Shown here piece by piece: positions 1-64,000 of a stretch of DNA of 64,000 nucleotides. The position numbers and the translations under genes were made by a program. This DNA comes from Dermatophagoides farinae (lineage: Eukaryota; Arthropoda; Arachnida; Sarcoptiformes; Pyroglyphidae): the NCBI RefSeq assembly GCF_024713945.1, contig NC_134686.1:62001-126000 (forward strand), in the 5' to 3' direction. Position 1 is the stretch's first letter; each line of letters opens with the position of its first letter. Under the pieces are notes generated by a model. It was not told the origin of the DNA, searched no databases, and saw only the letters and a program-made list of their open reading frames with translations.

Positions 1-3000
1 GCTACTACTTGTACATTTTACTACTACTTTGTCAATACTTTATTCCGAACAGCTACTATTAATGCATCCGTATTAGCTAGCAGTCAGATAAATAGATATC
101 TTCATTGATAGAAAAGTTCCACCACTCCTTTTCTAATATATATTTGTCCTCGTCTTGGATAATTTTGGTGAGCGAATGTGGATTCAATGATCATTTTTGG
201 GTATACACAAAAATGATCATTTGATAATGCTTCTGCTTTTAACATCTTGGTATCTTGGTATCTTGGTGTATTGATGATCAAATGATATCATCATTCGACG
301 ATCGCATTCATTCATTCAATTAATTCATTTGATCTATTCTAATTCATTATGACGCTTGTGTTTAATTAAATTCAGCAATGCATTTTTGTCACTATTGGAT
401 CAGCCTGAAAATTTCTCTTCGATTACCTCTGTGTTTTTTCGTCCGATGACTCTTTGTTATCAACAAAATCATCATTCTTCTAACCAATTCTCAGAGTCAC
501 AAAAACTTTGTTTCACATTGGAATTTTTTATCAATCAAAAGTTTTCAACAACAACAATAAACCAATGATCTTCAAATACTACCAATAAAAGCAATAAACA
601 TTTGTTATTGTCAGACAACAACAACAACAAGCAACAGACAAGTTATCTAATGATGAAAAATATGTGATCGCTCACATGAATGTATGATTAGTGCGTTCTC
701 GTTTATTGTTGGTCAAATTCATTCAATAGTGATGATTGTCAATCCTTGCGTTGATTTTATCATTTTTCCGTATAGATAATCAATTAAACATTTTAAATTC
801 AGTTGTTTGGTCGACTTTTTCAATAACATACATGCGACGAACATAACGTATTATCATCGTCAAAAAACGCAAAGGAAAAGGAAAAAACGTTTGTTCTATA
901 TTGTCGTCATTGAGAAGCTATCAAGGTATGGTGACCATTCGTTTTACACAACACAAGAGTAATGTTCTTCGTTTCGATGACGAAAATTGTGATACCGTTG
1001 ATGATGTAAATCAGATGAAAGATTCAGTCATTTAACTTTGATAAAGATGATGTTATCATTGAACCATTGTCAATCGATTCTCCATCCAATAGTATAGTAG
1101 TTGGTTTTTATGATTGATGAGGATGTTTGACATTTTGACAATATTTTCTCTGCCAAGACCAACACTCGAATTGAAATGTATTGAAATGCATTTTATAATG
1201 TATGTATTGTTTTTGTTTTTGTTTATCGAAATCTTTATCTCTTTCTCTGATACGTGATGAATATTAATGACTAAATATATGATACAACCATGTAATATTT
1301 CCATATTTTTGTGAGTGGCAATTTGAAGCTTTGTTTTCTATCTATATTACTAATAATGTTATTACACTAAAAAGCAATCTTTGTTTTGCTCTGATTCTTT
1401 CATGGTTTAGTTGTCCGTCAAGTCAAGAAGTTGACACATAGATGTCAGTTTTTTTGCTATTTTTTCATTGTTTGTTTTTGGTTTCAATCATTTGATCAAT
1501 GACAGTGACAAAATTGATGTCTATTTTTTCCAGTCAATTTTTTTTGTTAAAATCCTTAGCTCAATGGATCAATGACTGAACTTGGCATTGTTTGGCTATA
1601 GTGGTGGAAAAGAGAGAGAAAATGAAAAGCAAAAAATTTCGTATGCATAAAACTGATTTATTAATTATACTTTTGTGATTGTGATTGTGATGATATAGGA
1701 ATTAAAGCTGACACACAGCTGTTCTTTCCTATTGTTTCTCATCATTTGTTTGTCGTCGACTGAATAATGAATGTGTCATTACAATTCTTTGTCGCAATCA
1801 TGGTTTTGCTATATGATGACTATTCATTGCATTCTGTTTTCTGCTTTCTCTCCTCATTTTTGTTATTAAATATGGATGAACAGTTTCTTCCATTTTTTCA
1901 ATAAAATAATTCCTTATTATCGGTCGACGACGTAAGATAATAGTCACTGTTTTTATGTTGATCCTTATCATTGGCAATATAACCGAAAAAGGGTATACAT
2001 GATGCATGATGATTTTTCGTTTTCATAATCGCATCGTGTTATCCTATGATTGATGAAACAAACGTACATAGTGTCCATGGACTATTCTCAGTCAGTATAA
2101 TCAGTTTGTTTGGCTGTTGTATGCAAAATTAATCGTAGTTAGACTATTCTCTGCTTGCCATGGTTATTGTATCTCATCTCGTCTAATTTTAATTTTCTCG
2201 TTTTCGGTAACCAGGAAAAACATTTGGTGGATCGAAATGTCGATTTATGATTTCATATCTGTTGTTGCAATGCGATGACAAATTGTCATTGACCTGACCT
2301 AACTACTACTAGACACCTGTAGGTAAGTGGTATCCTAATGAGCAATAACAACCATATATTAATATATACCGTTCCTTTACAACAGGTGATGCTTAATGGA
2401 TCAATTAAATTTCCAACCATACAGAATCACATCATACATTTACAATCAACTTGTTCATTTCAATTTTTGCTCGTTTTGATGACGACGGGCGTTGATTTAT
2501 TTGTTTTCATTGTGCCTATACTTGCCACATTCATTCATTTGTTGATGTATCTGTGTGTGTGTGTGCATGTGTTTATGCGTCAGTCAGTGCTTCTTCAACA
2601 GTCAGATCGATTCTGTTTGATTGACTCGATGTTTAACTTTTTTTCTTTTTGTTTGTGTTTGTGGCTGATAATTTCACACACAATATGGCATATGGTTCAT
2701 ATGATTCTGATTGTTTTAGTAAACACATAACCAATTAAATTGGGTCAACAATGTTTCCAATCACTCTACAAGAATGGAATAAAAGCAAATTGAATTTATC
2801 ATTCATCACTCAACACCAATATCAGCAAGCAATATATTGATGGGCCATTGAATTCTTGTCTTTTAGAAGGAAAAAAATATCAAAGCACATGTAATGAGAA
2901 TTTAAAGCTAATTTTTTTATTGGCACATTATTCATAATAAATATACCGCAAGCAATAAACCAAAATATACATACCGACACAGATAAACTTTAGTGAACAA

Positions 3001-3341
3001 CTACCACTGTTTTGTGTTCGTGTGTGTATAGTATTGGATTTTGTCGTCGAAACATAACGAAATAACACGGCATACCGAGTTTCAAGGCTAAATATCTCCA
3101 CGGATATCTTTGATGTGCGGCATTCAACCACTTACACAGACAATCGAACACACCACACACGTAAGAAATTTCAGCTGTTGACGACAAAATAATTTGTCAT
3201 TCTCATGAAGATATACACTTGTAGCTGTATATTTGTGGATTCTTTATGAATCATTCACTAGTTCATAGTTTGAGTTTGTTTGTTCCGGAATCGAAAATTT
3301 TCCCATTTCAATATTTCAACTCATCATCATCATTTTGAGTC
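1..3341. other. Gene-poor flank upstream of the MAP4K gene
   Basis: No coding region could be supported here. The stretch is AT-rich with many short poly-T and poly-A runs and small (CAA)n and (TG)n tracts. The longest open frame (2338-2730, +) is rich in Phe, Leu and Ile in a T-rich region and has no recognisable motif, so it is treated as chance. The last few hundred bases probably hold the promoter and 5' UTR of the kinase gene starting at 3342, but no clear core promoter motif was identified. Confidence 0.6.
186..221. repeat. Short perfect inverted repeat (14-bp arms)
   Basis: Arms AATGATCATTTTTG (186-199) and CAAAAATGATCATT (208-221) are exact reverse complements with an 8-nt loop. Each arm itself contains the palindrome TGATCA. 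It could form a hairpin or be the remnant of a small foldback element; no function can be assigned. Confidence 0.6.
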
Positions 3342-6300
3342 ATGGCTATATCGTATTCAACGTCATCATCATCATCCTCATTATCCAATGGCAATAATCA
3401 AAACCATTTGGATATATCACGTCGTAATCCACAAGATGAATTTGATCTCTTACAGCGTGTCGGTTCCGGCACCTATGGCGACGTATACAAGGTAAGTGGA
3501 TTTTTGGTTAAATTTTCATCCATTAATCACGTTCATCCATCATCAATCAAGGCTAAACGACATTCAACTGGCGAAGTGGCCGCCGTTAAAATTATAAAAT
3601 TAGAACCGGGCGATGATTTTTCCATTATTCAACAAGAAATTCGTATGATGAAGGATTGTCGACACCCAAATATTGTCGCTTTTTTTGGCTCCTATCTTCG
3701 ACGTGATAAACTATGGATTTGTATGGAATATTGTGGTGGTGGTTCATTACAAGATATTTATCATTGTACAGGTCCATTAAGTAAGTCGGTTGATGATGCT
3801 TGTGCTGTTAATTAATTTTATTTCATCAGGTGAAGATCAAATAGCCTATGTGATACGTGAAACATTAAAAGGATTACATTATCTTCATTCAGTGGGCAAA
3901 ATCCATCGAGACGTCAAAGGTGCTAACATACTGCTGACCGAAGAAGGTGACGTTAAACTAGCCGATTTTGGTGTATCGGCTCAGATCACGGCCACAATCA
4001 GTAAACGGAAATCGTTCATCGGTACACCGTATTGGATGGCTCCCGAAGTTGCAGCAGTCGAAAGAAAAGGCGGTTACAACCATCAATGCGATATATGGGC
4101 TATCGGAATCACTGCAATCGAATTAGCTGAACTACAGCCACCAATGTTTGATCTACATCCAATGCGCGCATTATTCCTAATGTCGAAATCAAATTTCAAA
4201 CCACCCACACTGAAAGACAAGGCACGTTGGTCACCGGAATTTCATCAATTTGTCAAAATGGCCTTGACCAAGAATCCAAAAAAACGTCCTTCAGCCGAAC
4301 GGCTAATATTGCATCGGTTTTTATTTCCTCGTCCTGAATTAACCCGTGAACTGATAAAAGAACTATTGGAACGGGTGAATAATCCACAAAATTATCATAC
4401 GAATGATGATGAAGAAGATGAAACATACGAAGAAGCCCAACAATCGCTACCGCCGCAGCGAATTTCGTCCAAACGATCGGTAAGAAAAGATTATTTGCCA
4501 TCACAACCACCACTTATCGTCCAAATTTGGTCACAACAGGTTCAATATGAAGATTCCAGAGCGATTGGATGGAATAACAATAGCAATAATAATCACAATA
4601 CACCACACCAAGCAAATCGCTCGAGTTTTTATGCAAATTTTCAGCAGCACTATTCACCATCTCCTTCACCATCACCAATTTCATTATCGTCGGCAGCTCA
4701 ACAGCAACAGAATCGTGAATTACATTCTGTACGACAGTATTCGACACCGTCACCATTGATTGTGACACGTGTACAGATGCCAGGTGATACTAGTAGTTGC
4801 AAGCAACCACCAACATCAAATTCTAACGACTGTGATATTCCAAACAATCATAAATCTTCGAATCATTTGTATCAAGGGAAAAAATCAATTGTTGATGGTC
4901 ATATCGATAATAGTCGATTCTCTTCATCATCCGGTGAACATCGTGGCGGTGGACGTAAATCCCTATTGGAGATTGTTGATGAAGAATTACTTAATCGGTA
5001 TGTGCAACGTTTTTACCGAATCTGGCACATGTTTCATTTGTGATTTTTTTTGCAGTGGTCATTCAGACTCTTTGACTGCCCATGATCAACTATATTCATC
5101 TCAGTAAGACAATCTTGTTACATTTGAAACAATCATAAAACTTTAAAATTTTATTTTATTTTATAATCCTCAACCACGAAGGCAAACTCTTCCAATTGAT
5201 TCGTGTTCGTTATCAGCATCTCATCCACCACCATCAAAGGTAATTGATGAAAAAAAAACAGAAATCAATTAGCTCTTTTTCGGTTTCCTTTTTGCTATTG
5301 CTTGCCATGTGTGTCATTTTTTCATTTCTTTTTGTTTGATTAGTGTGTGTGTGTGCGTGCGTTTTTTTAAAATTTTGTTTTTCATTATGAAACTGGGCAT
5401 GTCTTTAGTATATGAATTTAGCATAGTTTTTATCGTGGTTTTAAGTGAAATTTTGACACATATTTTGTCCATATTTCAACCAAAGATGAGTTATCGAAAT
5501 AAATTACTCCAACAACAACAACAACAACAACAACATCTGAATAACAATCAATTTGCAGCCAATTTTCTTCAACACCATTATCGACAACGAAGTGAATCTT
5601 GTTGCAGGGAATTGTTTGCTCAACGACAACAACAAATCAGTGATTCTTCGCCCAGAAGATATCATTTATCAGCCAATAATTATGCTTCTGATTCAGCTGA
5701 TGAATTATTCGCTTTAAAGTCTTCGGGATTTTACGGTGGTAGTTCATATAATTTAAATTTTTCCAATACCGCAAGTAATAATGTTGTCGATACATCCAAA
5801 CATTCCATTTTTCGTGGCTGGGACAGGGAAAATTTTTTCAATTCAATTGGTCGTGATCGTGCAACACGACTATTATTTAAAAGCTCGCCACGTTATCGAC
5901 AACAACAACAATGTTCACCAATTCAAAGTTATCGTTCATCTCATACTGAATCTGAACCTCTGGTACCTAGGCCATCGTTTGTATTCGGTGCACGTGGTCA
6001 ACAATGTCCGCCAATGCCATCGAGTTCACCATCGCCACCACCATCTTACAATAGTATATCCGCTCATGAATTATGCCGTGATATTGTGAACGTATTTCCA
6101 AATGGTTCACCGTATCACCAGTTAAGAAATCCTGTATCAAAACCTGAACCACATCAACAACGACGTTCATCTCGACATCTCAGTAATACCACAACCGCCA
6201 TTAGTTATACGACTTTAACTGAATCATCAAATGTTGATTGCCAACGATCAACAAGGCAACGTCGGCCATTGTCGGTGAATCTTAATGATGAATCTTATCT

Positions 6301-8447
6301 GAATTGGAGTGCCAATACAATCGTAAGAAATTCGGAATTCTACTCAAGTTTTTTTTGGTTTTGTTTCCATTTTTTCTTGCTTCTGTTTTTATTGTTTTTT
6401 TTTTGGTTCATGATCTTTTGTTTCCAACGAGAGAATTAATTTGAAATTTAATTTGTGCAGGATGAAATCTTATCAAATGTTTGCAGCGATAATCGAATAG
6501 CCAATAAAACTACAGTGGATATCAATGATGACGATTCATTAAATAATCATCGACATTCCCATCTTCATGATGAACAAGATGAGGATCTAAATTCGGATAA
6601 TAATCCCCCACCGCCTCCGGCACCACCTTTACCTGACAATTTCGTACTACCCAGTTCAAATGTACGCTCTTAGTTTCGCTTAGCTTGCGAATAATGTTAA
6701 CGAAACTCTACACATTAAGAGATGCTAATTTTTTGCTCAATTTCAGATGAATCTTGACGATGACGACAATGGAAATGATGATGATGATGATGATTCATCC
6801 TTGTCGAAAATTCCACCAGAAGTTCCACCAAGACAACGTCGTAATCGTACCGGTGTAAAGACCAGTCAAAATAATGTGGTCTCAGCAGCAAAATCAACAA
6901 CGACGACAACAACATCGTTAAATCACAACAAGTCTAGTAGTAATCGACCATCATCACAGCCTCATAACTATGTGAATGGACTTCCACCGACACCGAAAGT
7001 ACATATGGGAGCTTGTTTCTCCAAAGTATTCAATGAATGTCCATTAAAAATCCATTGTGCTACCAGTTGGGTCCATCCAGATACTCATGATCAGCATATT
7101 TTATTAGGTATGTTGTTTTTTCTCTTCATTCTGTTCAATGGATAAATGAGGTTTTCATTTCAAACCATGAAAATGTCATCCAATGCTTAGGTTGTGACGA
7201 AGGAATATATTGTTTGAATTTGAATGAATTACATGACGCTACACTTGATCAATTGTTTCCACGACGGACCACTTGGTTGTATGTGATCAAGAATGTTCTA
7301 ATGTCAATATCTGGCAAAACATCGCAACTATATCGACATGATCTCGTGCAGCTTTATTCAAAAAAGAATCTCAATTTCGGTTTGCCTTCATCGGTCGATT
7401 CAATGATCAATCGAATACCAGGAAAATTGATGCCCAGAAAATTCATGTTGGCATCACAACGAGTGCCAGACACAAAAGGATGTTTAAAATGCTGTGTAGG
7501 ACGAAATTCTCATAATGGATATAAATATCTTTGTGGCATTTTGCAGAATTCAATATTCCTTATGCAATGGTACAACCCGATGAACAAATTCATGCTACTG
7601 AAAACATTTGAGCACTATTTTCCGCCCAGTAAACCAATAAACATGTTGGAAATGATCATCTCATCTGATATGGAATATCCTCTATTATGTACCGATGTTA
7701 AAAGCACAACAGACCCTAAACAATTTGATCTTACTTTGATCAATCTCAATCGAAATTCGAATGCCATTTGGTTTGATCGTGATCGAACATTAGACAGTGA
7801 TTGTAGTAGCCAAAGATCAAGCTCGAGCGTAATATTGGGTGCTGGACACAGTCTTGATTTCAATGATTTGGATATGGATGCATTCGGAGACGGTACTGAA
7901 ACAATGGTTCCTATGGGTCGGTCAAGCAAAAATGCTTTGAATCCGATTTCCGTGAAACAGACTGATTCGGATACCATTCTTATTGCATATGAAAGTAAGC
8001 CTTTTTTCATTTCTTTATTTTCACCATTTTTCAACTCATATTTACTTTGACTTTGATTGATTAGATCTGGTTAAATTGGTTGACTTGACTGGCCGATTGA
8101 AATCTAGTCGACAAAAGCCATCTGAATTTGAATTTGATTTCAATATCGATTCTATCGGTAAGTCTAATCCGTAACTAATGATTGGTTAATTGATATTTAT
8201 ATTTTATATTTAATTTATTCTAGTAACGTTGACCGATTCAGTACTGGCATTTCATACATATGGTATGGGTGGCCGATCATTTTTAGACAATGAAATTGTC
8301 CAAGATATTCAAGATCCTTCCAGATGTTTCAAAATGATTGGTGCGGATGATCAAACTGTCATATTGGAATCTCGACCATCAAATTCAAATACTCCAGATA
8401 CGCCTTCCAATCTTTACATTCTGACAGGTCATGAGAATAGCTACTGA
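3342..8447 (+). CDS. hppy (MAP4K3-like): Germinal-centre kinase, MAP4K3/MAP4K5 (happyhour) type, with CNH domain
   Basis: Ser/Thr kinase of the Ste20/GCK-I group, which in animals feeds stress (JNK) and amino-acid/TOR signalling. Model of 11 exons: 3342-3491, 3552-3780, 3830-4997, 5056-5103, 5182-5239, 5486-6322, 6461-6661, 6747-7107, 7191-7994, 8065-8157, 8224-8447; 1390 aa in frame throughout. Kinase domain at about 35-295: glycine loop G41-S-G-T-Y-G46, K63 in VAAVK, H152-R-D154, D172-F-G174, and the GCK signature GTPYWMAPE (191-199). The middle (about 300-980) is low complexity, rich in Gln, Ser, Asn and proline runs (PPPPPAPP), longer than in vertebrates. The C-terminal citron-homology (CNH) domain runs from about 990 to the end and finishes with the family-typical LYIL-GHENSY. 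Exons 4 and 5 are short and the least certain. Intron 1 is 60 nt and open, so its retention would add 20 residues in the N-lobe. Confidence 0.93.
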
Positions 8448-9329
8448 TATTCTTAGCTATTCATTAAGGCCATGAAACCAATGTCGAACAATGTGTGTCG
8501 AACAATCTGCCAAAGACGATTCGAGTTGGTGTGTGCCTGTTATTTATATTTGTTTGTTACTTATCTATATCTTTATTTAAATGACGACATTATTCATCAT
8601 CCTCATCACCCTGTCGCTCAATTTCATCGGTGTTGCACATGTTATAATCTCCATCATTGTCAAACATATTTGTCAATAGGCAAAGTTCCAATTTTTTCGT
8701 TCTCATTTGTCATATTTATATATTAGGAAAAGTTATAATGTGCAAATGACAAGAGAACCAGTGTTTTATTTTTTAAATTTTTTCCTTCATTGTCTGTTTT
8801 TCTTTTCTTAATGTTGTTTTTATTATTATATTCATTTAATATTATTTGCTTCACTCTTGATTGCTCTTGCTCGAGGATAAAACACAAATCAATTTCATTA
8901 CCAATCATTTATTACCATAAATTTTCTCTGTGCATTATTATATATATGAAAATTTAAAGTTATCAATTTTAAAATTTGTTTCATTACATTACATTCATAC
9001 ATGTTACACACACACACACACACACACATTACTGATAGCGATTTTGTTCGTTTCGTTCGCTTCGAAAAAATCAATTTGTTTGATAAAATAGCTCAATTTG
9101 TCTGTGTTTGATATTTGATATAATAAATGGTTATTATTTTGTCATTGCGTTTTGTTTTCAATTTTCATCGTTTTTCATTATTATGGCAATACGACATGAA
9201 GCGAAAAAATTAAATTAATTTGCTTAATTTGTTTTTCATAAGTTCTAATTGCAATTCTTGGTATAAATTTCCAACCAAAATCATTTGCAACTGTAAAAAC
9301 TGTTGAAATTGAATAGCAAATAGCAAGAA
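8448..9329. other. Intergenic spacer with a (CA)n tract
   Basis: Presumed 3' UTR of the kinase and promoter of the next gene. Contains a (CA)n microsatellite at about 9005-9028. No ORF with protein-like character and no RNA gene seen. Confidence 0.6.
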
Positions 9330-10061
9330 ATGATTCAAGCCAATGATTATAGTAACACAATTGATTCTGATGTTGGCGATAGTGAACCGGCATCAACGTT
9401 AAACGAAAATGAATCATTGCCAACATCAGGCAGCAAATTGATTGGCGATAAAATGGATGCCACTGATAAACACGGTTCTTTTGATACATTTGACGAGTTG
9501 TCATCGATATCAACATCATCGTCTTTGAGATCTTTATTACATTGCTCTTCAGGCACTTCATTATCATCTTGTGATAGTTTCAAGAAGAAAATCATTTTTA
9601 CAAGTCAACAAGATGACCAAAGTCTCAAGTCCGTTAGTTTGCAATCATTATCATCAATTAATTCGACCAAATCATTTAGCATTAGTTCGTACGAAACAAA
9701 CAGTGAACAAAGTTGGCAATTCAAAGCTCTTCAATACAAAGTGCCATTCAATATTAATCGGATAAGACAAAGATTAATTGGCCTGAAAAAATATAAATTG
9801 TCCACACAACCAAAAAAACCTATTGAATCCACAATCAATCAATCTGTTACAGAAACTTTAAAGCTATCGTTGGCAGAGTTCCAAGTCGATGATAAGATTC
9901 ACCATAAATGTGGCGGTATCGAGTATGTCGATGGTGTGGCATCAGCGTTAGTTAATAACCACAATGCTCGAAAAACAGTTTGCATCGTTTTTATTTTTAT
10001 CATTTCAATAATGATTTGGGAAATGTTGAAATTATCAAGTCGGATGTTTTCCATGTCTTAA
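9330..10061 (+). CDS. Unrecognised Ser-rich protein, 243 aa, possible C-terminal membrane segment
   Basis: Single open frame starting MIQANDYSNT. The first 110 residues are acidic and very Ser/Thr-rich (SSISTSSSLRSLL type runs), followed by a basic stretch at about 130-165 (RIRQRLIGLKKYKL) and then a more ordinary region ending IHHKCGGIEYVDGVAS. As written, the last 25 residues contain a hydrophobic stretch (VCIVFIFIISIMIW) that would be a tail anchor. Alternatively that stretch is an intron: a GT at 9979 and a strong pyrimidine-rich acceptor at 10077-10078 would replace the tail by NTPCCP and a stop at about 10097. The protein resembles no family I recognise. Codon use and composition look coding. 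An AATAAA lies at 10131. Confidence 0.55.
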   Translation: MIQANDYSNTIDSDVGDSEPASTLNENESLPTSGSKLIGDKMDATDKHGSFDTFDELSSISTSSSLRSLLHCSSGTSLSSCDSFKKKIIFTSQQDDQSLKSVSLQSLSSINSTKSFSISSYETNSEQSWQFKALQYKVPFNINRIRQRLIGLKKYKLSTQPKKPIESTINQSVTETLKLSLAEFQVDDKIHHKCGGIEYVDGVASALVNNHNARKTVCIVFIFIISIMIWEMLKLSSRMFSMS

Positions 10062-11056
10062 TTTTTTTTATTTTATAGAACACACCATGTTGCCCATGAT
10101 GAACTAGTCTTATATTTCCGTTAATGTTATAATAAATATGATTTCTAGCAACATAAAAGACCCACTAGTATTCTTGATAAGACAGACACCCAACTCATGA
10201 TTTATTCACATTTCAATCGAACAATGAAAAAGTGGGCACCAAATTGAATATTGATTTATTATTCGGGAGAGATTATGCAAGTTTCATGTGAACATGTTCT
10301 ATTCGGTGGCGGCATATGTTTTCAATGAGAAAAATATATCTGAATGAGAGAATAAAAAGCGAATAATTCACATCTAATCCATCAAAATTTGGAATCCATA
10401 AATACATCATAGTTAATTGAAAAAAAGAACGAAAAAAAAGAATCGATAAACGCAATTTTTTTTACAGACTAATCTTTATAATCTTTCCATTTATGTAGTA
10501 CTCACATTCAATCGATCTATTTGCAAAGTATCTTGTCATTATGATCACCTCATTATTATATAATCGCCGTATTTTCGTGCTTCTCTTTTAAACGTAAAAC
10601 GATTACTTGGTCGAAACAAAAGATTTACGAGCTGTTTTTTTCAATTAACACGGTACCAGATTTCTATACGATTCGAGAGGAAGAAAATACCATTCAGGTT
10701 CATCTCTAAGGGATCATTTCAATATTAATCAAACATTTCATTAAATTTATTATTAATATTCAATCAGCAATTACTACAGAATTGTTTCAATTTACACAAT
10801 AGATAAATTAATTTTATCCAAGTTCATCTCAAATGTTTTGTTTATGCATGATGATCAGGAATGAGGAATGATTGTTGCTGTGAAATTCATGACATGATTT
10901 CCAATTAAATAATCTGTTTTTTTCTCCTTTTTTTTGGTACGATTTGTTATGGTGCCAGTGTTTGTGAGAAAGCAAGAAAGAGCGGGTGGAAGACATGCTC
11001 GAGAGTGATGGCAGAATGAGAGATGGTAATGAGATTGGAAAGTGGGCAAATTTGAT
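10062..11056. other. Convergent intergenic region
   Basis: Lies between the 3' ends of a plus-strand and a minus-strand gene. Holds a plus-strand AATAAA at about 10131 and AT-rich sequence. No gene supported. Confidence 0.55.
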
Positions 11057-14000
11057 TTATTCGTCTTGTATAATCATCGGTTCATCAGCATTAAGATTAT
11101 GTGACTGATCATTTATGGTGTTGTTTTTGTCACATTCAACATGTGAAGATGATGACGATGAGTTTGGAACCATTTTCGGTATAGTAGCCATTGATGTCTG
11201 CGCTTGATTGGTCGATTTAATCGAACATGAAGATGTGGATGCCAATGACATTGATACAGATGAAGAACATAATGAGGACGAGGATGGAAAGGATTTTTTT
11301 AATTGTTTTTCTTCCATCATCAAACATTGTGCATAATTCGGACCAATCTTTTTCAATACGGCTGGATTAAGACTATGCGTACAGGCGGTCAGACATTCTG
11401 AACATAGTGGGCTTAATTGTCGTATTAATTTCAGCATCCATAACAGCATTTGTTGTGCTTGTTCTTCATCTTGATACATGCATTCAAAGTAACGTTTGAA
11501 CAGGTATAGATATTGAAAATATGTCAACCTAAAAATTATCAATTATCAATCAAATTGTTAGATGTAAAAATCAGACTGTATTACAAGAAATTATCAGTGT
11601 CTGTGTTCACTTTAATTGTCAAGTTATTGCCTAACTGAAATCTGATATTTCTCTCTCACACAAAGCATCATTTTTGCTTTTGTTTCGTATAGAAAAGACT
11701 CACTTGTCACATTTGAATGGGGAATGTGGTCGATCGAATGCGCCAAACAACAACAGATAAGTCATCTGAAAAAAATGAATAACATAGAATAGAATGACAC
11801 ATTTATATCGATTGACAAGAAACTAACCAAATTAAATACGGTGGGGTCTTTACGCCATTCCTGTGGAAACGATGTTATGTATTGTCGATGTGCGGCAGCC
11901 ATTTCTTTCTTGACCGATTGCTGAAACATATCCAACTTGATCATTGTGAATCCATTGTCGCTCACCTAATTGATTATTGATGTAAACGTAGATAAATAAA
12001 ACAATATAAAACAACAAGAATAAGAATAGACTTACGCCATTAAAAATGGCCCATGCATTCAAATTGTCATCAAAATTCTGTACACCTCTCAAGTGATACA
12101 ACATGTGCAATAAGTTATTCTTTTTCTTGATAAAACCAGTTTTATTTTGGCGAATCAATTCGGATATTTCGGATTCACACCAGAATTCTTCGTACAATTT
12201 GAATGATTTGTTTGCATAGAATATACCTCTTTCGAGGCTATCGAATATTGCACGTAGCTGATCATGTGATTGAGGCTTAGCAGAGATCATTCGACAGGTT
12301 GAATTGAGATATTCAATTTTTTCTCGTTCTTTAGCAAATAGTTTATGACGATAATGTTGATAATCGGCCTCGTTGATTCGAATATTCATCGTAGATGTCG
12401 ATGTTTGTAATGGCGCCGTGGTTGTGTAATCAAGTCCCATATGTATTCGTATATAAGGTTGCCATTTCTCTAGATCAGCAATCAATGCATGGTCTTGATC
12501 ACCGAAATTTCGGGCTTCAACTTTACATAGTTCGACTGATGCAAGATTACTACGATTATTATGACTATAGCCATTATTATCATCATAACGATTTCGAACG
12601 ATAGTCAAATGCGTATTATTCATTGAATCGCCATCATCATCAACAACATTTGATGAATTTTGTTGTAGATCATTTGAATAGCTGCTATTATGGTGATCAT
12701 GATAATTATTTAAATTGGATGGTAGATAATAATATTTATAATAATTTTCATCGTAAAAGTTGCTATAATTATATCTTGTATGAGCATTGATTGATGATCG
12801 CACGTGACTATAATTGAAACCATCATGAGTCTGTTGTTCAATGGATTCTATATCTTCTTCATCCACACCTATCAGTTTACTGGCAGTTATCAATGCTGCT
12901 GATGAATTATAAGGCACCAGCATTTGATTACTAGATTCTTCATTGCTATTATTATTGGTGCCTAAATACATGATAATATGATGATGATTGATTTTTGAAT
13001 ATCTGCATCAATGAAAAAATTTTCATCAAAACTTACCTCCTGATTTAGATGTCGAAGACTGCTGTTCAGAATAGGCACAAACTGAAACATAGGAAATCGG
13101 CTGACAATTCTCTTGCTTTTCAAGCACCTCTTCTATTCCATCTTCTTCTTCTTCGTCATTATTATCTTCATCTTCTGATTCAGCAATCAAGCTATCATCA
13201 TTTTCATTGTGTGTTGATACCACCAAAGCTGATGATGGTGGCCGAGAAGGAGGAGCTTGTTGAATGACAGAAACACTATTGAACAATGGTTGTTGTCGCT
13301 GCTGTTGATAAGAAAGAAGTTGAATAATCGATTCGGATCGAACGGGCTGTAGCATTTCATCCTTTTCCGCAGATGTTGTCGGTTGTTGATTCGATGTCGA
13401 TTCATTGGTGAGATCATAATCAGAGCAATTAGAAATGGAGAATAGATTCTCAGTCGAAGATAAATCTTTTGATAATTGAATTATTAGAATGATTAGAATG
13501 ATTAGAATGAAATAAATGTACAAACAAGTAAACTCGAAACTTACAATTGAATTCATTCCGTACATTAGGGTTAGATGATGAATTGACAGCTCCATGTTCG
13601 ATCTGTACCAAACTTGGAATGTCAACATAATCCATTGGATCATCCAAACCGCCAGTTTCTTGATCATTTATTTCAATGTCATCACTTGCTTGCGATGATC
13701 CTTGATCATGGCTAAGAACCTGACTATAATTTCCATTGATATGATTCGATGAGGATTCGGAAAGGCTTCGATTAGCATTTCGTATAATTTTTGGGGATTC
13801 AATTGATGAGGTATTGGTTGTTGAAGAATGTTGCTTCTGTCGGTTACGTTTGACACGCATACCTAGTCGAATACATTTATCCAAACGGCATGCTGAACAA
13901 TTTCGGCGATTCGATTTATTAAGCGAATCCATACAACGATTATGATTTCGACATTGAAGTCGTTCCTGTTCAACAAAAAAAAACAAACAATTATCATTAT

Positions 14001-16449
14001 CAATAGTTTGAGATTTGGACAAGTTTGAAAAATTTTCCATTTGATAAAATTAAAACTTTTCCTTGCATCAAGTTCTTTGAACTTGTATGAACAATCACTT
14101 GACTACATCATTGGCAGATTTATTTCCATTATTGAACAAACAAGAAAAAATGTCAATATATTAATCTATTAGTCGCTTTGGATGTTAAAATTTGTTTACT
14201 TTTTACTCGATTAATTGATAATCATTTTCTCAATGCAATATTGTGTTGGACAATTCTGCATAGGATAAGGGTCATTGTTTTGTTTGACTTTTGTTTGAAA
14301 TTGAACTTTTGGAGAAACAAAATTTCGTAATTTTCCGTAAAAAAAAACGAAAGAAAATACAATAGTGTAGTCATTCTTTGTAATTGAATTCCTCATGACA
14401 ATCGTTTATTATGAAACAACATGGAAATGGAAAAAACCTGGATCGAACTCAACAAAACTGGGTCTTTGGTTTTTGTACCTCGATCGAATTTTCCTTTTTT
14501 CTTCACTCCTCTCTCTATGACGTTTAGAACGAGATTTCAACATTTCAACACTAAATATAACGTCAATTTGTTCATTGATTTAAAAAGTTACAATACAGAA
14601 TCTAATGGGTTTTTCACCTTGATCCACTTGCTTTCAATCATTTAATGTGTGTGTGTGTGTGTGTCATTTATTTTCTCTAATTCTCATTAATCATTTTGAC
14701 AGGCTAATCGACTTGGAAAAAGAATCATTTCTAATTTAGTCGGCAAAAATTATCGCTATTGTCATTTACTACGTTGTAAATTGAATTATTGCATTTCAAT
14801 AGAATGCAAAACAGATTAACTAACCTTGGAATCAATGTTACGACTGAAGAATATTTTGCACGAACCACATGTTACGACACCAAAATTTTTTCCTGAAAAT
14901 CAATTGTTAATTAATAGATAATTTGTCAAACAATCTATGAATAAAATCTATTACCAATAGGTGTATCGCCACAAACTTTACATTGTTGATGATGGCTAGA
15001 TTTCGTTGATGAAGATGAAGATGAAGAATTGGAATCATTTCTAGTGATTTTTTTCGATTGACCATTTGTCATTTTTGTTGTGGATTTTATCGAATGCAAA
15101 GTAGATGTATAATGGTTTGGAGATGATGTTGGTGATTGCTTTTGTGGCTGAGATTGTTGTTGCAATTGACGATGAATGGGTGGAGGTGTTCCAATAGTCG
15201 ATATGACCGTCGATGGTGAATGATGATGATGATGAGAATAACGAAATTTTGTCTGATGATGAGGTATCGTAGTTGTCGTTGTCGATGTTGTTGTTGCAGC
15301 TATAGCTGATTGTGATTGTGATTCTGATTCTTTAGAATTGGATGCTATAGGATTACTGAATATTTGGTGATTGAGAGGATGATAAAGAAATTGCTCTTGA
15401 TTAGATATCAATGATGAGGATGGCGATTGATTTATGCTATGATTATGGTGATGAGCCATCAATATTGTTGGATGAAGATGGTGAGAATAAGAAATGTCAT
15501 CGGTTGAAAAATGTGGCATTGTTGAATTTGAATTCGAAGCATTCGTAGCGGTCGTGACTTGATCTACTTGTGGATGAATAGCAGTTTGATGATGATGATG
15601 GTGGTTTGGAAACATCATCATTGGTATCATCATATAGTTTCCTTGATTATGATGTTCGTGTTGATGTTGTTGAATATGGAGTTCTTCTTGGATTTTCTTA
15701 AAACCATTTCCTGTCATTGATGCAAATGACGATAATGGCTGTGGTTGTGGTGAAGATGATGCTGGAGCTGAAGAGCAAACATCCTGTATATTAGCCCTGA
15801 TATCGTTGTTGATCGAAATGCCATCAAAATGCAGTATCGATGATCGTGATGATAATTGTGTTTGTGACGGTGGCACCAATGATGAATCAATATGAAATAA
15901 AGATATGGCAGCTGTAGTTTCCATATCGTTCATATCATTATGTTGTTTATGATCATTTGTTGTTATCTCTAGCATATTGTTGATATTTGTTGTTGTTGTT
16001 GCCTTTGTGATCGCAGTTGTCGTCGTCGTTGCTGTTGTCGTTGTCGTAGTCGTTGATGTTGTTGGTGAAGTTTTGAATAATGATGATACGACTTCGAGAG
16101 ATGAAAATGATGAGGGTGATGATAATGATATTGGTGATGATGGTGAACCCGAAGACAGTGATATCAATGATGGAGACGTAAATTTTCCCGTAGCCAATGG
16201 TTGTATTGATGGTGATGATGATGGAGATGCAGCATAAAATATTAATCCACCATGATGATGATGATGATGCGTATGGCTAGTTGGTGGATAATAATATGGA
16301 TGATAATATTCTGCCTGTTGTCGATAATGATGATTTGAATGAGGAGTTTTCATCATCATCATCATTAGAATACTTTCAATGAGCAAAGATGTTGATTTGA
16401 AACACGAGATGTATTTTTTGGTTTCGATTTTAGATTTTAATTCAGCCAA
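11057..16449 (-). CDS. Divergent nuclear hormone receptor (NR1J/HR96-like DBD)
   Basis: Ligand-type transcription factor of the nuclear receptor family. Eight exons in transcription order: 16449-14955, 14892-14825, 13965-13545, 13465-13037, 12961-12036, 11965-11828, 11765-11704, 11528-11057; 1336 aa with consistent phases. The first 488 residues are low complexity (His, Ser, Thr, Gln runs). DNA-binding domain at 490-565: finger 1 C490-x2-C493-x13-C507-x2-C510, with GKNFGVVTCGSCKIFFSRN recalling the GYNF..TCESCKAFFRRN of HR96/DAF-12; finger 2 C526-x5-C532-x11-C544-x2-C547, two residues longer than usual between the second and third Cys. P-box is G-S-C-K-I. A long acidic hinge follows. The region from about 900 on has helical blocks typical of a ligand-binding domain (for example FDSLERGIFYANKSFKLYEEF), but no clear AF-2 motif. 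Start is uncertain: M1 or the MMMMM run at about 29-33. Confidence 0.85.
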
Positions 16450-19400
16450 CTATGCCAACTATAAAATATTTTCCAATTTTATCAAAATAAAGCCGCAGTC
16501 AGATTATTTTTTTTTTGTTGCAGCAGATGATGTGAGTTTCAATTCAATTTTCATAGACTACACATGAACGAGAAAAGGACAACGATTAATAATGAGAATT
16601 AGTATGGTGTATCATTATTCATGTTTCAACGCATCCCAAATCCTATATTCAGACGAATTAAAACGGAAATCTACCGGAAATTCAGATCACAATGTGATGG
16701 ATGTTGAACAAATCAAAAAAACCCATGGTTTAGCAATTGGCCCGTTTATTTGTGGTGAAATTTTTCATACTCATGGTTAGTGAAGAAAACTAGAAAATTT
16801 TTCTTTCTAAAATATTTCTGTAAAACATTTTATTTTGCAATTTATGTACATTGATGGTTGTAGCATGATAAATGTTTGTCACTTTCTCTAATCACACATC
16901 TGTATAAAAAATATCTGCGATAATAATTAAAGATTGGCTCATCTACATAATAATAATAAGTTTTATTTTATGGTGAAGAGAACAACAACAAATGTTTTAT
17001 GTGAACGAAAACAAAAACAAAAATATATATCGGGTACATATTGGATGAATCAATTCCAAGAATTTGTTTGAAATTCAATGCACAAATAAAACTTTGTTTT
17101 TATGCTTATTTTCTCGGTATTTTCCAAGTGATTAATTGATTTAATATATCAATTATTAAGGTTGTTTTTTTTTGGCGGTGGACATGTGTTTCATGTGTGT
17201 TTGTTGATTGAATTTAAGAATAAAAAAAATTTTTTTTTATTCGCTCATTCGAGATTGATGCAATTCTATGGAATTTACAACAGATTAAACGCAATGCTGA
17301 ATGGATTGAAGATAACGATGATTATGTATTCTATATAGTGTATACTGGAATCAAATTAAAGATTATTATATTGTAACACACTCTATGTGTGTGTGTGTGT
17401 GTTGTCACAAATGTTTATCACAGAACATGTCAATAGCAGAATTCTCTATTAATTAACTATTTTTTACGCCATTTGAGTTGGGAAAGTTTCCGGAATAGTT
17501 GTTGATTTCGTTTTGCTAATACTTGCATGGAATGGAAGTATATTTGTTATTTGGAATTGAATAACAAAAAACAACAATAAACAAATGCCCGAATTCAATT
17601 GGAAACTTTTCTGTTTAGAAGTGGGAAAAAGTCTGACTAAACATGATGAAATTATTTAAACCTTACCATTTCAAGAATCAATGATGATATTTGTGATAAC
17701 TATCTTTAGCCGATAACGATGATGATCATTGTCGACAACAGAATTCAAGTGCGACAAAAAATGAATTTTTTGTCATCATCAATTTTTACAAAAAAGGGGT
17801 AGGCACCTTTCTAACTAGGTTCAGTTTTGGCATACTGGTTGATCGATAGTTGGCAATGGTTGTCATGACAAATCATAGAAAGACGATAATAATTTTGACA
17901 TTCACTATCACTATGATTGAATTGAATAATAAAAATGAAAATTATTTTGCAACAAATTACAGAGTAAAATAAGCAACAAAACTAGATAATGAAGCCAACG
18001 GCAATAGAAATAAAAAAAAGTAAGTATAAGTATTCACTCATGGCTCCAGAATTTAATTACACAAGTTTCCAAACAAATCAATCAGTCAACAATATGTAAA
18101 AGAATAGAAACAAATACACAAACCCAGAGAGATCTGTGGAATGATTTAGATACATAGTATATAATAATATAATATAATAATATAATATAATGGAGCTATA
18201 TAGATGGTGGAAACAAATTTCTTTCCAAGAATGCATAAATGTACAAATAATCACGCCATCAGAATAAATCAAGCAAAAAATGAAAACCAAATTCTTATCA
18301 TTGAATTTTCAGAAACAACAAAACGAATATCTGCTTCAATGCCAAAAAAACGATCATTACGACAAAGGTTGGCCTGAACCGATAACGAAGTGAAAATGAA
18401 ATCCAATGATATAAAAGTTTCCGAAACAAATAAATTGTTTCAAATCGAATCAATTGAAACGAGATTCTGACACACACACACACCTGTGAATAGAGTAATG
18501 AATCAAATTTATTAATTTCTCTAGTTATTATGTAACACAAACAAAATCAATACATAGAAAAGAGACAATTTCATTAAGTGAATCTTCATGCATCGTCATT
18601 CGTCATGAGAATATCTTTAACAATCAATATCATCATTACATTACATGTGTGTTGCATTTTGGTTTTTAAAACAATACTACTATTGACATTTGAGAGATTC
18701 ATGAACCACCAACTAGCCGAACGAAAAGGAGAACATTCATTAGATGATCTGCAATGTGACATCAATGTAATTCAAAATCAATAATATCGTCAGTCAGTGA
18801 ATAACCTTGGTATACCACATGAGATAAATATATCGAACGGTCTTTTACTCAGAAAACTGAATGAATGAAACGAAATGGGTTATATGCACAATGTACTTGC
18901 AGTGGCCAATTCTATATTTGTACAATGGAAAAAAGTGGAAAGAAGCCACACGAATATCTTCAACACAGAACAGAGGCTGTAAAATTACAATGAACTCCTC
19001 TTTGTCCTAGTTAATGCAACGTTCTTCAAAACATTCGATCGCCAATGAATGCTAAAAAATGAATTGAGGTTGTACGGTCGACAATCAGAACAGAAATGAA
19101 CAAAATAAAAATAAAACATCACAGTGAAATGAGATTTCGAATGTGTGGATCCTTCCAACATCCGAATCAGCCAATATTGTCAATCAAATGAACAAATGCA
19201 GCAAAGAATTAAACAAGAAAATTGATTAAACTTTTGACTTGAATCAAACAAGACACAAACAAACAAATTTTTCCTTGGAATTGGCAGCAAAACAATAAAA
19301 AAAGGAAGAAAAAGGATTCACATTCAAATCCAGTGGATTCAAGCAAACGATTTCAATTCAATAATCTAGATAATGAAATCGTTTTCAGTGGAAATGAATG

Positions 19401-21588
19401 AACATACCATCAACGTTTGACCGCGTCATTATTGGCAACAAGAGAATAATTAGAATGGAATTTAATTAAAACGAAAAAAAGAGAAAATTGAAAACGAATA
19501 AATCTATCAAAAGCAGAATCGTGAAACCAAACAAATTTGTTCATGTGCGTGTGTGTTGGATAGATTTATTTATCTTTTCATTATCAAATTCACGCAACAC
19601 AAGGACATATTCTCATTCGTTATTAGCAAATTTAATGAATTGCTAAACAAAAATCAATGACCGATCTTTACTACATCTGATTGATTGCCACATTGATACA
19701 AAGTAAGATGATTGAGAAACCAGATTCGATTTGACAGTTTTCTCATATTTATTTATAAACAGTAAACAATAAACAATAAACAGTAAACAAAAAAAAATAA
19801 ATAAACCAAATGATAATGAGAAAAAAAACACATTCACTCAACACGTGAATCATAACAAACTGAGTATTGAATAATAAATCTAATCGGCCTTGGATCTTCC
19901 GGCTATTTCACATTCTACTTATTGATTCTTACTTTTTTCATCATCACAACTTTTTCAAGGTTTCCATGGTGTAGTGACATTAAATTTTTTTCTTTCAATC
20001 TTCAAATTACAATGTAATTGAATATTGTATCACATTGAGCATCTAGATTTTCACAAGAAAATTTTAAATTTTTAGCTCAGTATATAAGAGGGAAACCAGA
20101 AACCTAAAAATAATCATCATATTTGATGATGCCAGTGGTTTATCTCGTTTGATCTTGAACAGTCATTCATTCATTCATACATGGACTGATTAAAGCCTAA
20201 TATGTAATTTAATCAGCAAGAATTGCCTCTTGAGGATGAAGACACGAAAACAGGTATTTGATGATGATCAAGGTAAGATGAAAAACTTTCACTATATATA
20301 CAAACAACAACAAACATGCCTGGCAACAAGAAACAGAAAAATTAAGCTTCCAAAATCCAACCAATCAATCGATCAATCATTCATTTTTTAACTCCAATTT
20401 TACTTCCATTTGATTCAATCAATAATGAATAATTATTGTGTGAAAAAACTGACGATATTTTTCGCACTACCAACAACACTTGCATACAAGTCAGATTTTG
20501 GATTGGTTTCATTTTTCAAAAAAAAAGACAACTCACTCGTTATCTATCGAATTGATAAAATAAATTTTCACTAGATGAACGAGTTTTCATGAAGAAATGT
20601 TTTTTTTCTAGAAGACGGAAAAATGTCATAATTATTGAATTGACTAATTTCGATAAACCATATACAAATTAATATCAACAAGTTGTTTATTGTGAACATG
20701 GATTAATAATTTATTAAAAATTTTCACAAATCCGAAAACAAAGTTTTTGTTTTGCATTTGTATGGCTAAATAGTGGATAAATGTTTTGAATGAACCCAAT
20801 TGATTGCAATCTATAGATATGGCTTGATGTAGAAATCGCATGGACTTGATTTTAATGTACATTTGTTTTCATCGTTATAATCAACAATGCCGTGATTGAT
20901 TAGTAATCATAATAGTAATATAATAAATTGAAAATTAAAAATGACTTCAATCGATCATTAATGGGGACAAACAATCATCTATCTGATGTTATTGTTTGTT
21001 GTATGTTATATATGATGATCATTGATCAACAAAAAGCACCCACCTACACACTGGAAAAGCGACCTTGTACTTGATGGCATATTCTTTAGCCACAAATGAT
21101 TCGTTTTTTATTATAAATCACAAAATTTTTCTGGTTGTGATGACGATGACTTTACGATTTCAAAAGTTGAAGTGATTTATAAATATTTAGTTTTTCAATT
21201 TTAAACAAACACAGACACACACATGCTTGTTGATTCTGAGGAAAATTCACTCAAATTTCTCATTTATGCATATTGATCGAGCGGCAACAAAGAATTGAAC
21301 AAAATTTCGATTCGATGTAATTTGTTGTTTCATTAAAGTAGTATATAATAAACACACATACACAGATTGACAATTGGTCATCATCATTATATCAATGGAG
21401 CAAAAGAATGAATTTAATTCTTCGAAAAAGCGCGAAGCAAAACACAACGCAACAAGAAATGTAAAAAAAGTCAAGTTGAATGAATGAATAAAATTGTCTT
21501 GGTAGCATCACAAAAGTTGGCGCCGAATCCATCGAACAAACACTGAATGTTTTCAAACAGTTTGGCCAGTGATGAAGATTGACGATTA

Positions 21589-21626
<38 letters not shown>

Positions 21627-24600
21627 CAATGGATTTTAAGAAAGCATAAGCCAAACAAGAAACTCCATCAATAACAACACACACAAACACAACAAACATG
21701 GGCAACCTTCACATTTGTATAATAATTCGAGGAATTTGATAATGAATAAATAAATGACGAAAGAAAAGTAAAAGTTTTAAACAAGTTATATATGTATGAA
21801 ACAACATGTTATTGAGAAAAAACTGGAAAATGATCGATATATATGGAAACTGGAAACGATCAAATGGATCAATCGCTATGGATCGACTAACTAATCAACT
21901 AAATTAACCCAACTTTTCCAAACTTGCTCAACTATATGATTTGAATGTGTGTGTGTGTGTGGGATCCATCGATGGTTAACATGCATTGAAAACATCAAAA
22001 AATAAAATAAATTTCAAGACAAATGAGAGAGCTATAATTGCTATACCACCACCGATCATCATCATAAGAAGCAACAGCCATAATACACGTACACAAGGAT
22101 CCTATCTACTTTCATCAGAGGATCCTTAAAGCGCATAAATGAAAATTAAAAAAAAAGAGAGATATCATCTTCAACAACATCATTGGCGTATAGTAGTTGC
22201 TGATGTTGCACATCATCATCATCACGAGTATTTTTTCAATTCACTTTTTGTCTTCATCGTCGTCATCATCATCAAATGAATGCCTTATATATTTCTCTTT
22301 ATATATAGGTGTATATACGCAAGCGCTAAAGCGCCCGGTGTTGATTATATATTGATTCAACATTTGATGAATGGATGGATTGAATTCTGAATTTAAAACC
22401 TGTGTATATACAACACATCTAAAAAGAGAGAGAGAGAGAGAGAAACAAACACACTATGATACGGTACTGGTATCTGTATGTAGAATTTGTTTTTTTACAA
22501 AAAATAAAAATTTTCCAACGAATAAGAAATTCTTAACAAGTCAGTATAACAAAAATTAACGAAATAGAAAAAACAGTCGATTCTTTTATATAACGGATGT
22601 AAATATGAAAGTCAGGTTTTGACTTTCATTACATATCAAATGTACATAGAATCACGAGTTTTTGTCAGGTTCTTTTATGCCCGAAAAATTCTTTCAATCT
22701 TTCTCACAATTCTTCACGAAAAAACGTCATGTTTGATTCACGCGATTTGATTGTTGAAACTTACGTTTTTTTTTAAAAAAGAAATCATGAATGTAGAGTG
22801 GGAAAAATGAAAATAAAGAGATCATAATGTCAAGAGATTGATCGATGAAAATGATAAAACTTTTTCGATATAGATTAATGCCATAACTCATCCATATTTT
22901 TTAGGCTCTGTGTTCATTGTTATTGATGATATACGGCAATGTCAAACAAGACAACAGATTAAAATAAATCGATCCTAATAAACAGGTGAATCATAAAAAA
23001 CAAGAAATCCAATCGAATAATTAGACAATCAGACGCCAACATCATTGACACTTGATTATACATTGGCCATCATAATCGTTGTCGTTGTTGTTGCCTTAAC
23101 AACAAATTTTTAAAAATAGGATGTCACTTTCGATAAAGCCGCTGTTTGGTTGTGTGGAGCCTTGGCACTGGTGAATGATGATGAATGAAAATTTAATTAA
23201 CACTTGAAATGCCCAAGAATTTTTTTTATTTTACTCATTCATTCGTTGTTATGAGCTGTCATCCTTGAATGTGGATGAGATGGCATTTTAAGAGTTAAGA
23301 GAATATATCTAATTGCACGATAGAATTTTTTATTTCAGTAGAAATTTTGAGCTTCAACTGAAGTTAATTTTTCGATTTACGTCGACAATGAATGATTTTT
23401 TTTTTTGCTAATAACAGCAGCAGTAGCAAAAAGCGGGAATCGTCACAAATAAAGTCATTGGCATTGGCCAACGGATTGTAGTTGATATTGTTATTTTTTA
23501 TAATCACTATAAATGGCCAACAAAAAATTTTGTCGCCATACAAACAAACATTAAAAATTTACGTAAAATTTCCATTTTAAATTGATAATGTTATCAATTA
23601 ATATTTTTGAAATTCAAGTGAAAAAAATTGTTCACAAGAGAAGAGCTAAAAAATTCATCATCAAGTTTAATAAACCAGAAAAGTTTACAGCCCACACACC
23701 AACGCATAACGGTATGATTGATTTGAATAATTAAGAAGAAGAAAAAGAAAAGAAAAGAAAAGCAAGAGTTCATTTGTACTCGTCATAAGAAAATTTTTAT
23801 TCAATCACAATTCATTTTCTTTTCATTTCATCTATTCTACCTCTATACAGACTGCATTAAGGCTATGGATATAATTTGGGCCATTCATCTTTACCTCTCT
23901 CTCTCTCTCTCTTTCTCTTTGTTTCTAAGCCTGAATACTGACGTCAGTCAACTATAGATGGTTAATTGGGATAAAGATAATCATCATCAAAATGAACCAT
24001 TTGAAATTGATGGATTCAACATCGATAATGATGACGGTCATGCGAAGGGAGAATGGGAGAAAGGAAATGGATGATGAACAGCAACAGCCATCCACTGATT
24101 TATTTGAAAATGAAAAAAGACATTAAATTTTTCATTTTTCCATCGATAATTATAACGACTTCATCGACATTCACAAACGTTATCGATTCAAAGACCTTGT
24201 AATGAATTTCTCTTTTTTTGATTGCATGAAAATTTTTTTAAAGTTCAAGATCAGCGTTGTTCGATCGAGATTAACTGTTAATGATATTTCATCGGAATAT
24301 TTTGGATTGAATTTCTTGTGAATATTTGCAAGTTATCATTATGAAGATCAGAATTGTAAGAAAAATGAGGAAAAAATTTTCGATTTAATAAAAGAAAAAC
24401 AAAATGATGATGATTATGTTTAATTAACAAACTTATCGATAGCAAATTGATTGATTTGTCTATGGAAATACTTCAATCAATCGATAATCGATGGGAATCA
24501 ATCAAATTTTAAATTTCAAAAGAAATTTAAATGTTAAGGAAAAGAGATTTATTGTCTAGCCGAAAAATCTAGAAAATTCTTGTATCAACAAGTTTCCAAT

Positions 24601-24680
24601 AAAATTATTGTTTGCTTACCCATTTTATGGTCTGACAATTTCTCTATAACTATTTTTTTGTAATAGAAAACGATTTTCAT
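16450..24680. other. Long gene-poor region
   Basis: About 8.2 kb with no supportable gene. It lies upstream of the minus-strand nuclear receptor, so it may hold that gene's promoter and 5' UTR introns. Contents seen: (TG)n tracts near 17389 and 21945, an (AATAT)-like AT tract near 18165-18195, a (GAT)n tract at 21590-21626, GA runs near 22424 and TC runs near 23898. Short open frames are all below 81 codons and lack protein-like composition. Confidence 0.55.
21590..21626. repeat. (GAT)n microsatellite
   Basis: Uninterrupted GAT/ATG trinucleotide repeat of about 12 units in non-coding sequence. It is the longest such run among many short GAT/ATC tracts in the window. Confidence 0.85.
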
Positions 24681-24689
24681 TTGTTTTGT

Positions 24690-25096
24690 TCGGTTGCGGG
24701 TTAAAATAGCCAAATTGAAAATATCCAAGGCAGAAAATATCCAAGAATGAAAATAGCCAAAACTGAAAACAGACAAGACTGAAAACAGCCAAGACTGAAA
24801 ATAGCCAAAGCAGAAAATGTTTAGTTTAGTTTAAGTTTAGTTTAGGTTAGGTTAGGTTAGGTTAGGTTAGGTTAGGTTAGGTTAGGTGGTCTCGGTTCAT
24901 TAGCAAAGGAAAAAAATTGAGGTTTGGATAAAACTATTGTATTGACAAACAGTTTATTTCCGATTTGACAATTTTAAGCATTGGCTGTTTTCAGTCTTGT
25001 CTGTTTTCAGTTTTGGCTGTTTTCAGTCTTGGATATTTTCAGTCTTGGATATTTTCTGCCTTGGATATTTTCAATTTGGCTATTTTAACCCACAAT
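24690..25096. repeat. Foldback element with telomere-like core
   Basis: Two long imperfect inverted arms (about 24690-24820 and 24976-25096). The outer 49 bp of each arm (24697-24745 and 25043-25091) are nearly identical as reverse complements, beginning GGGTTAAAATAGCC. Inside, both arms are built from a degenerate 16-17 bp tandem unit of the form CTGAAAACAGCCAAGA. Similarity continues weakly outside to TTTGTTTT sequences at 24680 and 25105. The central 155 bp contain an array of TTAGG. Translations across the arms give repetitive peptides in all frames and are not genes. Confidence 0.8.
24842..24886 (+). repeat. Interstitial telomeric repeat, (TTAGG)9
   Basis: Nine perfect tandem copies of TTAGG, the pentamer used at telomeres of most arthropods, preceded by degenerate units TTTAG/TTTAAG from about 24820. 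It sits in the loop of the foldback element and is flanked by unique-looking genomic sequence, so it is internal rather than a chromosome end. Confidence 0.9.
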
Positions 25097-25885
25097 CGAA
25101 AAACAAACGAAGAAAATGAAAAAAAAAACATACCAATCTTCTATCATTCGCTGGTGGTGGTCATCGTGGATTATATTGTTTGATTGAAATGGGGTTTTTT
25201 TCACTAATTAATTTCTATCTTGCCGAGGTCAAATGGATGTTGCTTTGACGAATAACAATGACAATGAACTAAATCATGTTTTGTTGACAAGGCAGGATAT
25301 TTCTATTCGAAAAACTATTTCAACTGCAATTGTGCATGTGGCGCTCTCTGTTGTTTTAAAATTGAAAATATAGACATAAATTCATAAACTCATCTCATTC
25401 ATCTATCTCACAATTTATTCATTTATCTTGATAATAATTTTTTTTGGATAAAATTTCGAGTCAAAATGGAATAAATTACATAAAATTTTTAAAATGATCC
25501 AATTTCATTTCATTTTTTTGTTCTTTTGAGTTATTCGAAGGAAAAGATGACTGAATTTGATGATAATCTTTTCTATATAGCAAATTAGCAAATATATATA
25601 GACAGCATAAATGATGATGAATGACAACAACAACAATAATAACAACGATATTGATTGATTGATGAGAAATTATAAAGTGTCAATGTTTGTGTATGTGTAT
25701 GAATTTGTGTCTGTTGACTTGGAATGAAAATCAAATGAAATCAGTTGGGCTAAATATATTCATGATAGACAACAAGACTATATAAATTGCAAAACAAACA
25801 CGCACACACATAAATCCTAATCAAGAAATTATTAGATATAGATTGTTTAATTTTGAATTCAAATTAATCAATTTTCGAATCATCT
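25097..25885. other. Intergenic, 3' side of alpha-SNAP
   Basis: AT-rich sequence with no supported gene. Presumed 3' UTR of the minus-strand alpha-SNAP gene occupies the right end. Confidence 0.5.
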
Positions 25886-26957
25886 TTATTTGAGATCCGG
25901 TTCGCTTTCGATATTTTGTTTGATACGCAACAAAAGATTTGTGAACCATGAATCAAGTGGTGAAATGGAATCATAGTCTTGTATGGCCTGTGTAAAGCCT
26001 TCGGCATCATTCTCTTCAATCTTATTGATCAATGTTTGTAGAAATTTGCATTCACGTGATTCGGTGAAATGTGGAAAAGAATCCTGATATTTTTTGACGG
26101 CATTCTCAGCGTTCAATACATCCACACACATGTGACATAAAGCTGCACGGAAATAATGTTCTTTGGCCGAATATTTCAACAATGGTGATTCGATACAAGT
26201 ACCAGCCACTTGTTCGTAGATTTCAGCCGACTATCAATAGAAAACAAATCGATAAATAATATAAAAATCTGAAATATTTCCTGTTATTATTCAACCTTTT
26301 GAAAATCGGCCTTAAGAGCCGAAAATTGTGCCACTTTCAACAGACACCGATTGGCGCTAACTTTTGATTCTTCACCTTGATAATAATCAGCTGCCGTTTG
26401 ATAATGTAGAACCGTTTTCTCAAAATCCACCAATTCTGATTCGTAAATCTCTGCAATCGATATGTGATGTTTGGCAGCGGTGGTAAATCGTCCCATATCT
26501 TGATACAATTCAATTGTTTTCTCCAGACATCGTATCGATTGGCTTGGATCAACTTTTTTAAAACAATTGGCCGCATCAACAAACAAAGTTCCGGCATCAT
26601 GTTTGTTATTCTGTTTTAGATGAAGTTGAGCTGCTTCAATGAATGCATTTCCAGCCTCTGCAATATTTTGATAAAATCGATCACAATTGGAATGAATGGA
26701 TGAAAATCATTGTCACAAACCTGCCCATTTTTTAGCCATTTTAAATGAATTGGCTGCCCTAACATAAAGATCTATTGCCTCATCGATTCTGGATCCACCC
26801 CTTTTTTGATTCAATAATTAAATTAGATTCATTTGATCAAAAAACATTGATGAAAACAAACTTACCCAAAAATTGAGGATAAAAATCCTTGTGTATTTTT
26901 CAACTTTTTCTGAGCTTCCTCCAGAAATTGTACACCTTTTTGTCCTTGATCGCCCAT
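25886..26957 (-). CDS. alphaSnap: Alpha-soluble NSF attachment protein (alpha-SNAP)
   Basis: Adaptor that recruits the NSF ATPase to SNARE bundles so that they can be taken apart after membrane fusion; acts on the cytosolic face of secretory membranes. Four exons: 26957-26866, 26800-26721, 26657-26296, 26230-25886, giving 292 aa, the usual length of the family. Starts [19 protein letters not shown], then the conserved [20 protein letters not shown] and MAKKWAEAGNAF blocks, a run of TPR-like helices ([25 protein letters not shown]) and the acidic C-terminal segment ending [13 protein letters not shown] that in the family contacts NSF. The donor of intron 3 is GTTGAA and of intron 2 GTTTGT, both weak but forced by the protein. 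The gene runs divergently from the small ORF starting at 27164. Confidence 0.96.
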
Positions 26958-27163
26958 TTTGGACAGTATCAATTTTTAATGATTTTTGACAAATTTTCAA
27001 AATGGAATAAATTGATGCAATTGAGAAACGCACAACCTTTTTCGATGATCGTCAAATAGTTGTCATTTAAAAATTTAAAAACAAAATGGAATCATGAATG
27101 AAACAATTCTGAAACGGAATTTATTTGAATTTAAATCGATTAAATTGATTAAATTGATATTCA
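26958..27163. promoter_or_regulatory. Short divergent intergenic region
   Basis: Only 206 bp separate the alpha-SNAP start codon (-) from the start of the orphan ORF (+), so any promoters here must be bidirectional or overlapping. The sequence is AT-rich, with repeats of AAATTGATT near 27135-27155. No defined factor site recognised. Confidence 0.3.
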
Positions 27164-27448
27164 ATGATTGCCAAAGTCACCAATAATGATAAAGACAAAC
27201 CCTATCAATCAAATGTTTACATCACATATGCAGCAGTCATTTTCGCCCACAATATATACAAATGTACGGTACTCGATGTACCACTACTTCGAAAACTCTT
27301 AAAAAATTTTATAATCGACAAGGATTCATACACATACATTCATTTCAATGGCATCATCCCGTTATCATTTACCACTGCCACTGATATCGTTCATATAGGA
27401 CGTAATGAATTTCAAACTTTGATGCAATTATCATCTCTGATTCTTTGA
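27164..27448 (+). CDS. Small orphan ORF, 94 aa
   Basis: Open frame from MIAKVTNNDK to a stop after QLSSLIL. The composition is balanced and globular-looking, unlike the low-complexity chance ORFs of the region, with a predicted mix of strands and helices (VYITYAAVIFAHNIYKC, VPLLRKLLKNFII, YIHFNGIIPLSF). I do not recognise the family. It starts 206 bp from the divergent alpha-SNAP start. It could be a complete small protein or one exon of a larger one, but no clear flanking splice sites were found. Confidence 0.4.
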   Translation: MIAKVTNNDKDKPYQSNVYITYAAVIFAHNIYKCTVLDVPLLRKLLKNFIIDKDSYTYIHFNGIIPLSFTTATDIVHIGRNEFQTLMQLSSLIL

Positions 27449-27560
27449 ATTCATTCATTAAAATTCTAAATGAAAAAATTTGAATTTTATTTCAGATTTT
27501 TTTAAATATTAAATTAGTTTCTCGAATTGATGAATGACATGTTGTCATTTGTTATTATAT

Positions 27561-28505
27561 TTAAATCTTGTAGATTTTTTCATCCGTTTTGCCGGAAGAA
27601 CTTGATTTAATTTTTTCCATGAGCACCGTTTTCATATCCAATGGAGAACAACGAACATCATCAATATATTCGATAGATTTGCCATTATCATCATCACTAT
27701 TATTATTATTATTATTATTGCCATCGAGATTTAAATTGAGAATTTCTTTCGTTACTTGTTGCATTTGTTCAACATTTTCTTTGACAATAAATTTTATCAC
27801 TTTGGATTCTTGTTTATCCTTATCATTGTTGTTGTTACCATTATGATGGGTTTTTATCTCGTCTACCACTTCATCATAGCTTCTTAATTTGGCAATAGCA
27901 GCTAGAATTAAATCCTGTGATGGATCACTATCTCGACGGCTATTCGAATTCGTTTCATTAATTTTCGTAGGTGGATGTTGATTTTCGCCTACCACAACGA
28001 CATTGTCAACATCATTGCCATCAGTCGTTGATTTCTTTGTTGTTTCTTCTATGTTTGACAATTGTTTATCAGGAGATTTTGGACAATTATTTTGAACAGC
28101 CGGTGATAGAATTTCATTATAAACATTTTCGATGCTCAACATTTCTTCAATTTCAACGGATGGGCTAAATTGAACGTTTGTTGATTCTCGTTGGCCATAT
28201 CCAATGGCACGTTGTGGCAGAATATCTCTGAATACATTGAAAAAATTGCTCATCTCCAAAATTCGAAGATTTTGTAGCCCATACATTGCTGCTTTTTTTC
28301 TTGCAATGCGTTTACTAAAACCGTCTCCATTGGCCAGATGTTTTCCATTCACTGTAACCGAACAAATATAATGTTTATGGCGATAGGTATTATCATCCAA
28401 ACGCGTTGAAGCACGCGATATAATCTCATAGATTGGTTTCTCATAACCTTTTGATTTACAATAAGATTTTAAAGCTTCTTCCGAGTTGGTCACGTTCATC
28501 ATCAT
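27561..28505 (-). CDS. Protein with one double-stranded RNA-binding domain, 314 aa
   Basis: Single-exon frame starting MMMNVTNSEEALKSYCKSKG. Residues about 7-83 form one dsRBD: the P-x-Y-E-I-I start, HYICSVTVNGKHLANGDG strand region, and the RNA-contacting G-F-S-K-R-I-A-R-K-K-A-A helix. The rest is low complexity and acidic (runs of N and D at about 220-275), with no second domain seen. Such single-dsRBD proteins bind structured RNA; the exact family (NKRF/CDKN2AIP-like, ILF-like or other) cannot be settled from this sequence. The initiator could be any of the first three Met. A pyrimidine-rich spliceable small ORF lies immediately upstream (28563-28774). Confidence 0.75.
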   Translation of the reverse strand: MMMNVTNSEEALKSYCKSKGYEKPIYEIISRASTRLDDNTYRHKHYICSVTVNGKHLANGDGFSKRIARKKAAMYGLQNLRILEMSNFFNVFRDILPQRAIGYGQRESTNVQFSPSVEIEEMLSIENVYNEILSPAVQNNCPKSPDKQLSNIEETTKKSTTDGNDVDNVVVVGENQHPPTKINETNSNSRRDSDPSQDLILAAIAKLRSYDEVVDEIKTHHNGNNNNDKDKQESKVIKFIVKENVEQMQQVTKEILNLNLDGNNNNNNNSDDDNGKSIEYIDDVRCSPLDMKTVLMEKIKSSSSGKTDEKIYKI

Positions 28506-28562
28506 TATGTAAACAGGTGAAGTTGGTTTTAGAGAAAAAAAAATTCATCGATCAACGACGCA

Positions 28563-28774
28563 CTAAGATCTAAGACAACGATGATGATGATGATGATCAA
28601 AGTCGAATAGAAGGCGAAACCATGTAATCGAATCAGACCAAAACTAAAAAAGAAAGAGATAAAAGTAGAAATGTTATATGAAAACAACAAATTGTTTACT
28701 TCACCAAAACTGATTTTCGATATCAATTCAATTTGATCAATGAAAAATTTATCAATCTCATTATTAGCTTCCAT
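28563..28774 (-). other. Possible spliced small upstream ORF (51 aa)
   Basis: Starts MEANNEIDKFF, 25 codons to a GTAAAC donor at 28699, a 56-nt intron ending at the strong acceptor TTTCTTTTTTAG (28644), and then 26 codons (FWSDSITWFRLLF..., five His) to a stop at 28563. It sits just 5' of the dsRBD gene on the same strand. It may be a uORF or the 5' leader of that transcript, or chance. Confidence 0.22.
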
Positions 28775-31700
28775 AATAAAGCTTTCTTTATTATTGATTA
28801 ATCGTGTGTGTACAAAGAATAGCTTTATTCGTTTTATTTATCAACAACAAATGAATCAAGTCAGATCATCGGTTGATGAATTCAATTGAAATCATTCATA
28901 TCTTCTGCAATGAGGTTGTATTACGTTTTGAACACTAGATGGTACTACCTGGAATTTGAGTATCGATTTTTAAAAATTACTTTTTGTTTACTGATTGTTT
29001 TGGTTTTTTTCATGTAGATGATTAGCAATAGGCAACATTAACATTTCTATTGTGCCCAAATATTGAAATTGAAATTGAAATCACAGGTGCATGAGTTCAT
29101 CGAATGGGATATCTCCTTAGTGATACTTCCGATATGATGTCGATTCGCGATTGATTGAAATATTGCAAACGATAAACATGGAAACACCTGGCAGTTGTAA
29201 AGTTGTAATTATCATTTATGCTTAGTCTTGACTATATGAATAATAAATTGTTCTTTTTTTGTTTGTTTGTTTCAGAAATGAATGAATGGGTGAATATTAT
29301 ATTCAACAACCTACAACATATCACCGGTATATATGACAAATGAAAGTGAGAGAGAATGGAAAGTCAGAACTGTAATCACGCATATAATGATGAACGTGTG
29401 GTCGTCACATCAACCAGAAAAACGTAACGGCATAAAATCAAACAAAACCAAAAACAATCAAATAACGTACACAAAAAGAGAAGATTTCCTTCCACCGACA
29501 CTAAATCCAATGAAAGTGCTGGACAAAATGTATGTCATGTAGATATATTATACTATAATGCAATAACTACTTACAACAACAACAATTGATTCATTCATTT
29601 ATTTCAGATAAAAAATTATACCATTTGTCTGTATCTCTGTATTTTAATTGTTTGGTAACCATCGTATTATCACCACCACCACCACTATTGTTGTTTGTTA
29701 TATACTCGATCATTCATCCGGCAATCAAATCATACAATATCAATATATTGATGATGATGATGGTGGCCAAATCTATATTTGCAAAATGTGCACGGATTTC
29801 ACGATGATGACAATTTATTAGGATTAAAACAAACGTAATCAACCAATCGTCAATGGTGGTATGTATGTATACTCTAAATTTCGAAAGACCTGACTGAGAA
29901 TGATCAAATGAACGAAAATCTCATCATCATTGTGTGCAATTTTAATTTTTCGCACGCACACACCGATATGAAATTCTGCAATGTCTGTTCCAGAAACAAA
30001 ACAACGTCGTCTCTGCTTTATTACTTTCTGCATTGCTATTCTATACATTATTGCTGATTGGGCGGCGGGAAATTCCCCATGCACACATGAAATCCTTCAA
30101 TTTATTCTGATTAATCTTTTTTTCCTATGATAGAAAGTTATGTGATTCTGGTTCTGTACTATCAAGAAAAGATGACGCCCAAGATTCAAATTATTATTCA
30201 ATATTTTGTCTTCTCCATAATTCGAGAAGAAAATTCCTAATTAAAATTTTCGTTTTCGTTTTCAATCGACCGAATTACAGCTGCTCACCATCATCATGGT
30301 ATGAACAACCAATTTATTTTTACACATATCATTTGTTTATACCTTTTGAGAGAAACTTTATCATTCAAAGATGATATGATCATCAATTTTTTTCTCCCGT
30401 TATCATCAGTCATTCATCGTCATTTTTTTCTCATGTTTACCAATGATTGTCAAGCATCGTCATTATGGTTGTTATTGTTGTCCACAAAATACTTAAATAT
30501 CATCTGATCATTTGATATATTCTTTGTCGTGAAAAACCAAAACAGGTTCACCTAGCCTGACGAAAAATCGTTATCATCATCATCATTATGAATGAATAAA
30601 TGAATGAATGAAAGGTGGACATATTGCAATCACAAGACATTTATCTTCATTTCAGTCTTTATCGGTGGTGATGTATTTTTTCCTTCTAAAACATTTCACT
30701 TTATCAGAACTGTTTCCTAGTTAATGATTTAATTTTATCGTTATTTTTTTCTCCATTACAGTTGGAAGGAATTTAATCCGTACGATCTCATCAATATATA
30801 GTTTGTCTGTGCGAATTGTGAATTGATTTCAAATCCTTTTCTGTCAATTGTCAATCGAGGACACAAAAACAAAGCAGAACAAACGAACCAATTTTTGTTT
30901 TCTTCTTTTTTATCATTATCTAACCTGCCTGGTAGATTTGATGATCATGCACATTTTCTATTATCAACCATTTGGAACCTGTTTTTTCCCTTCATTCTTG
31001 CCACATGTGTGTGTGTGTATTTGACCACCACCGCTGCTACCGCCAACAACAACAACAACGAAAATTGAAGAACAAGAACACTCTAATACCTCAGGTAGAT
31101 TATTATTCGAAGACTACTCAAAAAGTTTTCTGTATCTGTGTTTTTGTGAGCCGTTGTTGTTTATTCTCTTGTTCATTTTGGTGAGTTTCATTATTTATTC
31201 ACATTCAATACAACGACTACAACGGTGCTTGTATACACAATAACGATAACAACAATTTCAAATCGAAACAAGAAATCAAAGAAAACAAATTTGATTGTCC
31301 AAAAGAGCCATACATTCATCCATCTACATCCATACATTGTGGCCAAATAAAGCAAAAAAATAACGAAAGAGAACGAAACTTGTATGATGAGAATAATAAA
31401 TTCATCATCATCATCATCATCGAGTTATATATTGTGTGTACAACATCCAACGGTTAACGACTATTGTGTGTTTAAAAGAAAAAAACAAGAAATAAAATCC
31501 AACAACAAACAGGTAACAAAAGTTTTGGCTTTGTCTTGTTTTCATTGTCGTTTATTAATGGCTGCAATATTCAACAAAATTTTTCATTATTATCAGCCAT
31601 TGCCATCATCATCATCATCATCATCATCAATACAAGGCAATGGATAACGATTGATTGCAAATGAATGATATCTACTATTTTTAAATAGAAATTTCCCAAC

Positions 31701-34700
31701 TTTTTTCTGGTGATCACCATCCTCTCGTATAGATCGAAAATTCTGCTGATTTTTCTTCTTTTTTTTCTTGCTACTGATTTCAATTCATTTTCTATCCTGG
31801 TCATCTTTTTTTTTTAATAATCACTTTGTGTTTGTGCCAAATCATCAGAAATGTATGACAATCCCCAACGCACAAAGATATCATGAAATTTTCATATTGC
31901 TGCATAAACCCATCGATTGATTGATTGAAAATGATATGATATCGATATACACATGTGATCATTATCAATCAAATAAGCCAAGCTGACACTGAAAAACAAA
32001 AAACAAAGATGTGCATACATACATGATTTGAAATTCTTATTCCGCTTTTCCGTCATTTATATTTCATTCATGAACTGCGAAAAAAATTCCATTTTACGAA
32101 CTTTCCGTTACAATATCAAACCATGTGTAAATCTAATTAACTTTTGAGTTTGTGCAGTTCTTTATGCTAATTCATCTGCTTTTGTCTTGCATTTTCGTTC
32201 TTGGAATTATTTGATTCTTATCCGCTTGAATACACACCTTCACAATCTCCATTTTCTGTATTTTTGATAAAATTTGAAAATTTAATTGAATTCACATAAC
32301 TGACATTATCATAATCAAAGTCGCTAGTATTGCTCGACCAAATACTTTGAATCGCCCACCCTCTCAACAAAATAAACGATTCCAAGGTTTGTCTTGCTTT
32401 TGTTATATTTCTGGTTGCTGTATTCAATTCATATGTTGAGTTTATTACTTGTGTGTGTGATCATATTATTCGAATACTTGGATATAGACAACCAAAACAT
32501 AAAAATCTGTAGGCGTCCAGGTGAGAGATTAATAATAATGGTCATATTTACTATTACTACAATATGAATGAAATGACAAGAAAAAAAAATTCATGCATAA
32601 AACATGATTCTATTCTATGTGATGATTAGACGACATGCGCCTATTTTTCTGGGATAAATAATTTTCATCATTTCTTTATAACATGAATGTATGTCAATGC
32701 AATTGTAATCGATTGTAAATGCAACACCAACGAGAAAAAATAAAACATGAATTGAAAACTAGTAGATTTTATACCCACAATACTCTTTGCACAAATTTCA
32801 TTTTCATTTTTTATCAATTGCCGTTACTGTTGTTATAATATTCTTCATCACTTTGTTTCTTCCTTCCTTACTGTCAAAAATATTGCAGGCCATCATCACA
32901 TCATCATCATCATCAGTGACATTGGTTGTCTTGTCTTCAAGCTTGTCAAAAGGCAAAAAAAACTTTTCTGCCATTAAAGTGGTGATAATGACGATGGTGA
33001 TGTTAGGCGAAAGAATGAATGAATTTTCTTAATTTCATTACACCTTTTCATATTATGTGGTCATTTTTTTCTGGGCCATTCATCAATGATAAGACCAAAA
33101 AACATCTTGTTCTCTCTTGACTAATCGGCTATTTGCCTATTTTTTTGCTTGCTGTCAATACATAGACAACAACAATTCTATTCTTGGAAATAATATATCA
33201 CACACATGAAAAAAATTGTTACAACAAATGTTATGCAGCTCATCTGTAGTATACATAATGATGGCTATGTGATAATAATAAATTAGTCTCGTAAAGTCGT
33301 GTATACGATTCTCTATGATGATGATGATGATGATGATGTGATGTATGTTATATAACGATATTTTTTCATTCATCAATAATGATCGAAAATAGTGAAAGAA
33401 GAAAGAAAATCGAGTTTCTCGTTTCATTTCCATTTTTATCTTTCTCTCTCTCTCTTTTTTTTACACCATTGATGATGACAGAAAATTGGAACTCTATTTC
33501 TCTCTTTTTTTGTTTCATTTCGGATCAAACGGAAAAAGACGACGATAAAATCCTGGGATAAACCAGGAAACTGAAACTTGCCTATTTTTTTAATTACTAA
33601 AGAAAAACAGTAAAAGTTTTGTAAAGCATGAAAAAAGACTGCATTGCAATCATCGATACGGTAAAACTTTTCCGTTCAAAAAAGAACGTTTAATTAGTGG
33701 CTATTAACCAACTTTTTTCCTTATTTTTTATTGATAATAATGAAATGAGCTCTGTATCCAATTCGTACAAATTCTTTGCATATTAATCATGAAAATTTTT
33801 CCTGATGATTTCATCAATTAATTTTTAGTTATCAAATTAAAATGAAACGATACGAATGTCCATGATTTCAATCGATGTGTGCGTGTTTGTGGTTGTCACA
33901 CCAATAAATCAATAAATTCTATTCACAATAATGTTTGAATGTTGTCCTTCAATCAGAAACACATCCATATGTAAAGACAAAAGTATAGTTTTTGAATGCA
34001 TGAAAAATCAATTTGTTCTATTGTCATGAATGATTTTTCTGAAACTGCAAACACAATGATGCACATATGATGATTGTCGCAATAATTTACTTTCTATTGT
34101 ACATGCTCATCAATAAATGAATGAATGGACGAAACGTTATGTTTTTTTTCAGATTGATTTTGAAAACACTTTTCATTATAAAAATTGAAACAACAATCGA
34201 TTGAACAAAATAAAAAAGAAATATTTCATTTTGCATCATTGGTTTATTATATGGAAATTTGCTTTTAAAAAACTTGCTAGATAATGATGGTGGTGAACTC
34301 GAAAAAAATTCTAGGCAATCCCATTTGAAATTGTCATCATCATAATCATGTGATTTTTTCATCTTCTTCCTGGAGTTGTTAATTTTCTTCTCGACACATT
34401 GTGTTCACTGAGAATGAAAAAATAATGCCATCATTAATTTGAAGAGACAATGGGCCAAAATGAGATTATTCCATTCAGCCACAGAGCCAAATAAATAAAA
34501 AATGAAGGACAATTTGGGGATAAGTTAAATGCTTCACCTGTTTATCATTGCCATGTTAATAATGATCATCATCATCATTGCTTCAATTTTATTTCCTTCA
34601 TGTTTTGGTGTTAATGTTAATTGATGTTGAACATCTTGATCTCGAGTCTAGTGTGCCATTCTCAAATTTAATTCATTGTCACGAATTTTATTTGTTTTAT

Positions 34701-35065
34701 CGTTCTTTCAAATTTATTATGACGATCATGATGTTAAATTAGCTGATTGAAATCAGTCGACGTTGTTTTGTTGTGTTGAAACTTTCCATCATCACTTGTT
34801 TTAGTTTTTTCTTTCGTTTCACCAACTAACTTGATGATGATGATGATCATTAGTTTGAAAGAGTTTTCATCATCGTCATCATATGCTGTGGATGGAATGT
34901 TGATGTTTTTAATGATTCAACAAGTAGTTGAATATTGATGTCCCATTTTTTCTACACTTGAATAATTTGAATTTTTTTCTTTCTTTCAATCATAGATTTG
35001 TAACCATTAACAACAGCGAACTTGCCAAAACAAGATAAAAACCGAAACTGTAAACGAAACGAAAA
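28775..35065. other. Gene-poor region upstream of the mannosidase
   Basis: About 6.3 kb without a supportable gene. Dominated by (ATC/GAT)n tracts, poly-T and CAA runs. An acceptor-like CTTTCTTTCAATCATAG ends near 34995, 70 bp before the mannosidase start, and may close a 5' UTR intron. Open frames here are short and made of Ser/His/Phe repeats. Confidence 0.5.
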
Positions 35066-37140
<2,075 letters not shown>

Positions 37141-37364
37141 CATTCATTCAGATCAAGTCTGAATTTTGAATAATTGTGATATTTCTCATTATAAATGATG
37201 ATGATGATATGATATTTGTAATTTGTAACTTGTAACATATATTTAGAATTTTTATTGTGGAAACTTTGCTTTTTTCTGTTTTTAAATTCTAACAAAAATT
37301 CTAAAATTTTGCTCGATCATTATTTTTGTTCGATGTTTTTTTGTTCAATACATGTTTCACTAAA

Positions 37365-38633
37365 ATGACGAACGAAAAAAAGAAAAAATTACAAACAATG
37401 ACAAAAAGTCCTACGTCTGCTGAACAAGAAAGCGAAAATGAAACCATCTTCTCATCAACGTTTTCAACATTGTCTGATGATGCAAAAATGTTGCCAATGG
37501 ATTCGATGACAATCGTACGGCAACTGGCTACATCATCAGTATTGGTCATTGCTCCCGTGGCTTTAACATTATTGTTGGTTATCATATCGGTTCATATTCA
37601 GTGCATATTGAATTATTGTCCACATATACCTATTGATGAACTAATACCGGTGTTTTCCAAGACCGATACACATGATTTCAATGCAAATGCTGCAAATGCA
37701 TTGAAAAATACTGGTGTTCTATTGAGCTACATAATTGTAGCCACATTTTTCCTACTTGCACTAATCTATTTCCGTTTATATAAAATACTGGTTGCTTTTG
37801 GTGTATTCTTGGTCATCATGTTGTGCACAATGAAATCATTAATCTATTGGCATAATCTATTGTTTTTTCTCGATTTTGCCATTGATAATTTTACCATTGG
37901 AATTTTAGTCTGGAATCTGGTTGTCACCGGTAAGTACGGGTAATATACAATATGTATAAAAAGATATTTAAAAGACAAAATTCGTTCATCAGGTTTGATC
38001 ATATTTTTTATTCTCAAAAGTCCTTTACTCGTACAACAAATCTATCTGATCTACATAAGTTTATTGGTCAGTAATTTTATCATCACTTTATTATCGCCAT
38101 CTACCGCTTGGGTTTTATTGATTTTTTTAATCGTATGGGATATGATTGCCGTATTAACACCATGTGGTCCATTGAATCTGATGCTTAAATTGATTCGAAA
38201 ACGGCAAAGAATGAATGAAAAAGTCTATGTACCACCTGTACTCATCTATTCGACTATGATTTTCGATTATGTGTCTATTTTTAATGAACAGAGTGCACAA
38301 CGTATCTCACCAACAACAACAGTGACATCACCGAAAGTAGCAGAAAAACGTTACCAAACTAAACATCGTCCAAATCTTGGTCTTGGCGATTTCATTTTCT
38401 ATAGTCTATTGATGGGACAGGTTCGTCAAGCATATACATTGATCACGGTTTGTTTTGCTGGTCTTTCCATCCTGGCTGGATTGATTGGAACATTAGCCAT
38501 ATTAGCATGGTCACGACGTCCTTTACCAGCATTACCAATATCATTATCGATTGCCATTATTGTAGTCATTATTTCCGGTTCATTCACTGAACCATTTGCG
38601 CTATATTTAAATTCAAATTTAATTTTCATATAA
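37365..38633 (+). CDS. Psn-like: Presenilin, divergent (WD in place of YD), gamma-secretase catalytic subunit family
   Basis: Intramembrane aspartyl protease of the presenilin family, core of gamma-secretase that cleaves Notch and similar single-pass proteins. Two exons: 37365-37929 and 37993-38633; 401 aa (an in-frame upstream Met at 37326 would add 13). Nine-segment topology is visible. Catalytic Asp 1 is D238 in IVWDMIAVL, where presenilins normally have Tyr-Asp; catalytic Asp 2 is D321 in GLGDFIFYS; the PALP motif is at 367-370. Other conserved pieces: ILVWNLVVTG, STAWVLL, CGPLNLML, VLIYSTM. The loop between the two aspartates is only 83 residues (about 128 in human PSEN1), so the cytosolic cleavage loop is short. 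The N-terminal tail is also short. Plausibly a lineage-specific paralogue or a fast-evolving orthologue. An AATAAA follows at 38681. Confidence 0.93.
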
Positions 38634-40240
38634 TTTCATTTTATAATGATAATTTACAAATGCTGATCCATTTATAGCTAAATAAAACAGTTCATTTATT
38701 CATACTATAGTGATATATCAATGCACATCCATATAAACCTTGAAATTTAATGTAAAAAAAGAATAGATTTTTTCGTAAACATTTCAATCAGCCGTAGTCC
38801 TTGACCCGCATCCCCAACAACATCCCTTCATCCATACATTTTTTCCAAGTTTTTTTTGATTCGGACGACGACGACGACGAAAATTTAGTCAACATTCGAT
38901 TCGTTCATTCATTAAATAGATCCATCATGTGGCTGTGTTTTCTGTTGTTTATACAAGACAACAAATAAATCCATCACCATTATCATGTGAAATATACAGC
39001 CAATAATTGCATCATTCGCATGATTGATATATCAAGAAAATGTATTCAATTGAAAAAACCACATCATTCATCGTCTCACTCAAACGAAACCATTGTCATT
39101 ATCATCATCATCATCATCATCAGCAAATGAATTGACAAATTTTCTTTTCACATTTTGTTCGACATTTCATTCAATTGACACTTTTTAATCATTATCGTCC
39201 TTAAAACACCTATACATTTTTTCACCGAACCAGGAAACTTAATTTAAAAAAAAGAAAAAAAAAATTAAATTTTTCTCCTGGCTTTCAAACCGTTCAAATA
39301 AAATGTAATAATTGGTTTCACCAACAATAATTCTGGCATATGCTACTACCACAATTTTCAATATCACGTTATACAACTACTACTACCGAATACCAGAGTT
39401 TTCCGTTGCCTTTTCGGCTTCAATCATTGATTCGTGGATTCGCGTTTGTTTGTTGATTTGTGTTTGTATAACATTGTCATTATCATTATTGCAAATGAAT
39501 TGATCTTATTGTATTTATTCTCATTGTCGAAATTGTGTTACCAAAGAAATTAATCGTTTATAATATATTGATGATGATGATTGATATCAAAACAACAAAT
39601 ATGATAAAATAGTCAGGTTCAATTTTTTTTTATCACATCAATTTCTCACTGGTAAGTTTTTTCAATGAAATTATCATACAGTGCTGATTTTTAATTTTTT
39701 CTTGCATATTGATGATGATGGCGATTGCTAACAACGATAGTTATTTTTGAGGGAAAAAATGCGTCATTTATTTTCAGAATCATTAATGGCCAAATTTTGT
39801 ATTTACCATTTTTGATCATATGTAGAGAGAAAATTATTGATTATCGTGTTTTGAAAGAAAAATTTAGAAATCATTCTAAATTCATTTGTTTGGCATTCAT
39901 GTATTATGACAATATAATTGCAACAAACAATCGATCTATAGAATAATAAATGAAATTTAAATTTAAATCTCTATATCTCTATATCTGTATATTTTATTAT
40001 TTTTCAGCTTTGACTTTCATCATCATCCAAAACTTCATTGCTCACATAAATTCCATATATTCGTTTTCACATCAAAATAAATTGATTGATTGAATGAATG
40101 CATGAATCAATTTTAATGTTAATGTTAATGGGAAAATGATTGAAATTGTTTTTCCTTTTGTATTTTGTAATTTCAAATTCGAATGTTCAACACCACAACA
40201 GTAACATTAATAATTGTTGATTGATCAAAAAAATAAATAC
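38634..40240. other. Intergenic, presenilin to LPGAT1
   Basis: About 1.6 kb of AT-rich sequence with (ATC)n and poly-A/T runs. Holds the probable presenilin polyadenylation site near 38700 and the promoter of the next gene. No gene seen. Confidence 0.55.
38681..38686 (+). terminator. Polyadenylation signal AATAAA after presenilin
   Basis: Canonical AATAAA 48 bp downstream of the presenilin stop codon, followed by a T-rich stretch. Confidence 0.55.
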
Positions 40241-41795
40241 ATGAAATACAGGAAAATGTCACCGGCAATGCATCCACAGAAATTGTCTACATTTGCTCGA
40301 ATCAAGATGCCTGACATGATACGAGTTACATACAAAGCTATACGTATGACATGTTGTATGTTACACAATGTCTATTGTATTCCTGGATATCTTCTGCTTA
40401 ATCTATTAATGTTGCCATTGTACTATATCTCGATTGAAGCTTATTCTTGGATAGAAAATATTCTTTACTATGCATTACTTTACATTGTTGGCTGGTGGGG
40501 CTACGGTGGTGGCCTAATTGTACATGAACATGGTGATGATATACATCAATTGTTAGAAGGTATTCTTTCATGTATCAAAAGGATTTATTTACATTTTCCC
40601 ACTTTATAATAGATAATAATCCAAATATTCGAGTACTAGTGGTTGCTAATCATCAATCGACGGCCGATGTACCGCTTATGTTTCAAGCTTTCTCTGCACG
40701 TTCTTCATACTCATTACTATGGATCATGGATCGGGCTTTCAAATGGACCAATTTTGGTCTAGTCTCACAAGTTCATGGTGATTATTTTATCGATCCAAAA
40801 AATTATGTCCCCGACAGCATTGCTAATCATTGTCAACAACGATATAGTTTAATGAAAAACATGATCATCATATTTCCCGAAGGTATATTTAGTGTGTATC
40901 ATTCATAAAGTTATTGATTAATTATCAATTTGTTGTTTCAATAGGTGGTTTTCGATACAAACGTTTGCAATCATCGATAGCGTTTGCCACCAAACGAAAC
41001 TATCCAATTATGTGCAATGTAACATATCCTCGTGTGAATGGGTTTCGTGAATTATTGAAAGATGACGTCAATATAACACATGTTGTTGATTTAACCATCT
41101 GTTATGATGATCCAGACAAAGTACCTTCCATATTGGATATTGTGCGTGGTATAAATTATTCTGGTGTTCACTTTCATTATAAAATACATCAATTGAATGG
41201 AGCCGAAGAAAATATCAACTCTGAGGAATGGCTTTATGAACAATGGCAAAAGAAAGAGGCACTATTGAATAATCATTATACAGCTATTAGGCGAAAACAA
41301 CAAAATCATCCAAATGATTTATCCATCGATTCAAACAAATCAAGCTCATCAGGTGATGACCATGTTAGTTGTGGTTTACCATCGGCTAAACATCAAGAAC
41401 AGCAATCATTACTTCGAAAACGTAATGATATTTCTCCCATCAAACCATCAAATGTTGGCATTGGTGCCGGTTGTTGTGATCATTTGAGCCCAGATAATGT
41501 CGATTCATCAAATCATTCGCATAATAATAATAATAATAATAACCAACATCCATCTTTATCTCCCGAAACACAGGCAACGACAACAACAATCACTGCGCCA
41601 TTATCGGCAGCATCATCGGAAAGTGTACTAAAATTTCGTTCACATCATGAGTTTCAAACGTATCGATTCGATTTAAATCAAGGTCGTCCTGTACGATTTA
41701 GTTTTTTCCGTACGTTATTCTATCATCTTGGCTATCTATTTGTCTGTTTAATGGCCTATGCTTTCATTGCTGTACTTATCGTGCCAACGCTATAA
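40241..41795 (+). CDS. LPGAT1-like: Lysophosphatidylglycerol acyltransferase 1-like (LPGAT1)
   Basis: Acyl-CoA-dependent acyltransferase of the PlsC/AGPAT superfamily, ER membrane, adding an acyl chain to lysophospholipids. Three exons: 40241-40559, 40613-40882, 40945-41795; 479 aa. A membrane-embedded N-terminus (IPGYLLLNLLMLPLYYI) precedes the catalytic motif I NHQSTAD (H120, D125) and motif III FPEGG (194-198). The stretches LLWIMDRAFKWTNFGLVSQVHGDYF and VHFHYKI match the LPGAT1 subgroup. A low-complexity, Asn/His-rich insert at about 310-430 precedes a final membrane segment (FFRTLFYHLGYLFVCLM). Start is M at 40241 or at 40256; the second has a slightly better fit if an acceptor at 40252 is used. 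Nearest AATAAA is at 42015. Confidence 0.9.
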
Positions 41796-42385
41796 AAAAA
41801 ATTTAATGAAAACAAAATTTCATTACATTCTTCACCTAGTCATTGATATAATGATTGCAAACTAACCCATCAAAACAAGAAAAAACGGGAAAGCTTTACA
41901 AAATCATCTCAATCAATTATGACAATCACACATATGTTGATTATCGATCAATAACAATCAATTTGGGAACAAATATTTGAACAAAGAAAAAAAATTAGAC
42001 ATTACAATTTCAATAATAAATAAATGAATGAATGAATGCTTCACTTTTTAAACATTCTAATCAATAATCAATTGTGATCACACAAAATAAAAAACGGCTT
42101 CAAGTTTATGTTAGGTTTTGAATTTTTATTTTTTATCCTTCACACAAACTAACACACTCATATTCACAGATCACAGAACCATTTTATTATTATTAATTTG
42201 TAAATTATATTCATTTTTGTTCGAACAAAATCATTAGTGAACGAATCATCATTCTATCTACAACAAAACATTGAGTGGAGTGGCAAAAATCATGGGCATC
42301 ACCAATCATTTGTAATTCTTTGTATTTCACAATTTATGTGTATAAAATAAAATCATTATCATCATGTTGTTCACAAATGAATATG
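41796..42385. other. Convergent intergenic region
   Basis: Between the 3' ends of LPGAT1 (+) and ISCA2 (-). Plus-strand AATAAA at 42015-42020. No gene seen. Confidence 0.55.
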
Positions 42386-42937
42386 TTATGACTTTTTTCT
42401 TAGATCGTCTAATATATCATCCATTTTCAATGAAAATGATACACCACATGAACAGCTTTTATCCGCCAATGGATTATCCACGACACAGAATCCACTACGA
42501 ATAAGTTCATCTTCATAATCTATTTTCGAACCAAAGAGATAGTCAAGGGATTCACGATCGATAACAACACGTTTGACAAATAGTACATCTTCTTCGTGAT
42601 TGTAATTGATTTTATTATCTGTAGAAAATTCATATTCAAATCCAGAACAACCACCACCACGAACACCCACACGAAGTAATTCATTCGAATCGAGTACCTC
42701 TTCGATACGTTTCAAACATCGGTCCGTTACAATTACGTTATTCGTTTTTGATTCTTGCGGATGATTGATTGGACTAGACTGATTTTCTTGGCCAGATGAT
42801 GACAAAAATCTATAAAATTGATGTGACACCAGATGTGTTCTTGCATTCGCTAACAATGACAAGCGACGGCATGATGATGAATAATTTACAAATTTGATGG
42901 TCCGATTAAAAAGCACGAATGAAGTACGAATCAACAT
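42386..42937 (-). CDS. ISCA2: Iron-sulfur cluster assembly protein ISCA2, mitochondrial
   Basis: A-type carrier for late-acting mitochondrial [4Fe-4S] cluster assembly, working with ISCA1 and IBA57. Single exon, 183 aa. N-terminal 50 residues are basic and Ser-rich with no acidic residue before about 51, as in a mitochondrial presequence. The HesB/IscA domain occupies about 66-178 with the three ligand cysteines C97 (GGGCSGF), C162 and C164 (SCSCG). The GCSGFEYEF and FSLKMDDI contexts fit ISCA2 rather than ISCA1. An hAT-type MITE is inserted 160 bp upstream of the start codon, in the presumed promoter. Confidence 0.95.
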   Translation of the reverse strand: MLIRTSFVLFNRTIKFVNYSSSCRRLSLLANARTHLVSHQFYRFLSSSGQENQSSPINHPQESKTNNVIVTDRCLKRIEEVLDSNELLRVGVRGGGCSGFEYEFSTDNKINYNHEEDVLFVKRVVIDRESLDYLFGSKIDYEDELIRSGFCVVDNPLADKSCSCGVSFSLKMDDILDDLRKKS

Positions 42938-43096
42938 TTAGTAATTTTAAATTAATATATCAGATTTTGGTGACCAAAATCCGATCGACATGTTGCGAAA
43001 TTTTGTTGACTATTTTAAAACATCTGATATTTTCACTCTACAAGCTAATTCAATATATTACGATAGATGTCGCTATATCATGCCATTCATTTACAC

Positions 43097-43232
43097 CAGT
43101 GATTCCCAACCGGTGGTTCGCGAACCCCTGGGGGTTCGTGGGATATGCAAAAGGATAACTTTGTATGTACTAGAATTTTGTAAAGAAAAAACCCCCGGGG
43201 GTACGCGAAGAAAAAAAGGTTGGGAAACACTG
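43097..43232. mobile_element. Non-autonomous hAT-type MITE, 136 bp, with 8-bp TSD
   Basis: Flanked by a perfect 8-bp duplication ATTTACAC (43089-43096 and 43233-43240). Ends are CAGTGATTCCCAACC and, on the other strand, CAGTGTTTCCCAACC, the classic hAT-superfamily terminus. The arms go on pairing imperfectly inward through a GGTTCGCG/TTCGCGTACC block and a CCCCTGGGGG/CCCCCGGGGG block, so the element is largely a hairpin. It has no coding capacity. It lies between ISCA2 and the Gly/Tyr-rich gene. Confidence 0.93.
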
Positions 43233-43466
43233 ATTTACACATTTGTGTAATGTTTAAATGAACTCGCGAGCGGGAAATAAATGTAAACAAGTTTGTCTCA
43301 AAAAGGAAAATTTTGACTTTTATTCCGACTTTACTGGCTCATTTTACAAATCATATAGAGGAACATTTTGGTCATTCAGTGGCAGGATTGTTTTTTTGAA
43401 AAATTACATGACTGTTTTGTATTTATTCATCATCATTCTCATTTGAATGATGTGATCTAATTCCAT

Positions 43467-43872
43467 TTAATAGAATTTTTTGTAATAGCCACCATAATAG
43501 GCTGGAGCATATCCATATCCATACCCATATCCGACACCACCCAAACCGTAACCATACGAATAAGCTGGGGCATAGCTATTGCAGATGAACGAAAAAAATC
43601 TTTGAACATTTTGAAATCCAGAATAATCAATTGATCAATTACCTTGCATAGCTAATAGCTGGAGCATATGATTTGTAATATGGTGCAGCATAACCATAGC
43701 TATGATAAGCTGGAACAGAATAAGTTCGGTAAGCTGGAGAAATGGCTTTGTAGTAAGCTGGTCCCCCATATCCATAGCCAACACCACCGAGGAAACCGTA
43801 ACTGCCATAATATGGCACGGCCGAAGCAACAGCGGCTAAGACCAAAAGAGCGGCCACGATATATGTTTTCAT
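43467..43872 (-). CDS. Small secreted Gly/Tyr-rich protein, cuticle-like, 112 aa
   Basis: Two exons: 43872-43643 and 43575-43467. A clear signal peptide (MKTYIVAALLVLAAVASA, cleavage about 18) is followed by a mature chain made of Gly, Tyr, Ala, Pro and Ser: GYGYGG, repeated PAY/APAY motifs such as SPAYRTYSVPAYHSYGYAAPYY, and a C-terminus YYGGYYKKFY. Proteins of this type occur in arthropod cuticle and in secreted structural materials; no chitin-binding Rebers-Riddiford motif is present. The coding sequence is more GC-rich than the surroundings, consistent with strong expression but not proof of it. Confidence 0.85.
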
Positions 43873-46092
43873 TTTTGTTCAAATTTGCTTTGAGCAAAAT
43901 AGTAGCAAATAATAGTTTTTGTTTGGTTTGTTACTGAATGATTTTGTCCATCATCAATGGTCAGCTTTTTATATCTTCTTGGATCGATTTTTACCTCTCT
44001 AACTATACGAAAAATACCTTCTTCTTTTTCCTTCAAATGAAGATTCATGGCGGAACTTTTCCATTGCATTGTTTATTAAATTAAACATCTACCTGTTCAA
44101 CTCGACACACACACACATTTTACTCAATACCTACTTGTTCATTTTTTGCATTATAATTAGTTTTTTTCTTGCTTATTATTATTATTATCATCATTATTGC
44201 TTTCTGGATAGTTATCAAACGAAACAAACAGGTAGCCCATTATCAATGTCATCATCATCATCATCATCGCCGTCGTCATAACCAATGTGATGTTCCAACA
44301 TACTTTTCATCACAACAAACATGATACATGCACAGTGAATGTGACAAAGAAACACTGAAGACTAGAAGTGTTTGAGATATTTTGTTTCATTGAATGATGT
44401 CCAAAAATAAAAATCATAATCATAAAATGATGATGGGCATGATGACGATGGCTACACCCATCATGCTGGAACATCATTGGCCATTTTTTTTGTTAGTTTA
44501 TTTTGCTCATTCAATGTCCAGAAAATCACCATCACTGATACCTTGTCATATTTTTTCTTTTTTTTCTCTTACCTTATCACGTCGATGCAATCAATAATTT
44601 TTTTCGATTCACCATTGTTAGAGTTGTTTTCCAGTTTCTTTACTGGAAATCTTCTGGAATACATTAGTGGTCATCATCATCGATTTTGTTTGATCGGTGT
44701 CGTTCATATTTCCATTTGTCATATCTACATGTTTAAGTTTGAAAAAAAAAATTAATTTGCGTGTTTTGACGCCATTCACATGCGGCAAAAAACAATTTTC
44801 ATCACTAAACGTGGTTGGCTGATTCCAAGGAAACAGCAAAAAATAAAATTAATTCTACCATTGTTTCAATCAATGTTGCTGGATCGAATAACAAAAAGAT
44901 GTATTTTTCTGGAAAATTAACTACCCACGGACAAATGAAATTTCAAAAAAAAAACCAGAAATAATCAAAATTAATCATAGCCAAATCCAAATTGATGCAA
45001 ATTAATGCATGTAGCATAAATTATAATGTTTAAAACGGGGAAATAAATTAATTTTCGTCTATTAGATAACTACCAGCTTCATCATAATTGCTATTGTGTG
45101 TGGTTTTGTATTTTTCCACTCAATGGATATTTATTCATTTAAAAAGGACAACCACATCTGGCTGATCATTTGATTTTTCTTTCATTCTTGCTTCTTTTCT
45201 TGCTTCCCAGCCAATTCATTCATCGAAAATGAAAAGAAAAATTTTATTAGCCGAAAAAGAAAACGTCCTTCAATTTTGTATGTATACAATCTACATTGTA
45301 CATTGCTCGTTTCTTTCTTTCGAGAAAATTCATACGTTTGTTCTTCATTCATTTTGGATGTTGGTTGAAAATGACCTCTAATTTGTTGGTTTTAATACTA
45401 TATGAACACACACGTGAACGAGTACTGAAACACGTATCCAATTTTGTTTCAGAAACAACATTGTTGTTGTTGTCGTTTTTATCCTGTAGGCATCATAGAT
45501 TTGTGATGAATAGACTTGAATATATTATTTCTGCTTATAATTCCAATTATCATTATTCAACACTGGATATTAACGCAATTCACATCGATCCACCACGCTC
45601 ATATCAAAATCAAGGTTGTTCGTAATTTTTTTTATCACGAGAAAATCATAAAAATGACCAATCAATAATGATGGAACATTCGAGAAACCAAGATTAATAT
45701 CGATATGTTCGTTTTACGAATCATATCAAATCATTAAATCAAAATGACAAATTCTACATCTATCATCAACGATGAAATATGTCCCCTTCATAGATGTAGA
45801 TTGAAATTTGATTTCGTTTGATTTGAATTATGATTATTTGCTTCTTGTCTTTTGATCAATCGATTAATCAAGCAAATAATCAATCGATCATGGCCATTTC
45901 TTTCGATGTTAATGGAATGCCCATCGCAATGTAGAAAGAAGGTGCAAATTATCACATGATATGGTAATTTCCTCATGGATCAAGATCAACAATAATCAAT
46001 CAAAGCAAAATGCCTTTTCTTTTCACTTCACCATTCTTTATTTGATTTATTGTCATTATCAGTTTTGATGATTATTTTCAATCATCGTTTTT
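43873..46092. other. Intergenic, no gene supported
   Basis: About 2.2 kb. Contains the promoter side of the Gly/Tyr-rich gene on the left, (ATC)n and poly-T tracts, and on the right two minus-strand AATAAA motifs (46037-46042 and 46046-46051) about 45-55 bp beyond the stop of the glucosidase gene. Short Phe/Ser/Leu-rich open frames, for example 45296-45625, were judged chance. Confidence 0.5.
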
Positions 46093-49006
46093 TCATTCCA
46101 TTATCCATTCAAATTGATAATGTATACGATCATGTGATGATGAATCCTGATTATAAATTGGCAATTTAGTTTCAACGGTCAAAATATTCGTTTGTTCATC
46201 ATAATTAAAGCGTATGATTCGTGGATCTGATACATGTCCATTCAATTTAAAGGAAGTTGGCAGCTTTGGCACACCAAGAATATTGATGAAATTTATGTTT
46301 TGTGTTGTTTGATATCCAAGCCATTGTGATTGGATAGTTAATGTATTCTGAATTAAAAACAAATCAGTTCAGAAAAACTTTCAATATATTCACTATATAC
46401 TCACATTTACAGCATCAAAATTGTAAAAATTGTAATGTCCAGTTTTATCTGGATTCAAACTATCACCGGAATCCCAATACAATGATCCTTTGGCAAATGA
46501 AGTTTGATTGTCTAGAGCTACAATCAGTAAGAAATCTTTTGTTTTCATCAATTCCGTATTGTCGTGTGGTTCTTGTGTCGGTATGATTGAACCACCACGA
46601 ACGAAAACATAATCAATATCGTCATATGAATCATTCATTGTTATGTATTGTCCTTGGCTTTCGAATGATACTTTCCTATTGTACCATGTGCCTTTTGGTA
46701 GATAGATTTTATGCTGAAATGAAAAACAACAGTTTGTAGTGCACTCAGTAATTATTTGTAAAATATCATGAAACATCTCAAAACAAACCTGAGTCTGGTT
46801 AGGGTATAGAATCGGAGCTATCAACACTGAATCGCCCCACATGAATTGTGTTTCAATTTCATATGTATGTTCATCATGTGGAAATTCGAAAAACATTGGA
46901 CGCAAAACAGTTCCGCCATTCTTGTGAACATGATAGAACAGTGTGTATAAGTGAGCCAGAAATCTATATCGATATTGAAGTGAACTTCGTGCTGCTCTAA
47001 TAACACTTTCACCCAAAGCTGCTGGATCTTGATCGATTGCATGGATGTCATTATGATTACGAGCAAACGAATAAAAAGCACCAAGTTGATACCATCGAAT
47101 ACAAAGTTCTTCAGCCGTATTGCCGCCGAATCCACAAATATCAGCTCCTACCATTGGTATGCCAAACATGTTGAAATTCAATATAGATGGTATAGTCCAT
47201 CTCATTGAAGACCAATCGGAGAGAATATCACCGTTCCAATGATAAGCCCAATGGCCATGTCCAGGTGCTGTAGCGCGAGATATAATAAATGGTCGTTTAT
47301 TCAATTTAGTCAGTGCCCTGAAATAGATTCGGTTAGATTAATCTTTTTTTTGTAACACATTTGAATCCAACTTACGCATTCGTAGCCATCGCCATCGATA
47401 AGGAATACAAATTGTGCAAATTATAATGTAGTTGATCATTATAATGACGAGCAGTCATGCAAAGGGTTTTATGTCTTAAAGTCAGACTATCATCAGTCAT
47501 TCCGGGTACGTATTGTGGATTTTCAATTTCTGATTCAGGACAACCATGCTCTTCACCATTATAAAAATTCGATGGCTCATTCATATCGAGCCAAGCGCCA
47601 TCGAATGCGATTGTTTTATGGTACTCAGCAAACATGTCCATCCAATATTCGGTTGCATTAGGATGGCTGAAATCAGGCCATACTGTAGATTTTCCATTCC
47701 AGACTTTTCCACGAAATATTTTATTGGATGAATTTTTGACGAATACATCAAGTTCAACACCGCTATCGAATGGCTTATAGGAACCAGCAGGTTCTCCACT
47801 TGAAATACCACAGTCAAACATGGGTATAAATTTCTGTCCATTCGGATGCAATACGTTATTTATGAAATCTGGCAATTCTTTGAATCGTTTGTGGTCATAC
47901 GTAAAATCATTATTCGAATTAAACGCATCAATATCGGTCCATTGAACGTCCATAGGAATTCCTACCACTCTGTTTCGTGTATAAGTCGCATTTAAATTTG
48001 TAAAATTATTGTATCCATATCGGCATTGTTGGTAGCCCAATGACCAAAACGGTGGCATAGCTGGTAAACCGATCAAATTTTGATATTGCGAAATAACATC
48101 CTCCGGTTTAGGACCAAAAAAGACGAAAAAGTCTAAAATTCCACCGATTGTACGAAATGTGATGGCAGGTGACGGTTGAGTAATAATGTCCATTGCGTTG
48201 CTATTGAACAAGAACACACCACTTGCAGATTTTTTCGGACTTTCATCTTCAACTGTCAGATAAAATGGATGGTTTCCATACAAAGCCTTGTCAGTTACTG
48301 GATATTGATCTCTTGTCCATTGAGTATAACGTTTCCAGTTTGTATTTTTACGGAATGGTGCACGATGTTCACCAAGGCCATAAATATATTTGGAGGGCAG
48401 TCTTGATGTTACATGAATCAATTGATCTGAGTATACCATGTAAGCAAGATTAATATCAAAAATTGATTGATTGGTTTCACGTCTTCGAACGATAAGATGA
48501 GAGCCGTCCAGTTCCACTGAATACAATCGAGAATTCGATGATGATGATGATGTTGTAGAAGGTAGATTTAATTTTGGTATCGGCACTTCATATCTTTTTT
48601 TGTTTGCGTCGATAAATTTGAGTCGAATTACTTTATCGTTCAATTCATGGATTTCGATATTTATGTTTTCAATATCACGAGCGAATCCAGATGATCGATT
48701 ACGTTTTAATTGAATGAGATTTTTTGAATGTTTTTCAATTTTGTAGCCAATGTAATTTTCACCATAATAGCAATAAGGTACATTCAGATTGGGAAGAGCT
48801 TTGCTTGACAAATTCTTCAAATCATTACCGGTTGTCTTCCAACAACATCCACGTTGTTCGCAAACATTTTTCGATATTGGAGGATCAGGATTACAATCAA
48901 TACGATCTTCATTTCGGATCGTGCTACATTTCAAGGAATCAGAAGTTACAAATGTAACCAGTGATATGATTAAAGAAAAGAGAAAAAATAATTTTGTCAA
49001 TGCCAT
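46093..49006 (-). CDS. Secreted alpha-glucosidase, GH31 with trefoil domain (copy A)
   Basis: Hydrolyses terminal alpha-glucosyl residues (maltase/acid alpha-glucosidase/sucrase-isomaltase family). Four exons: 49006-47376, 47317-46789, 46713-46405, 46347-46093; 907 aa. The start at 49006 gives a good signal peptide (MALTKLFFLFSLIISLVTFVTS); an in-frame Met further up at 49111 lies within the spacer repeat and is less likely. Then a P-type trefoil (Cys pattern ending GCCW, at about 27-60), N-terminal beta-sandwich, and the GH31 barrel: nucleophile D474 in WLDMNEPSNF, acid/base D574 in HWNGD, 100 residues apart as in the family. The C-terminal beta domains are complete. No membrane anchor. Its paralogue copy B lies directly upstream on the same strand with identical intron phases (2, 0, 0). 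Confidence 0.94.
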
Positions 49007-49065
49007 GGTTTGGATGAATTTTATGGGCATCAAAACTTGAGTTTTTATGTGTAAAAATTTAAAAA

Positions 49066-49805
49066 TTTTTGTTGCCAATTTAAAACGAAATTCAATCGTT
49101 TTTAAGTTCAAGTAGTTTGAGAGGCACTTGAAAAAATTAAGATAATTTTTTGGGGGTTTTTATTATTAAATTAAATAAAATGTACAGATTATATTATACA
49201 AGGTTAAGCAAAAAAACAATTTTAAAAACAAAAGTGATTATAATAGATCCCAATAAAGTTGATGGTGAATTTTTGTTGCCAATTTAAAACGAAATTCAAT
49301 CGTTTTTAAGTTCAAGTAGTTTGAGAGGCACTTGAAAAAATTAAGATAATTTTTTTGGGTTTTTATTATTAAATTAAATAAAATGTACAGGTTATATTAT
49401 ACAAGATTAAGCAAAAAAAACAATTTTAAACAGACAAAAGTGATTATAATAGATCCCAATAAAGTTGATGGTAAATTTTTGTTTGATCATTGTATAACGA
49501 AATTCAATCGTTTTTAAGTTCAAGTAGTTTGAGAGGCACTTGAAAAAATTAAGATAATTTTTTTGGGTTTTTAGTACAAACATAACTATTTAGTATGAGC
49601 TTATGAGCATGCGGAAAAACTTTTGAATGCCGCTGAACATTATCAGAAGTAGAATTCCAAAGAAACGCAAATAGCTCAGCACACGTTGTACAGGTTATAT
49701 TATACAAGATTAAGCAAAAAAAACAATTTTAAACAGACAAAAGTGTTTTATAATAGATCCCAATAAAGTTGATGGTGAATTTGTTGTTTGATCATTGTAT
49801 AATGG
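49066..49805. repeat. Tandem spacer repeat, about 204-bp unit, between the two glucosidase genes
   Basis: Copy 1 is 49066-49269, copy 2 49270-49475, copy 3 from 49476 to about 49798. Copies share the blocks CGAAATTCAATCG, GTTTGAGAGGCACTTG, TTATATTATACAAG and ATAGATCCCAATAAAG, with few differences. Copy 3 is interrupted at 49574-49687 by about 110 bp of unrelated sequence that replaces the AT-rich middle. The junction of copies 2 and 3, and the end of copy 3, carry GTTTGATCATTGTATAA in place of GTTGCCAATTTAAAAC. The right end overlaps the last exon of copy B and the left end begins 60 bp upstream of the copy A start codon. Confidence 0.9.
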
Positions 49806-52800
49806 AAGGCGTATCCTATAGGATCTATTTGATAGATCGATTATCATGTTCAGTCGCAATATTGAACCACAAAGTGGTTTGCTCAATGTATGATGGGCTT
49901 GTTCATATTTAAAGTTAAATCCATCTTTTTTTCCATCAATCGAGATAAATTGCGGCTGTTGATAGAATCCAAGGATGATGATTTCCTCGATAATCAGATT
50001 GGTTCGGTAGCCAAGATGTTTGGATTCAATGTTCAAATTTTGCTATAAAAAAATAGTCAATTATTCATTATTATAGTCAGAATGTCAAATATTAGAAATT
50101 ACATTTTTCACTGTAAAATCATAAAGATTAAATTGTCCAAGTTGTTCGGTATCAATGTAATCACCAGCATCCAAATACAATTGTCCAGTAGCAGCCGATA
50201 ATTCATTTTCGAGTATAACTAACAAACTGAAAGGTTCTTGTCTCGTTGCTTCCGATGTTATATTTGGTTTCTGTATCGGAATAATTGATCCAGAACGATA
50301 ATAAACATTGGGATATGTGAATAAAGCGGGCATCGACATGAATTGACCTTTGCCTTCAATACGTTGATAATCACCGACAAAAAACCATGTGCCTTTGGGA
50401 AAATATACATGGATCTATAATAATGAAAATTGTATCAATAAATAAAGTAATAACTAGAATTCATTTGATGATCGAACCTTTTTTTGATTAGGTGATAATG
50501 CCGGTGCAATCATCATTGATTTACCCCACATAAATTGCGAATCAATCTTGTATGCATTTTCATCGTCGGAGAATTCAAAAAACAATGGACGCAAAACTGT
50601 GCCTCCATTTTTGTGTACATTATAGAACAATGTGTACAGATAGGATAAATGAGCATATCGAATACGAAGAGCATTTTTGGCTGCTTGTACTACATGCGGT
50701 CCTAATGCTGCTGGATCTTGATCAATACCATCGTCTGTATTATGGTTACGTGCAAACGTATAGAATGCACCCAATTGATGCCATCGAGCGCAAAGTTCTT
50801 CGGTTGTGTTTCCATTGAAGCCACATATATCAGCGCCTACCATTGGAATACCAAATAGATTGAAATTCAATATAGATGATATTGACCAATTCATTGAAGA
50901 CCAATCAGAAACAATGTCACCAGTCCAATGATAAGCCCAATGGCCATGACCAGGCGCTGTTGCGCGAGATATAATAAATGGACGCTTTTTCAACGTATTT
51001 TTCAATGCACTTGATGAGAATAAATTAGATTATTCTATCGAAATTAACAAATAATAAACTTACTCGTTTGTGACGATAGCTTCTTGTAATCCATACAAAT
51101 TATGGAGATTATAATGAAGTTGACCATTGTAATGTCGAGCTGTCATACACAATGTTTTACGTTTCAATGTCAAACTCTCGTCGACCATGCCTGGTGTGTA
51201 TGGAGGTGTTTCGAAATCATTTTTGGGACAACCAATATTCTGACCGTCTAGAAAATTCGATGGTTCATTCATATCGATCCAGGCACCATCGAATGAAATC
51301 GTTTTATGATATTGAGAAAGCATCCTTGTCCAATATAATGTTGCATTTGGATGAAAGAAATCTGGCCATACTGTTGACTTTCGATTCCAAACTTTTCCGT
51401 AGAAAAGGTGATCTGACGAATTTTTGATGAACACATTCATTTGAAGGCCGACATCGAATGGTTGATATGAATTCGGAGCCTCGCCAGCTGATATTCCAGG
51501 ATCAAACATCGGTATGAATTTCATTCCATTTTTGTGTAAAACTTTGTTTATAAAATCGGGCAATCCTTTGAAGTTTTTTTCATCATAAGTAAAATCATTA
51601 TTGGAATCCATTATATCAATATCGGTCCATTGAACATCCATTGGAATTTCAACGTCACGATTTCTAGTGAATGTTGCCAACAGATTGCTCATGTTTCGGT
51701 AACCAAATCGTGAAAGGTGAAAACCCAAAGACCAAAACGGTGGCATCGACGGTAAACCAATCAGATTATGATATTGGCACACAACGTCTTCTGCTTTAGG
51801 ACCGAAAAATAGGAAAAAATCTAGTATGCCGCCTATTGTACGGAAAGTAATGGCCGGTTGAGGTTGAGTTATAATATCCATAGCATTGCTGTTGAATAAG
51901 AAAACACCACTTGCTGGTCGTTTGTCGTTGTATTCTTCAACTGTCATATAGAATGGATGGGATCCATATAATGCCATATCAGGCAAAGGATATTGATCTC
52001 GATTAAACATTGTATATCGTTTCCAGTTAGTAGGTTTTCGAAATGGTTCTCGATGTTCACCGAGACCATACACAAAATCTGAAGGCAATCGTGTTGTCAT
52101 CTGTATGAATTGGTCTGAATATATCAACAATGCTAAATTTACATGGAATACAGCTTGACCATTTTCACGGCGACGAATGACTAGATTGGAATCATGAAGT
52201 TCAATAGAATATAGTTTTGAATGTGACACAGATGTAACGGGTACGTTCAATTTAGGCACAGGAACTTCGAAACGAGGATTTTCCAGATCACTAAATTTGA
52301 TTCGAATCATTTGATCAGTGAGTTGATAAATATCAATTTTGACATTTTGAATATCACGAGGAAAACCAGAAGGGTGAACTCGTTTCAAGTGAACATAAGT
52401 GTGAGTTTCTTCTGATCGATTCTCGATAATTTTGTAGCCAACATGATCAACGGGATCAAAGTAACAAAATGGAATATCAACATTAGGTAAAGCTTTTGTT
52501 GTTCGTAATGTGTAATTTGAATATTTCTCTTTGATTGGATTCCAGCAACACCCACGTTTTTCACATATTTCTTTTGAGATTGGTGGATCCGGATTACAAT
52601 CGATTCGATCTTCAGGCCTGACCAATTGGCATTTTTCAAAGATTTTCATTTGTGCAATATATGCTTCATCATCCAAGGTTTTTATCGAATCGTTTTCAAC
52701 ATTTTGATTATAACGAACTATGGCCACTATTAAAAATATCAATGACAATAACGAAAAAAGTGCGACAGACGATAGAAATAAAATGTTGAATTTTTTACGG

Positions 52801-52970
52801 ACACGTTGAAATTCTAGTCGTTGTTCGTGTATAAAACTTAGCCATGATCGTTGATGTGGGTAATATAATGTATCACGATTGAATAATTCAACATTGTCAA
52901 AATCCATAATGGATTCAAATTCAGGATCATTTTTCAGTCGTTTGTGATTGAATTGAGAATGCGACATCAT
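49710..52970 (-). CDS. Membrane-anchored alpha-glucosidase, GH31 with trefoil domain (copy B)
   Basis: Same enzyme family as copy A. Four exons: 52970-51064, 51009-50478, 50414-50103, 50042-49710; 1027 aa. Starts MMSHSQFNHK; the first 80 residues are a cytosolic tail, then one hydrophobic segment at about 66-87 (ILFLSSVALFSLLSLIFLIVA) not preceded by a signal-peptide pattern, so a type II anchor as in sucrase-isomaltase. Trefoil with Cys pattern ending GCCW follows at about 115-150, then the GH31 barrel: nucleophile D566 in WIDMNEPSNF and acid/base D667 in HWTGD. The last 25-30 residues (from about LYNDQTTNSP on) differ from copy A and are encoded inside the spacer repeat. An acceptor-like ATATCTAG just before the start suggests a 5' UTR intron. 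Confidence 0.94.
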
Positions 52971-53448
52971 GTGTAGTTTATTTTGAAATCTAGATATATG
53001 AGAAAAATAAATAAAACGAATGTAAATCAATGCACAATGCACTATAATTTCTAATTAAAAATAAATCGCCATCACAATTGTGATGAGCAAAATGAGAATC
53101 CATCCATTGATGCCCAGTATCATTTCATTTAATCAACGAATGAGATTATTGTCTAGGTTACGATTGCAACCAAAAAAATCTTGTTGGGTGTTGTCAGTTT
53201 GTCATCATTGAAAATAAAAGATTTATTTACCGTTGTTTGAGCAAGAAAAAGATGCAAATCAAAAAAATCTAGAAGCTAAGTAATAAAAATGTCAATCAAT
53301 TAGAAAACAATAAATATGGGTGTTACTGATAATGATGATGATGTGTACGACGAAAACAGCAACAATGACAAAAACGGTAAATATTTGGGTTTCATCATTT
53401 TATTTCTCAGACGACGCAATTATTATCATCAGCTGTGTGAATTGATAA
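52971..53448. other. Intergenic, upstream of glucosidase B
   Basis: Probable promoter and 5' UTR of copy B. No gene or clear regulatory motif seen. Confidence 0.5.
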
Positions 53449-53465
53449 CACAGAAAAGAAAGTAG

Positions 53466-53645
53466 GGTTAGTACTAACCAAAAAAGGTTAGTACTAACCC
53501 TAAAAACTAACCCAAGAAGGTTAGTACTAACCTTCTTGGGTTAGTACTAACCATTTTGGGTTAGTGCTAACCTGCAATGCTAACCTTCTTGGGTTAGTGC
53601 TAACCTTTTTGGGTTAGCAATCACCCGAATTGGTTAGCGCTATCC
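53466..53645. repeat. Left array of 14-bp palindromes
   Basis: Perfect GGTTAGTACTAACC at 53466, 53486, 53519 and 53539; the variant GGTTAGTGCTAACC at 53559 and 53592; more degenerate copies at 53612 and 53632 (GGTTAGCGCTATCC). Spacers are short and often related to CTTCTTGG or AAAAAA. The copies at 53506-53545 sit inside a perfect 40-bp palindrome. Confidence 0.93.
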
Positions 53646-53896
53646 ATTATTTTAAAATTAAAATTTAATTTTTTTTGTATTATAAGATAAATTATCAATA
53701 ATCATTAATTAATAAATTAATATTTATAGTGAAAAAATAAATCAGAAAAATAATTTTCGACCAAAACAACAGAGTAATCGATATATAATGAAATCAATTT
53801 ATAAGCAAAAATTTATAACTAAATTATTCAGATTTATTATTATTTAATGAATATTATATCAAATACCGAAATGTAATTATCAAAATTTTAAAAAAG

Positions 53897-54293
53897 ATGG
53901 TCATCATAAATCATTTTGGAGTGCGAAACAACGATGATGATATCGATAATAATCAAGATGGTCATCCAATTCAACAATCAATGGCTACAAAAATGGCCAT
54001 CATGAATCGTCATCATCCTGCTACACTGATTGATTCACCAAATATGATGATAATGTCGCCACAATTACAGCATCATAATTTTCAACACCATCAACAACAA
54101 CAACGGAATATTGTACATGTGCTGTAATCAAACATCCATGAATGCAAATATTCCACCATCATCATATCATCAAGCAGCAGCAACAGCTGCATCGCCACAA
54201 CAAATACCAATTTCAATACCAAATTCACAATCATTTGATGCTGCTACTAATGAAATTCGTGATGATTCGCATACATTTAATTTATACATGTAA
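53897..54293 (+). pseudogene. Broken Gln/His/Ser-rich reading frame
   Basis: A 76-codon frame (53897-54127, ending after a QHHQQQQ run) is followed, in another frame shifted by one base, by a Pro/Ala/Gln-rich stretch (54141-54293; IPPSSYHQAAATAASPQQIP and a non-repetitive end SFDAATNEIRDDSHTF). The two halves have the same style and would be continuous but for a single frameshift near 54100-54130. It may be a decayed or captured gene fragment inside the TIR element, or an assembly indel. An AATAAA lies at about 54437. Family not recognised. Confidence 0.3.
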
Positions 54294-54925
54294 TAACATT
54301 ATGTGGACATAACATGGTTATAATCGTATCGAATATTATGTTCGCAGCTATGATTGAGGAATGGACACTATTGAAATATTATAAAGCTTTATTGATCAAG
54401 TATAGTTTATTTTTATAATCTGAATATATGTTTTTCAATAAAAATAAAAAATGAATAACAACAAAAATTTTGAAACAGTATTGAAATATAATACAAACAC
54501 AGGATGTCAAAGAAAACGTTGATCGTGCGATTTTGAAATTGATTTTTGTATGGGGTAAACTGGACATAAACATCTTCATGAAATAGAAAATAATAAACCG
54601 AATTCGGAAAGTTGATGTCAGGTTAAACTCAAATGAAATTCTTAACGATAATTTAATAATCCAATTTACCAATTTGTGATAAAGGTCAATTATTACGTTC
54701 CATTGAAATTACATTATAATTTTTTTTCATCAATTATGCTGCTGATATGATAATATCTATCAAATCATGAGTTGATTTTTTATTCATTTTTCATGCTAAG
54801 TCTACGGCAAAAACAATGAATTCATTTTGCCGCCAAAAATTTCCATGTCCAACTAATGGGCAACTGCGCATAGTCATATAGATGTAGTGCGCTAACTATT
54901 TTTAATGCAAATACTGCGCGCTTCT

Positions 54926-56203
54926 ATTCCCCATACAAATTTGAATTTGATCGTTGGAAAAATCGAACATTAAAATTCAACGGTCGTCGAAGACGGTTGT
55001 CCTCACTCAACTTTGCGCTATTTTTCGTGATCATGTCGTGATATTTTTTTCATTTTTTTTCTATTTTAATCGTAGATTTTTGCACTAAATTTTGGAACAA
55101 AGAATTTAATCGATTCAAGATTATCGTTGTTCAAACTTATTGTGGTCTAAGATCAAAAATTGGCCCCGAAATCGATGAAGATCGTTTGGTTCGGTCATCA
55201 TGTAATCATGATACAAGTTGGCGAAAAAATCCCATTTTCGATGACTTTCAAATGTATTTATGACATTTTGTTTTTCATCAAATTGTATTCAATCAAATCC
55301 TTTTCAAGTTTTCTTTTTCAGAGTCCATTATACTTGATGTATGATAATTGGAATTCGGATTAATATATGAAAACATGGTCAATGAGGTAATTTACATTTT
55401 GCCTTAGATTGAAAATGCTAACAATTTTCCTTGTCTTTTGAAGCATGAAATTTTCATTGATGATCAATGATCATTAGACATATAATTGGTGCCGTCTTTA
55501 GAAAAACGATCATGGTAATGATGCCGAACATTACAAATTTATTGGTGGATATCTGGTCACTAACATGGTACAATGTCCAATGAAACATCATGTTCACCAT
55601 CAGGTAACTTTGGAATTTCGCTATCAATCAATGATTCTAACATTTACATTTCTCAAAGGCCTGCATTGGATTGAATTGTCGGAACAACTTATTCGGTAAG
55701 TCGACATATTCATTCTTCATATCTAATAAAGATTGGTCTATCTTTTTTTATCAGGTTCGTTCCTGAAATTTTACAATCATCAAATTGAAATTCGATTGAT
55801 GATTATGTTCGAGATCAATTCGGCGGTTCCATTTTTCATCAGCATCCAATTCAAGAATAGTTTGACCATGTTCAACACATGATATCAGGTTAGGCTAGGG
55901 TTAGATTAGGCTTAGGAACACGGTCTGAGCTATTTCCTATTGAATTGGATGCTGATTGAATCTTTGGAATCAATGAAGCGATCGAAAACATGATTATAAG
56001 TTGAAGATTCATGGGATGGAACACATACTTGAAAATGATCATGGTAAGCAAATGAATAGATTAATTGAACAACTAATATTTATCTTTACTTAGGATTGCC
56101 GGCGAACAATTGGGAAATTGAATCTCGAACCACGGATAGAATTTGGACATTGTCTTGGAACATGGACCGCGAACATTGGATCTATTTCAAACGGGACAAT
56201 TAA
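54926..56203 (+). other. Exon-like segments of an unrecognised gene or gene remnant
   Basis: Several short open stretches have protein-like composition and are bordered by splice signals of the type used elsewhere in the window. 55076-55253, after a pyrimidine-rich acceptor, reads FCTKFWNKEFNRFKIIVVQ and later IGPEIDEDRLVRSS. 55502-55695, after CTTTAG, reads HYKFIGGYLVTNMVQ and ends at GTAAGT; the next acceptor is at 55754. A last pair joins across a 49-50 nt intron (GTAAGC at 56044 to TTTACTTAG at 56093) and ends WEIESRTTDRIWTLSW...RDN with a stop at 56201-56203. I could not connect all parts in one frame, so this may be a decayed gene or a multi-exon gene with unusual joints. No family recognised. 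Confidence 0.3.
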
Positions 56204-56447
56204 CGTTGTATGGCGCAATTGGGATGTGGAATATGGATGTATTTTATTATTTATTTATAATATTTTTATAAATTAATATATCAATAAAATCAATTAAATT
56301 TCAATATATCGATTAAATTTTAATGGGGGGCAAATGTAATAAAAGGGGGTAAAAATTGCTGCAACAATCGCGTGATGAACGACACAATCGATGATTTCGA
56401 TATATCGTTGCAACAATCGGCTGGCAAAATTGCTCATAACCCAAAAA

Positions 56448-56509
56448 GGTTAGTACTAACCCTAAATGGTTATTTTTTGTATAATAACCAAAAAAGGTTA
56501 GTACTAACC
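56448..56509. repeat. Right pair of 14-bp palindromes
   Basis: Perfect GGTTAGTACTAACC at 56448-56461 and 56496-56509, separated by 34 bp that include an imperfect palindrome around TTATTTTTTGTATAATAA. Matches the left array of the element. Confidence 0.93.
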
Positions 56510-56529
56510 TTTTTACTTTCTTTTCTGTG

Positions 56530-59500
56530 AATGTATATGCTCATTCAATGGCATATATATATATAGTTTATAACCATACCATTACTTTCGATAAGAGTAG
56601 TGGTTCATATTTTTGTAAGACTTGAATTCTATTCTGATTCCATTCCATGATGATTATAAATTGGTAAATGTAGATTCTTGCTTGTAAATTTATGATAATC
56701 AGAATGATATGTTTTTACGTTTTTCACAGATTTATCCTGTTATTGGTTGGATTACGAACATCATAATGAATATATCTTCACATTGATCATTTATCAACAG
56801 CAATCCAACGACAAACAGTATGATTAAATGTTGATCAATTGACAATTTCCTTTAGTCGAAAAAAAAGACAAAGACACAAAATGAATAACAACATTAAATT
56901 CTCGCATAGTCTTTTTTCTGAATCATCAGCCAGAAAACGACAATAATTATAGTGAATGATGAAAAAAGGTTGTTGAATAGTGCTGATTTAGAATGAATGA
57001 AAACCGGGAAATTAACCATGGCCACTTGTGGCACACAATAGAGCTGTCACCAATATACGAAATAAAAAAAAATCACAATCACAATAGACGATTGACTGGC
57101 ATACACAATGGAGATTAAACAAAATAATACCCACTGGGAAAGGGTGTTTTATTTGGTGTCAAGTATAAAAATTTGTTAACACAAGATTGAAGAGATATTT
57201 AATACTGACAATCAATTTTTCTTCCAAATGAAATAAACTTACATGATGATGATGATGATTTTTTGAATGTAACTCGATGGCAACAAAAAGTTTGATCATG
57301 ACAATGATGTTGATTTTCTTTCGAAATAAATTAATCCTCTATTGATTGAAAATATAAAGATCGTCATGTATATTTGTTTGCTGATAAGACACATACAAAC
57401 ATCGAGACAAAAAAACAAGTGGCACTCTAAATGTTTGATTTTTAGGGGTCAAATTGTATGTGGTTCAATTTTTTTCAACATTCATCATGATAATCAGTAG
57501 TAATCAGTATAATGTTGTTGAATAAATGGCCAATCAGCCAAAGCTTAAGAATTCGAATTAATTTCATTATTATTTTATCGTTGTTGAGAGGTCCTCGCTC
57601 TCACTCTTCTTCTTTTTTAGTTGGCCAATTGAATGATGATGATTGATAATCAATTATCATTTATTTACCGATTTAGGTTTAGATTCCATTGATTTTGTAT
57701 TCTATCTGTTTTGTGTGTCTATTAGATCTAATCATCATTATCATTATCAAATGACGAGTGGAATCAAAAGGTTTAGCTAATAGTGTTATCAAAAAAAAAG
57801 AAAATGATGTCCATTGACAATTTATGTAACGATAAAAACGAACTTCCTGGATTTCGAATTGTTTTTTATTTCTTTTAACCTAATCTTTCAAAGTGTTGAT
57901 AATTTTGATGATGATTATAAAGACATAATGATGGTTTTTTGAGGTCGACATTTACGATGCAAGAGAGAAAGAGAGAGAAAAAATCTCATAAAAATGTGGG
58001 AATTTTTCGTTTTATTTTTTCTTAAATCCGATCTTTTTTAAATCGAAAAATTTTGAAAACAATCAAAAATGATGATGACAATAGTTCAGGATGGTAAAGT
58101 TCACAGTTTTTTTCTGTTCGCTGATCGTGATTTGGCCATGAGAGAACAAGAAAGAGAGAGAGAGAGAACTAGAAACCAAGATTGAGAAAAAATCATTAAA
58201 ATAATCATCGAATGGTTTTTCTTTTTTCATCCGATTGATTTTCCATTTTCTTTTTAGACGTATTCGATGAACAAAGTAGAAAAATGTAAATATTATTTTT
58301 GTCTTTCACAAATTTTTTTTCTGTGTTATTTTTTTGGTGAGTGGGATACGAATGAGTTTCTATCGATGGATGATTTCATCATAGACATGATTATCATGTC
58401 TATGATTAACTAGATTAACATACTTTTAATGATGAAAAAATTGGATCAAACAGATTAGATCTTGTTGTCGTTTTATTCTCTGATAATTGTTGATGGAAAT
58501 AAATCTGTAGGCTCGAAAAAAAAACAATCGACATCTTTGTTCCTTATCTGCAATGATTGGATTTGTAACCAATTTTTAAATCTAATAAAAATAGCAACAA
58601 CAACTATAGTTTCTATAGAAAAAATTAGGGTGGATCGTCGATTCATTTTAGTGATTTCTAATTTAACTTTTTTTTCATTATGATTACGATTATGATGATG
58701 ATGAGAAAATTCACAAATTCTATTCGTACACACACACAAAAGATTTATTTATCAGCAAAATCTGTTTTCCACCCACCGTGAAAATATGGTTAAAATGTCT
58801 AGTCTAGTTTTCTAGTTTTTATGTGTTAAGACTGACAATATACTTGTCATAGAATGAACTATACTAAATATTGGCTTACCTCATTTACTTATTTTAATTC
58901 AATCGCGCCCTATCATCAATTATGAATTGACTAATTCCATTCAGTAGTAATCGTCGTGGTGAAATTACTTAAATGAAATACAATCATTATCCATTCACAT
59001 ACCCATCGTGATAATGCAAACACATACTGACATACTGACATGACATAATGGTTTGGTAAACATAAACTCAATTTGTCTTTTTTCCAACCATAATTCAAAC
59101 AACACTTGTTTGTCTATTCAATTTGTTTTTCATTTTTTTGAATGATAACTTGGAGAATTCAACTAAGTTATCCTTCAAAAACTGTTATTATTTGTCATGG
59201 TCTGTGTATCAGCATTGAAAATGACAACCAAAACAATATGACCAGAGAAAGAATGGATAGGAAATGGCTAAATTCACATTCAAACACAAACTCCTTTTGC
59301 AAACGAAAAACTTGACGTTATTATCATTAGGATCGACAATGATGATTATAATATAAAATTAAAGCGACTTTCCATCCTTTTTAAAATGGCGATGCTAATG
59401 TGTCAAAAATGAAAAATAGAATGGCTCCACTCACTTCTTGTTGATGATTAAGATCTCAATGCATATCAAGGATTATGGTTAGTGAGATAAAAAAAAGAAG

Positions 59501-62500
59501 AAGAAAATTAGATTTCCAACCATCTTCATCATCATTATCTTCTAAACATAAATAGTTGATGCCATTAGCCATCTACGTCCAGTCACCGTTACCGTTTATA
59601 TGTTTTTTGAAAATTCAAATAATAAGTCTCACCATCTTGCCATATGTATCATCCTGAATGCACAGAACAAAGAAACGATGAAAAAAAGTTGGCCATCAGG
59701 TCATGGACAACTATATGTTTGAAAACAACAAATTCATCCTCATGAATGAAACGAATGTGTTAGAATTTATAATGAAAAATATAATTGGCTTTCATGAATG
59801 TCGAGCATTCATTTGAGGAATTCAATTCAAATAGCTTTTTTCATTTAAAATCGTGAACATTTCGGAAATTTCTGAAATTAAAATAAAGATGATGATGATA
59901 ATAATAATAATTTTTTTTTAATTAAACAACAATGAATGTTGAATGAATAAATTGTTTGAATATAACAAGTAAATTGATGCTAAATCGGTGGTGGTGGTCG
60001 TCGTTGTCGAAAATCTGGAGCATCGACAACAATGTACTACCCCGTGAATAAAGATTAATGAAATTGGATAATGATGATGATGATGATGATCAACGTATAG
60101 CACCGGTCAGGCTGTCAGTGTGATTTGTTTATGAAAAATGAACCAATGAACCAAATTGCTATAATTTACTCATAACAAAAATTGATCACTGTCAGAAGAA
60201 AAAATTGTTTTCAAATATAAAATAAACGTGAATCTTATTTTGAGTGAAAAAATTATTTTTTAACTTTAATCACATAATCAAGTCTTTCAAGTACAGAAAA
60301 AAAAGACTCACAATTCATTTGCCGAATGAAAAAAGCATTTTATAGATTTTTCTCGAATCAATTTACAATTCAACTTTTTTTCGGTCCAATCATATTTTCG
60401 GGCCATAATTCGAAAAATGATAATCAAACTTTTCATTACTGGACCAACTTTTATTCAAATTTTTATGTGCAAAATAAATATAAAAAATTACAGAGTCGAA
60501 AACTTTTTACTCTCTTCAACAACGTTATTAATTGAGGTGGCACTGTATTCTTTTCGGAATTCTCATTCATTCATTCTGAAAGCTGGGAAAAAATACTTTT
60601 TTTTTTGTTACCATTTATCGGTGACATGGTCAATCACATAGATGGTGAAATAAAAATCATTGCACATACATATCAATCAACCTTACTTTGATCATCGATG
60701 AAATGAGAGAAAAAGAATCAGTTCGATCAATCAATCCGAATTTGATCTCCTACGTTCTTTTAGGTGATTGTTGTGTATACAATTTTGTTGTTGTTTTGTT
60801 TGGCTCGATATGTTCGATTTACCACGAAATTTTAATTTTGAATCAAGGTCATCGACGATGTGTGAATGAATATCGATTCTTTTCCATTTTATAAATCTCA
60901 TAGATACGCGTTTGCTACTGATTGAAATATACAATTTGAGATTGAGAACAAGGAAGAGAAAATTGTATGTCATTCGGAATATGAATGCTTTGTGTGTGAT
61001 CTAAAAATATCAATCAAAATATATCGATGACAATTGAACCGATGATGATCAACACTTGAAAGTTGTTAACTTCATCTTTATTCTTTTCTACCGGCTTAAA
61101 GGCGTTGAATATTTCAAACAGGAACTGGTGGCATTTTCATCCTCCACATAGTAGAAACATTAACTGTCGATAACAATGTTATTGATAGTCAAATTTGATA
61201 CGAGAAGTAATTTGCAACATGTTCTAATCACATATACAATATGGTCGATTTATTATTTTATTTCTCACCATAATTATTATGTCACAACAACAACAATAAC
61301 AATTACCATTACTATTTACATTTTGAAATATCATAATCATGTTTAGTACAAGAAATAAACAAAAAACAAAAAAATCACCGTACCGGTTACCACATATGTA
61401 TCGAATAATGTTGTTTCCAGGCAATGTTCATCATCATCATCATCTTGTAATCATCATTAGATTTCAATGAGAAAAGAAAACATATGCGCATGAATTATTT
61501 TGCTGATGACAATCATCAAATTGTCGATGATGATGAAGATGATCATAATAAGGTGACAATGGTTTCGTGTTTTGACCGATCAAACAAGAACAAACGTTTG
61601 TTTTGTTGTTTTTCCATATGACCTGTTTGATTTGGTTTGGTTTTTTTTATCAGGATTCAGGAACTGAACTGATTCAAACAATCACCATCATCTTCATTAT
61701 TACCAGAAATTTCAATGTCATGGTTAAGATGTTTGTTTGTTTTTATCGTCGAAATAATTATTTATTGAACGATGAACATTGATTCATTCATTTGTTCAAT
61801 GATTCATTGAATTTTTGTCTGTCTCAATGTCCAATTCTTTGATGATGATGATGATGATTTAAATCAATTTTCTTCTTGTCTTTTCTATTTTTTCACTATT
61901 CATTTGCTACAATCTACTCACTCAATTGTGTATCGTGTGTATAATTATATCGAATATCTAGAGTGACATTTTGTTGCATACACCGTAAAAAAATAATTGA
62001 AATGAATCTCAGTCAGTGAACAAGAATCAATCAAATCATCAGAATGCAATTGTTGGAAAAAGAGAGAGAGAGAGAAATGGGTGGATTTTTCATTTTAATT
62101 GTTATAATTTTTAGTGTTAAAAAACCCTCGAAAAAAATAAAACAAGGATCAATCTGACCATGTATATGTGTATAGTCAATTTATGATTGTTTTTTGTAAA
62201 CACATGAAAAATAATAAATCGTTGGCCTCTGAAAATTGATGATGATAGTCACTCACGATGTGGATATAATGATAATGATGATGATGAGTATTAACCACAC
62301 ACTGGACATACAACATGAGTGATAAATGATCGTGTGTTGACAAAGACATGATGAACACAGAAACAAATGTATTATTAGTATCTGATGATGAGAACATAAT
62401 CCTTTGACTATTTAATGGTGATTAACAACAACAACAAAACAGAAATGAAAAAATGTTTGAAACTTTCCCAAATAAACATTTTTTTCACAACTAATTTTTA

Positions 62501-64000
62501 TTGCTACATCGATGACCATTGTTGGTTTATTGTTAATACGTAAATCAATAGTCTGTCCAATAACTGGGACAGTAAATGTTGAAGACATGACAAATTATAC
62601 AAGGGAGTCATATGATTTTGTTTTTGATTTACATTCAATACGTATTAATATAACAAAACAACATTAAATTTAAAAAAGAAATGTCAACAAAGTAACTATT
62701 GAAATGGCTGATACTTGATTTACAAAAGATTTAAACTCGTCTTGAAATGAAGAAAGAATCTTTTACTCATGGTTTATTATATCTACTCGCACTGTTCTAT
62801 TTTTTTTGTTTTATTTTCTAAATTAAATTAATTGTATTGTATTGTTGTATGTATGTATTGTATGTATGTTGTATTTCCTCATTTTCATTCACATCCACTG
62901 AATCAAACTCAAAGTGGGTATAATCGTTGAAAAAGCTGATGACAATAAAATGGAATATAAATAGACACAACAGGAACAAAGATCAAAGAGAAGAGACATC
63001 TAAATTTATGATTTTCATTATCGCCTAATTGCATGCATGATGATAAATTGTTTTTGTGTGACAATGGGGAGTCATCATTAGCTGAATATGATATAGGAAA
63101 TAGGAAAAAGGAAAAAAACGAAAATTGCCAATGATTTAGTCTGGAAATGGAAAACTAATAATTACTAGTAGATAGATTATTATCGGTATCTGGTTGATCG
63201 ATGTTGTTATATAATGAATATATCAGACTGTAGTTAATTGATGGCACAATGAATTCCGTAAATCAATTTTTTTCTTTCATTTTTTCCATTAGTTCAGGTT
63301 AATTATTAATTTTCAATTTTCTTTGATAGTTCATTGTGTGTGCGTGTGCGTGTGCGTGTGTTTCAATTGATTGATTTTTTTTCTTTCCGTTCTTCCTTCT
63401 TATCCATCTTAATTTGTTTCAATCAGATGTAATTCGAATAATTATTATATATCGATGAACCATATTACTAACTTACCAGAAAAGATAAAATAAATCCATC
63501 TTGGTTTAATTGATAGCAAGTAATACTAGTAAGTGGACATTTGTATATCACCGAAAAATTGATTAATTTTCAATCATAAGACTAATTGTTTTTTTCCTCT
63601 CCAAATCGATTACTTGATGCAAATTTCCTGTTTTTAAAGATCAAAGTCTAAATAGATAGATTGAATTTTAATTTGTTCAAACATTTTTTGTTGTATTCAT
63701 TTAGTCAAGCTATGCTATGTTGGTCAGGTTCTATTTTTCAATGTTTTTGTTTTATGTTGATGAAGATTCATCGTATTTGTAAGCCGAGTAAGAGAATAAA
63801 TCCGTTCAGAAATGAAGAAACAAATTTTTTTTTAGAAGTTCCCACGTCAAGCAATGGAGAGGAAAATGAATGAAAAGTTTGCGATTTGTGTATATATGAA
63901 AACGTTCACAACACATTCGGAAAAAATGGGAAGAAAAATGATTGAATACTCGAAATTATTTGGTAATTCATACATTTTGTGTAAAAAAGGGTAGCCATTT
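56530..64000. other. Gene-poor right flank
   Basis: About 7.5 kb with no supportable gene. Content seen: many (GAT)n tracts (for example near 57244 and 60068), GA runs near 58156 and 62062, a TGTGCG-type tract near 63338-63360, and a perfect hairpin at 58378-58406. Open frames are short; the one at 63661-63873 ends in a non-repetitive segment (RICKPSKRINPFRNEE) but has no supporting splice sites or motif. Confidence 0.5.
58378..58406. repeat. Perfect hairpin, 14-bp arms, 1-nt centre
   Basis: ATCATAGACATGAT (58378-58391) and ATCATGTCTATGAT (58393-58406) are exact reverse complements around one T. No gene nearby; possibly chance or a small foldback. Confidence 0.7.

Follow-up and report, generated by a model that had tools for sequence, protein, structure and literature searches.

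Alternative palindromic ends and two target-site duplication lengths in a non-autonomous, CMC-like transposon family of Dermatophagoides farinae

The window analyzed is a 64-kb stretch of the Dermatophagoides farinae genome (C10:62001-126000; contigs are numbered C1 onward), and the genome searched comprises 62.4 Mb in 22 contigs. Two minus-strand frames at 47375-49111 and 51063-53042 match glycosyl hydrolase 31 and trefoil domains (Pfam), and a 204-bp tandem repeat of 2.5 copies (49063-49573) overlaps the first of these frames (47372-49111) at its 5′ end. A 3,081-bp element occupies 53449-56529; the 51063-53042 frame has its 5′ end at 53042, which places the element about 0.4 kb upstream of it. 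The element begins on the plus strand with a 16-bp terminal inverted repeat (TIR), CACAGAAAAGAAAGTA, at 53449-53464, which is a perfect match to the inverted right end on the minus strand at 56514-56529, as a preliminary description of this DNA had reported. End-to-end comparison shows that the identity ends at base 17. The element is bordered by a 2-bp AA on the left (53447-53448) and on the right (56530-56531) in the flanks GAATTGATAA and AATGTATATG. Rfam has no match between 53000 and 57000 of the window.

Copies of the palindrome GGTTAGTACTAACC lie just inside both TIRs. The left array (53466-53605) consists of six sites, exact at 53466, 53486, 53519, and 53539 and with one mismatch at 53559 and 53592, and the spacings are 20, 33, 20, 20, and 33. 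The right pair (56448-56509) is exact at 56448 and 56496 with a spacing of 48, making the arrays asymmetric. A search of the window allowing up to two mismatches returned eight sites, every one within the element (six exact, two with one mismatch), compared to a chance expectation of 0.02; none of 100 dinucleotide shuffles reached eight. The earlier count of at least six palindromes on the left and two on the right is therefore borne out. A de novo scan of the window copy for perfect palindromes of at least 12 bp found six in the two 280-bp ends taken together and two in the 2,481-bp interior.

The exact 14-mer GGTTAGTACTAACC occurs at 28 sites genome-wide, and its reversed control at none. 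The TIR alone (CACAGAAAARAAAGTR) has 55 matches compared to 6 for the reversed control, and a TIR search allowing one mismatch gave 51 compared to 18. The reversed control is not zero, so unpaired TIR matches may be due to chance, and the TIR alone is a weaker family marker than the palindrome. Combining 14-mer and TIR matches identified six both-ended copies of this end type, called P: the window copy, C1:50138-53089, C3:2374362-2378798, C3:3217414-3221520, C4:3816622-3820508, and the 51-bp C5:2854983-2855033. The search for the 16-bp end plus palindrome proposed in the preliminary description thus shows that the element is not single-copy. The left TIR has one substitution in C3:2374362 and in the 51-bp copy. 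Damaged or partial P copies are present at C2:3659581-3660875, where the left end is damaged and a target-site duplication (TSD) is not clear, and at C3:3927990. The window copy is 98.7% identical to the C1 copy over the first 938 aligned columns and 94.6 to 96.4% identical in the remaining long matches. Its left interior (53851-54675) matches C3:2120457-2121606 at 91 to 93%, and the latter looks like a remnant copy of the element. The 51-bp copy is composed of the left TIR (with T for C at its first base), a G, a single palindrome, TTTT, and the right TIR, and is flanked by TA. It looks like the remnant of a deletion that ran from the first left palindrome to the last right one, resembling a solo LTR.

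TSDs were read and tallied by eye from printed flanks. All six P copies have a 2-bp duplication (AA, TT, TT, AT, TA, TA). The tally was made without single-ended or damaged places (C2:3659581-3660875, C3:3927990, and unpaired TIR matches). The C3:2374362-2378798 copy has a second, inner right TIR; its TT duplication fits only the outer one, which was used in the tally, and the inner one gives no match. Empty sites were taken from paralogous flank repeats within the one genome, for one copy each of P and of the G and T types described below. The joined flanks of the P copy C3:3217414-3221520 fit a nearby empty paralog gap-free at the junction when 2 bp (AT) are removed, and the sole gap in the alignment is 2 bases in a T run approximately 26 bp from the junction. 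The AA flanks of the window copy match, and a search for its own empty site found none. TIR-bounded copies, matching 2-bp flanks in six of six, and the sister-copy empty site confirm that the window element is a transposon with ends at 53449 and 56529. The transposon deduced in the preliminary description is thereby established from dispersed both-ended copies, TSDs, and paralogous empty sites in the same genome, and its ends coincide with the copy boundaries. The terminal palindromes bring to mind a Helitron or Helentron. Helitrons are not known to make TSDs. Subterminal palindromes are described as possible in Helitrons by PMC3422177, and the same account gives them no TIR; the perfect 16-bp TIRs and the 2- or 3-bp TSDs defined by empty sites do not support this assignment, which is extremely improbable.

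Three further end types were found. G-type copies, found by searching with the window element, have nearly the same TIR (CACAGAAAARAAAGTR) and the palindrome GCGAGTACTCGC, an exact 12-mer at 43 genome sites with none for its reversed control. T-type copies, which the same search returned, also have nearly the same TIR (CACAGAAAARAAAGTR) and carry the palindrome GGAGACTAGTCTCC. The fourth type has a divergent TIR (CACAGAGAGGAAAGTG / CACAGAGCCAAAAGTA) and the palindrome GCAGGGTACCCTGC at four sites (control, 0); it is known in full from one element, C8:3644953-3648389, and has only about 300 to 360 bp in common with the other types at 75 to 77% identity. The G-copy TSDs are TA, TA, AT, and TT, and a fifth G copy, C4:1716404-1726316, is without one; the single fourth-type element has TA. 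The T-copy TSDs are 3 bp (TTA, AAT, ACA, GAT, TTT). A 2-bp TSD fits 11 of the 12 non-T copies (P, G, and fourth type) and a 3-bp TSD fits all five T copies; conversely, one non-T copy of the 12 matches at 3 bp and one T copy of the five at 2 bp. The difference in 3-bp matches (5/5 T compared to 1/12 others) has a Fisher p of 0.001, on small counts of related copies that may not be independent. A rule that GTAC-centered palindromes go with 2-bp and CTAG-centered palindromes with 3-bp TSDs was dropped because the T ends and the single full fourth-type element also hold AATT-centered palindromes.

Empty sites also fix the TSD length of one G and one T copy. The site of the G copy C4:3742330 is empty in five paralogous loci with 2 bp (TA) removed. 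This copy (C4:3742330-3746747) sits at the center of a 16-bp palindrome, ATCCTATATATAGGAT, in a repeat family with several empty copies. The joined flanks of the T copy C3:5492585 gave 12 matches: two are its own flanks, eight span the junction, and two cover one side only. Alignment to one of the eight, a 53-base piece, is gap-free with 3 bp (ACA) removed and scores 85, with 47 of 50 columns identical. Removal of 0, 1, 2, 4, or 5 bp gave scores of 76, 78, 80, 78, and 74, so 3 bp is best.

The P, G, and T types combine nearly the same 16-bp TIR and an approximately 2-kb interior that is about 90% identical with different palindromes. In the window copy, the shared interior lies at 54675-56420 (element positions 1227-2972) and is about 90% identical to copies with other end types; between-type identity is 89.5 to 92.7% in an alignment of six P, G, and T copies (1,764-2,576 aligned bases). 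Between-type blastn homology ends 74 to 202 bp short of the right end and 375 to 3,751 bases inside the left end in eight of the nine elements compared; a 1,830-bp T copy in the opposite orientation was left out of the breakpoint comparison. Beyond the breakpoints there is no between-type blastn match of at least 70 bp at 1e-8, notwithstanding nearly the same terminal 16 bp. Judged from these alignments, similar interiors with different palindromic ends appear to have been passed between end modules. The palindromes could instead have diverged within one lineage with no interior exchange, and the palindrome does lie close to the TIR in most ends read, whatever their type. That explanation sits poorly with interiors that remain about 90% identical next to outer ends with no blastn match at this threshold, and is rather doubtful.

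The coding content of the family was analyzed for a transposase. No Pfam match above the curated cut-off was obtained for sets of six and eight proteins from the copies and related loci or for ten further frames of the window copy; the sole exception among the proteins scanned was a Transposase_21 frame that belongs to another element. No transposase, intact or broken, was recognized in the selected frames of the copies read, and the Plavaka transposase (PF18759) has no match in the genome at E 0.5. Across six copies, none of the 12 windows of the shared interior shows codon periodicity at its variable sites (smallest p = 0.226), and coding by this interior was rejected. A non-autonomous copy need not carry a transposase, and the profile search agrees with the preliminary description of a possibly non-autonomous element with no known transposase. 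The suggestion of captured gene pieces fared less well: other copies do hold fragments that have relatives at other places in the genome, but no captured host gene was shown and the interior of six copies is without coding constraint. A 118-aa frame of G copies has weak relatives (34-55%) at C3:24877, C7:4920738, and C9:1339180, and the C9 relative sits in a 279-aa open frame with a coiled-coil look by eye.

Two candidates for the autonomous partner were rejected. Transposase_21 (PF02992) matches four places in the genome, three above cut-off, and three of the four belong to an element whose ends differ from those of the P/G/T family. C1:3952044 and C5:1078006 hold an identical, intact 926-aa Transposase_21 frame, and the frame on C9 is broken; the fourth place, below cut-off, has no TIR of the P/G/T kind within its 3.3 kb. 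The element that encloses the C1 frame ends in 19-bp inverted repeats, TACCCTGGTAGTGCGAAAA, whose termini allow two readings: TRC-like CCC with TA duplicated, or TACCC with TGC duplicated. These ends are unlike those of the P/G/T family, and tblastn with the 926-aa protein and a C7 fragment (E up to 1) returned none of the P, G, T, or fourth-type loci compared. The second candidate was the 9.9-kb G copy C4:1716404-1726316, in which no autonomous gene of its own was recognized; its length comes from two frames inside it, one Gypsy-like (pol) and one Tc1-like, both recognized by eye. The Transposase_21 element itself (C1:3950300-3956800) is possibly a recently active CACTA relative, and its 112-bp direct repeats contain a near-palindrome, ACGTCTGAAAGACTTCTTTCAGACGT.

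Since no transposase was recognized, the superfamily was assigned from the ends and the TSD. The transposase of the CMC (CACTA-Mirage-Chapaev) and CACTA-EnSpm group is of the DDE type with C(2)C and H(3-4)H motifs. The element is best placed, with a probability of about 0.7, with the CMC (CACTA-like) kind of cut-and-paste DNA transposon, as a non-autonomous form. It could instead be a non-autonomous member of another superfamily, for which Academ, ISL2EU/PHIS, and a superfamily not yet described are candidates, and have CAC..GTG ends and 2- to 3-bp TSDs by coincidence. Such an origin is compatible with the failure to recover a transposase and with the 0-, 2-, or 3-bp TSDs ascribed to Harbinger-related DNA transposons (PMC12730594), but it is unlikely, as CMC better fits the CA..TG ends and the asymmetric subterminal arrays. 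The features that point to CMC are the CAC..GTG termini (both ends read CACAGAAAARAAAGTR, and some copies differ by a single substitution), the TSDs of 2 or 3 bp in the copies with empty sites for P, G, and T, and the subterminal repeat arrays. The CMCT clade is summarized as having mostly CA..TG termini and 2- to 5-bp TSDs (PMC12730594), TSDs of either 2 or 3 bp are reported for CACTA elements (PMC4298943; PMC8978399), and the CMC supergroup is described as spanning the 2-bp TA TSD of CNEST and the 3-bp TSD of CNIRT6 (PMC12810828). The mite TIR begins with CACAG rather than the classical CACTA. The element is filed as CMC-like and not as proven CACTA because the ends, TSD, and arrays fit, the transposase is unrecognized, and the literal CACTA motif is missing. 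Of the earlier term 'unclassified transposon', the noun holds and the adjective gives way to this provisional placement.

The closest known systems share some features with the mite family and differ from it in others. CACTA/EnSpm elements, as outlined for soybean Tgmt* (PMC2613891), share short TIRs, asymmetric arrays, subfamily-divergent subterminal motifs, and a small TSD with the mite family. Tgmt* is described as having 12 stem-loops on one side and 2 on the other, and the same source states that subterminal repeats vary between CACTA subfamilies and that TNPA recognizes those of Spm/En. The mite copies differ from that description in starting with CACAG, in having arrays of perfect palindromes and no recognized transposase, and in combining similar interiors with either of two TSD lengths. 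The Cryptococcus elements CNEST and CNIRT6, as presented in PMC12810828, also have CAC-initial TIRs (CACGG; CACTG) with a 2-bp TA or 3-bp TSD, but these are full elements with a transposase in distinct CMC clades (CNEST is about 7.2 kb with 33-bp TIRs), whereas in the mite family the TIR and interior are nearly the same in copies of either TSD length. Among animal CACTA elements, those of the TRC type, represented in PMC4298943 by Spongebob, share the 2-bp TSD and an animal host, but they start with CCC, as the Transposase_21 element of the same mite genome can be read to do, and the P/G/T family starts with CACAG. The ATon elements of Aedes are portrayed in PMC3422177 as non-autonomous, with TIRs, subterminal palindromic motifs in some, and an autonomous partner not found; ATon-I and -II differ in being 112 and 144 bp and inserting at AT, and palindrome arrays of this kind were not found in that account. 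In the open-licence literature, mostly titles and abstract openings, no match was recognized for the mite family or for the switch in end type and TSD length. The family is non-autonomous and resides in a compact genome of 62 Mb.

Across the main end types, the 16-bp TIR and interior are nearly constant and the palindrome and TSD length change together, and the parts played by TIR, palindrome, and transposase can thereby be separated. TSD length reflects the stagger of the transposase cut, and the 2- and 3-bp TSDs that follow end type suggest that at least two transposases serve them. A tentative model, with somewhat less than even odds, is that one passenger block is moved by at least two machineries through a common 16-bp TIR and alternative palindrome-coded end modules, each with its own DNA-binding protein and TSD length. 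In the favored CMC-like reading, a CMC-type transposase made elsewhere would act in trans and cut at the CACAG..CTGTG termini of the 16-bp TIR. A sequence-specific protein, either the DNA-binding part of the transposase or a TNPA-like partner, would bind the palindromes as a dimer and pair the ends, and each palindrome sequence would represent a separate binding specificity. Interior DNA would move between end modules by recombination or by template switching in break repair, and the 51-bp copy would arise by a deletion joining the first left and last right palindromes. Template switching during gap repair is proposed for metazoan TIR elements (PMC8277862). Alternatively, a single transposase with a flexible cut stagger might move every end type, with TSD length following end architecture. 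Nearly the same 16-bp TIR in the three main types and the 2-bp or 3-bp TSDs reported for CACTA elements (PMC4298943; PMC8978399) are in line with one such enzyme, but TSD length segregates with palindrome type (3-bp match in 5/5 T and 1/12 others), and the flexible stagger is judged improbable. If the model of at least two machineries is correct, a change of ends lets the parasitic cargo outlast the disappearance of any single transposase. How fast CACTA subterminal repeats co-evolve with the proteins that read them is left as an open question in PMC2613891.

Elsewhere in the window, an interstitial array of 13.2 TTAGG copies lies at 24821-24887. Arrays of a 16-bp unit stand on either side of it in opposite orientation, at 24703-24808 and 24981-25086, and form a large inverted repeat from 24703 to 25086 around the TTAGG copies, which are telomere repeats of the arthropod type.
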